Shown here piece by piece: positions 1-64,000 of a stretch of 64,000 nt of DNA; the stretch's first letter is position 1; every line of letters starts with the position of its first letter. Under the pieces are notes generated by a model. The model did no database searches, was not told the DNA's origin, and saw only the letters and a program-made list of their open reading frames with translations. The stretch is taken from assembly GCA_028724245.1 (NCBI GenBank), contig JAQYDI010000126.1:1-64000 (forward strand). The letters are read 5' to 3'. Origin of the DNA: Lachnospiraceae bacterium. Lineage in GTDB: Bacteria > Bacillota > Clostridia > Lachnospirales > Lachnospiraceae. A program made the translations under genes and the position numbers.

Positions 1-855
1 TGTTTTTTTGCCAGCTCCAGATCATACAGTCTGGAGCGGAGAACCTTCAGCGCCTTATCTTTATTCTTTAACTGTGATTTTTCATCCTGACAGGAAATAA
101 CAATACCCGTGGGGATGTGAGTCAGTCGTACAGCGGAGTCCGTTGTATTGACACACTGACCGCCATTTCCGGATGCACGGAATACATCAAATTTGATATC
201 GTTCATATCGATCTGTACATCCACTTCTTCTGCTTCCGGCATGATTGCAACGGTACTGGTGGATGTATGGATACGTCCTCCGGATTCGGTCTCCGGCACA
301 CGCTGTACACGATGTACACCGCTTTCATATTTCAGCTTAGAGTATGCTCCCTGACCGGTGATCATGAATACCACTTCCTTAAAACCGCCGATGCCGTTTT
401 CATTGACACTGACCATTTCTGTCTTCCAGCGGTTCCGTTCTGCGTAACGGCTGTACATACGATACAGTTCCGCAGAGAATAAAGCAGCTTCATCTCCGCC
501 TGCACCTGCACGGATTTCAACAAAAACATTCTTATCATCGTTGGGATCCTTGGGCAGCAGCAAAATCTTCAGCTGTTTTTCCAGGTCTTCAATTTTCTTC
601 TTTGCGTCTGTCATCTCTTCTTTGAGCATCTGACGCATTTCCTCATCGCTTTCCTCTTCCAGCATCAGCAGACTGTCTTCCACATCCTGTTTTGCCTGTT
701 TATATGCTTTATACGCTTCCACAATGGGAGTAAGATCCGCCTGATCTTTCATCAGCTTACGGAACCGGTTCTGATCCTCTGTAACATAAGGACTGTTCAG
801 TTCCTGCATGATCTCCTCATAGTGGATCAGAATATCCTCTAATCTATCAAACATA
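1..855 (-). CDS. prfA: Peptide chain release factor 1 (C-terminus runs off the window start)
   Basis: Reverse-strand translation from ATG at 855: [35 protein letters not shown]...; GGQ motif in [17 protein letters not shown]; followed by prmC upstream on the same strand as in many Firmicutes. Confidence 0.95.
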
Positions 856-869
856 ATTCTCCCTCTTTC

Positions 870-1826
870 TCAAATCCTGTCAATTTCATATCTGGCCATA
901 ACCACACGATCCAGCCCCGCCAGATCCTTTATTACCTCAATATCCGAATAACCTGCTTCTTTCAATAGTTCAGGAACGGATTCCCCCTGATCATATCCTA
1001 TCTCAAACAGCAGATATCCACCATGTTTCAGAAAAGAACGGGCTTTATCCACTATCATGCGATAAAAATACACACCGTCCTCCATGCCATCCAATGCAAT
1101 TCGGGGTTCATGGTCTTTCACCTCCGGCATCAGATGATCGATTTCACGGCTTCTGATATAAGGCGGATTCGAAACGATTATATCAAATTCTTCCGTATCT
1201 GACAATGCTTCGAAAAGATTGCTCTGCACCAGATGCACGGAACCAGCACACAACCTTTCATTGTTTCGTGCTGCAACGGACAGCGCCTGCTCTGAAATAT
1301 CCACAGCTGTAACAGACAGCACTGCATGCTCATTTTCTGCCGCTTCCCGGGCCATGGCATACAGACTGATGGCAATGCAGCCGGAACCGGTACACATATC
1401 CAGAACCCGGTATTCCCTCTCACCATGCAGCGGTTTTGCCGGATTACCTGCACCATTCTCATGGCTGCTGCTGCACTCCTTTTTCTTTTCCAGATCACTT
1501 TTCATGATATCCAGTGCTTTTTCCGTCAGAACCTCTGTATCTGCTCTTGGTGTCAGCACGTACTCATTCACTTCAAAATCAAATCCCATAAATGGAGCTG
1601 TCCCTATAATATGCTGCAGAGGAATTCTGCTGCATCGCTGCAAAACAGCTTCTTCCAACTGTTCTTTCTGTGCATCCGGACATACACGATTCATATCCAT
1701 ATAATAAGAAGCCCTTGACATCTGAAATACCCAGGAAAACAGAAGCCAGCTGTCCGATGCAGCTTCTTCAATTCCTGCTTCCCTCAGCCTCTTCTCTGCT
1801 TCCAGCAAACATTCTCTATATGTCAC
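870..1826 (-). CDS. prmC: Peptide chain release factor N5-glutamine methyltransferase
   Basis: SAM-MTase motif VLDMCTGSGCIAISL and NPPY motif (IVSNPPYIRSREI); adjacent to prfA. Confidence 0.95.
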   Translation of the reverse strand: MTYRECLLEAEKRLREAGIEEAASDSWLLFSWVFQMSRASYYMDMNRVCPDAQKEQLEEAVLQRCSRIPLQHIIGTAPFMGFDFEVNEYVLTPRADTEVLTEKALDIMKSDLEKKKECSSSHENGAGNPAKPLHGEREYRVLDMCTGSGCIAISLYAMAREAAENEHAVLSVTAVDISEQALSVAARNNERLCAGSVHLVQSNLFEALSDTEEFDIIVSNPPYIRSREIDHLMPEVKDHEPRIALDGMEDGVYFYRMIVDKARSFLKHGGYLLFEIGYDQGESVPELLKEAGYSDIEVIKDLAGLDRVVMARYEIDRI

Positions 1827-1840
1827 GCTGCCCCTCCGTT

Positions 1841-2773
1841 TCAGTCATCCATGTTCTCTTCCTGCCATTCCTTCCAGTCAAATACCGCTTCCACAGCCTG
1901 AATGGCAACTTCAATCATATCATCTTCCGGTTCCATGGTGGTCATCTGCTGTAATTTCATCCCCGGTACACTGATCAGATTGACCAGAGGATGATCGCTA
2001 TTTCCTGCCAGACGCAGTATTTCATAGGAGATACCTGCCACAACCGGTATCAGCAGAATGCGGCTGAGCATACGCATCCATATGGTTTCCGTCCGGATAA
2101 ACATGAATAATACGATACTGATCACCATGACAAACAGCATAAAGCTGGTACCGCAGCGTTTGTGAAGTCTGGAACTCTTTCTCACATTCTCCACATTCAG
2201 CTCCAGTCCGTGCTCAATACAATTGATACATTTGTGCTCTGCCCCATGATACATGAATACCCGCCTGATTTCCTCCATTTTTGAAATCAGAAATACATAG
2301 AAAAGAAACAGCAGAATTCTGACAATACCTTCTACTACTGCAGTTAAAAACGGCTTTTTCACAAACCGTTCCAGAATACCGGCCAGAAATGCCGGCAGTA
2401 CCATAAAGATTCCCAGAGACATGGCAATGGAAAGCACCACCGTAAATCCCAGCAGAAGCTTTTCCGCAGTCTCCTTTGAAAAATGCTTTTCCATGAATCC
2501 CTGACCGGATTCTCCGCCTTCTTCCTCTTCTTCAAAGAAACTGGCTGACCAGGTCAGTGTCTTCATTCCCAGTACCATGGAATCTATAAAATTGAATACT
2601 CCCCGGATAAAAGGCAGAGAAAACAACTTCTTCTGTCCTGCAAGGAGTTTATACTCATCCTTTAATATTTCGATTGTCTGATTTTCTTTGCGGACAGCAA
2701 CTGCATAGGCATCTCCGTTTTTCATCATGATCCCTTCTATAACAGCCTGACCGCCGATTCCTGATGATCGCAT
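1841..2773 (-). CDS. DUF1385 domain-containing (YqhQ-like) membrane protein; alternative start at 2812
   Basis: MRSSGIGGQAVIEGIMMKNG start typical of DUF1385; EHKCINCIEHG motif; TM segments; prmC-DUF1385-rpmE synteny. Confidence 0.88.
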   Translation of the reverse strand: MRSSGIGGQAVIEGIMMKNGDAYAVAVRKENQTIEILKDEYKLLAGQKKLFSLPFIRGVFNFIDSMVLGMKTLTWSASFFEEEEEGGESGQGFMEKHFSKETAEKLLLGFTVVLSIAMSLGIFMVLPAFLAGILERFVKKPFLTAVVEGIVRILLFLFYVFLISKMEEIRRVFMYHGAEHKCINCIEHGLELNVENVRKSSRLHKRCGTSFMLFVMVISIVLFMFIRTETIWMRMLSRILLIPVVAGISYEILRLAGNSDHPLVNLISVPGMKLQQMTTMEPEDDMIEVAIQAVEAVFDWKEWQEENMDD

Positions 2774-2828
2774 CCCGTATCCTTTCCGGATTTCTCCAAA
2801 CTGAAAAACCATTCCTGCTCAAACGTAA

Positions 2829-2863
2829 AAAAGTTGAGACCCAAAACAGCGGTCTCAACTTTT
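2829..2863 (-). terminator. Rho-independent terminator downstream of rpmE
   Basis: AAAAGTTGAGACC-cgctgttttg-GGTCTCAACTTTTTT on the minus strand. Confidence 0.8.
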
Positions 2864-2887
2864 ATGAACCTATCAAAATCCGATTGA

Positions 2888-3085
2888 TTATTTACCGTAC
2901 TTACGATTGAATTTTTCAATACGGCCACGAGCGGAAATTGCCTTCTGCTGTCCTGTGTAGAAAGGATGACACTTGGAGCAGATTTCTACGTGGATATTGC
3001 CCTTCGTAGAACCTGTCACGAATCTGTTGCCGCAGTTACATACAACTTCTGCCTGATAATACTTAGGATGGATTCCTTCTCTCAT
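2888..3085 (-). CDS. rpmE: 50S ribosomal protein L31 (C+ zinc-binding type)
   Basis: [48 protein letters not shown]; CxC and CxxC present. Confidence 0.97.
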
Positions 3086-3243
3086 GTTATAACACCTTTA
3101 GCCTTTCCGGATGGTTCCAACCATCACCATATATTGTACAATATACCGATAAATCGGTGAAACTGATATGTAGCCAAATCAGTCCAAAAGCGATTATATC
3201 ATAGAACAATTTGTCTGGCAAGTGATTTTCACAGAAATTTGTG

Positions 3244-5115
3244 TTACAGATTCGGCACCGATCCGAATCCTTTCAGCACGCCAATGGTTTCTGAATTGGA
3301 GCGGGTTTTATAGAAGGTCTTCAGCACACGTTCGGTGATTTCCTCCGGCTTCATACAATTCATCTGATTGCGGATCACTGTCATTGCTTCCTGTTCCTCC
3401 TGAGTAAGCAGAAGATCATCCCGTCTGGTTCCGGATTTCAGCAGATCGATGGCAGGGAAAATACGCTTTTCTGACAATTTGCGGTCAAGCACCAGTTCCA
3501 TATTGCCTGTTCCCTTGAATTCTTCAAAAACCACATCATCCATACGGCTGCCGGTATCCACCAAAGCGGTTGCCAGAATGGTCAGGCTGCCGCCTTCCCT
3601 CATATTACGGGCAGCACCGAAGAATTTTTTGGGACTGTTTAAGGCTGCCGGATCCAGACCGCCGGAAAGGGTTCTTCCGCTGGCAGTTACGGTAAGGTTG
3701 TATGCACGGGTAAGGCGGGTAATACTGTCCAGAAGAATCATAACATCCCTGCCCTGTTCCACCAGACGCTTTGCGCGCGCCAGAACCATCTCAGACACCC
3801 GTTTGTGGTGTTCGGGAAGTTCATCAAAGGTGGAATGAATCACCTCTACATTCGAGCCCTTTACAAATTCCTTGATATCGGTTACTTCTTCCGGACGTTC
3901 ATCAATGAGAAGAATAATAATATGAACTTCCGGATGATTGATTTTCACTGCATTGGCCACCTGCTTCAGCAAAGTAGTTTTTCCGGCCTTGGGCGGAGAA
4001 ACGATCATGCCTCTCTGCCCTTTGCCAATGGGGGCAAACATATTCATAATACGCATGGCGATTGAACAGCCCGGTGTTTCCAGCTGCAGCCTGCTGTCCG
4101 GAAATACAGGAGTCAGATTTGCAAAATGAGGACGTCTGGGAAAATTCTCCGGTTTTTCTCCGTTGATTGATTTGATATACAATAATGCCGGAAACTTTTC
4201 ATTGGACTGGGTTACCCGGATGGCGCCTTCAATAATATCACCGGTTCTCAGGTCAAATTTCCGTATCTGTGTGGGAGAGACATATACATCGTCAGTACCG
4301 GTGAGATAATTATCGCTGCGGATAAAACCATAGTTTCCTTCCGGCACATTTTCAAAAATCCCATGGGCAATACAGCCGCTGTCAAGGCTTTCCAGCTCTT
4401 CACTGATGGGTATCGGTTCCGTTCCCTGCTCAACGGTATCCGTGTCTTCACCTATTGCGGATCCATTCCGGATTCTGTACTCATCTTCCGGACTTACAGC
4501 AGGTCTGTCATTTTTGTATTCAATCGGATTTCTGCTGCCGGTTCGGCTGCCGATTCGGTTGTCAGAAATACTGAACGTCCGATTGTCTCCCCGGTTATTA
4601 TAGCGACTGTCAATATTGTCAGTCCGGTTATTATAGCGATTGTCGGTATTGTCAGTCCGATTATTATAACGATTGTCGGTATTGTCAGTCCGGTTGTTAT
4701 ATCGATTGTCAGTATTGTCAGTCCGATTATTATAGCGATTGTTGTTTCGATTGTCAGAAGTGGAATAGGAACGACTATCATTTCGAGTCGTATATCGGTT
4801 GTCGGTTCGATTGTCCGGACGGCCGGAATATCTGCCGTCTCCGCGATTCGTCCGGTTATCGTTTCTTCCGGCCGGGCGATTTACAGATCGGGTATGCTGC
4901 TCTGTCTTTATTTCTTTTCCCTGATCGGCTGCCGGCACATTGTTTGATGTGTTCTGAGATTCTTTCTCCGGCAGATCCTGCTGAACGGTTGAAGGTTCCC
5001 CTTTCAGAACCGCGATCAGTTCGGATTTTCTGAGGGATGATATTTTCTTCACCCCCTGCTCCTTCGCCAGTTCCCGAAGCTGTATCAGTGATAATTTTTC
5101 AAAATTGTCCTGCAT
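3244..5115 (-). CDS. rho: Transcription termination factor Rho with long N-terminal N/R/D-rich insertion
   Basis: Rho N-terminal domain, Walker [13 protein letters not shown]-terminal Rho ATPase; low-complexity insertion at residues ~75-200. Confidence 0.96.
4594..4737 (-). repeat. Tandem 33-bp (11-aa) coding repeat [11 protein letters not shown] inside rho
   Basis: Four consecutive copies of RYNNRTDN(T/I)D(N/S). Confidence 0.9.
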
Positions 5116-5126
5116 GAATTACTCCT

Positions 5127-5717
5127 TTATTCTTCAGATAAGAACAGATCCAGCACAGAATATAATTCATCCCGTCCCATTTTACTTTCTGCGGAAAACA
5201 GGATCAGCTTATCTTCTGTTCGAAGGCCGAGTCCCTTCCGGAGAACGGAAATCTGTTTCTGATACTGACTTCTCTTCAATTTATCTGCTTTTGTTGCGAT
5301 TACGATCGGATAAAAACCGTTCTGCACAATCCAGTCATACATATTAACGTCATTGGCAGAGGGTTCGTGACGGGAATCTACTAAAAGAAATACTGCTTTT
5401 AAAGAAGGGGAAGTATGGAGATACTTTTCAATCATGACGCCCCATTTTGCTCTTTCTTCTCTGGATACTTTTGCATAACCGTAACCGGGAAGATCCACAA
5501 AATACATGGTGTCATTCACATTATAATAATTAATCGTCTGGGTTTTACCGGGAGAAGAAGAAGTTCTCGCATAGGATTTTCTGTTGCAGAGTGCATTGAT
5601 CAATGAGGATTTGCCAACATTGGATTTGCCGGCAAATGCAAATTCCGGCATGGTGTGTACGGGAAGTGTACTGGTAATACCACAGACCGTTTCCAGATTC
5701 ACGGATTTTATAACCAC
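5127..5717 (-). CDS. ysxC: Ribosome biogenesis GTP-binding protein YsxC/YihA (EngB)
   Basis: GKSNVGKSSLINAL, DLPGYGYAKVS, TKADKLKRSQ motifs. Confidence 0.95.
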   Translation of the reverse strand: MVIKSVNLETVCGITSTLPVHTMPEFAFAGKSNVGKSSLINALCNRKSYARTSSSPGKTQTINYYNVNDTMYFVDLPGYGYAKVSREERAKWGVMIEKYLHTSPSLKAVFLLVDSRHEPSANDVNMYDWIVQNGFYPIVIATKADKLKRSQYQKQISVLRKGLGLRTEDKLILFSAESKMGRDELYSVLDLFLSEE

Positions 5718-5778
5718 GTAGTTTCCTCCTGTTTAAATGAATTCAGTTCTGATTTTTGACTTTGGTGATTTACATCGG

Positions 5779-6291
5779 CTATTTGAATAATGACTTTACA
5801 GCATATGTATACATATCCTGGCTGCTTCTGGACCAGTTATTGCACACTGCAATGGCCTGTTCCTTGTTTGGAACCGAAATTTCCACCGCAAACAGCAGAT
5901 TGCGGCCTTCCTTTACCTGACAGCGGACAATATACTCCTGACCACTTTTGTAATATTCTGCAGTGATGCCGGATTCATTACGCAGTTTTACCTGATTGTT
6001 TTTCAGAAATGTATCAATATCAAGAATAATTGCCTGTGATACAGTTGAACTGAAATAGGATAATGTTTCTTTTCCGGACTCGGTTATGCTGTAATGGGAT
6101 GCGTTATGCAGAGATTCCGATGACACCAGACCTGCTGCAGCCAGTTCATTGATTGCCTGCTGGAATGTAAAATAATCCGTATATTCCTTGTCCAGAAAAA
6201 ATCCAAGCATCTGTGAATTTGTCAGAGGAAACTGCACCTGATTCAACATATAGAGAATCATCAGCTTATATAATGTCAGCGGTTCTGTCAT
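5779..6291 (-). CDS. DUF4364 family protein
   Basis: MTEPLTLYKLMILYMLNQVQFPLTNSQMLGFFLDKEYTDYFTFQQAINEL; internal start at 6291 preferred over the longer ORF. Confidence 0.8.
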   Translation of the reverse strand: MTEPLTLYKLMILYMLNQVQFPLTNSQMLGFFLDKEYTDYFTFQQAINELAAAGLVSSESLHNASHYSITESGKETLSYFSSTVSQAIILDIDTFLKNNQVKLRNESGITAEYYKSGQEYIVRCQVKEGRNLLFAVEISVPNKEQAIAVCNNWSRSSQDMYTYAVKSLFK

Positions 6292-6418
6292 ACACTCACC
6301 TCCCTGCAAAACCTTTTTGTATACACATATTTTTTCAGTTAACCTGTTTCGGCAAAACAATTCGGCTATCATTCTAACAGGAATTTTCACTGAAATCAAG
6401 TATGCAGATGGAAAAAAT

Positions 6419-6562
6419 AGTTACTGTTCAGAGCCAACCTCGAAAACACTGTGTGTTTCCTCGGTGTGGCGTATCCGCCAAATAGATTTACAAAAAAGTG
6501 CTCATGAATGCAAGCATTCGTCACACTTTTTATGTAAATCTGCTTGGCTCTGAACAATAACA
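6419..6562. repeat. ~144-bp MITE-like element with ~20-bp terminal inverted repeats and nested palindromes
   Basis: Left AGTTACTGTTCAGAGCCAACC; right reverse complement TGTTATTGTTCAGAGCCAAGC; inner AGATTTACAAAAAAGTG...CACTTTTTATGTAAATCT and GAATGCAAGCATTC; left ~52 bp recur at 57718. Confidence 0.65.
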
Positions 6563-6566
6563 AATG

Positions 6567-6596
6567 AAGCTGCTGCAGTGATATGCAGCAGCTCCT
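6567..6596 (-). terminator. Terminator hairpin after the DJ-1 gene
   Basis: GAGCTGCTGCA-tatcac-TGCAGCAGCTTC then T-rich sequence on the minus strand. Confidence 0.6.
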
Positions 6597-6622
6597 TACA
6601 AATTGTTACATTGACACGGAAA

Positions 6623-7171
6623 TCAGTCTCTCTGAATGGATTTTCTGATCTCCAGAGACTTTTCTTCACTGATCAGCAGGCGGATCAGTTCCAGTCCCAG
6701 ATCGATCGCATAGCCCAGTCCCCGCGCTGTGGTAATGTTTCCATCGGTTACCACACCGTCTGTCACATGCATTGCACCATACAGACTGTTCTCCCATCCG
6801 GGATAGCATGTTGCTTTTCTGCCCTCCAGTAAATGGAGTTCACCCAGTACACTGGGTGCCGCGCAGATTGCTGCAATTCTTCTTCCATCCTTTGCAGCCT
6901 GTTTCAAAGCATCTGCAACAATGGACGATCCTTTCAGATTTGCTGTGCCGGGCATGCCGCCGGGCAGGAAAATCATATCTGCCTCCGCCCCATTTACCTG
7001 ATCTGCACAGGCATCGGTACGAATACGGATTCCGTGTGAGCCTTCTACTTCACACTGTTCATGGATGGAAGTCATCACCACTTCAATTCCGGCACGTCGA
7101 AGCACATCAACCACAGCAAGGCATTCCACTTCTTCCAGCCCATTTGCCATATATGCAATTACTTTTGCCAT
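6623..7171 (-). CDS. DJ-1/PfpI (ThiJ) family protein
   Basis: MAKVIAYMANGLEEVECLAVVDVLRRAGIEVVMTSI; nucleophile region IAAICAAPSVLG. Confidence 0.9.
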   Translation of the reverse strand: MAKVIAYMANGLEEVECLAVVDVLRRAGIEVVMTSIHEQCEVEGSHGIRIRTDACADQVNGAEADMIFLPGGMPGTANLKGSSIVADALKQAAKDGRRIAAICAAPSVLGELHLLEGRKATCYPGWENSLYGAMHVTDGVVTDGNITTARGLGYAIDLGLELIRLLISEEKSLEIRKSIQRD

Positions 7172-7196
7172 AATTCTGTCCTTTCTGATCCCATTC

Positions 7197-7231
7197 CAAT
7201 TCGGGTCAGAATTCATCATTCTGACCCGAAT
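7197..7231 (-). terminator. Strong perfect hairpin just downstream of glycogen phosphorylase
   Basis: AATTCGGGTCAGAAT-tcatc-ATTCTGACCCGAATT (15-bp perfect stem), no long T tract. Confidence 0.5.
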
Positions 7232-7238
7232 TCTCTTT

Positions 7239-9719
7239 TCACTCAGCCTGTTCTTCCGGAACGGTTACTGTGATTTTTTCCAGATGCCAGATATCGTCCA
7301 CATAATCCTGGATGGTACGATCAGAAGAAAACTTTCCGACGTTTGCCACATTGCGGATTGCAGCTTCTGCCCACCAGTCACTGTTGCGATACGCTTTTTC
7401 TACTTTTTTCTGTGCTTCCGCATAAGAATAGAAATCTTTCAGAATAAAATAGGTATCCGCTCTGGAAGTATCCAGTGTATTTAACAGAGAGTTATACAAC
7501 GGACGGAACCGATCCGGATCATCCGGTGAATAGAAGCCGTTGATCAGCTGCATCAGTACACGGCGGATTTCCATATCATTATTGAAAATATCCATGGGAT
7601 CGTAGCCGCCATTCTGCTCATAGTTGATGACTTCATCTGCAGACATACCAAAAATAAATGCATTTTCCTCGCCGACTTCTTCTACAATTTCCACATTGGC
7701 ACCATCCATGGTACCCAGTGTCAGGGCACCGTTCAGCATGAATTTCATGTTGCCGGTACCGGATGCTTCCTTGCTGGCAGTGGAAATCTGTTCGCTGACA
7801 TCGGATGCTGCAAAAATAATTTCTGCATTGGATACACGGTAATCTTCAATAAAGACAACCTTAAGCTTACCGTTGATTGTCTTATCATTATTGATCACAT
7901 CCGCCACACTGTTGATCAGTTTGATCGTCAGTTTCGCAATCCGATAACCGGCTGCTGCCTTCGCACCAAAGATAAAAGTACGGGGATAGAAATCCATATC
8001 CGGATTGCTGATCAGCTGATTATACAGATACATAACATGCAGGATATTCAACAGCTGACGTTTGTATTCATGCAGACGCTTTACCTGTACATCAAAGATG
8101 GAACGGGGATTCACATCGATTCCGTTGTGCTCCTTGATGTATTTTGCCAGACGTACCTTATTCAGATACTTGATCTGCATAAATTCCGCCTTTGCTCTGG
8201 AATCCGCTGCATAAGGTTCCAGTTTCTTCATCTGTGAAAGATCTGTGATCCATCCATCACCGATTTTTTCAGTGATCCAGTCGGATAACAGCGGATTCGC
8301 ATGGAGAAGGAAGCGGCGCTGTGTAATGCCGTTGGTTTTATTGTTGAATTTTTCAGGATACATCTGATAAAAATCTTTCAGTTCCTGTTTTTTCAGAATT
8401 TCCGTATGCAGTCTGGCTACACCGTTAACAGAGAAACCTGCCACAATGGCCATATTGGCCATTTTAACCTGTCCGTCATAGATAATAGCCATTTTACGGA
8501 TTTTCTCCTGACTGCAGTCCGGATATTTTTCCATAATTTCCTTACAGAAGCGACGGTTGATTTCCTCTACGATGGAATACACACGGGGAAGCAGACGGGA
8601 AAACAGTTCAATGGGCCATTTCTCCAGTGCCTCTGCCATAATGGTATGATTGGTGTATGCACAGGACTTTGTGGTAACCTCCCATGCTTCATCCCAGGTA
8701 AATTCATAATCATCCATCAGAATCCGCATCAGTTCCGGTATGGCAACGGTGGGATGAGTATCGTTCAGCTGGAAAACCACCTTCTCATGAAGTTTGTGCA
8801 GGTCCGTATGCTTCGGATTTCTGAGATACTTGTCGATGGCTGTCTGGATGGAAGCAGAAATGAAGAAATACTGCTGCTTCAGACGCAGTTCCTTTCCTGC
8901 ATAATGTTCATCATTGGGATACAGAACTTCGACAATGTTTTTCGCCAGATTCTCAGATTCCACCGCTTTCCGGTAATCACCGCGGCCAAATTCCTGCAGA
9001 TTAAAGGTATCCATGGGTTCTGCGTCCCAGATTCGCAGGGTATTCACCACATGATTGCCGTAGCCGACAATGGGGAGATCATAGGGTACTGCTTTTACAG
9101 CCTGATATCCTTCCACGCTGTAATGATCCCTGCCGTTTTCATCTTTTCTGGAAGAAACATAGCCGCCGAATTTGACGATTTTGGTATACTCATCACGACG
9201 AATCTCAAAAGGATTTCCATATTTTAACCAGTCATCCGGTACTTCCTTCTGATATCCATCCCGGATTTCCTGTTTGAACATACCATATTTGTAACGAATA
9301 CCGCAGCCGTATGCCCGGTATCCCAGGGTTGCCAGAGAGTCCAGAAAACATGCAGCCAGACGTCCGAGGCCGCCGTTGCCCAGTGCATAATCCCGCTCGG
9401 AATCTTCAATTTCATTGAGATTCAGACCCAGTTCTTCCAGTGCCTGTTTCACCACTTCGTGTGCCTGCAGGTTGATGATATTGTTGCCGAGAGCACGGCC
9501 CATCAAAAATTCCATGGACAGATAATAGACCATTTTGGCATCCTGCTCATCAAAAGCTTTATGGGTAGCCATCCAGTCTTCCACAATAATTTCCTTTAAC
9601 GCATAGGCAACTGCATTGAAAAGCTGATGGTTATCCGCTTCTTCAATGGTCTTGCGATAGAAATTTTTGAGGTATTCCTCAATATCATTTTTAAACAGTT
9701 CTTTATCCAGTTTCACCAT
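7239..9719 (-). CDS. glgP: Glycogen/starch/alpha-glucan phosphorylase
   Basis: Full-length 826 aa; EASGTGNMKFMLNGALTLGTMDGANVEI PLP region, YLSMEFLMGRALGNN. Confidence 0.95.
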   Translation of the reverse strand: MVKLDKELFKNDIEEYLKNFYRKTIEEADNHQLFNAVAYALKEIIVEDWMATHKAFDEQDAKMVYYLSMEFLMGRALGNNIINLQAHEVVKQALEELGLNLNEIEDSERDYALGNGGLGRLAACFLDSLATLGYRAYGCGIRYKYGMFKQEIRDGYQKEVPDDWLKYGNPFEIRRDEYTKIVKFGGYVSSRKDENGRDHYSVEGYQAVKAVPYDLPIVGYGNHVVNTLRIWDAEPMDTFNLQEFGRGDYRKAVESENLAKNIVEVLYPNDEHYAGKELRLKQQYFFISASIQTAIDKYLRNPKHTDLHKLHEKVVFQLNDTHPTVAIPELMRILMDDYEFTWDEAWEVTTKSCAYTNHTIMAEALEKWPIELFSRLLPRVYSIVEEINRRFCKEIMEKYPDCSQEKIRKMAIIYDGQVKMANMAIVAGFSVNGVARLHTEILKKQELKDFYQMYPEKFNNKTNGITQRRFLLHANPLLSDWITEKIGDGWITDLSQMKKLEPYAADSRAKAEFMQIKYLNKVRLAKYIKEHNGIDVNPRSIFDVQVKRLHEYKRQLLNILHVMYLYNQLISNPDMDFYPRTFIFGAKAAAGYRIAKLTIKLINSVADVINNDKTINGKLKVVFIEDYRVSNAEIIFAASDVSEQISTASKEASGTGNMKFMLNGALTLGTMDGANVEIVEEVGEENAFIFGMSADEVINYEQNGGYDPMDIFNNDMEIRRVLMQLINGFYSPDDPDRFRPLYNSLLNTLDTSRADTYFILKDFYSYAEAQKKVEKAYRNSDWWAEAAIRNVANVGKFSSDRTIQDYVDDIWHLEKITVTVPEEQAE

Positions 9720-9747
9720 AGGGAATAATTCCTTTCTATCGTGGCTT

Positions 9748-12700
9748 TTATTTGTTTACTTTTACACCGAGGGTCACCTTGTGTCCGTTGATATTCCATT
9801 CTTTTGTATAACCATCCACAGAACCGGTTACCACATCATCTGCAAGGACGTATTCTTTCACCGCTTCGGTATTGCGGTTTAACAGTCCTGCAATTTCCTC
9901 ACTGCCATCTGCATATACGATGATATGATCTGTAATCTGGAAATCTGCTTCTTTACGCATGGTCTGAACCTTGCTTGCCACTTCACGAAGCAGACCCTCT
10001 TCAATCAGTTCCGGAGTCAGGTTGGTATCCAGAACAACGGTGATGTTCTTGTCCTGTTCGGATACAAAACCGGGAATCTGAGCGGTATCGATCAGCAGGT
10101 CATCCTTTGTCAGAACCACTTCATTGCCATCCACATCAAATTTCAGAGAGCCGGTTTCATTCAGTTCATCCATGGCCTTGTTTCCATCCAGATCAGCCAG
10201 GATACCCTTGATTTTACCAAGAAGTTTGCCGTACTTCGGTCCCACTGTACGCATCTGCGGTTTAAAGCTGTAGGATGTGAAGCTTCTTACATCATCTGTA
10301 AATGCAACCTTCTTCACATTCAGTTCGTCTGCAATAATGGACTGGTAGAATTCAGGAAGAACCACTTCACTCTTTACAAACATCTGGCCGATGGGCTGTC
10401 TGTTCTTGATACCGGAACCATTACGGCATGCACGGCCCATAACAACGATCTTCAGAACAGTTTCCATGTATTCTTCCAGCTCTGTGTCAATGAAATCTTC
10501 ATTTACTTTCGGGAAGTCACAAAGATGTACACTTTCCGGAGCGGTCGGATCCAGAGAACAAACCAGATTTCTGTAGATCTGCTCGGTCATAAAAGGAATC
10601 ATGGGAGCTGCAGCCTTTGAAATGGTAACCAGAGCGGTATACAGTGTCATGTACGCATTGATCTTGTCCTGAGGCATACCCTTTGCCCAGAAACGTTCTC
10701 TGCTTCGTCTTACATACCAGTTACTCATATCATCCACAAATTCTTCCAGAAGTCTTGCTGCTTCCGGAATTCTGTATGCAGCAAGGTTTTCATCCACACC
10801 CTTTACCACAAGATTCAGTTTGGACAGCAGCCACTTATCCATGACGGACAGTTTATCGTATTCCAGAGTATATTTTGTTGCATCAAATTCATCCAGATTT
10901 GCATACAGTACAAAGAATGCATAGGTATTCCACAGAGTACCCATGAACTTTCTCTGACCCTCTGTCACCGCACCGTCATGGAAGCGCTTGGGCAGCCAGG
11001 GTGCAGAACTGGTGTAGAAATACCAGCGGATTGCATCTGCGCCGTGCTGCTGCAGAGCTTCCATGGGATCCACCGCATTTCCTTTGGACTTGGACATCTT
11101 CTGTCCATCCTTATCCTGAACATGTCCCATAACGATAACGTTCTTAAAAGGAGCCTGGTCAAAGATCAGTGTGGAGATTGCCAGCAGGGAGTAGAACCAT
11201 CCGCGGGTCTGGTCTACTGCTTCTGAAATGAAATCCGCCGGGAACTGTGCCTTGAACAGATCTTCATTCTCAAAAGGATAATGATGCTGTGCAAAAGGCA
11301 TGGAACCGCTGTCATACCAGCAGTCGATTACCTCCGGTACACGATGCATCTCTTTGCCGCAGTCAGGACACTTGATGGTTACTGCATCGATATAGGGACG
11401 GTGCAGTTCGATCTCATCAGGACAGTTGTCGGACATCTCTTTCAGTTCTGCAATGCTGCCGATGGCATGTCTCTTACCGCATTCACATTCCCAGATATTG
11501 AGAGGAGTACCCCAGTAACGGTTACGGCTCAGGCCCCAGTCCTGAACATTTTCCAGCCAGTCGCCGAAACGGCCTTTACCAATGGATTCGGGAACCCAGT
11601 TGATCGTATTGTTATTGCGGATCAGCTGATCTTTTACAGCTGTCATGCGGATAAACCAGCTGTCTCTTGCATAGTAGATCAGAGGGGTATCACATCTCCA
11701 GCAGAACGGATAATCATGTTCAAATTTGGGTGCGTCAAACAGCTTGCCGGCCTTGTCCAGATCCTTGAGGATCACCGGATCGGCATCCTTTACAAACATG
11801 CCTGCGTAATCCGTTTCTTCCGTCATCTCGCCTTTGCCGTCAACCAGCTGAACAAAGGGAAGATCATAACGGCGTCCCACATTGGCATCGTCTTCACCGA
11901 ATGCAGGAGCAATATGAACGATACCGGTACCATCTGACATGGTTACGTAATCATCACATGTCACGTAATGTGCTTTTAATTTCTGTTTTGCAGCAACTTT
12001 TGCCGCGCATTCGAACAGAGGTTCATATTCCTTATATTCCAGATCTGTTCCGACATATTTCTCCAGAATTTCATATGCAGGTTTTCCTTCTTCCGCCAGA
12101 GCACCCAGAACCTTGTCAAGCAGCGCTTCCGCCATATAATAGGTATATCCGTCAGCTGCTTTTACTTTACAGTAGGTTTCGGAAGGGTTCACACAAAGCG
12201 CCACATTGGAAGGCAGAGTCCAGGGAGTCGTTGTCCATGCCAGGAAATACGCATCTTCTCCAACTACTTTAAAACGTACCACTGCAGAACGTTCTTTTAC
12301 CAGCTTGTATCCCTGTGCTACCTCATGACTGGACAGAGGCGTACCGCAGCGGGGACAGTAGGGTACAATCTTGAATCCCTTGTACAGCAGGCCTTTTTCC
12401 CAGATCTGCTTCAATGACCACCATTCCGATTCGATATAATCATTCTCATATGTTACATAAGGATGTTCCATATCAGCCCAGAAACCAACGATATCGGAGA
12501 ATTCCTCCCACATCCCCTTATATTTCCAGACACTTTCCTTACAATGCTTGATGAACGGCTCCAGACCATATTCTTCAATCTGTTCCTTGCCGTCCAGACC
12601 AAGCATCTTTTCCACTTCCAGCTCAACCGGCAGACCATGGGTATCCCAGCCGGCTTTTCTCGGCACCATAGCGCCTTTCATAGCGTGATATCGGGGGATC

Positions 12701-12903
12701 ATATCCTTGATTACACGTGTTTCCACATGGCCGATATGAGGCTTGCCGTTGGCTGTGGGCGGGCCGTCATAAAAGGTATAGGTCGGTCCCTCTTTACGGG
12801 AATCAATACTTTTCTGGAAAATCTTATTGTCTTCCCAGAATTTTAAGACTTCTTTTTCTCTCTCAACAAATTTCAGATCAGTCGAAACTTTCTGATACAG
12901 CAT
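9748..12903 (-). CDS. ileS: Isoleucyl-tRNA synthetase
   Basis: PPTANGKPHIGHVETRVIKD (HIGH), KMSKSKGNAVDP (KMSKS); start at 12903 has GGAGG upstream. Confidence 0.97.
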   Translation of the reverse strand: MLYQKVSTDLKFVEREKEVLKFWEDNKIFQKSIDSRKEGPTYTFYDGPPTANGKPHIGHVETRVIKDMIPRYHAMKGAMVPRKAGWDTHGLPVELEVEKMLGLDGKEQIEEYGLEPFIKHCKESVWKYKGMWEEFSDIVGFWADMEHPYVTYENDYIESEWWSLKQIWEKGLLYKGFKIVPYCPRCGTPLSSHEVAQGYKLVKERSAVVRFKVVGEDAYFLAWTTTPWTLPSNVALCVNPSETYCKVKAADGYTYYMAEALLDKVLGALAEEGKPAYEILEKYVGTDLEYKEYEPLFECAAKVAAKQKLKAHYVTCDDYVTMSDGTGIVHIAPAFGEDDANVGRRYDLPFVQLVDGKGEMTEETDYAGMFVKDADPVILKDLDKAGKLFDAPKFEHDYPFCWRCDTPLIYYARDSWFIRMTAVKDQLIRNNNTINWVPESIGKGRFGDWLENVQDWGLSRNRYWGTPLNIWECECGKRHAIGSIAELKEMSDNCPDEIELHRPYIDAVTIKCPDCGKEMHRVPEVIDCWYDSGSMPFAQHHYPFENEDLFKAQFPADFISEAVDQTRGWFYSLLAISTLIFDQAPFKNVIVMGHVQDKDGQKMSKSKGNAVDPMEALQQHGADAIRWYFYTSSAPWLPKRFHDGAVTEGQRKFMGTLWNTYAFFVLYANLDEFDATKYTLEYDKLSVMDKWLLSKLNLVVKGVDENLAAYRIPEAARLLEEFVDDMSNWYVRRSRERFWAKGMPQDKINAYMTLYTALVTISKAAAPMIPFMTEQIYRNLVCSLDPTAPESVHLCDFPKVNEDFIDTELEEYMETVLKIVVMGRACRNGSGIKNRQPIGQMFVKSEVVLPEFYQSIIADELNVKKVAFTDDVRSFTSYSFKPQMRTVGPKYGKLLGKIKGILADLDGNKAMDELNETGSLKFDVDGNEVVLTKDDLLIDTAQIPGFVSEQDKNITVVLDTNLTPELIEEGLLREVASKVQTMRKEADFQITDHIIVYADGSEEIAGLLNRNTEAVKEYVLADDVVTGSVDGYTKEWNINGHKVTLGVKVNK

Positions 12904-12984
12904 GTTTTTTACCTCCATTACCGCACATGCGCGGCATAATCAGATGGGTGACATAATGGAATCATAACAGGAAATGCGATTTCC

Positions 12985-13270
12985 CATTATATAGAAAAAG
13001 ACTCCGCCCAAACTGGACGAAGTCATATCAATCTTCGCTATACCACCAACTCAAACAAGTTTGTTCCCTTTAACGGAGGGACTCCGGCACGGCTTGCGCA
13101 TCGCACAGTATACTGTGTCCTGCTTTCTCGGCCTGCAGCTCGGGAGTGATTCTGCAGATTGAAAACCCGCCGGCTTCCACCAGTCCCGGCTCGCTGTCAG
13201 TTTCCTGCTCATCTGCACTGTCTCTGTCAACGCTTTTCCCCTTCGCAACCGGATTCCTGCCGTGAATATC
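12985..13270 (-). promoter_or_regulatory. T-box leader (Ile specifier) upstream of ileS
   Basis: Minus strand: CTGGTGGAAGCCGG distal Stem I motif, specifier region CAGAATCACTCCCGAG (ATC at 13150..13148), T-box-like GAGTTGGTGGTATAGCGAAG, terminator GACTTCGTCC-agttt-GGGCGGAGTCTTTTT. Confidence 0.85.
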
Positions 13271-13512
13271 TGCCGGAATCATACACACCAAATCATATCT
13301 GTCCGGAAAACATATAAGCAGATTCCATCCAGTTTACGAACTATGCCTAATTATAGCGATTCACGAAATAATTGTCAAGAGGATTGTGCATCCTCAAACA
13401 AAAGCCTCTTCCCGCTTACAGGAAAGATGTCTATGATAAACCGGAAAATGCTGTTTTTTTCTCTTTTTTATGATATACTGGAAAAAATATATTTTTACAG
13501 GAGAGTTCCATT

Positions 13513-14232
13513 ATGATAAGAGTCATTATTGTTGCACTGCTGATCATTCTTTATCTGGTCCTGACGCTCCCTGTCATGCTCTTTTTCAAATGTACCAATG
13601 AAAAACATAAAGAGAGAAATGACCGGATTGCCAGCAGCATGGTACGGTGGATTTTCAGGGTTCTTCTGAAAGTTACCGGCAGTACCGTAACCGTAACCGG
13701 CAGGGAAAATATTCCCGATGAACCGGTTCTTTATGTAGGAAACCACCGCAGCTATTTTGATATTGTTTCCGGATATGCCGCGATTGACGGCTGCTGCGGC
13801 TTTGTTGCTAAAAAAGAGATGGAAAAGATTCCTCTTCTGGCTTCCTGGATGCGGCTGATTTCCTGCCTTTTCCTTGACCGCCAGAATGTAAAGGAAGGCC
13901 TGAAAACAATTCTTGCGGCCATCGATCTGGTTAAAAACGGTACATCCGTCTGGATTTTCCCGGAAGGAACACGGAGTCAGAACGAAGAAATGCTGGAATT
14001 CAAGGAAGGCAGTATGAAAATTGCAGAAAAATCCGGCTGTGCCATTATTCCCGTCGCTTTTAAAGGCACAGATGATGTTTTTGAAAAACATGTGCCGTTT
14101 ATCCGTCCTTCTCACATTCAGATTCAGTTCGGAGAACCGGTTTATCCCAGGCAGTTAAGCCGGGAGGAAAAGAAATTCCTCGGCGCCGGAATCAGAACAA
14201 GGATTCAGAACATGCTGGATACTATGGAATAG
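13513..14232 (+). CDS. plsC: 1-acyl-sn-glycerol-3-phosphate acyltransferase (PlsC-like)
   Basis: NHRSYFD (HX4D) and FPEGTRS motifs. Confidence 0.92.
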   Translation: MIRVIIVALLIILYLVLTLPVMLFFKCTNEKHKERNDRIASSMVRWIFRVLLKVTGSTVTVTGRENIPDEPVLYVGNHRSYFDIVSGYAAIDGCCGFVAKKEMEKIPLLASWMRLISCLFLDRQNVKEGLKTILAAIDLVKNGTSVWIFPEGTRSQNEEMLEFKEGSMKIAEKSGCAIIPVAFKGTDDVFEKHVPFIRPSHIQIQFGEPVYPRQLSREEKKFLGAGIRTRIQNMLDTME

Positions 14233-14284
14233 AAAACGCCGCGGAAAGCTGCAGCTGTTTCAGACCGGTATATTGATTAAAAGG

Positions 14285-14330
14285 CGTGAGAACAATACTT
14301 TTGTTCAAGTATTGTTCTCACGTCTTTGTT
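14285..14330 (+). terminator. Terminator after plsC
   Basis: CGTGAGAACAATACTT-ttgttc-AAGTATTGTTCTCACGtcttt, 16-bp perfect stem. Confidence 0.8.
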
Positions 14331-14399
14331 TCTCAACACACATCTGCATTTTCTGCGTATTTTGTATTGAATCTATTTTCCCGAGGTTTCCTGATTTCC

Positions 14400-14906
14400 A
14401 TGAGACAGATTACGCCTTCCTTTTATTTTATCAAAGAACTTTACCGGACTTCTCCCGATGCATCCGCACATATTACGGGCAATACCGATTATCCTTCTCT
14501 GACCGGTACGGTCAGTTTTTATCAGTCCCCTTACACCGGCCTGCTGATTCAGGCGGAAATCCGGGGGCTGCCTTCCGGCAGCAATACACCTTCTTCTGAA
14601 AACAATGAAAGCAGTTTTTTCGCCATGCACATACACGAATACGGCGACTGCACACCGCCTTTTGATAAAACAGGCATGCACTATAATCCCCAGAACACAC
14701 TTCATCCAATGCATGCCGGTGATCTCGTTCCCCTGCTGGGAAATCACGGCTATGCCTGGTGCGTCTTCTACGATGAACGCTTCACGCTTCCTGAAATCAT
14801 CGGAAGATCCGTAATTATCCACCGCAATCCCGATGATTTCCACACGCAGCCCTCCGGTAATTCCGGTGAAAAAATCGGCTGCGGTACGATTCGGTGGGTG
14901 GAGTAA
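14400..14906 (+). CDS. Cu/Zn superoxide dismutase family protein without evident signal peptide
   Basis: HIHEYGDC, HYNPQNTLHPMHAGDL, DDFHTQPSGNSGEKIGCGTI keep the Cu/Zn ligand pattern. Confidence 0.8.
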   Translation: MRQITPSFYFIKELYRTSPDASAHITGNTDYPSLTGTVSFYQSPYTGLLIQAEIRGLPSGSNTPSSENNESSFFAMHIHEYGDCTPPFDKTGMHYNPQNTLHPMHAGDLVPLLGNHGYAWCVFYDERFTLPEIIGRSVIIHRNPDDFHTQPSGNSGEKIGCGTIRWVE

Positions 14907-14964
14907 ACAGAATCCCGTTCCATGAGATTCTCCGCCTGCGGCGGGTCACTTCAGTGACATATTC

Positions 14965-15040
14965 CTTTCCGCCGCAGTGCGATCCCTGCGAAGCGTTTTT
15001 GTATAACAGGAAACTGCGTTTCCTGTTATACAAAACAGCC
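14965..15040. repeat. Copy 1 of dispersed 33-bp palindrome family with conserved flank
   Basis: TGTATAACAGGAAAC-TGC-GTTTCCTGTTATACA at 15000-15032. Confidence 0.8.
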
Positions 15041-15124
15041 GGATTACACGAACCACAGGGAATCATATCCCCATGGCCGGAAATCCGGCTTCTCAAAATT
15101 ATCTGCAGTATATACTATATATCC

Positions 15125-17434
15125 CTACTGTGTTACGAATGCATTGTCAATGACTTCATTCATATTGCCCACATAGGTGATGTTGAGGCCATCTGTAATC
15201 TCACTGGCCAGTTCGCCCACATTGGGTGTATTTTTCACAGGAACGAGCACGTTGTGAATACCGGCCATCTTGGCTGCCAGAAGTTTTTCCTTCAGGCCGC
15301 CGATAGGAAGGACACGCCCTCTCAGAGTGACTTCACCGGTCATGGCCAGATCGGCATGTACCTTTCTTCCCGTTACAGCAGAAAGAATTGCCGTTGTCAT
15401 GGTAATACCGGCGCTGGGACCATCTTTGGGAACCGCACCTTCCGGAATATGTATATGAATATCGTTCTCGTCAAAATATTCTTTGCTGATACCATATTCA
15501 CCTGCCACAGACTTAACATAAGTCAGGGCAATCTGCGCAGATTCCTTCATAACGTCCCCAAGCTGCCCGGTCAGCTGCAGCTTGCCGCTGCCCGGAATCA
15601 GATTCACTTCGATCTGAAGCGTATCGCCGCCTACGCTGGTCCATGCCAATCCACGGACGATACCCACCTCGTCTTCCTCATTAACGGCTTCAAAGTTAAC
15701 CTTTTCCAGTCCAAGATAATGATTCAGATCCTGTTCATCCACAGTTACGGAAGTTTTTCCTTCTTCCAGAATTTCACATACCACTTTACGGCAGATATCT
15801 GCGATCCGACGTTCCAGATTCCGGACACCTGCTTCTCTTGTGTAATTATGAATAATCTTTTTTAAAGCCCCGTCCGTAATCGCCAGCTGACCTTCCTTCA
15901 GGCCGTTCTTTTCCATCTGTTTTTTGATCAGATGTTCTGTTGCGATATGATACTTTTCATTCTCTGTATAGCTACTGACCTCAATCACTTCCATACGGTC
16001 AAACAACGGTCTCGGAATACTGGAAGGATCATTGGCCGTCGCAATGAACAGTACCTGAGACAGATCGATGGGAACCTCGATAAAATGATCTCTGAAATGA
16101 CTGTTCTGTTCACTGTCCAGAACCTCCAGCAGCGCTGCGGAAGTATCGCCTTTGTAATCACTGCTGACTTTATCGATCTCATCCAGCAGAATCAGCGGAT
16201 TGGATGTTCCTGCCTGCCTCAGCGCTTCCGCAATCCGTCCGGGCATGGAGCCGATATAGGTTCTGCGGTGACCGCGGATCTCTGCTTCATCACGCACACC
16301 GCCCAGACATACACGAACATACTTTTTATTCAAAGCACGGGCTACAGAACGGGCAATAGATGTCTTACCTGTTCCTGGCGGGCCTGCAAGGCAGATGATA
16401 GGAGCGTCACCTTTCTTTGTGACAGCCCGGACTGCCAGATACTCTACCACACGTTTCTTGATTTCTTCCATGCCGTAGTGATCTTCGTCCAGAATCCTGC
16501 GCGCACGAAGGGTGTCATTGTTGTCACGGCTTACCTTGTTCCAGGGCAGATCAAGAAGTGCTTCAATATAATTACGCGAAACGGTTCCTTCCTGACTGCC
16601 ATTGGGGATCAGACGAAAACGGCTGATTTCCTTGGCAAGCACATCTTTGACCTCTTTGGGAGCTTTCAGCTTTGCAGCACGTTTAGCATATTCATCCGCA
16701 TCGTCGGAATTATTGACATCCTCCCCCAATTCCTCACGGATCACTTTCATCTGCTCCCGCAGAATGTATTCCTTCTGTGATTTATCAATATGTTCCTTTA
16801 CTTTCATCTGGAACTCTTTTTTGATCTGATTGATTACAGTTTCTTCCCGGATCAGCTTCAGAACAAACATATACAGTTCTTCATATCCTGATATCTCCAG
16901 AATATGCTGTCTTGCTTCAACAGTAAACGGAAATGTGATAACGACCTGCTGCAGAAGCTCCTCCAGTGTTCTGCACTCGAGCAGATGGGGAATCGCCTGT
17001 TTTCCCAATGAGCTGTCTGCACCGTACTTTTCCAGATCCTCTTTCAGGATGCGAAGCATCGCTTCCTGCTGATTGTAATCCAGTTCTCTGTTAATATCAC
17101 CCCTCGGTCTGAATTCCATCTCCCCGGTCAGATAATCTCCATCAGTATCCAGACTCATCAGTTCTACGCGTTCCAGGCCTTCAACCATAATACGCAGAAC
17201 ATTCCCCTGCATCTTGATGAGCTGCTTTACACGGGCCAGCGTGCCCATGGGATAAAGATCTTCAAAAACCGGATTTTCAACAGTAATATCCTTCTGGAGC
17301 ACCAGAAGGACCTTCTGTCCCGAAGCCATCGCTTTCTGCGCAGCTTCTATTGACATTTGCCGGCTGGCATCAAAATGAACTACCATACCCGGAAGGACTG
17401 CCAGGCCTCTTAATGCAATAACAGGGACTTTCAT
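15125..17434 (-). CDS. lon: ATP-dependent protease Lon
   Basis: [18 protein letters not shown] Walker A; catalytic [11 protein letters not shown]. Confidence 0.97.
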
Positions 17435-17456
17435 GCTATTCCCCCTTCTCTCATGT

Positions 17457-18743
17457 TTATGCGCTCGTGGAACCGGAGCTCGTATCTACTTCATCTGTAC
17501 GATAAGTCAGCTGCGGCTCTCCCTTTCCCTCTACAACTTCTCTGGTAATGCGGCACTTACCGATATTATCGTCTGACGGGATCTCATACATGACATCCTG
17601 CATGACTTTTTCCATAATTGCCCGCAAACCTCTTGCTCCCGTTTTCCGTTCCTGAGAACGCACTGCAATTTCATCAATTGCATCCGGTGCAAATTCCAGA
17701 GCCACACCATCCATCTCAAACAGTTTCTTATACTGCTTTGTAATGGCATTCTTCGGCTCTGTCAGAATCTTTTTCAGAGCTTCCTTATCCAGCAGATCCA
17801 GTGTTACCACCACAGGAACACGTCCTACAAATTCCGGAATCAGACCGAATTTCGTCAGATCCTGAGGAAGCACTTCTTTCAGCAGCTGAATGGCATCAGC
17901 ATTGTTCTTCTCATGAACTTCCGCATTAAAGCCGATGGAATTGCTTCCCATACGGCCTTCAATAATCTTCTCCAGACCATCAAATGCACCGCCGCAGATA
18001 AAAAGAATATTGGTGGTATCAATCTGGTACATATCCTGATGAGGATGTTTTCTTCCCCCCTGAGGAGGAACACTTGCTACTGTTCCTTCCAGGATTTTCA
18101 ATAAGGCCTGCTGTACGCCTTCGCCTGATACATCACGGGTAATAGATACATTCTCTGACTTCTTGGTAATTTTATCAATTTCATCAATATAAACAATGCC
18201 ATACTCAGCTCTGCTGATATCATAATCAGCCGCCTGAATAAGCTTCAGCAGAATATTCTCAACATCTTCGCCCACATAACCGGCTTCGGTCAGAGTTGTT
18301 GCATCTGCAATTGCAAAAGGTACGTTGAGCAGTTTTGCCAGTGTCTGAGCAAGAAATGTCTTGCCTGAACCGGTAGGACCAAGCATCAGAATATTACTTT
18401 TCTGAATTTCAACTTCGTCATCGGACGGTTCCGCACTGATTCTTTTATAATGATTGTAAACGGACACAGCCAGCACTTTTTTTGCCTCGTCCTGTCCGAC
18501 TACATAATCGTCAAGGTAACGTTTGATTTCTTTTGGTTTCAAAAGGTTCAGACCACTTTCGATGGTCCGGCTGTCTTCCATGTAATCCATGTATTCACTG
18601 TCGAGCAGTTCTGCACAGTCCTCAATACACTGATTACAAATATATATGCCCCTCTGAGACCCGGAAGCAAATAACTTTCTCACTTTTTCCTGCGATTTGC
18701 CGCAGAAAGAACATCTTATCTTTTCTTCATATCTGTTTGCCAT
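17457..18743 (-). CDS. clpX: ATP-dependent Clp protease ATP-binding subunit ClpX
   Basis: N-terminal Zn finger [14 protein letters not shown]...[27 protein letters not shown]. Confidence 0.97.
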
Positions 18744-18927
18744 TATAGCACCGCGCTTTCTAAATTGAAAATCATATTAAATGCAGCTGCTGCCGATTCT
18801 GTCCGGCCCTGAACAACTGCAGATAAATAAAATCAGAACAGCAGGTAACTGAGCCGTCTACCTGTTACGTACCGGTTTATGCGCGGAATCCCGCTCCGCT
18901 GCTATCTGAATTCCATCCACAAAAACC

Positions 18928-18957
18928 TGCCGGCGCCTGCAGCGGCCGCCGGCAGCA
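18928..18957 (-). terminator. Terminator downstream of clpP
   Basis: CTGCCGGCG-gccgctgcagg-CGCCGGCAGGTTTTT on the minus strand. Confidence 0.7.
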
Positions 18958-18982
18958 TCGTTAACTTGCGGGAATCGGTATC

Positions 18983-19564
18983 TTATCTTCTCTCAAGAAC
19001 AGCATCGATTAATCCGTACTGTTTTGCTTCTTCAGCAGACATGTAATGATCTCTCTCCGTATCGACTTCAATAACAGAAAGAGGCTGACCCGTATTAGCG
19101 GCCAGTATTTCATTTAATTTTTTACGTGTTTCGATAATACGATCTGCCACGATCTTAATATCAGTAGCCTGACCCTGTGCTCCGCCGGAAGGCTGATGAA
19201 TCATAATCTCTGCATTGGGCAGCGCAAAACGCTTGCCTTTTGCTCCGCCGGAAAGCAGAAATGCTCCCATGCTGGCAGCCATACCGATGCAGATCGTAGA
19301 TACATCACACTTAATGTACTGCATGGTATCATAAATTGCCATACCAGCTGTAACAGAACCGCCCGGGCTGTTAATATACAGACTGATATCTTTTGTAAGA
19401 TCTTCTGATTCCAGATACAGCAGCTGTGCCACAATAATGCTTGCAGACTCGTCCGTTACCTGAGAATCCAGAAAAATGATTCTTTCCTTCAACAGTCTTG
19501 AATAAATATCACTGGATCTTTCACCATTTCTGGTGGTTTCAACTACGTAAGGAATAACCGGCAT
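18983..19564 (-). CDS. clpP: ATP-dependent Clp protease proteolytic subunit
   Basis: [11 protein letters not shown] (Ser) and MIHQPSGG (His) motifs. Confidence 0.97.
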
Positions 19565-19591
19565 CCAAAGACCCCCTTTTTATCGTATCGA

Positions 19592-20869
19592 TTAAACTTC
19601 CTTAGCTTCGCTTACCAGTAACTGGCTTGCTTTCTTATAGGAAATATCTTCTTTCAGATATTCCATGTTAACCATGGACTTAACCTGATCTTCTTCCATC
19701 TGGTACTGTTCTGCCATGGACTTGATTTCAGCATTGATTTCATCTTCGGAGATTTCAAAAGCTTCAGCCTTCGCAACTGCCTCCAGAACCAGTCTTGTCT
19801 GGATTCTCTTTAATGCATTGGGCTTCATCTGTTCTCTCATACCGTCCTGAGTCTGACCGAAGTACTCAAGGTACTGATCCAGTTTCAGACCCTGACGTTC
19901 CAGATTGCTTGCAAATTCTCTGATCATGTTGTTGGCTTCTGTGTTCACCATTGCTTCAGGAATATCCATCTGTGCATTCTCAACTGCTTTCTGAATAGCA
20001 GCTTCTTCCTTAGCCTGTTCAGCAGCAACTTCTTTTCTTTCCTTTTCAGCCTTTTCAACATGTGCTTTATATTCAGCCAGAGTTTCGAATTCGGAAACTT
20101 CTGCTGCGAATTCATCATCCAGTTCAGGCAGCTGTTTTTCTTCAATCTTCTTAACTGTTACTTTAAATACAGCAGCTTTGCCTTTTAATTCTTCTGCCTG
20201 ATACTCTTCGGGGAAGGTTACATTCACATCAAATTCTGTTCCGATCTCATGACCGATGATCTGATCTTCAAATCCGGGAATGAAAGTATTGGAACCGATG
20301 GTTAAAGGATAGTCTTCACCCTTGCCGCCTTCAAAAGCCACACCGTCAACAAAACCTTCGAAATCGATGGTAGCGATATCTCCGGACTGTACTGCACGGC
20401 CTTCCACATTCACGTTAACAGCGTTCTTTTCCTGTTCTTTCTTAATGATAGCCAGAACATCTTCTTCTGTTACAGTCAGATCTGCCTTGGGAACTTCCAC
20501 ACCCTTGTATTCGCCCAGAACAACTTCGGGCTTAACTGCTACTTCTGCTGTGAATACCAGGTCCTTTTCAGGATCGGTTTCAACAAACTTGATATCAGGT
20601 TCGGAAACAACATCCAGACCGCTTTCTTCAACTGCTTTTTCGTATGCTTCAGGCATTACGGAATTAACTGCATCTTCGTAGAACAGACCCTTGCCGTACA
20701 TTCTTTCCAGTACAGAACGGGACACTTTTCCTTTTCTGAAACCGGGCACGCTGTATCTGCTTCTGTTTTTCTGATATACAGCCTGCATAGCTTTTTCGAT
20801 TTCATCAGCTGATACAGTGATTGTCAGCTTTGCCATGTTCTTTTCTAAAGTTTCAACTGTTACACTCAT
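19592..20869 (-). CDS. tig: Trigger factor
   Basis: MSVTVETLEKNMAKLTITVSADEIEKAM; VPGFRKGKVSRSVLERMYG signature. Confidence 0.95.
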   Translation of the reverse strand: MSVTVETLEKNMAKLTITVSADEIEKAMQAVYQKNRSRYSVPGFRKGKVSRSVLERMYGKGLFYEDAVNSVMPEAYEKAVEESGLDVVSEPDIKFVETDPEKDLVFTAEVAVKPEVVLGEYKGVEVPKADLTVTEEDVLAIIKKEQEKNAVNVNVEGRAVQSGDIATIDFEGFVDGVAFEGGKGEDYPLTIGSNTFIPGFEDQIIGHEIGTEFDVNVTFPEEYQAEELKGKAAVFKVTVKKIEEKQLPELDDEFAAEVSEFETLAEYKAHVEKAEKERKEVAAEQAKEEAAIQKAVENAQMDIPEAMVNTEANNMIREFASNLERQGLKLDQYLEYFGQTQDGMREQMKPNALKRIQTRLVLEAVAKAEAFEISEDEINAEIKSMAEQYQMEEDQVKSMVNMEYLKEDISYKKASQLLVSEAKEV

Positions 20870-21022
20870 CGTGTGTATCCTCCTTAAATTGCACTGTTTC
20901 GTCTCATTTCGTACGCTTTCGTGGAAAAAAGCAGCTCGATTACCAGAAACAGAATCATTGCATTCTAAATTATACTGCAATAAGTCATTATAGCATAAAT
21001 ATAACTTCTTGCCAATATTTTT

Positions 21023-22408
21023 TTATGATAACGCCAAAAAAGCATCAATACAGCTCTCGGTCTCTTCAATGCTTCCCAGATTGTCCAGAGCTTCCAGAAG
21101 CCCTCTCAGTTTTTCACGATTCAGCTCATTGATCTGACGCCTCGTTTTAAGAATCAGAGACGGACTGACGCTGAGTTCATCCACCCCAAACAATAAAAGC
21201 AGTGGAAGAAGCTTACTGTCACCGGCAGCCTCTCCGCAGATGGAAACAGTGATCCCTTCTTTTTTGCAGCACTGAATCGTATAGCGTATGCTTCTCAGAA
21301 CAGCGGGATGATAATTGGAATACAGATATGCAACCTGCTTATTGCCTCTGTCCGCTGCTATCGTATACTGCGTCAGATCGTTGGTACCGATGCTGATAAA
21401 ATCTGCTTCTCTGGCAAACATGTCAGCCATCCATGCTGCTGCCGGCGTTTCTATCATAACGCCCAGCTGAATATCTCTGTCATAAGGAATCTTCAGCGTA
21501 TCCAGTTCTTCTTTAATCAGAGAAATCACATTCTTCGCCCTGCGGAATTCGGCCAGCGAACACAACATGGGCAGAATAATCCTGAATTTGCCGTAAATAC
21601 TGGCCCGCAGGATCGCACGGCACTGGGTTTTGAAAATATCCGGCCGTTTGAGGCTGTAGCGGATTCCTCTGCATCCCAGAAAGGGATTCTCTTCCTTCTC
21701 CTGAGCCAGATACGGAATCCGGTGGTCTCCGCCTGCATCCAGTGTTCTGATTACAATAGTCTTACCTTCCATTGCTCTGGCTGCCCGCGCATAGATTTCA
21801 AACTGTTCCTCCTCTGTCGGAAGGTTCTCCCTCTGGGCAAACAGATTCTCCGTCCGAAACAGGCCCACACCCTCGCCGCCGCTCTGTACAACTCTCTCGA
21901 TATCTTCCACATCATCAACGTTGCCCATCAACGCCAGCTTGTAACCGTCCAGCGTCATGGTTTCCATCTCCGCGTAGGAATTGATTCTGCTCTGATCATT
22001 CTCCAGCTTCTGTTTGAGCTTCATGTAATGCTCGATCGTGCTGTTTCTGGGATTCACCACCAGATCGCCCTTGATTCCATCAAGAAGCACCGTATCCCCG
22101 TTTTCAATAAATTCCATACATCCCGGTACTCCGATCACTGCCGTAAGTTCCAGTTTTCGTGCCAGAATAGCCAGATGTGAATTAAATCCGCCCTTTTCTG
22201 TGACGAATCCGACAACCGGATAATTTTCCAGTTTTATAACATCCTTCACTGTAAGCTCCGGTGTTATCAGGATACTTTTTTCATCTGTGTTCTCCAGATA
22301 CGTTTCCATGTCTGAAAGCTGCTCACTCTCAAGCCGGATTACTGTGCCCATGACAATCCGGCCGGCTACGCCCATACCGCTCAGCATCTGTATTTCCTCC
22401 CTGTTCAC
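21023..22408 (-). CDS. Phosphoenolpyruvate-protein phosphotransferase (Enzyme I)-like protein lacking the HPr-binding domain
   Basis: 461 aa; LSGMGVAGRIVMGT passes after a short linker to SILITPELTVKDVIKLENYPVVGFVTEKGGFNSHLAILAR (phospho-His); PEP site GEGVGLFRTENLF, IRTLDAGGD, VMIETPAA, SICGEAAGD retained. Confidence 0.88.
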   Translation of the reverse strand: MNREEIQMLSGMGVAGRIVMGTVIRLESEQLSDMETYLENTDEKSILITPELTVKDVIKLENYPVVGFVTEKGGFNSHLAILARKLELTAVIGVPGCMEFIENGDTVLLDGIKGDLVVNPRNSTIEHYMKLKQKLENDQSRINSYAEMETMTLDGYKLALMGNVDDVEDIERVVQSGGEGVGLFRTENLFAQRENLPTEEEQFEIYARAARAMEGKTIVIRTLDAGGDHRIPYLAQEKEENPFLGCRGIRYSLKRPDIFKTQCRAILRASIYGKFRIILPMLCSLAEFRRAKNVISLIKEELDTLKIPYDRDIQLGVMIETPAAAWMADMFAREADFISIGTNDLTQYTIAADRGNKQVAYLYSNYHPAVLRSIRYTIQCCKKEGITVSICGEAAGDSKLLPLLLLFGVDELSVSPSLILKTRRQINELNREKLRGLLEALDNLGSIEETESCIDAFLALS

Positions 22409-22520
22409 TTCTCTTTATGTTCTCTTCTCTGCTGTTTCTCTGTATATTATTGTGTATCTTTATTTCTTTCCGTATCTGTCTCCTCATATGTCGGGTTCAC
22501 TGTCCCGTTCCCGTCTGCAT

Positions 22521-23858
22521 TCAGGAATCGGATATAACAACGGTGGTTTTCTCCAGAGAAATAATCTCATAATCAGCTTCCATATCCTGTATGGAGCAGT
22601 CTGCCGTTACCTCATAAGTGCCAGCTTTCAGACCGCTCAGATTCAGAGTCAGCTGAATCTGATCCGTCTCCAGCTTCTCAAGATCCTTCTGAAGTGCCTG
22701 AACCACTACAGATACCTGTTTTGTATGAACAGCTGCCTTCAAAGATGCGGAAAGATATCTGATCTGTATATCAGAAGATGATATACTGAATGTCTTCTTT
22801 TCCAGCTTTTCAATGGTTACGGAAATCTTCAGATCATTGTCTTCCTGATCATATACGGTTACCCCTTCAGGCAGATAGTCGCTCAGACTGACCGTTTTTT
22901 CAAAAGATTCCATCTTATCATCCAGATCAATCACCTCTGCAGGTATGGAAACCGCCTCCAGAACATCCACTGTACTCTCCGGTCCGATCACTGTAATATA
23001 CTCTTTATCCGCATCAATTGCGGTACAGCGATATCCTTCGCTGCATGTCCCCGTTCCCGAAGGCAGTGAAATTTTGATTTTTCTGGTAATTCCTATGGGA
23101 ATTTTTACTCCTGTTTCATCTTTTTCAGGCAGAATCTGCTGTTCCTCACAGTTGATCTCCCTGTCGTTTTCTCCATAAAAGGATAATTTTACTTTACCTT
23201 CATAGTCCGCCGACCGGCCGCTGATATCAACTGCTGCACGGGCGGATTCCACCAGATCACAGGCGGATTCCGGTACGCGGACTGTTACCGTCTCATCCTC
23301 CGGTATACAGGCTCCCGCAACACAGTTATCCTCCGGATCCCCTTCTGTCTGAATTTCCACCGGAACTTCTTTTTCAATCAATTTTTCCGTCCGAACAGTA
23401 ATACTTTCAGCTGATAATTTATAGTTATTTCCGATAATGGACTGATTGCCAACAATTCTTACCTTAACCGGAATCACTGTCGTCTTCTCCGTTACCTCCG
23501 ACAGATCCGCTGTAATCCGGATATCATCCGGCTTAACCAGCCATCCTCTTTCCTGAATCACATTGACATGAACTCCGATGGATGCATTCTCATACACATA
23601 ATAGGCCAGCCCTCTATCATGCAGGTCATCTTTATTCAGAAGTTCAACCTCGATGCTGCCCAGAGATATGTTCACCCGCGGATCATCATTCGTAATTACC
23701 ATATACCATATAAGACAGGACACGATAAAAGCAACAACCAATAATACCCATTTGCCTGTCATTTTTTTGGACATTCCAAGCCTCCCTACTACTGTTGTCT
23801 CTGTCTGTTTCTTTTCCAGACACTTTTGGCAGAAGTCTGCGGTTTTTCCTCTGTACAC
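22521..23858 (-). CDS. cdaR: YbbR-domain protein, CdaR-like regulator of diadenylate cyclase
   Basis: N-terminal TM, repeated YbbR-like segments (VRVPESACDLVESARAAVDISG), overlaps cdaA. Confidence 0.85.
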   Translation of the reverse strand: MYRGKTADFCQKCLEKKQTETTVVGRLGMSKKMTGKWVLLVVAFIVSCLIWYMVITNDDPRVNISLGSIEVELLNKDDLHDRGLAYYVYENASIGVHVNVIQERGWLVKPDDIRITADLSEVTEKTTVIPVKVRIVGNQSIIGNNYKLSAESITVRTEKLIEKEVPVEIQTEGDPEDNCVAGACIPEDETVTVRVPESACDLVESARAAVDISGRSADYEGKVKLSFYGENDREINCEEQQILPEKDETGVKIPIGITRKIKISLPSGTGTCSEGYRCTAIDADKEYITVIGPESTVDVLEAVSIPAEVIDLDDKMESFEKTVSLSDYLPEGVTVYDQEDNDLKISVTIEKLEKKTFSISSSDIQIRYLSASLKAAVHTKQVSVVVQALQKDLEKLETDQIQLTLNLSGLKAGTYEVTADCSIQDMEADYEIISLEKTTVVISDS

Positions 23859-24685
23859 AGGGTAAGCAGTTCCTTCTCCAGACTCTTTCGATCCAGATTG
23901 GTCTTGATTTTCCCGTCCCGCGCCACAGAAACCCGCCCTGTCTGTTCGGAAACAATCACCGTCACACTGTCTGTAATCTCACTTATTCCTGCAGCCGCAT
24001 GATGTCTCGTCCCCAGCCTTGAACTGATTCCTTCCATTTCATTCAGAGGAAGAAAACACTTGGCTGAAGCAATACGGTTTCCGATAATCACAACCGCACC
24101 GTCATGAAGGGGCGTATCCTTTTCGAAAATGTTGATCAGCAGCTCGCTTCCCACAATTGCATCAATATCTGTCCCCCAGCGCTGCACATAATGAACGATA
24201 GGCATGGTATTCTGTATGACAATCAAAGCCCCCGTTTTAACGGAAGCCATGGAAAATACCGCATTCAGGATTTCCATAACCGTCTGCTTGGTAAAACGGT
24301 TTTCTTCTTCATGATTCCCTATATCGATAGGCAGCAGCCGGGCAAAAAAACCGCTTCCGTTCCCCCCTCCCATGTTGCTGCCCAGACGTTCCAGCGCCTG
24401 ACGAAATTCAGGCTGGAATACGATCACAAAAACCATAATCACCACGCTCAGACAGTTATTGACCAGCCATACGATCACTGTCATATTCAGGACAGCTGCA
24501 GCTACATAAAACAACAGTAATATGAGAATCCCTTTCAGAAGATTCCATGCTTTTGTATTTCTCAGCCACAGAATCACATTGTACAAAACAATCGTAATCA
24601 GAAAAATCTGCAGTATATCAATGAACCGGATATACGGAATCATTATATTAAAGCGATTATAAATAAACTCAGCTATCAGCCGCAT
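23789..24685 (-). CDS. cdaA: Diadenylate cyclase CdaA
   Basis: DAC motifs DGAVVIIGNRIASAKCFLPL and GTRHHAAAGISE; three N-terminal TM segments. Confidence 0.95.
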   Translation of the reverse strand: MRLIAEFIYNRFNIMIPYIRFIDILQIFLITIVLYNVILWLRNTKAWNLLKGILILLLFYVAAAVLNMTVIVWLVNNCLSVVIMVFVIVFQPEFRQALERLGSNMGGGNGSGFFARLLPIDIGNHEEENRFTKQTVMEILNAVFSMASVKTGALIVIQNTMPIVHYVQRWGTDIDAIVGSELLINIFEKDTPLHDGAVVIIGNRIASAKCFLPLNEMEGISSRLGTRHHAAAGISEITDSVTVIVSEQTGRVSVARDGKIKTNLDRKSLEKELLTLCTEEKPQTSAKSVWKRNRQRQQ

Positions 24686-24716
24686 GCTCCCACACTTTCT
24701 TTACCGGGAAACATTA

Positions 24717-25790
24717 TTAAGACATCTGTTCCCCGCCGTCTTTTCCTGTATCATCTTCCAGAATATTGATTTTATCATACTCTTTTTCAGCAATTCTCAC
24801 TTTCGGAACCGCTTTTACAGAATAATAGTATTCATCATCTTCAAACTGGGCAAAATCCGTGCGTTTATAATCAACTGCAAAAACCATGAACTGCAGAACA
24901 AATGCAATCAGACCGGACACAATGGAGCTGATGATTACAAATGCCGCTGTCATGGCCGATGGATCTGATTCCGATACAGATGATACTCCAAAAATCACCA
25001 GTACCAGATTGGTCACCATACCTGCCGCCACAGCGATTGCCCATGCGTAATCGATGGACAGTCTGCGAATCACATAAACCAGTACAAGCGTAATAATAAA
25101 TGCAGCTGCAACGATCAGAAAAACACGATTGTTCTTCAGACCGTCAATCAGCTGGATAAAACGTGCCGACATTCCCGCTGCTTCCGTTGCATCAGCCAGT
25201 ACGCCCGCTGTACTGCTGACATAATTCATCAGATAATACAACATAATGCCGAACAGCATGGGAACCAGCGATGAAACCGGAGCCAGAAGTCCCAGAACCA
25301 GAGGCAGCAGAAACGGAATTTTCAGAAAAAACAGCATAGGTACAAAAAAGACCACTGACTGGCATCCTGGTGAAAAAATCAGATTGATCAGAACCATGCT
25401 GATCATAGGAACCAGAGCCACCAATGCGACAATAAATGATACTTCCATAAAATGAAGCAGCAGAAGCACACACATGATTCCTGTAATCATCCCCCAGGGA
25501 AGTACACAGCAGACAACGGCAATCGCAATGGTAACCGGCAGCGAAACCAGTATGGTCATATACCCGGCCATCTGATTGATCGTCGTAAGCATCAGAAATG
25601 CTGTCACGAATTTCAGAAGCATTCCGATCCCCCACGAATGTCTGGCATATATCTGCCTCATTTTTTCTCTGAATTCATAAATTGATGTAATTGGAGATTC
25701 CACAGTAAATCCTGCCTTTCTTACTTTCTTTGTAACAATACAGCCGGCTGTTTTAAAGAAAACGCCGGGCTGCGCTGGTGTGACCCACAC
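24717..25790 (-). CDS. Polytopic membrane protein of unknown function, upstream of cdaA
   Basis: Multiple hydrophobic segments; acidic cytoplasmic C-tail; same strand as cdaA. Confidence 0.75.
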   Translation of the reverse strand: MWVTPAQPGVFFKTAGCIVTKKVRKAGFTVESPITSIYEFREKMRQIYARHSWGIGMLLKFVTAFLMLTTINQMAGYMTILVSLPVTIAIAVVCCVLPWGMITGIMCVLLLLHFMEVSFIVALVALVPMISMVLINLIFSPGCQSVVFFVPMLFFLKIPFLLPLVLGLLAPVSSLVPMLFGIMLYYLMNYVSSTAGVLADATEAAGMSARFIQLIDGLKNNRVFLIVAAAFIITLVLVYVIRRLSIDYAWAIAVAAGMVTNLVLVIFGVSSVSESDPSAMTAAFVIISSIVSGLIAFVLQFMVFAVDYKRTDFAQFEDDEYYYSVKAVPKVRIAEKEYDKINILEDDTGKDGGEQMS

Positions 25791-26197
25791 TAATCAGCTG
25801 ACTGCTTTGTTTCTTCATTATTGTAATAAGCATTCAGCTGTTTCAAATTCATAATATAATCTTTTATCTTTCTTCTGTACCTCCGGTACTGAAACCAGTA
25901 CACAATATATGATACGATCATGGAAGGAATCAACAACAGAAAAAAACTCAGAATGATCCATCTGCCCGCATGAATCAGAGCAGTCAGATCAATGGCTGTC
26001 AGCAATTCTTCCCAGTTATACAGAAAGATCACTGCAAGCACCAGCAGAAACAGAACCATATAAGCCAGTAAAGACCGGATCAGATGAAGTCCCAGATAAT
26101 CCTTCTGAAAATAACGGTTTGCCTTCAGAGCATCCTTTTCATGATTCTCAAAGACCTGAATCTTTGTCATCAGTCTCACCTTATCGTTGTTTATCAC
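25790..26197 (-). CDS. Small two-TM membrane protein of unknown function
   Basis: Two hydrophobic stretches, adjoining the 24717-25790 gene. Confidence 0.65.
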   Translation of the reverse strand: MINNDKVRLMTKIQVFENHEKDALKANRYFQKDYLGLHLIRSLLAYMVLFLLVLAVIFLYNWEELLTAIDLTALIHAGRWIILSFFLLLIPSMIVSYIVYWFQYRRYRRKIKDYIMNLKQLNAYYNNEETKQSAD

Positions 26198-26475
26198 ATT
26201 CCATCCCCCCTTCTTTTACTATTCAATAATCCATTTTGTATTATAACATGAATATATAAAAAAAACGATAACTTATTTAAATTTAATAAGTCATCGCTTT
26301 TTTTTAATAATTTTTACAGATTCATTAACAGGAAAATTATATTTTCTTAAGAATATAGTCGAGAATTCGTCAGTTGGAACTGTCATGGTAAAATATGAAA
26401 GAATTGCCATTCCGGACAGAATGTAGTATGATAATACCCGTTACAACTATAATGTGAACAGGAAAGGAATTTAAT

Positions 26476-27462
26476 ATGACAATCAGAATTGGTATTTTAG
26501 GATACGGAAATCTGGGCAAGGGCGTGGAATGTGCAATCAAACACAATCCCGACACTGAACTGACCGCTATTTTTACCAGAAGAGATCCCGGATCTCTTAA
26601 GATTCTGACCGAAGGTGCCAGAGTTTGCTCCGTAAATGATGCTCCTGCCATGAGGGACGAAATCGATGTAATGATTCTCTGCGGAGGAAGTGCTACCGAT
26701 CTTCCCGTACAGACCCCCGAAATGGCAAAATATTTCAATGTAATCGACAGTTTCGATACCCACGCAAAAATCCCCGAACATTTTGCTGCCGTTGATCAGG
26801 CTGCAAAAGAACACGGACACGTCGGCATCATCTCCGTCGGCTGGGATCCGGGCATGTTCTCCCTGAATCGTCTTTACGCGAATGCCATCCTTCCCGGAGG
26901 CAGCGACTACACCTTCTGGGGCAAGGGCGTAAGCCAGGGCCATTCCGACGCCATCCGCCGGATTCCCGGTGTTAAGGACTCAAGACAGTACACCATTCCC
27001 GTTGAAAGCGCATTGGAAGCGGTCAGAAGCGGCTCCAATCCCGAACTGACCACAAGGCAGAAACATACCAGAGAGTGTTTTATCGTTGCAGAAGAGGACG
27101 CTGATCTGAAAGCAATTGAAGAAGCCATCGTCACCATGCCCAATTACTTTGCAGATTACGACACCACCGTACATTTTATCAGCGAAGAAGAACTGCAGCG
27201 CGACCATGCAGGCATTCCTCACGGCGGATTTGTGATCCGTACCGGAAAAACAGGCTGGAACGATGAAAACAGCCATGTGATCGAATACAGCCTGAAGCTG
27301 GATTCCAATCCGGAATTCACCTCCTCCGTGCTGGTTGCCTATGCAAGAGCTGCATACCGTCTCAGCAAAGAAGGACAGTCCGGCTGCAAAACCGTATTTG
27401 ACATTGCTCCGGCATACCTGAGCGCCGAAGATGGAGCAGAACTGAGAAAACATCTGCTGTAA
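26476..27462 (+). CDS. ddh: meso-Diaminopimelate dehydrogenase
   Basis: MTIRIGILGYGNLGKGVECAIKHNPDTELTAIFTRRDP; CGGSATDLPVQTPEMAKYFNVIDSFDTHA. Confidence 0.95.
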   Translation: MTIRIGILGYGNLGKGVECAIKHNPDTELTAIFTRRDPGSLKILTEGARVCSVNDAPAMRDEIDVMILCGGSATDLPVQTPEMAKYFNVIDSFDTHAKIPEHFAAVDQAAKEHGHVGIISVGWDPGMFSLNRLYANAILPGGSDYTFWGKGVSQGHSDAIRRIPGVKDSRQYTIPVESALEAVRSGSNPELTTRQKHTRECFIVAEEDADLKAIEEAIVTMPNYFADYDTTVHFISEEELQRDHAGIPHGGFVIRTGKTGWNDENSHVIEYSLKLDSNPEFTSSVLVAYARAAYRLSKEGQSGCKTVFDIAPAYLSAEDGAELRKHLL

Positions 27463-27634
27463 GACAGTATATTTCAGCCAAAACAGCCATTTTTATGGAA
27501 GAAACATGCAGCGGCAGAAAACAGCAGAAATAGTATGCGCCGTCAGACGCACCATGAAATACAGGGCAGCATCCGCCTTTACCACGGGTAGTGCCCTGTC
27601 TGCTTTTAATCTTTCTCGCCATATATTTTCCCCT

Positions 27635-28195
27635 TTATTTTTTCAGCAGGTTCCTGTACTGCCGGAACTGCCAGCCGTACCATATAAAAAGAAACAGGTA
27701 CAAGACAAACAGCACCACAAAAGCACCTGTAAGAACCATGCTGACAATCCCTTCATTATGACTCTGCACAAACAGCTGCGGTATAATAATACAGAAAAAT
27801 ATGACGATCAGCGGCACCATGCGTCCTCTGAATACCCGTTTCATCATATCAATTCTGGAATCGTCATCACAGAAGATTTCTTCCGTTTCCTCTCCGCCCA
27901 TGGCTGAAACCGGCTTTCTGAAATAACTGTAGCCTACAAAATCCAGTATATACTCCCAGCCGCAGTCCTGAAACATCTGAATGTACTCTGTTTTATGAGC
28001 CGTTCCTTCCTGATTGTAATCCAGCTGATAAACCACATCCTCCGGCTCGCATCTTTCAAAATGATAAAATCCGGGCAGGGTCACCCCCGTAAATCTCCAT
28101 CCTTCACGGTGTTTCTCCTGCAGATATTTTTCTTCTTTCTTCCACTCCGGAATGGTAAAAAAACGCAGTTCCGTTTTCTTCATTCTGTCTTTCAT
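27635..28195 (-). CDS. DUF2812 domain-containing membrane protein
   Basis: RFFTIPEWKKEEKYLQEKHREGWRFTGV and CGWEYILDFVGYSYFRKP; paired with a PadR regulator. Confidence 0.8.
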   Translation of the reverse strand: MKDRMKKTELRFFTIPEWKKEEKYLQEKHREGWRFTGVTLPGFYHFERCEPEDVVYQLDYNQEGTAHKTEYIQMFQDCGWEYILDFVGYSYFRKPVSAMGGEETEEIFCDDDSRIDMMKRVFRGRMVPLIVIFFCIIIPQLFVQSHNEGIVSMVLTGAFVVLFVLYLFLFIWYGWQFRQYRNLLKK

Positions 28196-28196
28196 C

Positions 28197-28565
28197 TTAT
28201 TCACTCTGCTTTTTGTCACCTTCCACATCCGTCTTCTCCTCACTTTCACCGCCGCGTGCTTCCATCATATTGCGATACAGACGTTCGATCCGTTTCATCT
28301 CCAGATCCAGCACCTGCTGCCCCAGCTCCGTAATTACATAAAGCTTTCTTTTATCCTCTTCCCTGACAAACCGGATCAGCCCGTCCTTCTCCATCTTGGA
28401 CAAACTGCCGTACATGGTCCCCGGACTGAGTCTGACTGCCCCGTCCGTCATAGCTTCTACCCTCTGCACAATGCTGTATCCATGAGCTTCCTCTCTGAGA
28501 CACAGAAGAATGTAAAAGCCGGTCTCCGTCATGGGAACATACACTTTTTTAATATGCGAATCCAA
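28197..28565 (-). CDS. PadR family transcriptional regulator
   Basis: MTETGFYILLCLREEAHGYSIVQRVEAMTDGAVRLSPGTMYGSLSKMEKDGLI. Confidence 0.92.
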   Translation of the reverse strand: MDSHIKKVYVPMTETGFYILLCLREEAHGYSIVQRVEAMTDGAVRLSPGTMYGSLSKMEKDGLIRFVREEDKRKLYVITELGQQVLDLEMKRIERLYRNMMEARGGESEEKTDVEGDKKQSE

Positions 28566-28689
28566 ACAAGTACCTCCGTTTCAGGAAATATCTCCCTGAT
28601 ATATTCCGGTACGATATATCGTACATCGATATAAATATATATAGCACTGCGATACACATTTGTCAAGGAATATCCGGAAAAAATAATTA

Positions 28690-28718
28690 TTGACATTTCC
28701 CCGAAAAATCACTATACT
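28690..28718 (+). promoter_or_regulatory. Sigma-A-type promoter of the thi operon
   Basis: TTGACA-17 nt-TATACT. Confidence 0.7.
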
Positions 28719-28805
28719 GTTGCCTGTAATCAAATTTAAATTGAATATGGCACTTTTTAAGGACAGTTTTCAGAACAGCCTTTAAAAGCAACTTTGAGAT
28801 TGAAC

Positions 28806-28862
28806 AGGAGTTCATGAAGGGGTACACCACCGCGGGTGTATTTCTTTGTGGACTCCTTTTTT
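28806..28862 (+). promoter_or_regulatory. Candidate HMP-PP (thiS motif) riboswitch: terminator-embedded aptamer
   Basis: AGGAGTTCATGAAG...CTTTGTGGACTCCT stem (14 pairs with wobbles) enclosing GGGTACACC-ACCGC-GGGTGTATTT, then TTTTTT, directly upstream of thiS; no TPP-riboswitch core seen. Confidence 0.75.
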
Positions 28863-28885
28863 ATTTCCGGAAAGGAGGAAAAACC

Positions 28886-29083
28886 ATGATTACTGTAAAC
28901 GGAAAGGAATTTACCCCCGATCAGCCGGTTACCGTTGCCGAATATCTGGAAGTACATCAGTACCAGATCAACCGGATCGCCGTGGAACTGAATTACGAGA
29001 TTCTGCCCAAAGGCGCTTACGCTTCCACAGTGCTGAAAGACGGTGACATACTGGAGATCGTAAGTTTTGTGGGAGGCGGCTGA
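28886..29083 (+). CDS. thiS: Sulfur carrier protein ThiS
   Basis: [23 protein letters not shown]...[12 protein letters not shown]-terminal GG. Confidence 0.95.
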
Positions 29084-29086
29084 TCA

Positions 29087-29776
29087 ATGGAATTACGGAA
29101 AGAAATTTTGAATACCGAGGCAGCAGATGTACCGGAAAAAAGTCACATTACCAAAGAGCAGATCGATCAGGCCCTGATAGAACGCCATTCTGCAGAAACC
29201 CAGAAACTGCTGAACCGGGGGCGGGTGGCAGTGGCCGGACTTGGCGGTCTGGGCTCCAACGTTGCATTTGCGCTGACGCGCATCGGCGTGGGGCATCTGC
29301 ATCTGATCGACTTTGACCGTGTTGACCTGACCAATTTAAACCGGCAGCAGTATTTTCTGGAACATGTGGGCATGTACAAAACCGATGCACTCCGGTCCCA
29401 GCTGCTGAAAATCAATCCCTGGCTTGATATTGTCACCGACTGTGTCAAAGTAACAGAAGAGAATCTTCAGGAATTATTCTGCAGCGAAGACATCATCTGC
29501 GAAGCTTTTGATGATCCGGAAGCAAAATCGACCCTTGTATGCGGGATTCTGGAACATTTTCCGGAAAAAAAGCTGGTATCTGCTTCGGGACTTGCCGGTT
29601 ATGAAAGCAGCAATAGTATACGCACCCGGCGAGTTTCCCGCAATTTTTATTTATGCGGAGACGAAACCACCGAAGCCGTTTACGGCAAAGGACTGATGGC
29701 CCCCCGCGCCGCCCTCTGCGCCGCCCACGAAGCCAACATGATCACCCGGCTTCTCATGGGTGAGGAGGATGTTTAA
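29087..29776 (+). CDS. thiF: ThiF-type adenylyltransferase
   Basis: [43 protein letters not shown]. Confidence 0.93.
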
Positions 29777-29801
29777 AACAAACAGAAAGAAGGACATATT
29801 T

Positions 29802-30587
29802 ATGAATCAGACAGATGACAAATTTATTCTTGGCGGACACGAATTCACTTCCCGTTTTATCCTTGGTTCCGGAAAATTCTCTCTGGAACTGGTGAAAGCC
29901 TGCATTGAAAAGGCAGAAGCACAGATCATCACACTGGCCCTGCGCCGTGCCAATGAGGGAGGCCTTGCCAACATCCTTGATTATATTCCCGACAGTGTAA
30001 CACTGCTGCCCAACACCTCCGGTGCCAGAAATGCCGAGGAGGCTGTGCGGATCGCCAGACTTTCCCGCGAAGTGGGCTGCGGTGATTTCGTCAAGGTGGA
30101 AGTGATCCGCGACTCCAAATACCTGCTTCCCGATAATTACGAAACAATCAAGGCCACTGAAATTCTGGCCAAAGAAGGCTTTGTTGTCATGCCCTACATG
30201 TACCCCGATCTGAACGCTGCCAGAGATCTGGTCAATGCCGGCGCGGCCTGCATCATGCCTCTGGGTGCCCCCATCGGTTCCAATAAAGGCCTCTGCACAA
30301 AGGATTTTATCCAGATCCTTATCGATGAAATCGATCTTCCCATCATTGTAGACGCCGGAATCGGACGTCCTTCTCAGGCCTGCGAAGCAATGGAAATGGG
30401 CGCAGCCGCTGTCATGGCCAATACCGCCATTGCCACAGCCGGAGACGTTCCCGCCATGGCGGAAGCCTTCAAAAAAGCAATCGAAGCAGGCAGAAGCGCT
30501 TACCTGTCCGGACTGGGCAGAACGCTGAACAAAGGCGCCAGCGCATCCTCGCCGCTGACCGGATTTTTAAAGGATCAGGAGGTTTAA
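29802..30587 (+). CDS. thiG: Thiazole synthase
   Basis: [64 protein letters not shown]. Confidence 0.95.
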
Positions 30588-30590
30588 ACC

Positions 30591-31883
30591 ATGAGCAGCA
30601 CAAACAACACAATCGGACAGTCTGCAGAACAGATTTCCGCCGAGTCAAAATCCGCTGAACAGCATTCCGCAGACCAGCATCTGAACGAAAGCATTTTAAG
30701 CAAAGAAATTCTGGAGGATCAGAAAAAGAACCGCATTGACCACATGACCTACCTGCCCGGTATGGAGGTTCTGGAATCTGATATCATGGATCAGGTAGTA
30801 GCTGCCATGAACGATTACGACTATGACCGCTATACCGAAAATGATGTGCGCCGCGCGCTGGCCCACGATAACCGGACACCGGAAGATTTTGCAGCCCTGC
30901 TTTCACCGGCTGCCCTCCCTCTGCTGGAAGACATTGCGCAGGCAGCCAGAAAAGAAACCCGGAAGCATTTCGGAAACAGTATCTGTATGTTCACACCTCT
31001 CTACATTGCCAATTATTGTGAAAATTACTGCATTTACTGTGGTTTCAACTGCCACAACAAGATCAACCGCGCCATTCTGAACGATGAGCAGATTGAAAAG
31101 GAAATGGCTGCCATCGCAGAAACAGGTCTTCAGGAAATCCTGATCCTTACCGGTGAAAGCCGTAAAAAATCCGATGTAAAATACATCGGAAATGCCTGCA
31201 GAATTGCCCGGAAATATTTTAAGGTCATCGGTCTGGAGGTCTATCCCATGAATTCCGATGAATACGCCTACCTCCATCAGTGCGGTGCCGACTATGTAAC
31301 TGTATTTCAGGAAACCTATAATTCGGATAAATATGAAACCCTCCATCTGGCCGGCCATAAAAGAATCTATCCCTACCGCGTCAACGCACAGGAACGGGCC
31401 ATCCGAGGCGGCATGCGCGGCGTAGGCTTCGGCGCACTGCTGGGTCTTGATGACTTCCGCAAAGATGCATTTGCCACCGGATACCATGCATACCTGCTGC
31501 AGCGCAAATATCCCCATGCGGAAATCGCATTCTCCTGCCCGAGACTGCGTCCCATTATCAACAATGACCGGATCAATCCCAGAGATGTCCACGAAGCACA
31601 GCTGCTTCAGGTGGTCTGCGCTTACCGCCTGTTCATGCCCTTCGCAAGCATCACCGTCTCCACCAGAGAATGTGCACGAGTACGCGATAATCTGGTCAAT
31701 ATCTGCGCCACCAAAATCTCCGCAGGCGTCAGCACCGGCATCGGCAGCCACGCAGACGATATTGAAGCCAAAGGAGACGACCAGTTTGAAATCTCCGACG
31801 ACAGAACCGTGGACGAAGTTTACAACGATCTGCTGAAAAATGACCTGCAGCCGGTCATGAACGATTATGTGTATCTGCAGTAA
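30591..31883 (+). CDS. thiH: 2-iminoacetate synthase (radical SAM)
   Basis: NYCENYCIYCGFNC CxxxCxxC cluster; thiG neighbour. Confidence 0.95.
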   Translation: MSSTNNTIGQSAEQISAESKSAEQHSADQHLNESILSKEILEDQKKNRIDHMTYLPGMEVLESDIMDQVVAAMNDYDYDRYTENDVRRALAHDNRTPEDFAALLSPAALPLLEDIAQAARKETRKHFGNSICMFTPLYIANYCENYCIYCGFNCHNKINRAILNDEQIEKEMAAIAETGLQEILILTGESRKKSDVKYIGNACRIARKYFKVIGLEVYPMNSDEYAYLHQCGADYVTVFQETYNSDKYETLHLAGHKRIYPYRVNAQERAIRGGMRGVGFGALLGLDDFRKDAFATGYHAYLLQRKYPHAEIAFSCPRLRPIINNDRINPRDVHEAQLLQVVCAYRLFMPFASITVSTRECARVRDNLVNICATKISAGVSTGIGSHADDIEAKGDDQFEISDDRTVDEVYNDLLKNDLQPVMNDYVYLQ

Positions 31884-31899
31884 CCGACCGGATCATAAG

Positions 31900-32481
31900 A
31901 TGTCGGACGTCATCGCCGTCACCAACCGCCGCCTGTGCAGCCGTCCCCTGACGGAACAGATAGAACGAATCTGCAGACTTTCTCCCAAAGCCATAATTCT
32001 GCGTGAAAAAGACCTGCCGGAATCGGAATATGCCCTTTTAGCCGAAGAAATCATGAAAATCTGCAGCCGGTACGGCGTTCCCTGCATCCTCCACACATTC
32101 GTGGAAACAGCAGAAAAACTGAACTGCCGGGCAATTCACCTGCCCCTTCCACTGCTGCGCAGATATGCGGCAGCGGAAAGGTGTGGAGAAAGGAAAGTAA
32201 TTGGAACCTCCGTTCATTCTGTTGAAGAGGCAGTAGAAGCAGAAAAGCTGGGTGCCACCTACATCACCGCCGGTCATGTCTATGCCACCGACTGCAAAAA
32301 AGGACTGCCGCCCCGGGGGCTCCCTTTCCTGCAGGCCGTCTGCGAAAGTATATCCATACCGGTATACGCCATCGGCGGAATCCAGATGGATGGAAAACAG
32401 ATCAACCAGAAGCAGATGGACGAAATCCTGTCATGCGGTGCCGCGGGCGGATGCGTTATGTCGGGGATGATGAAGATATGA
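31900..32481 (+). CDS. thiE: Thiamine phosphate synthase
   Basis: AIILREKDLPESEYALLAEEI; TYITAGHVYATDCKKGLPPRGLPFL; IPVYAIGGI. Confidence 0.9.
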   Translation: MSDVIAVTNRRLCSRPLTEQIERICRLSPKAIILREKDLPESEYALLAEEIMKICSRYGVPCILHTFVETAEKLNCRAIHLPLPLLRRYAAAERCGERKVIGTSVHSVEEAVEAEKLGATYITAGHVYATDCKKGLPPRGLPFLQAVCESISIPVYAIGGIQMDGKQINQKQMDEILSCGAAGGCVMSGMMKI

Positions 32482-32531
32482 AACGCATTTTTCGAAAACA
32501 TTGTAAAAACATCTTATTCCATTAAACATAA

Positions 32532-32580
32532 TACCGGAATCGAAAAAGGAACTGACCCCCTTTCGATTCCGGTACTTTTT
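32532..32580 (+). terminator. Terminator after thiE
   Basis: TACCGGAATCGAAAaagg...ccccCTTTCGATTCCGGTActttttt. Confidence 0.75.
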
Positions 32581-32602
32581 ATCCATGTAAACATATCTTT
32601 CA

Positions 32603-33013
32603 TTACCACATCTGACCGATCTGACTAAAATCAATGTACAGATCCTCATAAATGCCTGCTTTGACAGAATCGGAAAATGTACAATCCAGCAGTGTATTCT
32701 GTTCGAAATTATATACAAGAATTCGATCTTTTTCATGATCAACGATCCAGTATTCGCGTACTCCGGCATTGCTGTATTTCGACAGATTGATCATATAATC
32801 CATATTCTTACTGCCGGGCGATACCACCTCAATCACCCAGTCCGGCGCTCCATGGCATCCTTTATCATCCAGTTTATTTACACCGCAGATTACGCTGATA
32901 TCCGGTTCTACATAAGTTTTATCATCGCAATTCAGAAAAACCGCAATCTGTCCATCGATCAATTCCGCCCGCTTCCCATCGGGAAGTGCATATATATCAT
33001 CAATCGTATACAA
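32603..33013 (-). pseudogene. Uma2-family (DUF820) endonuclease-like protein with internal deletion, TTG start
   Basis: YTIDDIYALPDGKRAELIDGQI directly joined to AVFLNCDDKTYVEPDISVICGVNKLDDKGCHGAPDWVIEVVSPGS; the usual intervening segment is missing. Confidence 0.6.
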
Positions 33014-33063
33014 ATCTTTAACTGATAATGCGAACAGCTCCTTTCCTTATATACATCATATTA

Positions 33064-33248
33064 ACAGATATATCCCTCTTGGCTGAATTCCATTTACACT
33101 GGAATTGGTTGGAGACCATTTGAGGAGAAATTGAAGGGTGTCAATGCCCTGTCGGGCTAATTTCCATTTACACATCAGAACTGCTTGCCCAAGCCCCGAA
33201 ACTATCGAGCGTGTGTCAATGCCCTGTCGGGCTAATTTCCATTTACAC
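33064..33248 (-). CRISPR. Small orphan CRISPR array: two perfect 36-bp repeats plus one degenerate terminal repeat, two spacers
   Basis: GTGTCAATGCCCTGTCGGGCTAATTTCCATTTACAC at 33138-33173 and 33213-33248; degenerate copy ending GGCTGAATTCCATTTACAC at 33099; spacers 38 nt (33100-33137) and 39 nt (33174-33212). Confidence 0.8.
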
Positions 33249-33523
33249 CCCTACCCTTCAGAAGCCCTTAATTTATAAGGCTTTTTGAGGCCTTTTTTGC
33301 AGGTATTTTTCAGAATATTCTGATAAATAGCCTTTTTCGGGGTGTTTTTATGTCTTGGGAAAATTTTTCATGTATTTCAACAGTTTTGTGTCATATTTCA
33401 ATTTGACTTGAAATACCTTTTTTCTCTGCCTTCTCGCTGTTATTATTATAATTTTTTCTTTCTGCAGCGTCAAGCAGAGATTTTTTAAGAATTCCGTTCC
33501 GCGAAATTCTCATTACGTTTCAG

Positions 33524-33690
33524 ACTTCCGCCGCTTCATTTCATCCTTTTCAGATAAAATAAAGCTCTGAGCAGTACATAGGAAGGAGACATGCAAAATA
33601 ACATACTATTGTTATCTGTTTCTCTCCCCATACTGTTCAGAGCTTCATTTTGCCGGGGTGATGTAACCTGCGGCGGCAGAAGTCTAAACA
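33524..33690. repeat. ~165-bp long imperfect palindrome (MITE-like or structured RNA)
   Basis: GACTTCCGCCGC...AAAATAAAGCTCTGAGCAGTAC // GTACTGTTCAGAGCTTCATTTTG-type complementary arm...GCGGCGGCAGAAGTC. Confidence 0.6.
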
Positions 33691-33713
33691 GTCCCCCAAA
33701 ACTTTCACATCTT

Positions 33714-35678
33714 CTACCAGATCCCTTTCATCCCCCACACTTCGATCCGCGTAAATTCCTCAGGCCGTTCTGCTTTCAGTTCGAACATTCCGTTTTTTCC
33801 TGAACCGTAATACAGCCTCGTTCCTGCTTCTTCTCCATGATTCAGATACACCTCCACCGTTCTCCGGTCCACAAAAATCTCCACATAGCGGACATTTTTT
33901 GTAACCGCCGGGAAAGTTCTGATTGTTTCTTCTGCCCTGACTCCATTTCTGCTGTTCTCTCCGGTCCGTATAGCTGTTACGCCGTCTTCCCGGATCAGTT
34001 CAATAGAACTTTCTCCGTCCCTTCCCAGTGTCAGGCAGAAGTTGGAATCGCCGGTCAGTTCCAGTTTTGCCAGATAACTGTTGCCGTGGATTCCTGAAAG
34101 TGACACCTCTTTCTGACTTTCCAGACAGATCAATTCATCCTGCAGGCTGTAGATTTCTGATACGGGGTTCATGCACAGACGGTTTTCCCTTACATGCAGT
34201 TCTCTTGGAATGGTCATGCTGCCGTAAGCACCGTTTTTCACTTTGACATGTTCTTCATAGAAATCGGAAATCCATCCGATACAGATCCGTCTGCCGTCGT
34301 GTTCAAAGCTCTGCATGGCGTAACAGCTGCTGCCAAAGTCATACCAACCGGAATTCTGAATTTCGTAAAAGCCATTTTCGCAGGAAGCACCTTCTTCTGT
34401 CCTGCTTACTTTGCTTCCCGTATTCCTTTGTCCGTATTCCCAGTCTCCTACATAATAACGGCACGGCTGCTTCCGTCCGTATTCATCCACATAACACATC
34501 CACGCGCCCACGGCTACATATTTTCCATCCAGTTCGTAAAAATCGGGGCATTCAAAACAGCGGACTCCTTCCGTTTCTTCGATCAGAAGCGGTGCATAAT
34601 AGGTCCAGTGCTCCATGTCCTCGGACCGGTACAGGAGAATGGCTGCTTTTCCGTGAAGGGCGCTGCCCAGTACCATGTACCATGTATCGCCGATTTTCAG
34701 CAGCTTCGGATCTCTGAAATCGTCGCTCACACCTTCGGGTCTCTGCCCCGCAGCGCTCTTATCGATTACAGTTTTCTCCGCTTCAAACCGGAGCAGATCA
34801 CGGCTTTTCGTCATGCACTGAGTTTCCGTCACCTTCGTTTCATCGGGCAGTTCTGCCAGATGCCGGGTCAAATACAGCAGTACTTCATCCTCCAGAACCA
34901 CTGCGCTGCCGGAAAATGCTCCGCCTATGTACCGGTCTGCATGCTCCAGAATCATTTCCTGCGGCTCAAATACTATCGGCAAATGGGTCCAGTGAACCAG
35001 ATCCCGGCTTACCGCGTGCCCCCAGTACATGTTGTTCCACTGCTGAGAATGAGGATTCTGCTGATAAAACATATGGTACCTGCCCTGATACCAGCACAAT
35101 CCGTTGGGATCGTTGATCCAGTTGACAAACGGAACAAAATGATACTGCTCCCGATAGGATGTGTCATAATGTTCCTTCAAAGCGTCCCCTTTTACCGCCC
35201 GAAAATCAGCCGCTCCCGGCACCCTGGACTCATCGGACAGATAACAGATTCCTTCATCCAGTATGTTGTCATTACCACTCAGATAAGCAAACGACACATG
35301 AGCATCCACCGGAATGATTTCGTATTCCGTATCCTTCTTCAGCGGAAAGCAAAGCTTCTTATAATAAGAAGTGCCTGCCTGCTGTTCCATCACTTCGCAG
35401 TCTGCCGCTTCATATTCTGTCATTTCACAGTTTGCCGCTTTACATTCTGCCGCTCCACAATTTGCCTTTTTGCAGTCTCCCGCCTTCCAGTCTGCTTCAC
35501 CTGCTTTGCTGCCTCTGCATTTTACAATAACTTTTCCATTACCAGCGGTTTTACATGTCCCTGCAGCTTTGCTTTTCTCTACGCTTTCGCTTCCATTCCC
35601 GATTTCGCAGCATTTTTCAGCGGCTTCCCCTGAAACCGCAAAAATCTCCAGTTGTGTATACTGACAGGAATTAAACAT
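33714..35678 (-). CDS. Glycoside hydrolase family 32 protein (sucrose/fructan hydrolase-like) with unusual Cys-rich N-terminus
   Basis: FVNWINDPNGLCWYQGRYHMFYQQNP, FRDPKLL, FECPDFYELDG catalytic regions. Confidence 0.92.
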   Translation of the reverse strand: MFNSCQYTQLEIFAVSGEAAEKCCEIGNGSESVEKSKAAGTCKTAGNGKVIVKCRGSKAGEADWKAGDCKKANCGAAECKAANCEMTEYEAADCEVMEQQAGTSYYKKLCFPLKKDTEYEIIPVDAHVSFAYLSGNDNILDEGICYLSDESRVPGAADFRAVKGDALKEHYDTSYREQYHFVPFVNWINDPNGLCWYQGRYHMFYQQNPHSQQWNNMYWGHAVSRDLVHWTHLPIVFEPQEMILEHADRYIGGAFSGSAVVLEDEVLLYLTRHLAELPDETKVTETQCMTKSRDLLRFEAEKTVIDKSAAGQRPEGVSDDFRDPKLLKIGDTWYMVLGSALHGKAAILLYRSEDMEHWTYYAPLLIEETEGVRCFECPDFYELDGKYVAVGAWMCYVDEYGRKQPCRYYVGDWEYGQRNTGSKVSRTEEGASCENGFYEIQNSGWYDFGSSCYAMQSFEHDGRRICIGWISDFYEEHVKVKNGAYGSMTIPRELHVRENRLCMNPVSEIYSLQDELICLESQKEVSLSGIHGNSYLAKLELTGDSNFCLTLGRDGESSIELIREDGVTAIRTGENSRNGVRAEETIRTFPAVTKNVRYVEIFVDRRTVEVYLNHGEEAGTRLYYGSGKNGMFELKAERPEEFTRIEVWGMKGIW

Positions 35679-35710
35679 TTTCTTCCGTCTCCCTTCACGT
35701 GATATTCCTG

Positions 35711-37597
35711 TTACTGTCTCCGGTTCTCAAAATAAATAAACCGGTCAATTGCTTCCAGAATGTCCTTAAAGTCATCTCTTGGCGCCAGATCGATATATCT
35801 GCGCAGAAGCTTCGTTTCCTGATTCTTATATCTTCCATAAAAGATGTCATACAGGTTATGGCCCCGCATATGGATTTTGATCTCCTCCATATGCTGCTTG
35901 ACATCCTCCACCGTTTCCAGATTTTTCCCCAGAACCTCCTGCAGCCGCTGCCCGCTCTTGATTTTATGAAGATATTCCTTCCATTTTTCCAGAAAAATCT
36001 CGTAAAATTCCTCAGGAGAATGAATAATATGAAGCTGCGCCATAATTTCCGGATTCAGAAAATAATTCTCAAATGAGTAATATTTCAGAATCAGTACATT
36101 TTTCTCCGTTACCCGCGGCAGATGATCCACATCCTGAAGATTCCGTTCCTCATAATAACGGCACAGCTGGCGCTTCAGCATCCGGCTGTCCTTGCCGTCG
36201 CCGTCCCGGATCATCAGAAAATTATCCTTCAGATAGACCTGATTCATATATTTCAGATTGGCATATGTTTTGATATTGGTACAGCTGTTGGTGGTAATAA
36301 TGGCTGCCCGGGAAAGATTCCCGTTTTCATCGTACATTTCGGAATAATATTTCTGCAGAAGCAGGGGAAGGCGGCTCTTATCCTGCTTTCCCTCCACAAT
36401 AAATACAAAATCCACATTCATCAGGTCGTTGGCGCTGTATCCCAGATCATCCAGGATCACACTGATATTCGTATTCCTGCGCACTGTGGAACAGCCATTG
36501 TCATCCAGCACCACCTGACGGATCTGCCTGCTGTTGAAATTGGAAAGCAGGTTGGGCGAGTGGGTGGAGAAAATTACCTGATTTTTCCGGGAAAGACGAT
36601 ACAGAATCTCTCCCGATATCTTCTGCAGTTTCGGATGCAGGAAAAGCTCCGGTTCTTCCACGATGATAATGCCCGGGCTCTGCCCTTCTCCCTCCGCATA
36701 CGTTTCCAGCAGAGACAGCATGTAAATACTCCGCATGCCTTTGCCCAGCTGTTCCACCGGGCGCGGATTTTTCTTTCCCTCACTGTAAATCTCCGCCGTC
36801 ACCGACAGCATCCGCTCAATATCCCGGTTCATGGAATACACGATCCGGTCCTGCCCGCCGTTTCGCCGGTAATTTTCATTGACCTTCTTTGAAAATTCAT
36901 CCAGATTCAGCTGATAAAGCTTGTAATCCAGCAGTTTTGCCGTCTCAAAAGCATCCAGCTCCTCCGGCTTTTTCTGATTGATCAGACCGATACAGGAAAA
37001 ACAGTGGTCACAGAGCTTTGCCTGATTAAAAAGGCAGCAGCCGGAACGCATACGTTTCAGCAGCTCATCCTCCTGCAGCAGAAGTACATCCTCCTGAAAC
37101 TGCTTCAGATTTCTCTGAGAATCCATATAGTAAATAGTCGGAAACAGCTTCGGAATACAGCTGTTATTCTTCTGAACACCATCATTGTACCGAACCTTCC
37201 CATCACGATTGGCCGTAAACGTAAATGTCAGATGCCCGTCTGTTTCTGCATTCATATTTTCCTTATAAGAAGGCAGCTTTCTGCAGAAATCCCGGTACCA
37301 TGCATCATACCTGCGATAAGAACTGACAGCACCTTTACTGTGAAGTCCCCGCAGATCTTCCTGTGTGATCAGAAGCTCCACATGGATTTCAATATTGGCA
37401 TAGTCCTCCTGAAAATCCTCCGGCTGTATCTCATAAACACCGCTGACTGCCCGAATCGCATCCAGCACTGCCGTTTTTCCGGTGTTATTCTTCCCCACCA
37501 GGATCAAAGCATTTTCCACATTGGAAATCTTCATTCTGCCGATGGATTTAAAATTGCGAATCTCCAACTCTGTAATCTGCATGCCTGCCGCCTCCAA
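35711..37597 (-). CDS. OLD-family-like ATPase with TOPRIM nuclease domain
   Basis: LEIRNFKSIGRMKISNVENALILVGKNNTGKTAVLDAI (Walker A), IIIVEEPELFLHPKLQ (Walker B), FSTHSPNLLSNF, TOPRIM VFIVEGKQDKSRLPL...MIRDGDGKDSRM. Confidence 0.85.
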   Translation of the reverse strand: MEAAGMQITELEIRNFKSIGRMKISNVENALILVGKNNTGKTAVLDAIRAVSGVYEIQPEDFQEDYANIEIHVELLITQEDLRGLHSKGAVSSYRRYDAWYRDFCRKLPSYKENMNAETDGHLTFTFTANRDGKVRYNDGVQKNNSCIPKLFPTIYYMDSQRNLKQFQEDVLLLQEDELLKRMRSGCCLFNQAKLCDHCFSCIGLINQKKPEELDAFETAKLLDYKLYQLNLDEFSKKVNENYRRNGGQDRIVYSMNRDIERMLSVTAEIYSEGKKNPRPVEQLGKGMRSIYMLSLLETYAEGEGQSPGIIIVEEPELFLHPKLQKISGEILYRLSRKNQVIFSTHSPNLLSNFNSRQIRQVVLDDNGCSTVRRNTNISVILDDLGYSANDLMNVDFVFIVEGKQDKSRLPLLLQKYYSEMYDENGNLSRAAIITTNSCTNIKTYANLKYMNQVYLKDNFLMIRDGDGKDSRMLKRQLCRYYEERNLQDVDHLPRVTEKNVLILKYYSFENYFLNPEIMAQLHIIHSPEEFYEIFLEKWKEYLHKIKSGQRLQEVLGKNLETVEDVKQHMEEIKIHMRGHNLYDIFYGRYKNQETKLLRRYIDLAPRDDFKDILEAIDRFIYFENRRQ

Positions 37598-37890
37598 TCA
37601 ATACCTGTTTCCCGTTTGATCCGCCTGATTCCGCGCTTTCATTTCTGTACCTATTTTAACACACAACTCACCGTTTATCCATCCCAATCCGCAGGAATCT
37701 CCCTCTTCTTCCGTCTGACTCCGAACAGTAACTGCTGTATTCCAACCATTATTCCAATCGCTCAGCCGTATGTTAAATCTGCACAAAATTCTCCTCCGGA
37801 ATATCTTTCACATTATAAAACTTACAAATACCATATAAAAGAAAATTAAAGTGATTTTTTATATAAAACACAAAACAAATAAGTAATTAT

Positions 37891-37919
37891 TTGACAAAAT
37901 TTGGTTATTATGTTATATT
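37891..37919 (+). promoter_or_regulatory. Sigma-A-type promoter upstream of modABC
   Basis: TTGACA-17 nt-TATATT. Confidence 0.65.
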
Positions 37920-38140
37920 GATGTCAGTTAGTTTATTTTCGTATTGTTTAATCTGTTTTTGTTAAATACAAATATTTCCAAACCGTTCTGATCTAAAGCA
38001 TACGCCATGATTGACGGCCTGTTTTTTAGTTTTGAGGGCATTCAAAGCCTTCACATATATTCAGAGAGAACAGCTGCCGCAGCATATTTTCCTGCTGCCC
38101 GCTGCAGCTGCTGCTCTCACGACCAACAAGGAGGGAAAGT

Positions 38141-38953
38141 ATGAAACAAAAGAAATTATTTTCACTGGTAATGATTTTAGGACTGATTCTGACTCTGCTG
38201 TGCAGCTGCGGCAGCAATGATTCAGCCAAACCGGCGGCAGATACCGCCGAACAGACAGAAGCGGTACCATCCGAAACGGAATCTGTACAGACAGAAGCAG
38301 AAACAAAATCTGATCTGTCCGGTCAGACACTGATGATCTACTGCGGAGCCGGTATGCAGAAACCTTTTCAGGAAATTGCAGATGCTTTCCAGCAGGAAAC
38401 CGGGTGTACTATGAATGTCACCTACGCTAATGCGGCACAGATTCAGACCCAGATCAAAGAATCACAGGAAGGTGATTATTTTATTGCCGGTTCTGAAGAA
38501 GAAACAAAACCTGTCGCTGATTTTGTAAAAACCAGCACGCCGCTGGTAAAGCATATTCCGGTACTGGCTGTTGCAGAAGGCAATCCCAAAGGAATCAAGT
38601 CATTATCTGATCTGGCTTCTTCAGATATCGTAACCGTTATCGGGGATCCCCAGTCAACACCTATCGGCAAAATCGCCGTTAAAGCTTTTGAAGATTATAA
38701 AATCAGTGATTCCGTCAATCTGGGTGCTACCACAACAACCGCACCTCAGCTGGCAACCGTCATCTCCGTTGGCGAAGCTGATGCTGCCATTATCTGGAAA
38801 GAAAACTGCAATGCAGACGGTGTTGAAATCTGTGACACAACCGATATGGATGCTTACATCAAAACGGTTCCTGCTGCCCGCCTGACATTCTGTACGGCTT
38901 CAGACGCTGCAAACAGCATCTGGCAGGCTTACGGCTACGAACTGGCACAATGA
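38141..38953 (+). CDS. modA: Molybdate-type ABC transporter substrate-binding lipoprotein
   Basis: Lipobox LLCSCGS; LMIYCGAGMQKPFQEIADAFQQETGCTMNVTYANAAQIQTQI. Confidence 0.88.
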   Translation: MKQKKLFSLVMILGLILTLLCSCGSNDSAKPAADTAEQTEAVPSETESVQTEAETKSDLSGQTLMIYCGAGMQKPFQEIADAFQQETGCTMNVTYANAAQIQTQIKESQEGDYFIAGSEEETKPVADFVKTSTPLVKHIPVLAVAEGNPKGIKSLSDLASSDIVTVIGDPQSTPIGKIAVKAFEDYKISDSVNLGATTTTAPQLATVISVGEADAAIIWKENCNADGVEICDTTDMDAYIKTVPAARLTFCTASDAANSIWQAYGYELAQ

Positions 38954-39753
38954 AAAAAAGAAAAATCTATATTTTTCACCTGATCTGCGGGGCACTCACT
39001 TTGTGTGCCCTGCTGTTGATCGGCAGCAACATTGGTGTTATCATCATACGCGGAACAAAAAGCTTTCCCGAATGTATCTCCCGTCCCGAAACGCTGTTTG
39101 CTTTTGGACTGAGTGTCAGAACCGCATGCATTTCCACTCTTCTTTGTTTTCTGCTGGCGGTTCCTACTTCTTACCTTCTCACACAAACGTCCTTTCCTGG
39201 ATGTCGTATTATGGAGATCCTTCTTGAACTGACCATTTCTTTGCCATACATTGTGCTGGGACTGAGTCTTCTGATACTCTTTTCTTCCCCCACCGGTAAA
39301 TGGCTGAAATCTGCCGGACTTCCTGTTGTTTTCAGTCAGAATGGCATTATCATAGCACAATTGACAGTTAACCTGCCATTTGCTGTAAAACTCATCTCTT
39401 CCGCATTCCGGGACGTGGATCCAAAACTCAGCTATGTGGCCGGACTGCTGGGTGCCGGTCCATTTCAGCGTTTTTTAACCATCATGCTCCCCCTCAGCAG
39501 AAATGCACTGGTCAGTGCTTTTATTCTTCTCTGGTCACGGGCTCTGGGAGAATTTGGTGCCACATTAATGCTGGTCGGTATAACACGTATGAAAACTGAA
39601 ACCCTTCCCGGCAGTATCTATCTGGCCGTCAGTACCAATGACCTGAATGCAGCTCTTGCAAATGCCTTTCTTTTGCTGCTTCTCTCATTTCTTTCTCTGG
39701 CACTGGCCGGTCGATTTGGCAAAAATAAAGGGAAATGGAGGCAATATGAGTAA
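38950..39753 (+). CDS. modB: Molybdate-type ABC transporter permease
   Basis: TM protein; LLGAGPFQRFLTIMLPLSRNALVSAFILLWSRALGEFGATLML (EAA loop). Confidence 0.9.
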   Translation: MKKRKIYIFHLICGALTLCALLLIGSNIGVIIIRGTKSFPECISRPETLFAFGLSVRTACISTLLCFLLAVPTSYLLTQTSFPGCRIMEILLELTISLPYIVLGLSLLILFSSPTGKWLKSAGLPVVFSQNGIIIAQLTVNLPFAVKLISSAFRDVDPKLSYVAGLLGAGPFQRFLTIMLPLSRNALVSAFILLWSRALGEFGATLMLVGITRMKTETLPGSIYLAVSTNDLNAALANAFLLLLLSFLSLALAGRFGKNKGKWRQYE

Positions 39754-40465
39754 TGAATTACTCCTGTTCCGGGAACTTTCCGTCCGGCGCGGTGATTTTC
39801 TTCTTGACCGGATCAGCTTTTCAGTCAACCGAAGCGAAATTACTGCCATTATAGGAAAGAGCGGTTCCGGAAAAACGGTTCTTCTGGAGACAGCTGCAGG
39901 TTTCTTCCGTCCCTGCAGCGGCGGTGTCTATCTGAATTCCATCCCTGTATGCGACATCCCCGTCGAACAAAGGAAAATCGGCTATCTTTATCAGGATTAC
40001 GGACTTTTTCCCCATATGACTGCCGGTGCAAACATCGGCTACAGTCTGAAACTGAAGCACATATCTGATTCTGAAATCAGAAAACAGGTAGAATTCATGG
40101 CACAGCGTTTCGGCATCGCTCACAGGCTGAATCAGTACCCCGGTACTCTGAGCGGCGGCGAACAGCAGCGGGTGGCTCTGGCACGGGCATTGATGACACG
40201 CGTTCCTCTTCTGCTTCTGGATGAACCATTTTCTGCTCTGGATCCTGTTACAAAAAAAGAACTTTACCGCCTCATCCGTGAAATCCGGGAGGAATTCCAA
40301 TGTGCAGTTTTATTTGTTACCCATGATTTCGAAGAAGCCATCCAGCTGGCCGACCGTATTGGTGTACTGATCGACGGAAAACTGCATGGAATTGTTCCCG
40401 CATCGGAACTGTTTACTGCAGACTGGGATGAAGATGTGAACCGTTTTCTCGGCATTACGAAATAA
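39746..40465 (+). CDS. modC: ABC transporter ATP-binding protein, molybdate-type
   Basis: GKSGSGKTVLLE, LSGGEQQRVALARAL, LLLLDEPFSALD; overlaps modB by 8 nt. Confidence 0.9.
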   Translation: MSNELLLFRELSVRRGDFLLDRISFSVNRSEITAIIGKSGSGKTVLLETAAGFFRPCSGGVYLNSIPVCDIPVEQRKIGYLYQDYGLFPHMTAGANIGYSLKLKHISDSEIRKQVEFMAQRFGIAHRLNQYPGTLSGGEQQRVALARALMTRVPLLLLDEPFSALDPVTKKELYRLIREIREEFQCAVLFVTHDFEEAIQLADRIGVLIDGKLHGIVPASELFTADWDEDVNRFLGITK

Positions 40466-40533
40466 TCATCATCTACGGCTCTGTCAAAAACTGCAGTCTG
40501 CATATTTTTATTTGTGAAATGAGGTATCCCGTT

Positions 40534-41289
40534 ATGAATATTGAAATATTTTATCAGACTCTGAAACAACGATTTGAACAACTTCTGGATGAAAATGGAA
40601 TCAGAAATGAAACTGTAAAAATTACCTGCCGTTCACTGTCACCCGAGGAAGCCATCGGAAAAACAAAACGCCGTGACTTCCCTATCCTGACAGGAAAAGA
40701 TGTTATGATCCAGGCAGAATTCCGGGGCAGCCGCGGACAGGCATTTACAGAAGCTCCTCTGGAATTTCAGGGAGATCTGACAGATATCCTGTCCGCAGAT
40801 CTTGTAAATGATCCCTATGCCCGCGGATTATATATTGCCGCACTCAATGCTGTCATGGCTTTTCTTGGGAAATGCAGGGGAACGGTACACTGCCGCACCG
40901 ATGGTCCTGAATCCTGTGCCGTGGACATGTACCGCTGGCTGCATCAAAATTATCCTGATATCCAACACATCACACTTGTGGGGTATCAGCCTGCTCTTCT
41001 GGAAATGCTTTCCGGCAGCAAATATGAGGTTCGGGTACTGGATCTGAATCCTGCCAATATCGGTTCCACACGCTTCAAAATCACGGTGGAAGATGGTAAA
41101 AAAGACCGCGAAGATGCCGTTAACTGGGCAGATCTGATTCTCTGTACCGGCAGCACGGTATGCAACGGTACGATTACAGATTATATGGATCTGCAGACGG
41201 AAGTCGTATTTTTCGGAACAACCCTTTCCGGATGCGCTGAGCTGATGGGATTGAAACGTATCTGTTTTGCAGATCGTTACACAGAATAA
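40534..41289 (+). CDS. DUF364/DUF4213 Rossmann-like putative metal-chelation protein
   Basis: TGKDVMIQAEFRGSRGQAFTEAPLEFQGDL and NWADLILCTGSTVCNGTITDYM; downstream of metal ABC transporter. Confidence 0.75.
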   Translation: MNIEIFYQTLKQRFEQLLDENGIRNETVKITCRSLSPEEAIGKTKRRDFPILTGKDVMIQAEFRGSRGQAFTEAPLEFQGDLTDILSADLVNDPYARGLYIAALNAVMAFLGKCRGTVHCRTDGPESCAVDMYRWLHQNYPDIQHITLVGYQPALLEMLSGSKYEVRVLDLNPANIGSTRFKITVEDGKKDREDAVNWADLILCTGSTVCNGTITDYMDLQTEVVFFGTTLSGCAELMGLKRICFADRYTE

Positions 41290-41334
41290 CCAGCCTGCTT
41301 TTCATCCCTCAATTGCAGCGGGGAATCTCATCCT

Positions 41335-41964
41335 TCAGATTTCCCGCTTTTCATACACCTTCACGGATATCATCCACGATATACCAAAAACAATCGCTCC
41401 AGCCGCGCAAAGCAGCAGCGGAACCAGATTGCCCTGCACATTAACGGAAATCTGAAGTTTTTCAAGGATCTGGGGAAAGGCAACCCCGCTGCCGCATACA
41501 ACGGCAATGGTGATATAATATGCCATTCTGCCTTTTTCCACTCCGTATTTGAACATAACCGGCAGGATCACAGCGGAAGAAACCAGTCCCAGCAAAAGCA
41601 GAATCGACAGGATCCATGCCAGTTCCTCTCTTGCAGCTCCCACACCTGCGGCGGCACGGATTCCCTGAATTGCAGCTGCAATGATCCATACAACGGCAAT
41701 CAGCGCAGCCGCTATGAGATATTTGACTGAAACCATCTGTGCCCGGGAACAGGGCAGCGTACAGCTGTAAATATTCCATCCGCTTTTTTCATCGTAGGAC
41801 AGCAGCGTAGTAGGAATAATACTCGCAACCATCATGGGATAAATCGTAAAGAACAGATTATCATCCTCCGCTGCGGAAACTGCCAGAAACATAATCATCA
41901 GAAAAAAAACTGCACGGCAGTATCTGCTCATCATATAACAATCCTTCAGAAAAAGCCCCTTCAT
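41335..41964 (-). CDS. ABC-2 type permease (six-TM)
   Basis: Hydrophobic; MKGLFLKDCYMMSRYCRAVFFLMIMFL, adjoining ATPase. Confidence 0.8.
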   Translation of the reverse strand: MKGLFLKDCYMMSRYCRAVFFLMIMFLAVSAAEDDNLFFTIYPMMVASIIPTTLLSYDEKSGWNIYSCTLPCSRAQMVSVKYLIAAALIAVVWIIAAAIQGIRAAAGVGAAREELAWILSILLLLGLVSSAVILPVMFKYGVEKGRMAYYITIAVVCGSGVAFPQILEKLQISVNVQGNLVPLLLCAAGAIVFGISWMISVKVYEKREI

Positions 41965-41969
41965 ATCTG

Positions 41970-42866
41970 TTACGCCTCCTTCACCATAAATACAAATAAT
42001 TCTTCGATGCTTACCGGACTGATGCTGATTCCATCCGGTACCGCGTCCCGCAGCACCAGTGCTTCTACCCCGTAGGGAGACTCTTTTCTGCCTTTCACCG
42101 CTGAAGGTGTGATTCCATCCAGCATCTCACGGGTGCAGTGGATCAGACCGTATTTCTCCAGAAGAATATCCTTTTCCTCACACAACAGCAGTTTCCCTTT
42201 ATGGATAAATGCAATGTAATCACAGAGTTTTTCCAGATCGCTTACGATGTGGGAAGACATGAGAATGGAGTGATTCTCGTCTCTGGTAAACTCACTGAAC
42301 ATCTCCACCACTTCATCGCGGACAACCGGATCAAGACCGCTGGTGGCTTCATCCAGAATCAGCAGCTTTGCATCATGAGAAAGCGCCGCTGCAATACCCA
42401 GCTTCATCTTCATGCCCCGCGAAAAATCCTTAAACGCCTTTTTCTCCGGAACAGAAAGCTTTTTCAGATAATCAAAGAAAACATCTTCCTTCCAGTTTTT
42501 ATAGGTATATTTCATGATGCGGTTGACCTGGCCGGCGTTGAGGCACTCCGGAAAGCCCACCTCATCCAGCACCACGCCGATATCCTCCTTCGTCGCATTC
42601 AGTTTTTCCTGATTATCTCTCCCAAGAAGAGTAATCGTACCGGCATCCCGCCTGATCATATCAAGAATCAGCCTGATCGTCGTACTTTTCCCTGCGCCGT
42701 TCTCCCCGATCAATCCCATAATACAGCCGCAGGGCAGCGTCAGGTTCAGATGATCCAGTGTAAAATCCGGATAGGATTTGCATAAATCTTTTATTTCAAT
42801 GGCATTCCTGTTTGTTCCTGCTGCATTTGCTGCTGAAGCCACGCTCATTGTTCCTGCTGCATTCAT
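41970..42866 (-). CDS. ABC transporter ATP-binding protein
   Basis: GLIGENGAGKSTTIRLIL, FSRGMKMKLGIAAALSHDAKLLILDEATSGLD. Confidence 0.93.
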   Translation of the reverse strand: MNAAGTMSVASAANAAGTNRNAIEIKDLCKSYPDFTLDHLNLTLPCGCIMGLIGENGAGKSTTIRLILDMIRRDAGTITLLGRDNQEKLNATKEDIGVVLDEVGFPECLNAGQVNRIMKYTYKNWKEDVFFDYLKKLSVPEKKAFKDFSRGMKMKLGIAAALSHDAKLLILDEATSGLDPVVRDEVVEMFSEFTRDENHSILMSSHIVSDLEKLCDYIAFIHKGKLLLCEEKDILLEKYGLIHCTREMLDGITPSAVKGRKESPYGVEALVLRDAVPDGISISPVSIEELFVFMVKEA

Positions 42867-43243
42867 TACGTCTCCTCCTCATTGATGATGTAAAACATAT
42901 CGATAATATCCTGTCTGCTCAGATTGCATGAAACAGCAAGCTTCGCAATCTCCATCAGATGTTCCTCGATCTTCTTCAGGTTCTCCTCCCGCAGCCATTC
43001 CACATTCTTCGGGGCTACAAAGCACCCCTTGGCTGCAATCGTGTAAATAAATCCTTCCTTCTCCAGTTCATCATAGGCCCTTTTCGTGGTAACCACGCTG
43101 ATGCGCAGATCCTTGGCCAGATTGCGGATGGAAGGAAGCGCCTCGTCCGCCTGCAGCGTTCCGTTGATGATCTGATTCTTGATCTGTGTATAAATCTGAT
43201 CATAAATCGGCGCGCCGCTTTTGTTGTCAATGAATATATTCAC
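42866..43243 (-). CDS. GntR family (YtrA-type) transcriptional regulator
   Basis: MNIFIDNKSGAPIYDQIYTQIKNQIINGTLQADEALPSIRNLAKDLRISVVTTKRAYDELEKEGFIYT. Confidence 0.93.
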   Translation of the reverse strand: MNIFIDNKSGAPIYDQIYTQIKNQIINGTLQADEALPSIRNLAKDLRISVVTTKRAYDELEKEGFIYTIAAKGCFVAPKNVEWLREENLKKIEEHLMEIAKLAVSCNLSRQDIIDMFYIINEEET

Positions 43244-43336
43244 GTTTTCACCTCATTAATCGACTCTGAACAGTTACCATTATTTTATTTGCCTATAGCA
43301 AAATAAAAATTTCAGTAACTGTTTACTTCATATGCC

Positions 43337-43396
43337 GACTGTATATACTGTTTATCTGTATATGTACAGTATATACAGTCGATACAGTATTGTCAA
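43337..43396 (-). promoter_or_regulatory. Promoter overlapped by a 14-bp perfect inverted-repeat operator for the GntR/ABC operon
   Basis: Minus strand TTGACA (43396..43391)-17-TATACT (43373..43368); GACTGTATATACTG-16 nt-CAGTATATACAGTC at 43337-43380. Confidence 0.75.
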
Positions 43397-43424
43397 GATG
43401 TTTTCGAAAATTCTGTTCACCGCA

Positions 43425-43490
43425 GTGTGATCACCTCGGAGTGTTTTTGTATAATAGGAAACGCAGTTTCCTATTATACAAAAAACCGGC
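43425..43490. repeat. Copy 2 of dispersed 33-bp palindrome family
   Basis: TGTATAATAGGAAAC-GCA-GTTTCCTATTATACA at 43448-43480 (perfect 15-bp arms). Confidence 0.8.
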
Positions 43491-43535
43491 CGGTTTCTCT
43501 GTTCTCTGCAGAAAAACCGGCCGGTTTTGCTATCG
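43481..43535 (-). terminator. Terminator of the URO-D family gene
   Basis: Duplicated AAACCGGCCGGTTT palindromes followed by TTTTTT on the minus strand. Confidence 0.6.
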
Positions 43536-43564
43536 GGTTTATATATAGCGGCAGTATGCATCAG

Positions 43565-44572
43565 TTATTTTCCGAAAACCACCTTGCTGTAATTGTCAAT
43601 TGCTTCTGTTGTTGCTTCATAAACGCCTTCAAAAGTACTCATTGCAAGCCCCTGAGAAGCGCTGGGGATGAAATACAGTTTGCCGCATTCATCACATGCA
43701 CGTTTTACTTCTTTTGCTACCACCTCAGGAGTCCATCCTTCGTAATCGATCTTGGCACTGTCAATACCGCCCATGAAGGAGATCTTTCCGCCGTATTTCT
43801 TGATCAATTCGGGAATATTGTTGGTCGTCATGACACCCTGCCAGATATCAATGCCCATATCGATCATATAGGGAACCAGTGTAGCCGCATAGGAATCGCT
43901 GTGGTGAACGATCAGTTCAACGCCGTTTTCCTTGTAGCATCCATAAATATCCTTGTATGCGGGCAGCAGGAATTCTTCAAACATATCAGGAGAAATAAAC
44001 GTAGATGTCTGGCTGCCCCAGTCATCATGATGGAATAATCCGTCGGGTTTCAGGTGTTTGCAGATTTCTTCCGCCTGTTTTACTTCCCATTCTGTCAGGA
44101 ATTTGATCAGATCCTTCAGATCATCGGGTTCTTCATAGAAATTGATCAGTGTATTCTGGATCTCACACAGATGATGGCACTGTTCAAAAATACCGGGTGC
44201 AACGAAAGGTGTTACAAAATATTCGTTTCTGTCGATTGCTTCTGCCTGTGCAATGAACGGTTCCCATGCAGCATCGGGCAGACTGGTAGCCGGTGCTTTC
44301 ACATAATCTCTCCAGTGTGTGATATCCTTTACAACAATCTTCTCAGGTGTATGAACCGGAAAAGAACCGGGCGTACCGATCGGCCATGAATTGGTAACAC
44401 CCCATGCGTTCACCACATTCTCCTCTCCGTACTGAGGCATCGCACTCTGTGTCATGATCGGATGAAATACCATGGCAAATGCTTCATACTGATTTACGAA
44501 ACGATCCGGATTACCGCCATGAATAGTCTCCAGTAAATTCTGTTTTTTTGTTAACATCACATCAACCTCCAT
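43565..44572 (-). CDS. Uroporphyrinogen decarboxylase (URO-D) family protein, possible corrinoid methyltransferase
   Basis: GLFHHDDWGSQTSTFISPDMFEEFLLPAYK, LIVHHSDSYAATLVPYMIDMGIDIWQGV, ISFMGGIDS. Confidence 0.85.
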   Translation of the reverse strand: MEVDVMLTKKQNLLETIHGGNPDRFVNQYEAFAMVFHPIMTQSAMPQYGEENVVNAWGVTNSWPIGTPGSFPVHTPEKIVVKDITHWRDYVKAPATSLPDAAWEPFIAQAEAIDRNEYFVTPFVAPGIFEQCHHLCEIQNTLINFYEEPDDLKDLIKFLTEWEVKQAEEICKHLKPDGLFHHDDWGSQTSTFISPDMFEEFLLPAYKDIYGCYKENGVELIVHHSDSYAATLVPYMIDMGIDIWQGVMTTNNIPELIKKYGGKISFMGGIDSAKIDYEGWTPEVVAKEVKRACDECGKLYFIPSASQGLAMSTFEGVYEATTEAIDNYSKVVFGK

Positions 44573-44754
44573 GCTGTTTTACACGGTTCAAAGCCGGCTT
44601 TATGAAACCTTCAGCATCTGAAAACCGGCTCCGAACCTCTTTTATGTCTCATGTCTTCTGTCAACAGTGTATCACAACTTCCACGTGATATACCAGAGAA
44701 TCTCCGTACAAAAATAGAAAAAAACAATATGGAAATTTGTATTCCGGATACTAA

Positions 44755-45507
44755 TCACCTTTCCTCCGGGCACAGATACCGGCGTTTCCCCAGCGTTTTC
44801 TTTCCATATTCGATGGATTCCTCCGGACAGCTGCAGATGCAGGCCATACAGTGGGTACAGTCGCCGCCCCATTCCGGCTTTCCGTTTTTCAACCGGATAT
44901 TGTGAAGCGGACAGACTTTTACCCATTTTCCGCAGCCGACACAGCCCGATGCGGCATAAAATTGTCTGTCACTGACACATACCCCGTAAAACAGCCGGTT
45001 GACAGGTCCGCTTTTGATCCGGTCGGATATGCAGATCTTTTTCTTCGGAAACACTGCACCCTTTTTGATCAGGACGGCGCACCGGCGGATCCGGCCCTCC
45101 GCCTGACGGATGATCCTTCCGGCCTCCTGACGGGAGGGCGCGCAAAACATGGCAATATAATTTTCCGGCATTACGATTTCCATGCATCCCATGTACATAA
45201 AATGTTTTTTATAACAGAGTTTTCCCGCATATTTTGCCGCATTCCCATTATCTTCCCCGCAGGTCATGACAAAATAAGCGCTCCTGCTGCCTGTAAAACC
45301 GGTCTTCCCTATCCATTCTTTTACTTTTTCAGGCATTCTCCATGCATATACAGGTGTTACAAATACCAGCGGTTTTTCCGAATGAACTTTTGTATAGTCC
45401 TCATTTTTGATCCGCTCATTCAGATCGAGCACCTCATCCCCGGTCAGCGCTGCAATTTTCTTCGCCGCAAAGGCACTGTTCCCCGTTCCTGAAAAATATA
45501 ATATCAT
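44755..45507 (-). CDS. EFR1-type flavodoxin/ferredoxin fusion (2x[4Fe-4S])
   Basis: ILYFSGTGNSAFAAKKIA flavodoxin start; CVGCGKWVKVCP and CTHCMACICSCP clusters. Confidence 0.88.
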   Translation of the reverse strand: MILYFSGTGNSAFAAKKIAALTGDEVLDLNERIKNEDYTKVHSEKPLVFVTPVYAWRMPEKVKEWIGKTGFTGSRSAYFVMTCGEDNGNAAKYAGKLCYKKHFMYMGCMEIVMPENYIAMFCAPSRQEAGRIIRQAEGRIRRCAVLIKKGAVFPKKKICISDRIKSGPVNRLFYGVCVSDRQFYAASGCVGCGKWVKVCPLHNIRLKNGKPEWGGDCTHCMACICSCPEESIEYGKKTLGKRRYLCPEER

Positions 45508-45529
45508 CCTTCTCCCCCTCTAAGTACCA

Positions 45530-46780
45530 TCAGTCGTTGGTCAGCTGGAATTTATCCAGAATGTAGAATACCAGACTCAGAACCATGCCGACTACGCAGG
45601 CAAGAACCATACCGGTCAGCTGTACATCACCGATATTTACCGCAATGCCTGAAAGACCGATGACGAAAATAACCGATGTCAGCGTCAAATTTCTTGATTT
45701 GCCGTAATCCACCTGATTGTCTACCAGAATCCGCAGGCCGGAGGTACCGATCATACCGTACAGCAGGATGGAAATACCGCCGATAACCGGGCCGGGGATA
45801 GTGCTGATCAGCGTGGAAAGCTTTCCGCAGAAGGAAGCCAGGATAGAAAGCACGGCTGCGCCTCCGATGACACGCACGCTGTATACTCCGGTGATCGCCA
45901 TAACACCGATATTTTCCCCGTATGTTGTGGTAGGAACAGAACCGATCAGACCGGAAATAGCCGTAGAAAAATTATCTGCAAAAATGGAGCGGTGCAGGCC
46001 GGGATCCTTCAGCAGGTCTCTTCCGACGATCTTACCGGTTACGATCTGATGTCCGATATGCTCGGAAGTAATAACCAGAAGCACGGGAAGAATGGTCAGG
46101 ATCGCCTGTGATTTGAATTTGGCCAGATGGAAATCAGGGACAGCGAACCAGGAAGCCTCTGCCACTGCAGCAAAATCCAGCATGCCGCAGCAGGCTGCCG
46201 CAATATATCCTGCAATGATGGCGATCAGAATAGGAATAACTGACAGGAATCCTCTGAACAGAACCTGTCCGAAAATAGCTACACCCAGCGTTACCAGAAA
46301 AACAATTACATTTTTCATATCCACCTTGTCCACGCCGGTAAGACCCGCCGTGGATGCTGCGGAGCCGGCAAGTTCCAGACCGATCAGAGCCACAACCGGT
46401 CCCATGGCTGCCGGCGGAAGAACCACATCGATCCAGTCAGTACCGAATTTGTAAATGATCAGCGCCAGCACACAGCCGCAGAGACCAACTACCACGAAAC
46501 CGCCCTGCGCATACTCAAATCCGTATTTGGTGATAACAATCCCCGCCGGCGCCAGAAATGCAAAACTGGAGCCCAGATAAGCAGGGGCTTTTCCTTTTGT
46601 GATGAGGATGAACAGCAGCGTACCCACACCGTTCATAAACAGAACGATGGCCGGGTTGATGCCGAAAATAAACGGCACCAGAACCGTTGCGCCGAACATG
46701 GCAAACATATGCTGGATACTCAGGGGTATCAGCAGACTTACCGGAACCTTCTCTTCGACCTGAATAATCTTTTTTTCCAT
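45530..46780 (-). CDS. uraA: Uracil-xanthine permease
   Basis: SIQHMFAMFGATVLVPFIFGINPAIVLFMNGVGTLLF; VPTTTYGENIGVMAITGVYS NCS2 signature. Confidence 0.95.
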   Translation of the reverse strand: MEKKIIQVEEKVPVSLLIPLSIQHMFAMFGATVLVPFIFGINPAIVLFMNGVGTLLFILITKGKAPAYLGSSFAFLAPAGIVITKYGFEYAQGGFVVVGLCGCVLALIIYKFGTDWIDVVLPPAAMGPVVALIGLELAGSAASTAGLTGVDKVDMKNVIVFLVTLGVAIFGQVLFRGFLSVIPILIAIIAGYIAAACCGMLDFAAVAEASWFAVPDFHLAKFKSQAILTILPVLLVITSEHIGHQIVTGKIVGRDLLKDPGLHRSIFADNFSTAISGLIGSVPTTTYGENIGVMAITGVYSVRVIGGAAVLSILASFCGKLSTLISTIPGPVIGGISILLYGMIGTSGLRILVDNQVDYGKSRNLTLTSVIFVIGLSGIAVNIGDVQLTGMVLACVVGMVLSLVFYILDKFQLTND

Positions 46781-46931
46781 AGACTACCTCTCTTTCTTAA
46801 ATATCTGTAAGTGTATCTTTGACAATATCCGTCCAAACCGCTCAAAAGCAGACAGCACTGTCTTTCCCCATTATACACAAATCCCCCGCATCATGAAAGA
46901 TGCAGGGGATATTTTCCACATATTTTTTACT

Positions 46932-47288
46932 TTATCCTTTCAGTTCCTCCTCAATCTCCGCAAACATCATCTCACAGTATTCCGGATGCATTTCTGCCAG
47001 CTTCATAAAGGTTTCAAAATCATCGATCCGCGCACTGATCATCATACATTTTCTGAAAAGCTCCGGCGTCATCAGCTCCGGATCAAGCACGGCATCCCAC
47101 TCTTCGTCTTCAAAGGCAATGAGGCGCCTGACCGCCAGACCCGCTTTTTTACGCTTCTCCTCTTTGGCGGCATCAGCCTGTCCTGCTTTTCCATCTGTCA
47201 CTTTTCCGTCTGTTACTTTTTCATCTGTTACTTTTTCATCTTTTCTTTTTTTCTCTTCATACCGTTTTAATCTGTCGAATCCTGTCAT
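46932..47288 (-). CDS. Hypothetical protein with KVTD(E/G) tetra/pentapeptide repeats
   Basis: MTGFDRLKRYEEKKRKDEKVTDEKVTDGKVTDGKAGQAD... Confidence 0.6.
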   Translation of the reverse strand: MTGFDRLKRYEEKKRKDEKVTDEKVTDGKVTDGKAGQADAAKEEKRKKAGLAVRRLIAFEDEEWDAVLDPELMTPELFRKCMMISARIDDFETFMKLAEMHPEYCEMMFAEIEEELKG

Positions 47289-47328
47289 ACTCCACCTCTG
47301 ACTTTCCTTTCCCTTCCGCACCCGGATT

Positions 47329-47535
47329 ACTGTGTTTATGAATAACCACGTTTACGGATTGCCGTTTTGTGTATTGCCGTGCTTATGGATTACCGTTTTT
47401 ATGGATTACCATGTTTATAAATTGCCGTTTTTATGGGTTACCATGTTTATAGCTTATCGTTTTTGTAGATTGCCATGTTTATAGATTATCATTTTTGTAG
47501 ATTGCCATGTTTATGGATTACTGTATTTATGGATA
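47329..47535. repeat. Minisatellite: ~13 tandem units of 16 bp
   Basis: Consensus RCCRTKTTTATRGATT; one 15-bp unit at 47361-47375; others in 16-bp register. Confidence 0.9.
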
Positions 47536-47585
47536 CTTTTTTCAGTATATTCAGATATGTTTTTACCCAGAATAATATGGTAACC

Positions 47586-47682
47586 GTTCAAAGTCAACTG
47601 TATTTTCAACTGTTCGGACGGTTCGATCATACTGTGATTACTGCTCAGAGCCAGCCTCCAAAAATCTGCCTGACTCTGAACA
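47586..47682. repeat. GTTCAGAG-family inverted repeat element (degenerate)
   Basis: GTTCAAAGTCA...GCTCAGAGCC...TGACTCTGAACAGT; ends match those of the 6419-6562 element. Confidence 0.55.
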
Positions 47683-47724
47683 GTGTTATACTGTGGATAG
47701 AAAACAGACAACATAAGTGAGCAG

Positions 47725-47790
47725 TGACAGCTGCCCCGGAGCGTTTTATATAGTAGGAAACGCAGTTTCCTATTATACAAAAAACTGCCC
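47725..47790. repeat. Copy 3 of dispersed 33-bp palindrome family
   Basis: TATATAGTAGGAAAC-GCA-GTTTCCTATTATACA at 47747-47779. Confidence 0.75.
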
Positions 47791-47996
47791 GGCTCGGAAA
47801 GCAGCAGATTATGAAACACAACGGATTGCAAAAAATGCAGAATGTTCCTGACATTTTCCTCATACCTGAATAACTGACATTCGAATTTTTCTCATTATAC
47901 CACTGATTCTCCAGTAAATCCACTATTTTAGTTTTCTATTCCACCATATTGGTACACATTTCAGGTAAACTGAGAGTAGATTGAGGTGATAACATA

Positions 47997-48290
47997 GTGG
48001 ACTTTGGTGACAGACTAAAAGCATTGCGCACCCAGTCCGGACTGACCCAGCAGGAGCTGGCCGACCGGATCGGTGCAACCAAATCAATGATCTCATACTA
48101 CGAACTGCAGGAACGTCAGCCTTCATCTGTCTCCCTGAGGAAGCTGTCAGAGGTATTTCACGTAAGTACCGATTATCTGCTGGGACTGGAAAAAGGCGAA
48201 AGCATCGACGTATCCGGACTCGACGAAGAAGACATCCGGGTTGTACGGCAGATGGTCAGCCTGCTAAGAAAGAAGAATACGGCCAGATAA
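47997..48290 (+). CDS. XRE family HTH transcriptional regulator (GTG start)
   Basis: MDFGDRLKALRTQSGLTQQELADRIGATKSMISYYELQERQPSSVSLRKLSEVFHVSTDYLLGL. Confidence 0.92.
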   Translation: MDFGDRLKALRTQSGLTQQELADRIGATKSMISYYELQERQPSSVSLRKLSEVFHVSTDYLLGLEKGESIDVSGLDEEDIRVVRQMVSLLRKKNTAR

Positions 48291-48340
48291 CGTACAGGCT
48301 TGAAGGAACGGGTGAACAGATCAGATGGGCGGCAGAAAAA

Positions 48341-48380
48341 CAGCAGCCGGCTTCTTTGCAAAAAACGGCTGCTGTTATTA
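48341..48380 (+). terminator. Bidirectional terminator hairpin after the XRE gene
   Basis: AACAGCAGCCG-gcttctttgcaaaaaa-CGGCTGCTGTT. Confidence 0.65.
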
Positions 48381-48493
48381 TACGATCTTCACTTTTTATA
48401 AAAACTTCTTATGCAGTTAAGAACAAACCCAGATAGAATAAGACTATCACCGCGGCAATAATTATTACTGCAGATAAATCATGAATCTTTAAA

Positions 48494-48526
48494 GGAGGCC
48501 CCTGTCTGGTGCCTCCTGTTTTTTGA
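48494..48526 (+). terminator. Strong orphan terminator
   Basis: AGGAGGC-ccctgtctggt-GCCTCCTGTTTTTT with no obvious upstream gene beyond the XRE terminator. Confidence 0.6.
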
Positions 48527-48576
48527 GTTTATCAAATATTTTGTATAAGTTTTTTGCCTTTTTCTATCCCAGTGGA

Positions 48577-48716
48577 AGTCCATGAATCTCCTGAAAGGGG
48601 TCATTGCAAACGCCGGTTCTTAGTGATCGGACTTCCTGAAAGGAAGTTCGAGAGCTTAGAATCCGCTGCGTTTTGCACCTGAGCGAGAGCGGGCCCCGGA
48701 AGGAGATTTATGGACT
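48577..48716. repeat. ~140-bp complex imperfect palindrome/structured element
   Basis: AGTCCATGAATCTCC...GGAGATTTATGGACT outer arms; TGCAAACGC/GCGTTTTGCA; inner GGACTTCC-tgaa-AGGAAGTTC. Confidence 0.55.
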
Positions 48717-48752
48717 GAAACGGGAACTGGACAAAAAACAGGCTTGTTCCCC

Positions 48753-49979
48753 CTATTTCTTCTCCAGATTCACTGTTTTTTTCATAGCCACCGCGCAGGC
48801 CAGGTCACCCAGTACGTTGCAGCAGGTTGCTCCCATGTCGCACAGCGTATTGATGCTGATGTAAACGCCCATGATACCGGAAGGCAGTCCCGCAATGGAT
48901 GCAAGGGCTGCAAAGCTTGCGATTGCGCCTCCGGGTACGCCGGGGGTTCCGATGGACAGCAGAGTGTTGGAGAGCATGACAATGATCATCATACCCAGAC
49001 TCACTTCCACACCGCAGGCATTGGCAAAGAAAACGATCATGAAGGACATTAGTATGGATACTGCGTCCATGTTCACGGTTGCTCCCAGGGGCAGCGCCAT
49101 GGATGATATTTCATTGGGAACGCCCAGTTCATCGGCACACCGTTTGGAGATGGGAAGTGTTGCAGAACTGGAGCAGGTTCCGAATGCATTCAGAGCCGCA
49201 GGCATCACCACTGCAAAGAATTCGCGGACGCTGCATTTGCCGATCAGTTTTACCATGCCGCCGTAAACGACCAGTACATAAAGAATATAGGTAACATAAA
49301 GTGCGATCAGCACTGTGCCCAGCGCAACGATGGTGTCGGTGCCGTTGGCATATACAACTGAGGCAATGGAGCAGAATACACCGATGGATGTAACATACAT
49401 AACAACCGATACGATTTTTACGGAAATTTCATTCACTGCTTCGCAGACTTTTACAAAAGGCTCCGCCTTTTTGCCGATAGAAAGACAGGTGATGCCGATA
49501 ATAATGGCAAATACCAGTACCTGCAGCATATCTCCATTGGAAAAACTTGCAAAGGGATTGGAGGGAATCAGATTTTTCACTGTATCCAGCAGGCTTGTGA
49601 ACTGTGTTGCTTCCACCTCAACATCGGACATGGTAATGGACACCCCTTTGCCCATACCCAGCGCCCGCGGCAGAAATACCCCCAGCAGGCTGGCAAAAAA
49701 AGTAGTTCCGCAAAAATACAGAATCGACTGCAGGCCGATGCGGCCGGTGGTCGATACGCTGCCGATTCCCTGAATACCGACGATCAGGGAACAGAATACC
49801 AGCGGATAGATCATCATACGCAGTGCATTCATATACAGGGAACTGATCAATTCCACCAGAGGCAGCACGCCTTCATATCTGCCCGGCATAAAAAGGCCGA
49901 ACAGGATTCCCAGTACCAGACCGGCAAAAATAGCCGTAGTAATGTTGAATGATTTCTTTTTTGTTTTCTCTTTTGACAT
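48753..49979 (-). CDS. Dicarboxylate/amino acid:cation symporter (DAACS family)
   Basis: TCSSSATLPISKRCADELGVPNEISSMALPLGATVNMDAVSI signature. Confidence 0.93.
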   Translation of the reverse strand: MSKEKTKKKSFNITTAIFAGLVLGILFGLFMPGRYEGVLPLVELISSLYMNALRMMIYPLVFCSLIVGIQGIGSVSTTGRIGLQSILYFCGTTFFASLLGVFLPRALGMGKGVSITMSDVEVEATQFTSLLDTVKNLIPSNPFASFSNGDMLQVLVFAIIIGITCLSIGKKAEPFVKVCEAVNEISVKIVSVVMYVTSIGVFCSIASVVYANGTDTIVALGTVLIALYVTYILYVLVVYGGMVKLIGKCSVREFFAVVMPAALNAFGTCSSSATLPISKRCADELGVPNEISSMALPLGATVNMDAVSILMSFMIVFFANACGVEVSLGMMIIVMLSNTLLSIGTPGVPGGAIASFAALASIAGLPSGIMGVYISINTLCDMGATCCNVLGDLACAVAMKKTVNLEKK

Positions 49980-50198
49980 ATTTCTCTCCTTTTCACATTT
50001 TACATTTTCTCCACAATTGATGTAATTTGGTTATTATATTTATTTTTGCATGGAAAGTCAATCATTTTTTGTTTAATCTGCAATACATTTTTCTGATATC
50101 CTGTTATAGTTTTTATCTATCTCCCACTGTGATCATTATTCCTGCCCGGCAGACTGTGAAAAAGAAATCCGAATAAACGCTTCCTGATCATACAAAAA

Positions 50199-50246
50199 AA
50201 GCCATATCACAAACCGTACTTCAAAGTCAGTCAGTGATATGGCTCC
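50199..50246 (-). terminator. Terminator of the aminotransferase gene
   Basis: AGCCATATCAC...GTGATATGGCTTTTTTT on the minus strand. Confidence 0.8.
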
Positions 50247-50304
50247 TTTTTGTAATTTCGTAAATCTATTCAGTACTGAACAATTGTCTTCTTTTCTCCA
50301 AAAC

Positions 50305-51519
50305 TTATGCCAGTGCTTCTACAGATGCCTTGATGATCTCATAAGCCTTGTCGCAGTCTTCTTCTGTGATGATCAGCGGAGGAATCATACGGATCATATG
50401 GGCACCGATGGCGGTAATCAGCAGATGGCGGTGCAGACATTCATGTTTTACATCTACGCCGGAGATGGTGTCGTCAAATTCCACACCAACCAGCAGACCC
50501 TGACCTCTGACTTCTTTTACATGGGGCAGATCTTTTAATTTGTTCATGAAGTAATCACCCATCTTCTTTGCATTATCTGCCAGATTGCGGTCCAGAAGTT
50601 CGTTGATTTCTGCCAGTGCTGCTGCACAGCTTACAGGATGTCCGCCGAAAGTAGTTCCATGAGAACCGGGGGTAAATGCTTTGGATACTTCTTCTGTTGC
50701 ACAGATTGCACCGATGGGCATACCGCCGCCCATTGCTTTTGCCATGGATACGATATCGGGTTTGATGCCATAGTTCATGAAGGACATCACCTTACCGGTT
50801 CTGCACCAGCCGGTCTGTACCTCATCGATCAGCAGCAGCATATCTTTTTCATCACAGAAATCACGAAGTCCCTGCATGAATTCCTGTGTTGCGGGATGTA
50901 CGCCGCCTTCACCCTGTACAGGCTCGATCATGATGGCGATGGTGTCTTCTGTACATGCATCCTTAAATGCCTGCAGATTGTTGTATTCTGCATAGGTGAA
51001 ACCATCTGTCATGGGACCGAAACCGATCTGGCAGCCATTGTCAGGCTGACCGGTAGCGGACATGGCACCGAATGTTCTGCCGTGGAAGCCCATGGAAGCG
51101 GTTACGATATTGTATCTCTTAGGACCGTATTTTTCAACACCGTATTTTCTTGCCATCTTGATCATGGCTTCATTGGCCTCGGTACCGGAATTCTGGAAAA
51201 AGATCTTGTCCATACCGATAGTTGTACAGATCTTCTCGGCCAGCAGCGCCTGAGGAATGGTGTAAGGATAGTTGAATGTATGCATAATGTCGGAAACCTG
51301 ATCCTTAACGGCTGCTACAACCTTATCATTGCAGTTTCCGGCCGAGTTTACAGCAATACCGGCATAGAAATCCAGATATGCTTCGCCGTTTTCATCGTAC
51401 ATGTACTGATCTTTTGCTGTTTCTGCAATAAAATCAAAACGTTCATAGGTTTCGATCATGTACTTGCTTACTTTGTCCTTAATGTCCTGAGCTGTTAACC
51501 CTGTGTCTTTTAATCTCAT
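50305..51519 (-). CDS. Class III aminotransferase (acetylornithine/ornithine aminotransferase-like)
   Basis: FFQNSGTEANEAMIKMARKYG; IEPVQGEGGVHPATQEFMQGLRDFCDEKDMLLLIDEVQTGWCRTG; SMAKAMGGGMPIGA. Confidence 0.9.
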   Translation of the reverse strand: MRLKDTGLTAQDIKDKVSKYMIETYERFDFIAETAKDQYMYDENGEAYLDFYAGIAVNSAGNCNDKVVAAVKDQVSDIMHTFNYPYTIPQALLAEKICTTIGMDKIFFQNSGTEANEAMIKMARKYGVEKYGPKRYNIVTASMGFHGRTFGAMSATGQPDNGCQIGFGPMTDGFTYAEYNNLQAFKDACTEDTIAIMIEPVQGEGGVHPATQEFMQGLRDFCDEKDMLLLIDEVQTGWCRTGKVMSFMNYGIKPDIVSMAKAMGGGMPIGAICATEEVSKAFTPGSHGTTFGGHPVSCAAALAEINELLDRNLADNAKKMGDYFMNKLKDLPHVKEVRGQGLLVGVEFDDTISGVDVKHECLHRHLLITAIGAHMIRMIPPLIITEEDCDKAYEIIKASVEALA

Positions 51520-51893
51520 AGTGATACTCCTTCCATGCAGCTTATCATATGCGGCTTTAAAACCGTATTACTGTTCCTGATATAAGGCAGCTGTTCCCAT
51601 TTTTCTGCTTTCCACATCTGTCTGCTCTGAACAGCAGCCAAAAAAAGAACAAAGTCCATCCCTTTCGGAACGCCTTTGTTCTTTCTGTAATGAATATACC
51701 ATCTGTGCGTTATATTGTCAATAGGTTTGTTCGTTTTTTTTATTTTTATCTATTTTAACAATTATTTCTGATCTAATCGTGCGTATTCCAATTTATAAGT
51801 GCGTTATAACGCATCCCATTTCAGTATGGTTCTTCCTGACTGTATACTTGTGTTCCGGTGCCGGAGCCCTTTTCGGTGCTGCCCTCCGTCCAA

Positions 51894-52478
51894 TTATGCT
51901 TTGGGAAGGAACGCAAATACACTGACCAGGCGCACTCTTTCGTCTGTTTCATTTTTGTAGCTGTGTTCCCTGTCCGACTGAAACAAAAGCGCATCCTCCG
52001 GCTCCACAATATAGCTTTCGTCCTTCAGTTCCAGTGTCAGAGTTCCCTCTATGCCGATAATATACTCCATTGTTTTTTCCCCGTGAGAGCCGCTGTAATA
52101 GATTCCATGGGGTTCCAGTTCTATGATGTAGATTTCAAAGTTCCGTTTTTTCTCAAAAGGAAAATACGTATACACCGTATACTGGCCCGGCACTTCTTTG
52201 GAAGGGATCAGGTCCCTGTGATTCACCTTGTAGGCCTCCACCTCCGGTTCCCGTATCAGGTCATCAAATTCCACCCGCAGTCCGCTGACGATCTTGCCCA
52301 GCACACCGATGGTCGGATTCGATTCGCCCCGCTCGATCTGTCCCAGCATACTTTTGCTGACACCGGTCTGCTCCGAAAGCTCATCCAGACTCATCTTCTT
52401 GGCCAGTCTGATTTTCTTCAGATTGACTGCCACATTGTGAACCAGAAAATCCGTTTTTCTATTTTCCTTTTTATTCAT
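51894..52478 (-). CDS. XRE family regulator with cupin sensor domain
   Basis: LKKIRLAKKMSLDELSEQTGVSKSMLGQIERGESNPTIGVLGKI HTH; C-terminal cupin HGEKTMEYIIGIEGTLTLEL. Confidence 0.93.
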   Translation of the reverse strand: MNKKENRKTDFLVHNVAVNLKKIRLAKKMSLDELSEQTGVSKSMLGQIERGESNPTIGVLGKIVSGLRVEFDDLIREPEVEAYKVNHRDLIPSKEVPGQYTVYTYFPFEKKRNFEIYIIELEPHGIYYSGSHGEKTMEYIIGIEGTLTLELKDESYIVEPEDALLFQSDREHSYKNETDERVRLVSVFAFLPKA

Positions 52479-52553
52479 GCTTTTCCCACCTTTTCCTGAA
52501 AAAGGTCCGCAGGATATCCGCTGCAGGATATTGTCTGCAGCAGCTGCAGCATG

Positions 52554-54167
52554 CTATACCACCAGCGATTTCAGGTACAGAGGAAGTAAATGCCTGCTGC
52601 GTTCCTTCAGATTGTAATTTCCGCCCTGCACACACCAGTCATAGATCATGCCGCGCTCCAGAGATGCATAATCCGCAGCAAGATTTTCCGATGTATCGGA
52701 CGTGATAAACTCACCTGTTTTCTGTCCTTCTTCAATAATCTGTGGTATCAGTTTATAATAAAAACGATCCCGATTCAACAGATTCTGTCGTTCTTTTCCC
52801 ATATTTACATAAAGATGGCTGACCAGATTGAAAGGAACCTTCTCCTCAATCAGCCCGAACAGCTCCTGATTCAGATACAGAAGCCTGTCATAATGGCTCA
52901 GCTTCGGATCCATGGAAACCATCAGTTCCGCATATTTCTGGTCAAATAAATCACCCAGCGTATCCTCCAGATCTTCCTTGGCTGAAAAATTGTCATAAAA
53001 ATCTTCCATGGACACCTGTGCCTTTTTCACCACATCCTGAATCGTCGTTTCCGAAAATCCCTGTCTGCGGAAAAGATCCCATGCAGCCCGGACAATGCGG
53101 CTGCGCTTGCTTTCTTTTTCCTTTTCTTTTTTGGAACCCAGAAGGAAGCCGTATTCCAGCGGATCTTTCTCATCCAGCACCCACGTATTGATGCCGGTAA
53201 TATAGGCGCTGCCGGTAATCTGAGGAATAATGCCCCGGCGTCCCCCGATTTCCACTTCCGTCGTCACCATACCCTTAAACAGGGAACCGGTGATACTCTC
53301 ATAGATAAATTCCTGATTCAGGCCCAGCTCACCTCTGGCGTATAGGGCCGCCATCTTGGCGCTGGTCCCGGTACCGCAGGGGCAGCGATCCGCCTGCGCA
53401 TTGCCGAAAATAACACAATTCTTCATATCAGCCTTCGGATTGTCCGTGTGACTGTAAAATTCCACCAGATCCACCGTTGTGATATCGAGATAGGGGTGCT
53501 TCACCTTGATGGTGCGGTTGATCCGCTCCAGAAGCTCCATGCCAAGAGAAGTGATGGCCTCGATATTTTCCGCATCCAGTGAAAGATGAATTGCTTCCGC
53601 ATCCACCAGAGCGAAAAAAGAACCGCCGAAAGAAATATCAAAGGGAATTCTTCCCTTTCCGGGAACATCAATTTCCAGACCTTCCTGATAAAGGAAAGAG
53701 GGCACATTGAGAATGCTGACTTCGACCGCCCTTCCGTTTACCACATGGACCCGGGTACGGATGATGCCGGAAGGTGCGTCAAGAACCACTTCCGTATAGG
53801 GTTCCTTCACTTCCACCATGCCCATTTCCACCAGTGTATAGGCTGTACCGATGCTTCCATGGCCGCACATATTCAGACATCCGCCGCTGTCCATGAAAAT
53901 AACACCCACATCAGCTTCTTCATGAACCGGTTCCGTCAGCAGTGCGCCAAACATATCCCGGTGTCCCCGGGGCTCCAGCATCAGCGCAGAGCGCAGAAAA
54001 TCATAATGCTCCATAAGATATTTTTTCTTATCCATCATGGTATCTCCCAAAAGTTCGGGAAATCCATCATAAACGATCCGGGTCGGTTCCCCGATCGTAT
54101 GGGAATCTATTGTTTTGATCTGATAGGCATAGGGGATTCTCCCCATCTGAATCTTCATTTTTTCCAT
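52554..54167 (-). CDS. prdF: Proline racemase (PrdF-like) fused to a C-terminal TetR-family regulator
   Basis: Residues ~15-344 proline racemase with both catalytic Cys (NMCGHGS, DRCPCGTGTS); residues ~355-402 TetR HTH RIVRAAWDLFRRQGFSETTIQDVVKKAQVSMEDFYDNFSAKEDLEDTL plus ligand-like helical C-terminus. Confidence 0.93.
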   Translation of the reverse strand: MEKMKIQMGRIPYAYQIKTIDSHTIGEPTRIVYDGFPELLGDTMMDKKKYLMEHYDFLRSALMLEPRGHRDMFGALLTEPVHEEADVGVIFMDSGGCLNMCGHGSIGTAYTLVEMGMVEVKEPYTEVVLDAPSGIIRTRVHVVNGRAVEVSILNVPSFLYQEGLEIDVPGKGRIPFDISFGGSFFALVDAEAIHLSLDAENIEAITSLGMELLERINRTIKVKHPYLDITTVDLVEFYSHTDNPKADMKNCVIFGNAQADRCPCGTGTSAKMAALYARGELGLNQEFIYESITGSLFKGMVTTEVEIGGRRGIIPQITGSAYITGINTWVLDEKDPLEYGFLLGSKKEKEKESKRSRIVRAAWDLFRRQGFSETTIQDVVKKAQVSMEDFYDNFSAKEDLEDTLGDLFDQKYAELMVSMDPKLSHYDRLLYLNQELFGLIEEKVPFNLVSHLYVNMGKERQNLLNRDRFYYKLIPQIIEEGQKTGEFITSDTSENLAADYASLERGMIYDWCVQGGNYNLKERSRHLLPLYLKSLVV

Positions 54168-54185
54168 CCTTTCCCCCGCTTTTTT

Positions 54186-54818
54186 TTACAGCTGCAGAAT
54201 CTGACCGTATTTTTTTCTGGTCTGACCTGTTCCGAATTTAATCTCCGCCACAGCCGCCAGTGCCTGCGCGGTACCTTCCACGCCCAGCAGGGAGCTGTTG
54301 ATGATCAGATCCTTGTGCTGCGGATCCTCCTGCGAATATTTTGCGAAGTGCTTATGATACGAATTTCTCGCCTTATCCACACGGGCGATCATTTTCTTTG
54401 CCTCATCCTTTTTCATACCCAGAGGTCCTGTGCAGTTTGCCAGACGATCTTCATAGGGAGCATAAATATATACATGAATGGCATTTGGATGATCCGCCAG
54501 AATATAATCGGCACAGCGTCCTACAATAATGCAGGATTCTCTGGCCGCCAGCCTGCTGATAATGTCGCACTGCACATCAAACAGCTTTTTCTGCCGTTCT
54601 GCCGTCTCAGTACCAAGTGGGAAAATCATCTCAAAAAAGCCTGACTTGCGCTCTTCGGCATCACTGATGACCGGCACAGGCAGATTCATCCGCTTCGCCG
54701 TTTCATCCACGATATCCCTGTCATAATATTCTATCCCCAGCAGTTCGGAAAGCCGTCTGGCAATAGGTCTCCCCAGACTTCCGAACTCCCTCGAAATTGT
54801 AATCACATATTTGTCCAT
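54186..54818 (-). CDS. Cytidylate kinase-like family protein
   Basis: YVITISREFGSLGRPIARRLSELLGIEYYDRDIV; SCIIVGRCADYILAD. Confidence 0.88.
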   Translation of the reverse strand: MDKYVITISREFGSLGRPIARRLSELLGIEYYDRDIVDETAKRMNLPVPVISDAEERKSGFFEMIFPLGTETAERQKKLFDVQCDIISRLAARESCIIVGRCADYILADHPNAIHVYIYAPYEDRLANCTGPLGMKKDEAKKMIARVDKARNSYHKHFAKYSQEDPQHKDLIINSSLLGVEGTAQALAAVAEIKFGTGQTRKKYGQILQL

Positions 54819-54840
54819 CTGCTGACCCGCCTTTCACAAT

Positions 54841-55587
54841 TTATGAAGCAAGAAATCTTGAAAGAAATGTTCTGGTGCGTTCCTCTCTGGGATTACCGAA
54901 TACTTCTTCCGGTGTTCCTTCTTCCACAACATATCCGTCCGCCATGAAAATCACACGGTCCGCCACATCTCTTGCAAATGCCATTTCATGGGTTACCACC
55001 ACCATGGTCATACCGTCATCCGCAAGACTTCTCATAACATTAAGCACTTCACCCACCAGCTCGGGATCCAGTGCAGAAGTCGGTTCATCAAACAAAAGTG
55101 CAGTAGGATCCATGGCCAGCGCTCTGGCAATGGCCACACGCTGCTGCTGCCCGCCTGACAGCATGGAAGGCTTTGCGGAAGCTTTACTCTCCAGACCCAC
55201 CTTTCCCAGAAGCTCCATGGCATAAGCCTCCGCTTCTTTTTTATTCTTATGCTTTGTCAGAACCGGTGCCAAAGTTACGTTTCCAAGAACCGTGCGCAGC
55301 GGAAACAGGTTGAATTTCTGAAATACCATGCCCACTTCCTCACGGAATCTGCGGATATCTGCTTTTTTATCGCAGAGATTTTCCCCTTTATAGTAAATTT
55401 CACCGCCGGTGGGCACTTCCAGCTGATTGATGCAGCGCAGAAATGTACTTTTCCCGGATCCGGAGGGACCGATAATACATACCACTTCTCCCTCATGAAT
55501 ATCTACATTAATATCACGGAGTACTTCCAGATCCCCGAACGATTTCATTAAATGACTGACTTTGATTAACGGTTCGCTCATATTCAT
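54841..55587 (-). CDS. Amino acid ABC transporter ATP-binding protein
   Basis: [70 protein letters not shown]. Confidence 0.95.
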
Positions 55588-55597
55588 CCCTCCTGAT

Positions 55598-56263
55598 TTA
55601 TTTGTTGATTTTAACCTCTACCACTTTCTGCAGGATCATCAGCACCGACAGCAGCACCAGATAAAACAGAGCGCATACCGTATAGGCCGGAATCGTATTC
55701 AGTGTACGTGTGGCATAATTCTGTGTCTGCCTTGTAATCTCATTGACAGAGATCATGGAAAGCAGCGCCGTGTCCTTCAGGGAAATAATAAACTGGTTGA
55801 ATAAGCCTGGAATCATGGACTTAAAGGCCGGCGGAATGACGATATGAGTCATGATCTGTGCCTTTGTCAGCCCCAGAGAACTTCCCGCTTCCTTCTGCCC
55901 TGCATCAACGCCCTCCAGAGCCCCCTTTACCAGCGCTGAAATAAATGCGCCTGCATTCAGGGTAATGACGATGATACCTGCCAGCGTACTGTCAAGAATA
56001 AAGGTTTCCCCTTTAATTTTCGTAATGATTGCCGGAACCACAAAGTAAACATACAGCGCCTGTACCACCAGGGGCGTACCGCGGATAATCCAGATATAAA
56101 CATTGGCAATCACCTTTGCGATTCTGCTGCTGCTCTGCAGCGCATAACCGGTAATTGCTCCCAGAACAAAACCCAGTAAAATACCGACCACAGCCACCTC
56201 CATGGTAACCTTCAGTCCACGGAACAGCATGGGGATAATCACCTGTAAAAATTCCAAATCCAT
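55598..56263 (-). CDS. Amino acid ABC transporter permease (His/Glu/Gln/Arg/opine type)
   Basis: [64 protein letters not shown]. Confidence 0.93.
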
Positions 56264-56396
56264 CGTATCTCTCCTTTCATTTTCTGTTTGCGGCAGATAC
56301 AATATACGGGAGAAGGCAGCCGCCTCTCCCGCATGCAATGCCGGTTCAGATAAATGATTTCTTCATATCATCAATTGACTGACATCAGAACCTGTT

Positions 56397-57278
56397 TTAT
56401 TCACACCACTTTGCTTTGATCTCGTCAATTTTTCCGGTTTCTGTCAGATAATCGATGGCATCATTGAAGTTGTCAACAATGTCGGGATATTTATCACAGA
56501 TATTAAAGGATAATGCAATCGCATAAGGCGCCTGGCCGTTATAGAATTCATCACCCACGATCTTCAGTTTTACTTCACCGGACTTGATCGCATAGGAAGT
56601 ACCGGGTGCATCATAAATCGTTGCATCTGCCTGACCGCCTTCTACTGCTTTGTAAGCCAGAGTCTGTGCATCATAGGTCTGCAGACAGGATTCAGGCAGA
56701 TTTGCTGCTGCATATTCATAGGCAATGGTACCTGTCTGTACAGCTACCGTATATTCACCACTCTCCAGATCTTCCACAGAGGTGATGCTGTCGTTATCCT
56801 CAGCAACTGCTACGATGATACCTGCATCGTAGTAGGTTTCGGTAAAGTTCATATTTTTCTTTCTTTCATCAGTTGCACACAATGCTGCGGCGCCGATATC
56901 CAGCTGATTGGATGTCAGTGATGTGGTCAGCGGGCCGTAATCCATATCGGAAATGGTACCTCCGTTGATTTCAAATCCCAGAACGTCCTGCAGTGCATAC
57001 AGGAAATCCACATCGAAGCCCTGCAGTGTAACACCGTCTTCCGCAAAATAGGAGAACGGTGCATAAGTGCCGGAAGTTCCGATATTCAGTACAACGCCTT
57101 TCAGTGCATCCTTGCATGCCGGTCCTTCCGCATCGGATGTGTCCGTGTCTGCTGCAGCAGCAGTTGTTGTCGGTTCTTTTGTTTCTTCCTTACTTTCTGA
57201 ACTGCTTCCACCGCATCCTGTCAGTACAGATGCTGCCATAAGACCTGCAAGTACAGCTGAAACCAATCTTTTTTTCAT
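56397..57278 (-). CDS. Amino acid ABC transporter substrate-binding lipoprotein
   Basis: MKKRLVSAVLAGLMAASVLTGCGGSSS lipobox; PBP type 2 YAPFSYFAEDGVTLQGFDVDFLYAL. Confidence 0.93.
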   Translation of the reverse strand: MKKRLVSAVLAGLMAASVLTGCGGSSSESKEETKEPTTTAAAADTDTSDAEGPACKDALKGVVLNIGTSGTYAPFSYFAEDGVTLQGFDVDFLYALQDVLGFEINGGTISDMDYGPLTTSLTSNQLDIGAAALCATDERKKNMNFTETYYDAGIIVAVAEDNDSITSVEDLESGEYTVAVQTGTIAYEYAAANLPESCLQTYDAQTLAYKAVEGGQADATIYDAPGTSYAIKSGEVKLKIVGDEFYNGQAPYAIALSFNICDKYPDIVDNFNDAIDYLTETGKIDEIKAKWCE

Positions 57279-57390
57279 ATCCTTTTTCCTCCTGTCCAAT
57301 AATTCACGTCTGAATGAAAAATGAAAATAGTATAAATTCCAGTTAAACAGCTGCAGCAATTTTGTTTTGACCATGTTCCGTTTAAAAATA

Positions 57391-57451
57391 CCGGACAAAC
57401 AAAAAAACGACAGGCCGGTCACTGATAAAGCGCCTTTGCCTGTCGTTTCTG
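57391..57451 (-). terminator. Hairpin with T7 tract in the leader of the amino-acid ABC operon (attenuator candidate)
   Basis: Minus strand: AACGACAGGC-...-GGCCTGTCGTTTTTTT, ~110 nt upstream of the SBP start. Confidence 0.65.
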
Positions 57452-57523
57452 CAAATATTTGTGTTCAATTGAAATTTACCTGCATTATAAACACATTCTT
57501 CCATTTCGTAAAGAAACTCTTTT

Positions 57524-57650
57524 CCATGTCAGTCATAAAAGATTCTTATGAACAGCTGCAGCTGTTTCTTTCCATGTCGGTCATAAAAGATTCTTATGAG
57601 CAGCTGCAGATATCTCCTTCTATGTCGGTCATAAGAAATCCGAATGACGC
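57524..57650. repeat. 48-bp tandem repeat, ~2.6 copies
   Basis: CCATGTC(A/G)GTCATAAAAGATTCTTATGA(A/G)CAGCTGCAG...; third copy degenerate. Confidence 0.85.
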
Positions 57651-57717
57651 TCTTCTGTTTTCAGCCATTGCCAAATGACTGATTATTGTATATAATCTGA
57701 AAAACGCAAAAAATATT

Positions 57718-57775
57718 GTAACTGTTAAGAGCCAACCTCGAAAACACGGTGTGTTTCCCCGGTGCGGCGTATCCG
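57718..57775. repeat. Left half of the GTTCAGAG MITE-like element
   Basis: AACTGTTAAGAGCCAACCTCGAAAACACGGTGTGTTTCCCCGGTGCGGCGTATCCG, near-identical to 6422-6477. Confidence 0.75.
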
Positions 57776-57809
57776 GTTTACGATAATGCAGCAGACAAAA
57801 TTACCAATG

Positions 57810-57851
57810 GAGGTATGGACCCTAAGGGAAACCATACCTCTTTACTTTTTT
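57810..57851 (+). terminator. Terminator-like hairpin in the leader of the LysR gene
   Basis: GAGGTATGG-accctaagggaaa-CCATACCTC then TTTACTTTTTT, 16 nt before ATG. Confidence 0.65.
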
Positions 57852-57866
57852 AAAGGATGATACAGC

Positions 57867-58742
57867 ATGAATATCAACAAATACGCTCTTTTTGTAGATG
57901 TGGCCGACACAAAGAACTTTACCAGAAGCGGAGAACGCATGGGATATACCCAGCCGGGAGTCAGTCATATATTAAAGGTTATGGAAACAGAACTTGGCTT
58001 TTCCCTGTTTCAGCGGACAAAACAGGGAGTGGTACTCACCCCCAATGCAGAAATCATTCTGCCGCTGGTACGCAACCTTCTTGCAGTGAATGAGCAGCTG
58101 GAGCAGACGATCAGTTCCATCAACGGTCTGAAAACCGGTCACCTGACCATTGCTTCTTTTGCAAGTATTGCCAGAAACTGGCTGCCGGCCATCATCTATA
58201 CCTTTCAGCAGGAATATCCGGGCATCGAAATCGAACTGCTGGAAGGCGGTACAGACGATATCGTGGACTGGGTGAAAAACAATCAGGCCGATTTCGGCCT
58301 GCTGAGCCATAAAAATGCCCACTCCCTGAAATGGATCCCGCTCTATGAAGACCCTCTGGTAGCCATTATTCCAAAGGATTATGAAACACCGGAAAACGGC
58401 GTATTTCCCATTGAAAAGCTGTCGGATTACCCCTTTATCATATCGGCTGCAGGTGTTGACTATGATATCCATCAATATCTGAAAGAAATGGGAATTACAC
58501 CTGATATCCGTTTTTCTTCCAAAGGTGATCTGGCCATCGTCTCCATGGTTGCCAACCATCTGGGGATCAGCATCCTTCCCAAGCTGATCATCGAAAGCTG
58601 CAAAAATGATATTCAGGCGCTTCCTCTGGAGCCTTTTGCCTCCCGGGAACTGGGCATCGGCATCCATTCCTCCAGCAGTCTTTCACCGGCAGCCGGATAT
58701 TTTATTGAAACCATCCAGAAAGTACTGCCGGACCTGATCTGA
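57867..58742 (+). CDS. LysR family transcriptional regulator
   Basis: NINKYALFVDVADTKNFTRSGERMGYTQPGVSHILKVMETELGFSLFQRTKQGVVLTPNAE. Confidence 0.95.
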   Translation: MNINKYALFVDVADTKNFTRSGERMGYTQPGVSHILKVMETELGFSLFQRTKQGVVLTPNAEIILPLVRNLLAVNEQLEQTISSINGLKTGHLTIASFASIARNWLPAIIYTFQQEYPGIEIELLEGGTDDIVDWVKNNQADFGLLSHKNAHSLKWIPLYEDPLVAIIPKDYETPENGVFPIEKLSDYPFIISAAGVDYDIHQYLKEMGITPDIRFSSKGDLAIVSMVANHLGISILPKLIIESCKNDIQALPLEPFASRELGIGIHSSSSLSPAAGYFIETIQKVLPDLI

Positions 58743-58886
58743 ACTTCCCGTTCATCATTGTTCTGCTCATCATATATCATGAAACATAGGTTTTCAAGAA
58801 CATGAAACGAAAAGAAATCCGCTGGTATCATATCATATATGGAAGCTCCTCATCAGGATCCGGCCATTATATAAGGAGAATATTCT

Positions 58887-60431
58887 ATGAAATATACATT
58901 ATTACTGAAGCAGCATATCGGAGCCCCCTGCAGTCCGGTGCTTCCTGTGGGTTCCCGGGTTTGTAAAGGAACCCTGCTGGCTGTTCCCACAGGACTCGGC
59001 GCACCCCTCCACTCCTCTGTGGACGGCATTCTGACAGAAATTACAGACACCGCACTTATTATAGAAGCTTCGGAGTCCCAGTCCGATACATTTCTTTCTC
59101 TGGAACCCGGTTCCGATGAAGAACTGCTGAAGGCCTCCGGACTCGTCGGCATGGGAGGAGCAGGATTTCCCACTTCTGTAAAATGCCATATTGATCTGAA
59201 GGGCGGTTTTATTCTGGTCAATGCAGCCGAATGTGAACCGCTGCTGGAGCACAACATCCATCAGCTGGAACAAAATGCCGAAAAAACCATGGACGGCCTG
59301 AAACGGATCATGAAGCTGTGCAATGCCCGCAAAGGTATTTTTGCCATCAAGGAAAAACACGCAGGAGCAGTCGGCATTTTAAAAAAGCTCTGTGAAAACG
59401 AGCCCGACATTTCCTTCCATCTTCTGCCGGACCTGTACCCCATGGGAGAAGAACGGGCCGTGGTCCGTGAAGTTCTGGGCCCCCTGTTAAAACCCACAGA
59501 ACTTCCTTCTGCAGCAGACGCCGTGGTCATCAACGTGGAAACGGTGCTCCGTGCAGCTGAAGCAATGATCGACCGCCGTCCCTATATTTCAAAAAATGTT
59601 TCCGTGGCAGGGAAACTGAAAGGCGGCACGCATACCCGCGTATTCTTTGATGTGCCTTTGGGAACAACCGTCGGACATCTGATCGAACAGGCCGGCGGCA
59701 TAGACGGCGAATACGGCGAAATCATTATGGGCGGTCCCTTTACAGGCCATGCGGTTTCCCTCGATACCCCCATTACAAAAACTACCGGCGGTATCATCGT
59801 TACAGCCCCCTTTGAGAATCTGAATCACGCAAAAACAGGCCTTCTTCTCTGTGCATGCGGCGGAAATCAGGCCCGTATGGAAGACATTGCAGCAAAAATG
59901 AACGGTGATGTGGTACTCATCCAGAAATGCAAACAGGCAGCCGATATAAAAGGTACCCTGAAATGCGAAAACCCCGGCAACTGTCCCGGACAGGCCCAGA
60001 AATGCCTGAACTTCAAAAAAGCAGGCTGTACCGATATTATTATCGGAAACTGCAGCGACTGCACCAACACCGTCATGGGCTCCGCGCCCAAACTGGGACT
60101 CAGGGTACATCACCAGACCGACCATGTATTCGACACGGTTTCCAAAGAAAGAATGCGTTATCTGACCACCTCAAAAACCTGCGGTACAACACAGGATGAG
60201 CAGGAAAAAGCTGGTATGAAGGATATGCCGAAACCAGTCAAAATGCATAAAACAAATGATATACAGAATCAGGCTGAAGCGCAAAATTCAGCTGATATGC
60301 CAAAAACGGCTGATACACAAAAGACGGCTGAAGTACAGGATCCGGCTAATATCACGATAGAAAATAATGTACTGCGGATCGATATTGAGGAAGGCCGTGA
60401 TATCCATATTGAATTTCCGGTATTCTTCTGA
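58887..60431 (+). CDS. prdC: Proline reductase-associated electron transfer protein PrdC (RnfC-like), Cys at the usual Sec position
   Basis: RnfC-like GLVGMGGAGFPTSVKCHI; GLLLCACGGNQARMEDIA; KCENPGNCPGQAQKCL; GNCSDCTNTVMGSAPKLGL. Confidence 0.9.
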   Translation: MKYTLLLKQHIGAPCSPVLPVGSRVCKGTLLAVPTGLGAPLHSSVDGILTEITDTALIIEASESQSDTFLSLEPGSDEELLKASGLVGMGGAGFPTSVKCHIDLKGGFILVNAAECEPLLEHNIHQLEQNAEKTMDGLKRIMKLCNARKGIFAIKEKHAGAVGILKKLCENEPDISFHLLPDLYPMGEERAVVREVLGPLLKPTELPSAADAVVINVETVLRAAEAMIDRRPYISKNVSVAGKLKGGTHTRVFFDVPLGTTVGHLIEQAGGIDGEYGEIIMGGPFTGHAVSLDTPITKTTGGIIVTAPFENLNHAKTGLLLCACGGNQARMEDIAAKMNGDVVLIQKCKQAADIKGTLKCENPGNCPGQAQKCLNFKKAGCTDIIIGNCSDCTNTVMGSAPKLGLRVHHQTDHVFDTVSKERMRYLTTSKTCGTTQDEQEKAGMKDMPKPVKMHKTNDIQNQAEAQNSADMPKTADTQKTAEVQDPANITIENNVLRIDIEEGRDIHIEFPVFF

Positions 60432-60567
60432 ATCCGGTTTTATATCGAATCAGTTTTTTCAGGCTGTTTTACAGTCTATTTCTATAAAACTTATTTACAG
60501 CTGTTTTCCGGGCTGTTCCCAATAGATGGTCTGAACCGGAAACGCTGCTGCAGATTGGAGATATGTT

Positions 60568-62589
60568 ATGTCAATCAGTGAACAAACCGCAAAAGAACAT
60601 GCAAATGACCCGGCAGTTCTCTGCTGCCGTGCCGAAAAAGGTATTACATTAACCTCACATAATCTGGAGGATCCTGCTATTTTCGAGGATCTTGTGGATT
60701 CCGGACTACTGAATCTGGACGGCTGCCTGAAAATCAGCCAGGTTCTGGGTGCCGTACTGACCAAAACCTGTGATTCCCTGACCCCCCTGACAGCTGATGT
60801 GATTGATCACATCGTGGATTTTTCAGAGGAAGAAGAAAACAAAGAAGAAGGAAATCAGAAAGAAAGCAATCAAGAAAATCAAAAAGCAGCACCTGATCAG
60901 AAAAAAAATCCGGCAGCAAAAGAAACAGCGAAAGCAGAGAAAGCTCCAGATTCAGCTGCCCAGCCGGTACCTCCCGCTTTCATGAAAGCCCCCGTCCCGT
61001 TTCCCGCAGGTACCCTGAAAATATCCATCGGAGAAGGAAAAAATATCCATATCGAACTTCCCATGGGTATGGTTCCCCCAGGTGCCGCAGGGATGGAATC
61101 CGGTCTGATGCCTGCTGAAAGAAACGCAAACAGCGAAACGACTTCCCGTGAAGGCGTGTCTGCTGAATCTGTTCCTGCTGATTCCTCTCCTGCTGATTCT
61201 GTTTCAGCCGCTCCCGATCCGGAGCCGAAGCTTATACGTTCTCTGACCCGCCACCATTACAAAATCACAGAAGTGCGGCGCGGACCAAAGACGAAAATTG
61301 AAGGAACCGTTCTTTATATCCGTGAAGGAATCGAACAGGAAGCCATTGACAGTCAGGAACTGGTTCATGATCTTAAGATCGACATTATCACACCCGATGC
61401 ATACCATACTTATTCTGAAACGATCATGGATGTGCAGCCCATTGCGGTAAAAGACGGTGAATCCGAACTGGGATCCGGTATCACACGTGTACTGGATGGC
61501 GTGATCATGATGGTAACCGGAACCGATGACAACGGTGTACAGATCGGCGAATTTGGTTCCTCTGAAGGCATGCTGGATGAAAATATCATGTGGAATCGTC
61601 CCGGCGCTCCCGATAAAGGAGAAATTTTCATCAAAACTCAGGTTACTATTAAAGCCGGAACCAACATGGAGCGTCCCGGTCCTCTGGCCGCTCACTCCGC
61701 TACCGATGTCATTACCCATGAAATCCGTCAGGCTTTAAAGGAACTGGACGACGAATCACTGATCGTTGATAAGGAAACCTTCCATCAGTACCGCCGGCCC
61801 GGAAAGAAAAAAGTTGTCATTGTCAAAGAAATTATGGGGCAGGGAGCCATGCACGATAATCTGCTTCTTCCTCAGGAGCCGGTGGGAGTGCTCGGTGCCA
61901 GACCCAATGTGGATCTTGGCAATGTACCGGTTATGGTATCACCGCTGGAAGTGCTGGACGGATGTATCCACGCACTGACCTGTATCGGCCCCGCATCAAA
62001 GGAAATGTCCCGTCATTACTGGAGAGAGCCGCTCGTACTGGAAACCCTTTTCGATCCGGAACTTGATCTGTGCGGTGTCCTGCTGGTAGGCAGCCCCCAG
62101 ATCAACGCTGAGAAATTTTATGTATCCAAACGTGTAGGTATGACCTGTGAGGCACTGGATGTGGATGGCGCTTTTGTTACCACAGAAGGCTTCGGCAACA
62201 ATCATATTGATTTTGCCAGCCACATTGAACAGATCGGCATGCGCGGCATCGCCGTAGTAGGTATGTCTTTCTGTGCCAATCAGGGAGCGCTTGTAGTTGG
62301 CAACAAATACATGACCCACATGGTTGACAACAATAAATCAGAAGCAGGCATTGAAAATGAAGTCCTTGCCAACAATACCCTCTGCCCTGAAGATGCAATC
62401 CGTGCAATCTATATGCTGAAAGCCCAGATGAACGGCACGAAAGTAAAAGCCCCCGAGCGCAAATGGAACCCTCATGTAAAAGAAAACAATATGGATCTGA
62501 TTTCCAACGTTACCGGAAAACCCATTACCCCGGTGCTGAATGAAACCTCTCTTCCCATGAGTCAGAAACGCAGAGAAAAATATTCATAG
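60568..62589 (+). CDS. prdA: D-proline reductase (dithiol) proprotein PrdA
   Basis: MSISEQTAKEHANDPAVLCCRAEKGITLTSHNLEDPAIFEDLVDSGLL; pyruvoyl cleavage region HALTCIGPASKEMSRHYWREPLV (Cys codon 61981-61983); GFGNNHIDFASHIEQIGMRGI. Confidence 0.97.
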   Translation: MSISEQTAKEHANDPAVLCCRAEKGITLTSHNLEDPAIFEDLVDSGLLNLDGCLKISQVLGAVLTKTCDSLTPLTADVIDHIVDFSEEEENKEEGNQKESNQENQKAAPDQKKNPAAKETAKAEKAPDSAAQPVPPAFMKAPVPFPAGTLKISIGEGKNIHIELPMGMVPPGAAGMESGLMPAERNANSETTSREGVSAESVPADSSPADSVSAAPDPEPKLIRSLTRHHYKITEVRRGPKTKIEGTVLYIREGIEQEAIDSQELVHDLKIDIITPDAYHTYSETIMDVQPIAVKDGESELGSGITRVLDGVIMMVTGTDDNGVQIGEFGSSEGMLDENIMWNRPGAPDKGEIFIKTQVTIKAGTNMERPGPLAAHSATDVITHEIRQALKELDDESLIVDKETFHQYRRPGKKKVVIVKEIMGQGAMHDNLLLPQEPVGVLGARPNVDLGNVPVMVSPLEVLDGCIHALTCIGPASKEMSRHYWREPLVLETLFDPELDLCGVLLVGSPQINAEKFYVSKRVGMTCEALDVDGAFVTTEGFGNNHIDFASHIEQIGMRGIAVVGMSFCANQGALVVGNKYMTHMVDNNKSEAGIENEVLANNTLCPEDAIRAIYMLKAQMNGTKVKAPERKWNPHVKENNMDLISNVTGKPITPVLNETSLPMSQKRREKYS

Positions 62590-62608
62590 AAGGAACATAT
62601 TTGTAATT

Positions 62609-62872
62609 ATGAAAAAATCATTACAGTATGGAGATAAGATCATATATATGGAAGGCATCATCGTGGATGTAAGCGATGGTGCCGTTGGAATTGACCTGAA
62701 AGGCCGTCTGGGATATCTGAAAATTCCAAAACGGATGCTGATCTCCGATTATGAGATCAGACCGGGTCAGGAAGTAGGATTCAACATGAGCTTTATTGAG
62801 CAGTTAACTGATGAACCAAATGAAGCTTATGTCAGTAATCAGATAAATCACAGTCCCCGATCGGGGTGCTGA
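62609..62872 (+). CDS. CBO2463/CBO2479-type small protein between prdA and prdB
   Basis: MKKSLQYGDKIIYMEGIIVDVSDGAVGIDLKGRLGYLKIPKRMLISDYEIRPGQEVGFNMSFIEQ; position in prd cluster. Confidence 0.8.
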   Translation: MKKSLQYGDKIIYMEGIIVDVSDGAVGIDLKGRLGYLKIPKRMLISDYEIRPGQEVGFNMSFIEQLTDEPNEAYVSNQINHSPRSGC

Positions 62873-62925
62873 TCATATCCGGCTGCCGCCAATACCTGAT
62901 GCGGCCGGCCGGGAAAGGAGAGAAA

Positions 62926-63654
62926 ATGAGCAGTTTAACAGTCATTGACGGTCTGCAGTCTGAGATTTTTGTGCCGGTTACTCCGCCCCCTGTATGGACC
63001 CCCGTTACCAAACCTCTCAGTGAAATGAAGGTTGCCATTGCAACCGCAGCAGGCGTACACCATAAAAAGGATAAAAGATTCAATCTTTCCGGTGATTTTA
63101 CATTCCGCAGAGTCACCGACGATATGCCTTCTGATGAATTGATGGTTTCCCATGGAGGATATGATAACAGCGATGTCAATAAAGATATCAATTGTATGTT
63201 CCCCATCGATCCTCTTCACCAGCTGGCAAAAGACGGCGTCATCGGCAGCGTTTCCGACATCCACATCGGATTCATGGGCGGCGGCGGAAATCAGGAAAAA
63301 TTCAAAAATGAAACGGGTCCCGAAATCGCCCGCATCTTAAAGGAGCATGAGGTTGACGCTGTCATCCTCACCGCCGGATGAGGGACCTGTCACCGCTCTG
63401 CAGTACTGGTGCAGAGAGCAATTGAGCAGGCTGGTATCCCTACAGTGATCATTGCCGCTCTTCCGCCTGTTGTAAAACAGACCGGAACCCCTCGTGCTGT
63501 AGCTCCGCTGGTACCCATGGGTGCCAATGCAGGCGCTCCCCACGATTTTGAAATGCAGTACAACATCGTAAAATCCGCGCTGGAACAGCTGGAAATACTG
63601 GACTCTCCAGGCAAAGTCGTACCGCTTCCTTTTGAATATAACGCAAAAGTATAA
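62926..63654 (+). CDS. prdB: D-proline reductase PrdB, selenoprotein (UGA at 63379-63381 read as Sec)
   Basis: Two ORFs join in frame through UGA: ...VDAVILTAG-U-GTCHRSAVLVQRAIEQAGIPTV...; 242 aa total. Confidence 0.95.
63382..63420 (+). promoter_or_regulatory. Bacterial SECIS element candidate in prdB
   Basis: CTCTGCA-GTACTGG-TGCAGAG hairpin at 63396-63416, starting 15 nt after UGA. Confidence 0.75.
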
Positions 63655-63807
63655 TTCAAAAAGTAATTCAAAAAATGTGCATCACGTCAGAACTTTTTTC
63701 TGTCGGATGCACATTTGTACTATAAACAAGCAGGAAATCAGCATCAAATTAACGGTTACAGTACATCAATAACAAACAGCAATCCAATATCAACAGGAGG
63801 TCTGATT

Positions 63808-64000
63808 ATGACACAGTTCAATCATACATCTCAAACATCCATGCCGGCTGTCGATTCCTCCCGTACCGAACAAAGAGCATCAACCCCTGAACGCATCATG
63901 CGCCAGCTGATCATACGCAGCTTCCATGTATCAGAATTATGCACCGGTACTTCCTTTTCATTGATAAAAAATCCATCCGCATGGAGCCTTACCATTCCTT
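63808..64000 (+). CDS. prdD: PrdD-like protein, N-terminus only (runs off window end)
   Basis: ATG at 63808; MTQFNHTSQTSMPAVDSSRTEQRASTPERIMRQLIIRSFHVSELCTGTSFSLIKNPSAWSLTIP; position after prdB. Confidence 0.6.
   Translation, partial: MTQFNHTSQTSMPAVDSSRTEQRASTPERIMRQLIIRSFHVSELCTGTSFSLIKNPSAWSLTIP

Follow-up and report, generated by a model that had tools for sequence, protein, structure and literature searches.

A TetR-like domain fused to PrdF-type proline racemases of Lachnospiraceae has lost its DNA-contact residues

Proteins that unite an enzyme with a regulator are commonly taken for trigger enzymes, and proline Stickland fermentation is a main sink of electrons for anaerobes of the gut and the rumen. 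The 64,000-nucleotide stretch of a Lachnospiraceae genome analyzed here (the window) holds an ORF in which a proline racemase is followed by a TetR-type domain, close to genes of the D-proline reductase. Does this TetR half still read DNA, or has it become a part of the enzyme? We slightly favour the second answer, namely that a TetR repressor would have lost DNA binding and become part of a PrdF-type racemase, with a probably allosteric or oligomerising role. The features of the fusion are the following.

52554-54167, minus strand: racemase-TetR fusion ORF, 537 residues, a single ORF with an ATG start and free of interruption
53145-54110, minus strand: proline racemase domain, residues 20-341 (PF05544, E 2e-116; 7pb3 AsProR, E 9.9e-120; Foldseek matches to proline racemases)
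53865-53867, minus strand: codon of the catalytic Cys101 (NMCGHGS), invariant in 15 aligned fusions
53376-53378, minus strand: codon of the catalytic Cys264 (CPCGTGTS), likewise invariant in these 15
53103-53135, minus strand: charged linker, residues 345-355 (SKKEKEKESKR), devoid of a start codon (pLDDT below 50 over residues 330-351)
52959-53102, minus strand: TetR-type HTH, residues 356-403, fold retained, DNA-contact positions gone (PF00440, E 2.8e-9; alignment columns; AF2 helices 354-369, 376-383 and 387-393)
52986-53015, minus strand: degenerate recognition-helix motif VSMEDFYDNF, residues 385-394 (TSKG[TS]FYxYF in stand-alone relatives; sequence alignment)
52557-52958, minus strand: TetR C-terminal ligand/dimerisation domain (CTD), residues 404-537, under purifying selection (dN/dS 0.02-0.06 where measurable; AF2; FadR-like TetRs as best PDB folds)
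52953-53153, minus strand: 201 nt (67 codons, residues 339-405) missing in frame in the sister species G002 (SUG789), from sequence comparison

The 537-codon ORF described in the original prediction is real and unbroken; ORF analysis of the window places it on the minus strand, a correction to a prediction that had stated none. Pfam analysis reports a Pro_racemase hit scoring 389 bits against a cut-off of 27, and a TetR_N hit covering residues 358-400 above the gathering score. No in-frame start codon occurs in the window ORF from the racemase end up to mid-HTH; a separate TetR product is therefore not expected, and translation of the TetR half on its own was ruled out as an account of the window.

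Among solved structures, AsProR, a proline racemase (7pb3, residues 15-343), is nearest in sequence, with TcPRAC coming next, while the remainder of the protein matches TetR structures. The full-length match to PrdF-type racemase of the original prediction is confirmed, as are the two catalytic cysteines, C101 and C264. The trans-3-hydroxyproline dehydratase carries a Cys/Thr pair instead of two catalytic cysteines, and this pair is not what the fusion contains. The best NCBIfam model is the proline racemase NF010576, which beats the hydroxyproline models by 159 bits; since its score of 485 bits lies below the equivalog cut-off of 556, the protein is classed as PrdF-type and not as a strict equivalog. 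It is the sole racemase match in the window's own genome (~90% complete). By predicted activity, the enzyme half is a proline racemase of the PrdF type, set in a Stickland locus for D-proline reductase, the neighbouring genes of which are listed below.

50305-51519, minus strand: acetylornithine/ornithine-type aminotransferase (TIGR00707, 432 bits)
51894-52478, minus strand: regulator with XRE-HTH and cupin domains (PF01381, PF07883)
54186-54818, minus strand: cytidylate-kinase-like protein (PF13189, E 3e-48)
54841-57422, minus strand: amino-acid-type ABC transporter comprising ATPase, permease and binding protein (ORF inspection; conserved in relatives)
57867-58742, plus strand: LysR regulator, divergent from the fusion operon and upstream of prdC (PF00126, PF03466)
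58887-62589, plus strand: D-proline reductase genes prdC (58887-60431; TIGR04481) and prdA (60568-62589; TIGR04480), each scoring above its equivalog cut-off

The prd genes that had been predicted nearby are hence genuine neighbours of the fusion. Further along, prdB (62866-63654) exhibits an in-frame TGA at 63379-63381 (codons ACC GCC GGA TGA GGG ACC TGT, context TAG-U-GTC), consistent with the selenocysteine codon expected for D-proline reductase. In this clade, the cytidylate-kinase-like gene keeps its place, with the ABC transporter on one side and the racemase on the other. The gene located 3' of the fusion differs by species (L127 5613-6509, L138 5639-6517, L136 5593-6465, L159 9994-10905), being an EamA transporter in some and a radical-SAM activase-like protein with 4Fe-4S motifs in others. 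In Pseudobutyrivibrio sp. OR37 (L134 5588-7644), the fusion is followed by a pyrroline-5-carboxylate reductase and then by an ornithine-type aminotransferase, a gene order that suggests a route from ornithine through proline to D-proline, feeding the D-proline reductase.

Is this fusion peculiar to one genome? When the fused TetR alignment was used to scan 85,462 species genomes, at least 15 loci came back, a floor given the strict patterns used, and 15 out of 15 carry the same fusion. The titles of the fused loci include Pseudobutyrivibrio, Hespellia, Herbinix, Lachnoclostridium and Eubacterium, with records titled as strains among them (Pseudobutyrivibrio sp. OR37 and Lachnospiraceae bacterium KH1T2). 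Searches of the family, the hit genera, the order and the class report full fusions in G154, G356, G403, G404, G702 and G714. Counted as distinct sequences, the full-length relatives number at least 12, and they come from many assemblies. The racemase-TetR fusion is therefore a conserved family in gut and rumen bacteria across many genera, which answers the domain-architecture check that had been proposed for it; among the racemase matches of order-wide and class-wide genome samples, none outside Lachnospiraceae was seen to carry it. An assembly error or a stop codon lost in a single metagenome bin might have been suspected, the window genome assembly being fragmented and incomplete, but the identical fusion occurs in many assemblies, including both strain records and the two-contig genome G702, which rules out such an artefact and leaves it a negligible probability. 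The fusion is real and widespread, and is undescribed in the open-licence literature searched (on fusions, non-DNA-binding TetRs and trigger enzymes), in line with the original prediction, which knew of no described example.

The likely origin of the fusion can be read from its relatives. In ~25 other Lachnospiraceae loci, a separate racemase gene is immediately followed by a tetR gene on the same strand, these pairs being usually divergent from prdC. In the racemase tree, the fused sequences fall within one 22-row clade (support 92, not starred), six rows of which are unfused, and this clade adjoins a 29-row clade containing gene pairs. In a TetR tree built without the recognition-helix columns, the fused TetRs group together with support 98/95 and the gene-pair TetRs with support 98/84, these two clades being joined against other TetRs with moderate support (88/78). 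Both states occur even under one genus code, G714 possessing the TetR domain and G157 being devoid of it. It would be simplest to assume that a conserved racemase-tetR gene pair became one protein once, and that the TetR part was later lost in some members. Stand-alone TetRs lie directly 3' of the prd racemase in many Lachnospiraceae (e.g. L086, L088, L089, L091, L095 and L098); such a TetR is a candidate local prd regulator, of which no description was found in the open-licence literature.

What became of the HTH was assessed by comparing 12 distinct fused HTHs with 42 stand-alone TetRs of the same family, 24 of them located beside racemase genes and 18 elsewhere. The recognition helix TSKG[TS]FYxYF, near-invariant in the 42 stand-alone proteins, is destroyed in all 12 fusions, and with it the Lys/Gly/Thr motif of the family; the other TetR family features, namely a TetR_N match above cut-off and a helical CTD, are present. 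Position 388 is a Gly in 42/42 stand-alone TetRs and in 0/12 fusions (Glu in eight, Asp in two, Ala in two), while position 387 is a Lys or Arg in 42/42 and a Lys in 2/12. The recognition helix of G702, for instance, reads IKESEFYECF. The fused helices repeatedly carry acidic residues at positions 387-389, and position 388 is acidic in none of 27 clear HTHs of unrelated TetRs from the same genera, the sequences of which were read directly. The Tyr that bonds DNA in other family members (QacR Tyr40, FatR Tyr45), and whose Y45E substitution in FatR derepresses the target (PMC3814354), is found at its position in 42/42 stand-alone and in 7/12 fused HTHs. The net charge of the HTH was dropped as an indicator of lost DNA binding, the non-prd TetR group being acidic too, and residue identity at the contact positions was used in its place.

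The rates of change tell the same two groups of proteins apart. The recognition helices have an average identity of 0.95 and 0.81 inside the two stand-alone groups and of 0.40 among the fusions; the corresponding identities of HTH and CTD are 0.85/0.69 and 0.69/0.52 against 0.53/0.61. The median HTH/CTD dN ratio rises from 0.45 and 0.52 in the stand-alone groups to 1.31 in the fusions, with ratios above 1 in 0/276 and 2/153 pairs of the former and in 58/66 pairs of the latter; in the fused proteins, the HTH diverges faster than either the racemase or the CTD. Conversely, the HTH core residues I358, V359, A362, W363, F366, F394 and K397 are invariant in the fusions, hence the fold is retained. 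The DNA-contact residues are thus lost in the fused TetR half, which, judging from these substitutions, probably no longer binds DNA.

The CTD evolved otherwise. Between close fusions, dN/dS amounts to 0.03-0.06 in the racemase part, to 0.02-0.06 in the CTD where measurable and to 0.05-0.15 in the HTH, synonymous sites being often saturated, and many CTD positions are invariant from Herbinix to the window species, pointing to strong purifying selection on this domain. As the HTH value is also well below 1, the HTH is not drifting freely and may still serve some function. The in-frame deletion of the sister species G002 removes the linker and the HTH and joins the racemase straight to a CTD that is ~98% identical to that of the window. 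This deletion is known from one metagenome assembly, scan locus L125 being the same assembly and not an independent one; past the junction, identity declines smoothly from 1.00 to 0.90 without a clear breakpoint, and a chimeric contig is neither shown nor excluded as its cause. Another shortened gene, at 1650-2447 of L078 (G402:C111), bears two in-frame internal deletions that may be real or an assembly artefact, and retains the racemase to residue ~190, a short stretch at the second catalytic Cys and the final 47 residues of the TetR part. AF2 modelling of the TetR part alone yields a nine-helix TetR fold (pLDDT 90, pTM 0.81), for which Foldseek reports FadR-type regulators as the nearest folds (TM ~0.7-0.78). 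A model of the complete protein reaches pLDDT 75 and pTM 0.52, too low for positioning the halves relative to each other.

If we assume that a stand-alone tetR downstream of the racemase gene, as in related genera, was the ancestor of the TetR half, then the recognition helix would have degenerated after fusion and DNA binding would have been given up, up to the full deletion of the HTH in one species, while the helical core and the dimerisation/ligand-binding domain would have stayed under selection. The CTD would most likely act in cis, by dimerising and/or by binding a small ligand, and thereby control or stabilise the racemase. As for prd transcription in the fused clade, it might more likely be run by the adjacent LysR. 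A LysR like that of the window (319-426 bits) lies near the racemase in most loci of the fused clade and of its unfused members that include enough flanking sequence, whereas in the gene-pair clade the best LysR match near prd reaches 73 bits, an association suggesting that LysR took over prd control. We tentatively put forward, as one possible course of events, that the TetR fused to its neighbour enzyme, shed DNA binding and turned into an in-cis domain that senses a ligand and acts allosterically, control having moved from transcription to the enzyme as LysR took the promoter; the separate gene pair, the fusion, the HTH deletion and the loss of the domain would then be its stages surviving in relatives. 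Among the roles of the TetR half, allostery appears the most likely, then assembly, both ahead of docking and of slow decay.

The trigger enzyme of the original prediction, a DNA-bound reporter of proline flux, would require a TetR half that still binds DNA, maybe with a changed specificity, and links the turnover of proline to the expression of neighbour genes. Although the TetR_N match above the Pfam cut-off, the invariant core with its intact AF2 fold and an HTH dN/dS below 1 are what such a regulator would exhibit, the near-invariant Lys, Gly and Thr of the recognition helix have been replaced in 12/12 fusions, with acidic substitutes, the helices are 40% identical among fusions, the HTH/CTD rates are reversed, and one species dispenses with the HTH altogether. 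The degeneration of HTH residues, which that prediction had itself named as evidence against a regulator, is found at the sequence level in every fused HTH examined, and a trigger enzyme appears quite improbable.

The TetR half might instead be a harmlessly folding remnant of the old regulator, vanishing lineage by lineage. The unfused members of the racemase clade, such as G157, imply that the domain is dispensable for the enzyme, and the six unfused rows out of 22, the difference between G157 and G714 inside one genus code, the HTH deletion of G002 and the doubly deleted copy of G402 would all fit such a decay. However, a dispensable tail would be expected to accumulate stops and frameshifts, and its CTD would hardly remain so constrained over large synonymous divergence or keep so many invariant positions, which makes a mere remnant rather unlikely. 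DhaS, a TetR-fold protein working through DhaQ, offers a further analogy, whereby the altered HTH and the CTD would dock the racemase onto the proline reductase or onto the local LysR or XRE regulator. The recurrent acidic residues at 387-389, the low HTH dN/dS and a weak profile match to DhaS, one among many TetR models, could be accommodated by such an adaptor; this match falls far under its cut-off, the named partners are candidates only and the domain is lost in several members, so that we consider docking distinctly unlikely. The preferred reading remains a TetR domain that no longer binds DNA and probably serves the racemase.

The comparative data hence point the opposite way from a trigger enzyme, the DNA-reading surface being lost and the sensor/dimer core retained. 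If true, this would be a traceable conversion of a transcription factor into an enzyme domain, every stage of which is found in living Lachnospiraceae, and it bears on the control of proline Stickland fermentation. It also cautions that a Pfam TetR_N match alone is insufficient for naming such proteins regulators.

Compared with known systems, the fusion resembles the PrdF-type proline racemases (PF05544; AsProR 7pb3, TcPRAC 1w61) in its full-length match, its two cysteines and its D-proline reductase locus, and differs from AsProR and TcPRAC by ~190 extra residues with a TetR fold, the matched solved racemases consisting of the racemase part alone. The stand-alone TetRs beside the racemase (L086, L088, L091) are ~40-45% identical to the fused half across the whole TetR part and have a CTD signature in common with it (e.g. 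RxYY, ERG/ERA and YDW); unlike it, they are encoded by their own gene and combine an intact TSKG recognition helix and a slow HTH with a faster-evolving CTD. The nearest solved folds, the FadR-type TetRs of T. thermophilus (3ang) and B. subtilis (3whb), share 15-24% identity with the TetR part. FadR-type regulators bind acyl-CoA and DNA, features of FadR of which the sequence and the model of the fusion give no sign. Lastly, trigger enzymes likewise unite an enzyme and a regulator-type domain on one polypeptide; in the fusion, at the sequence level, the enzyme half is intact and the regulator part is the one devoid of its DNA-contact residues.
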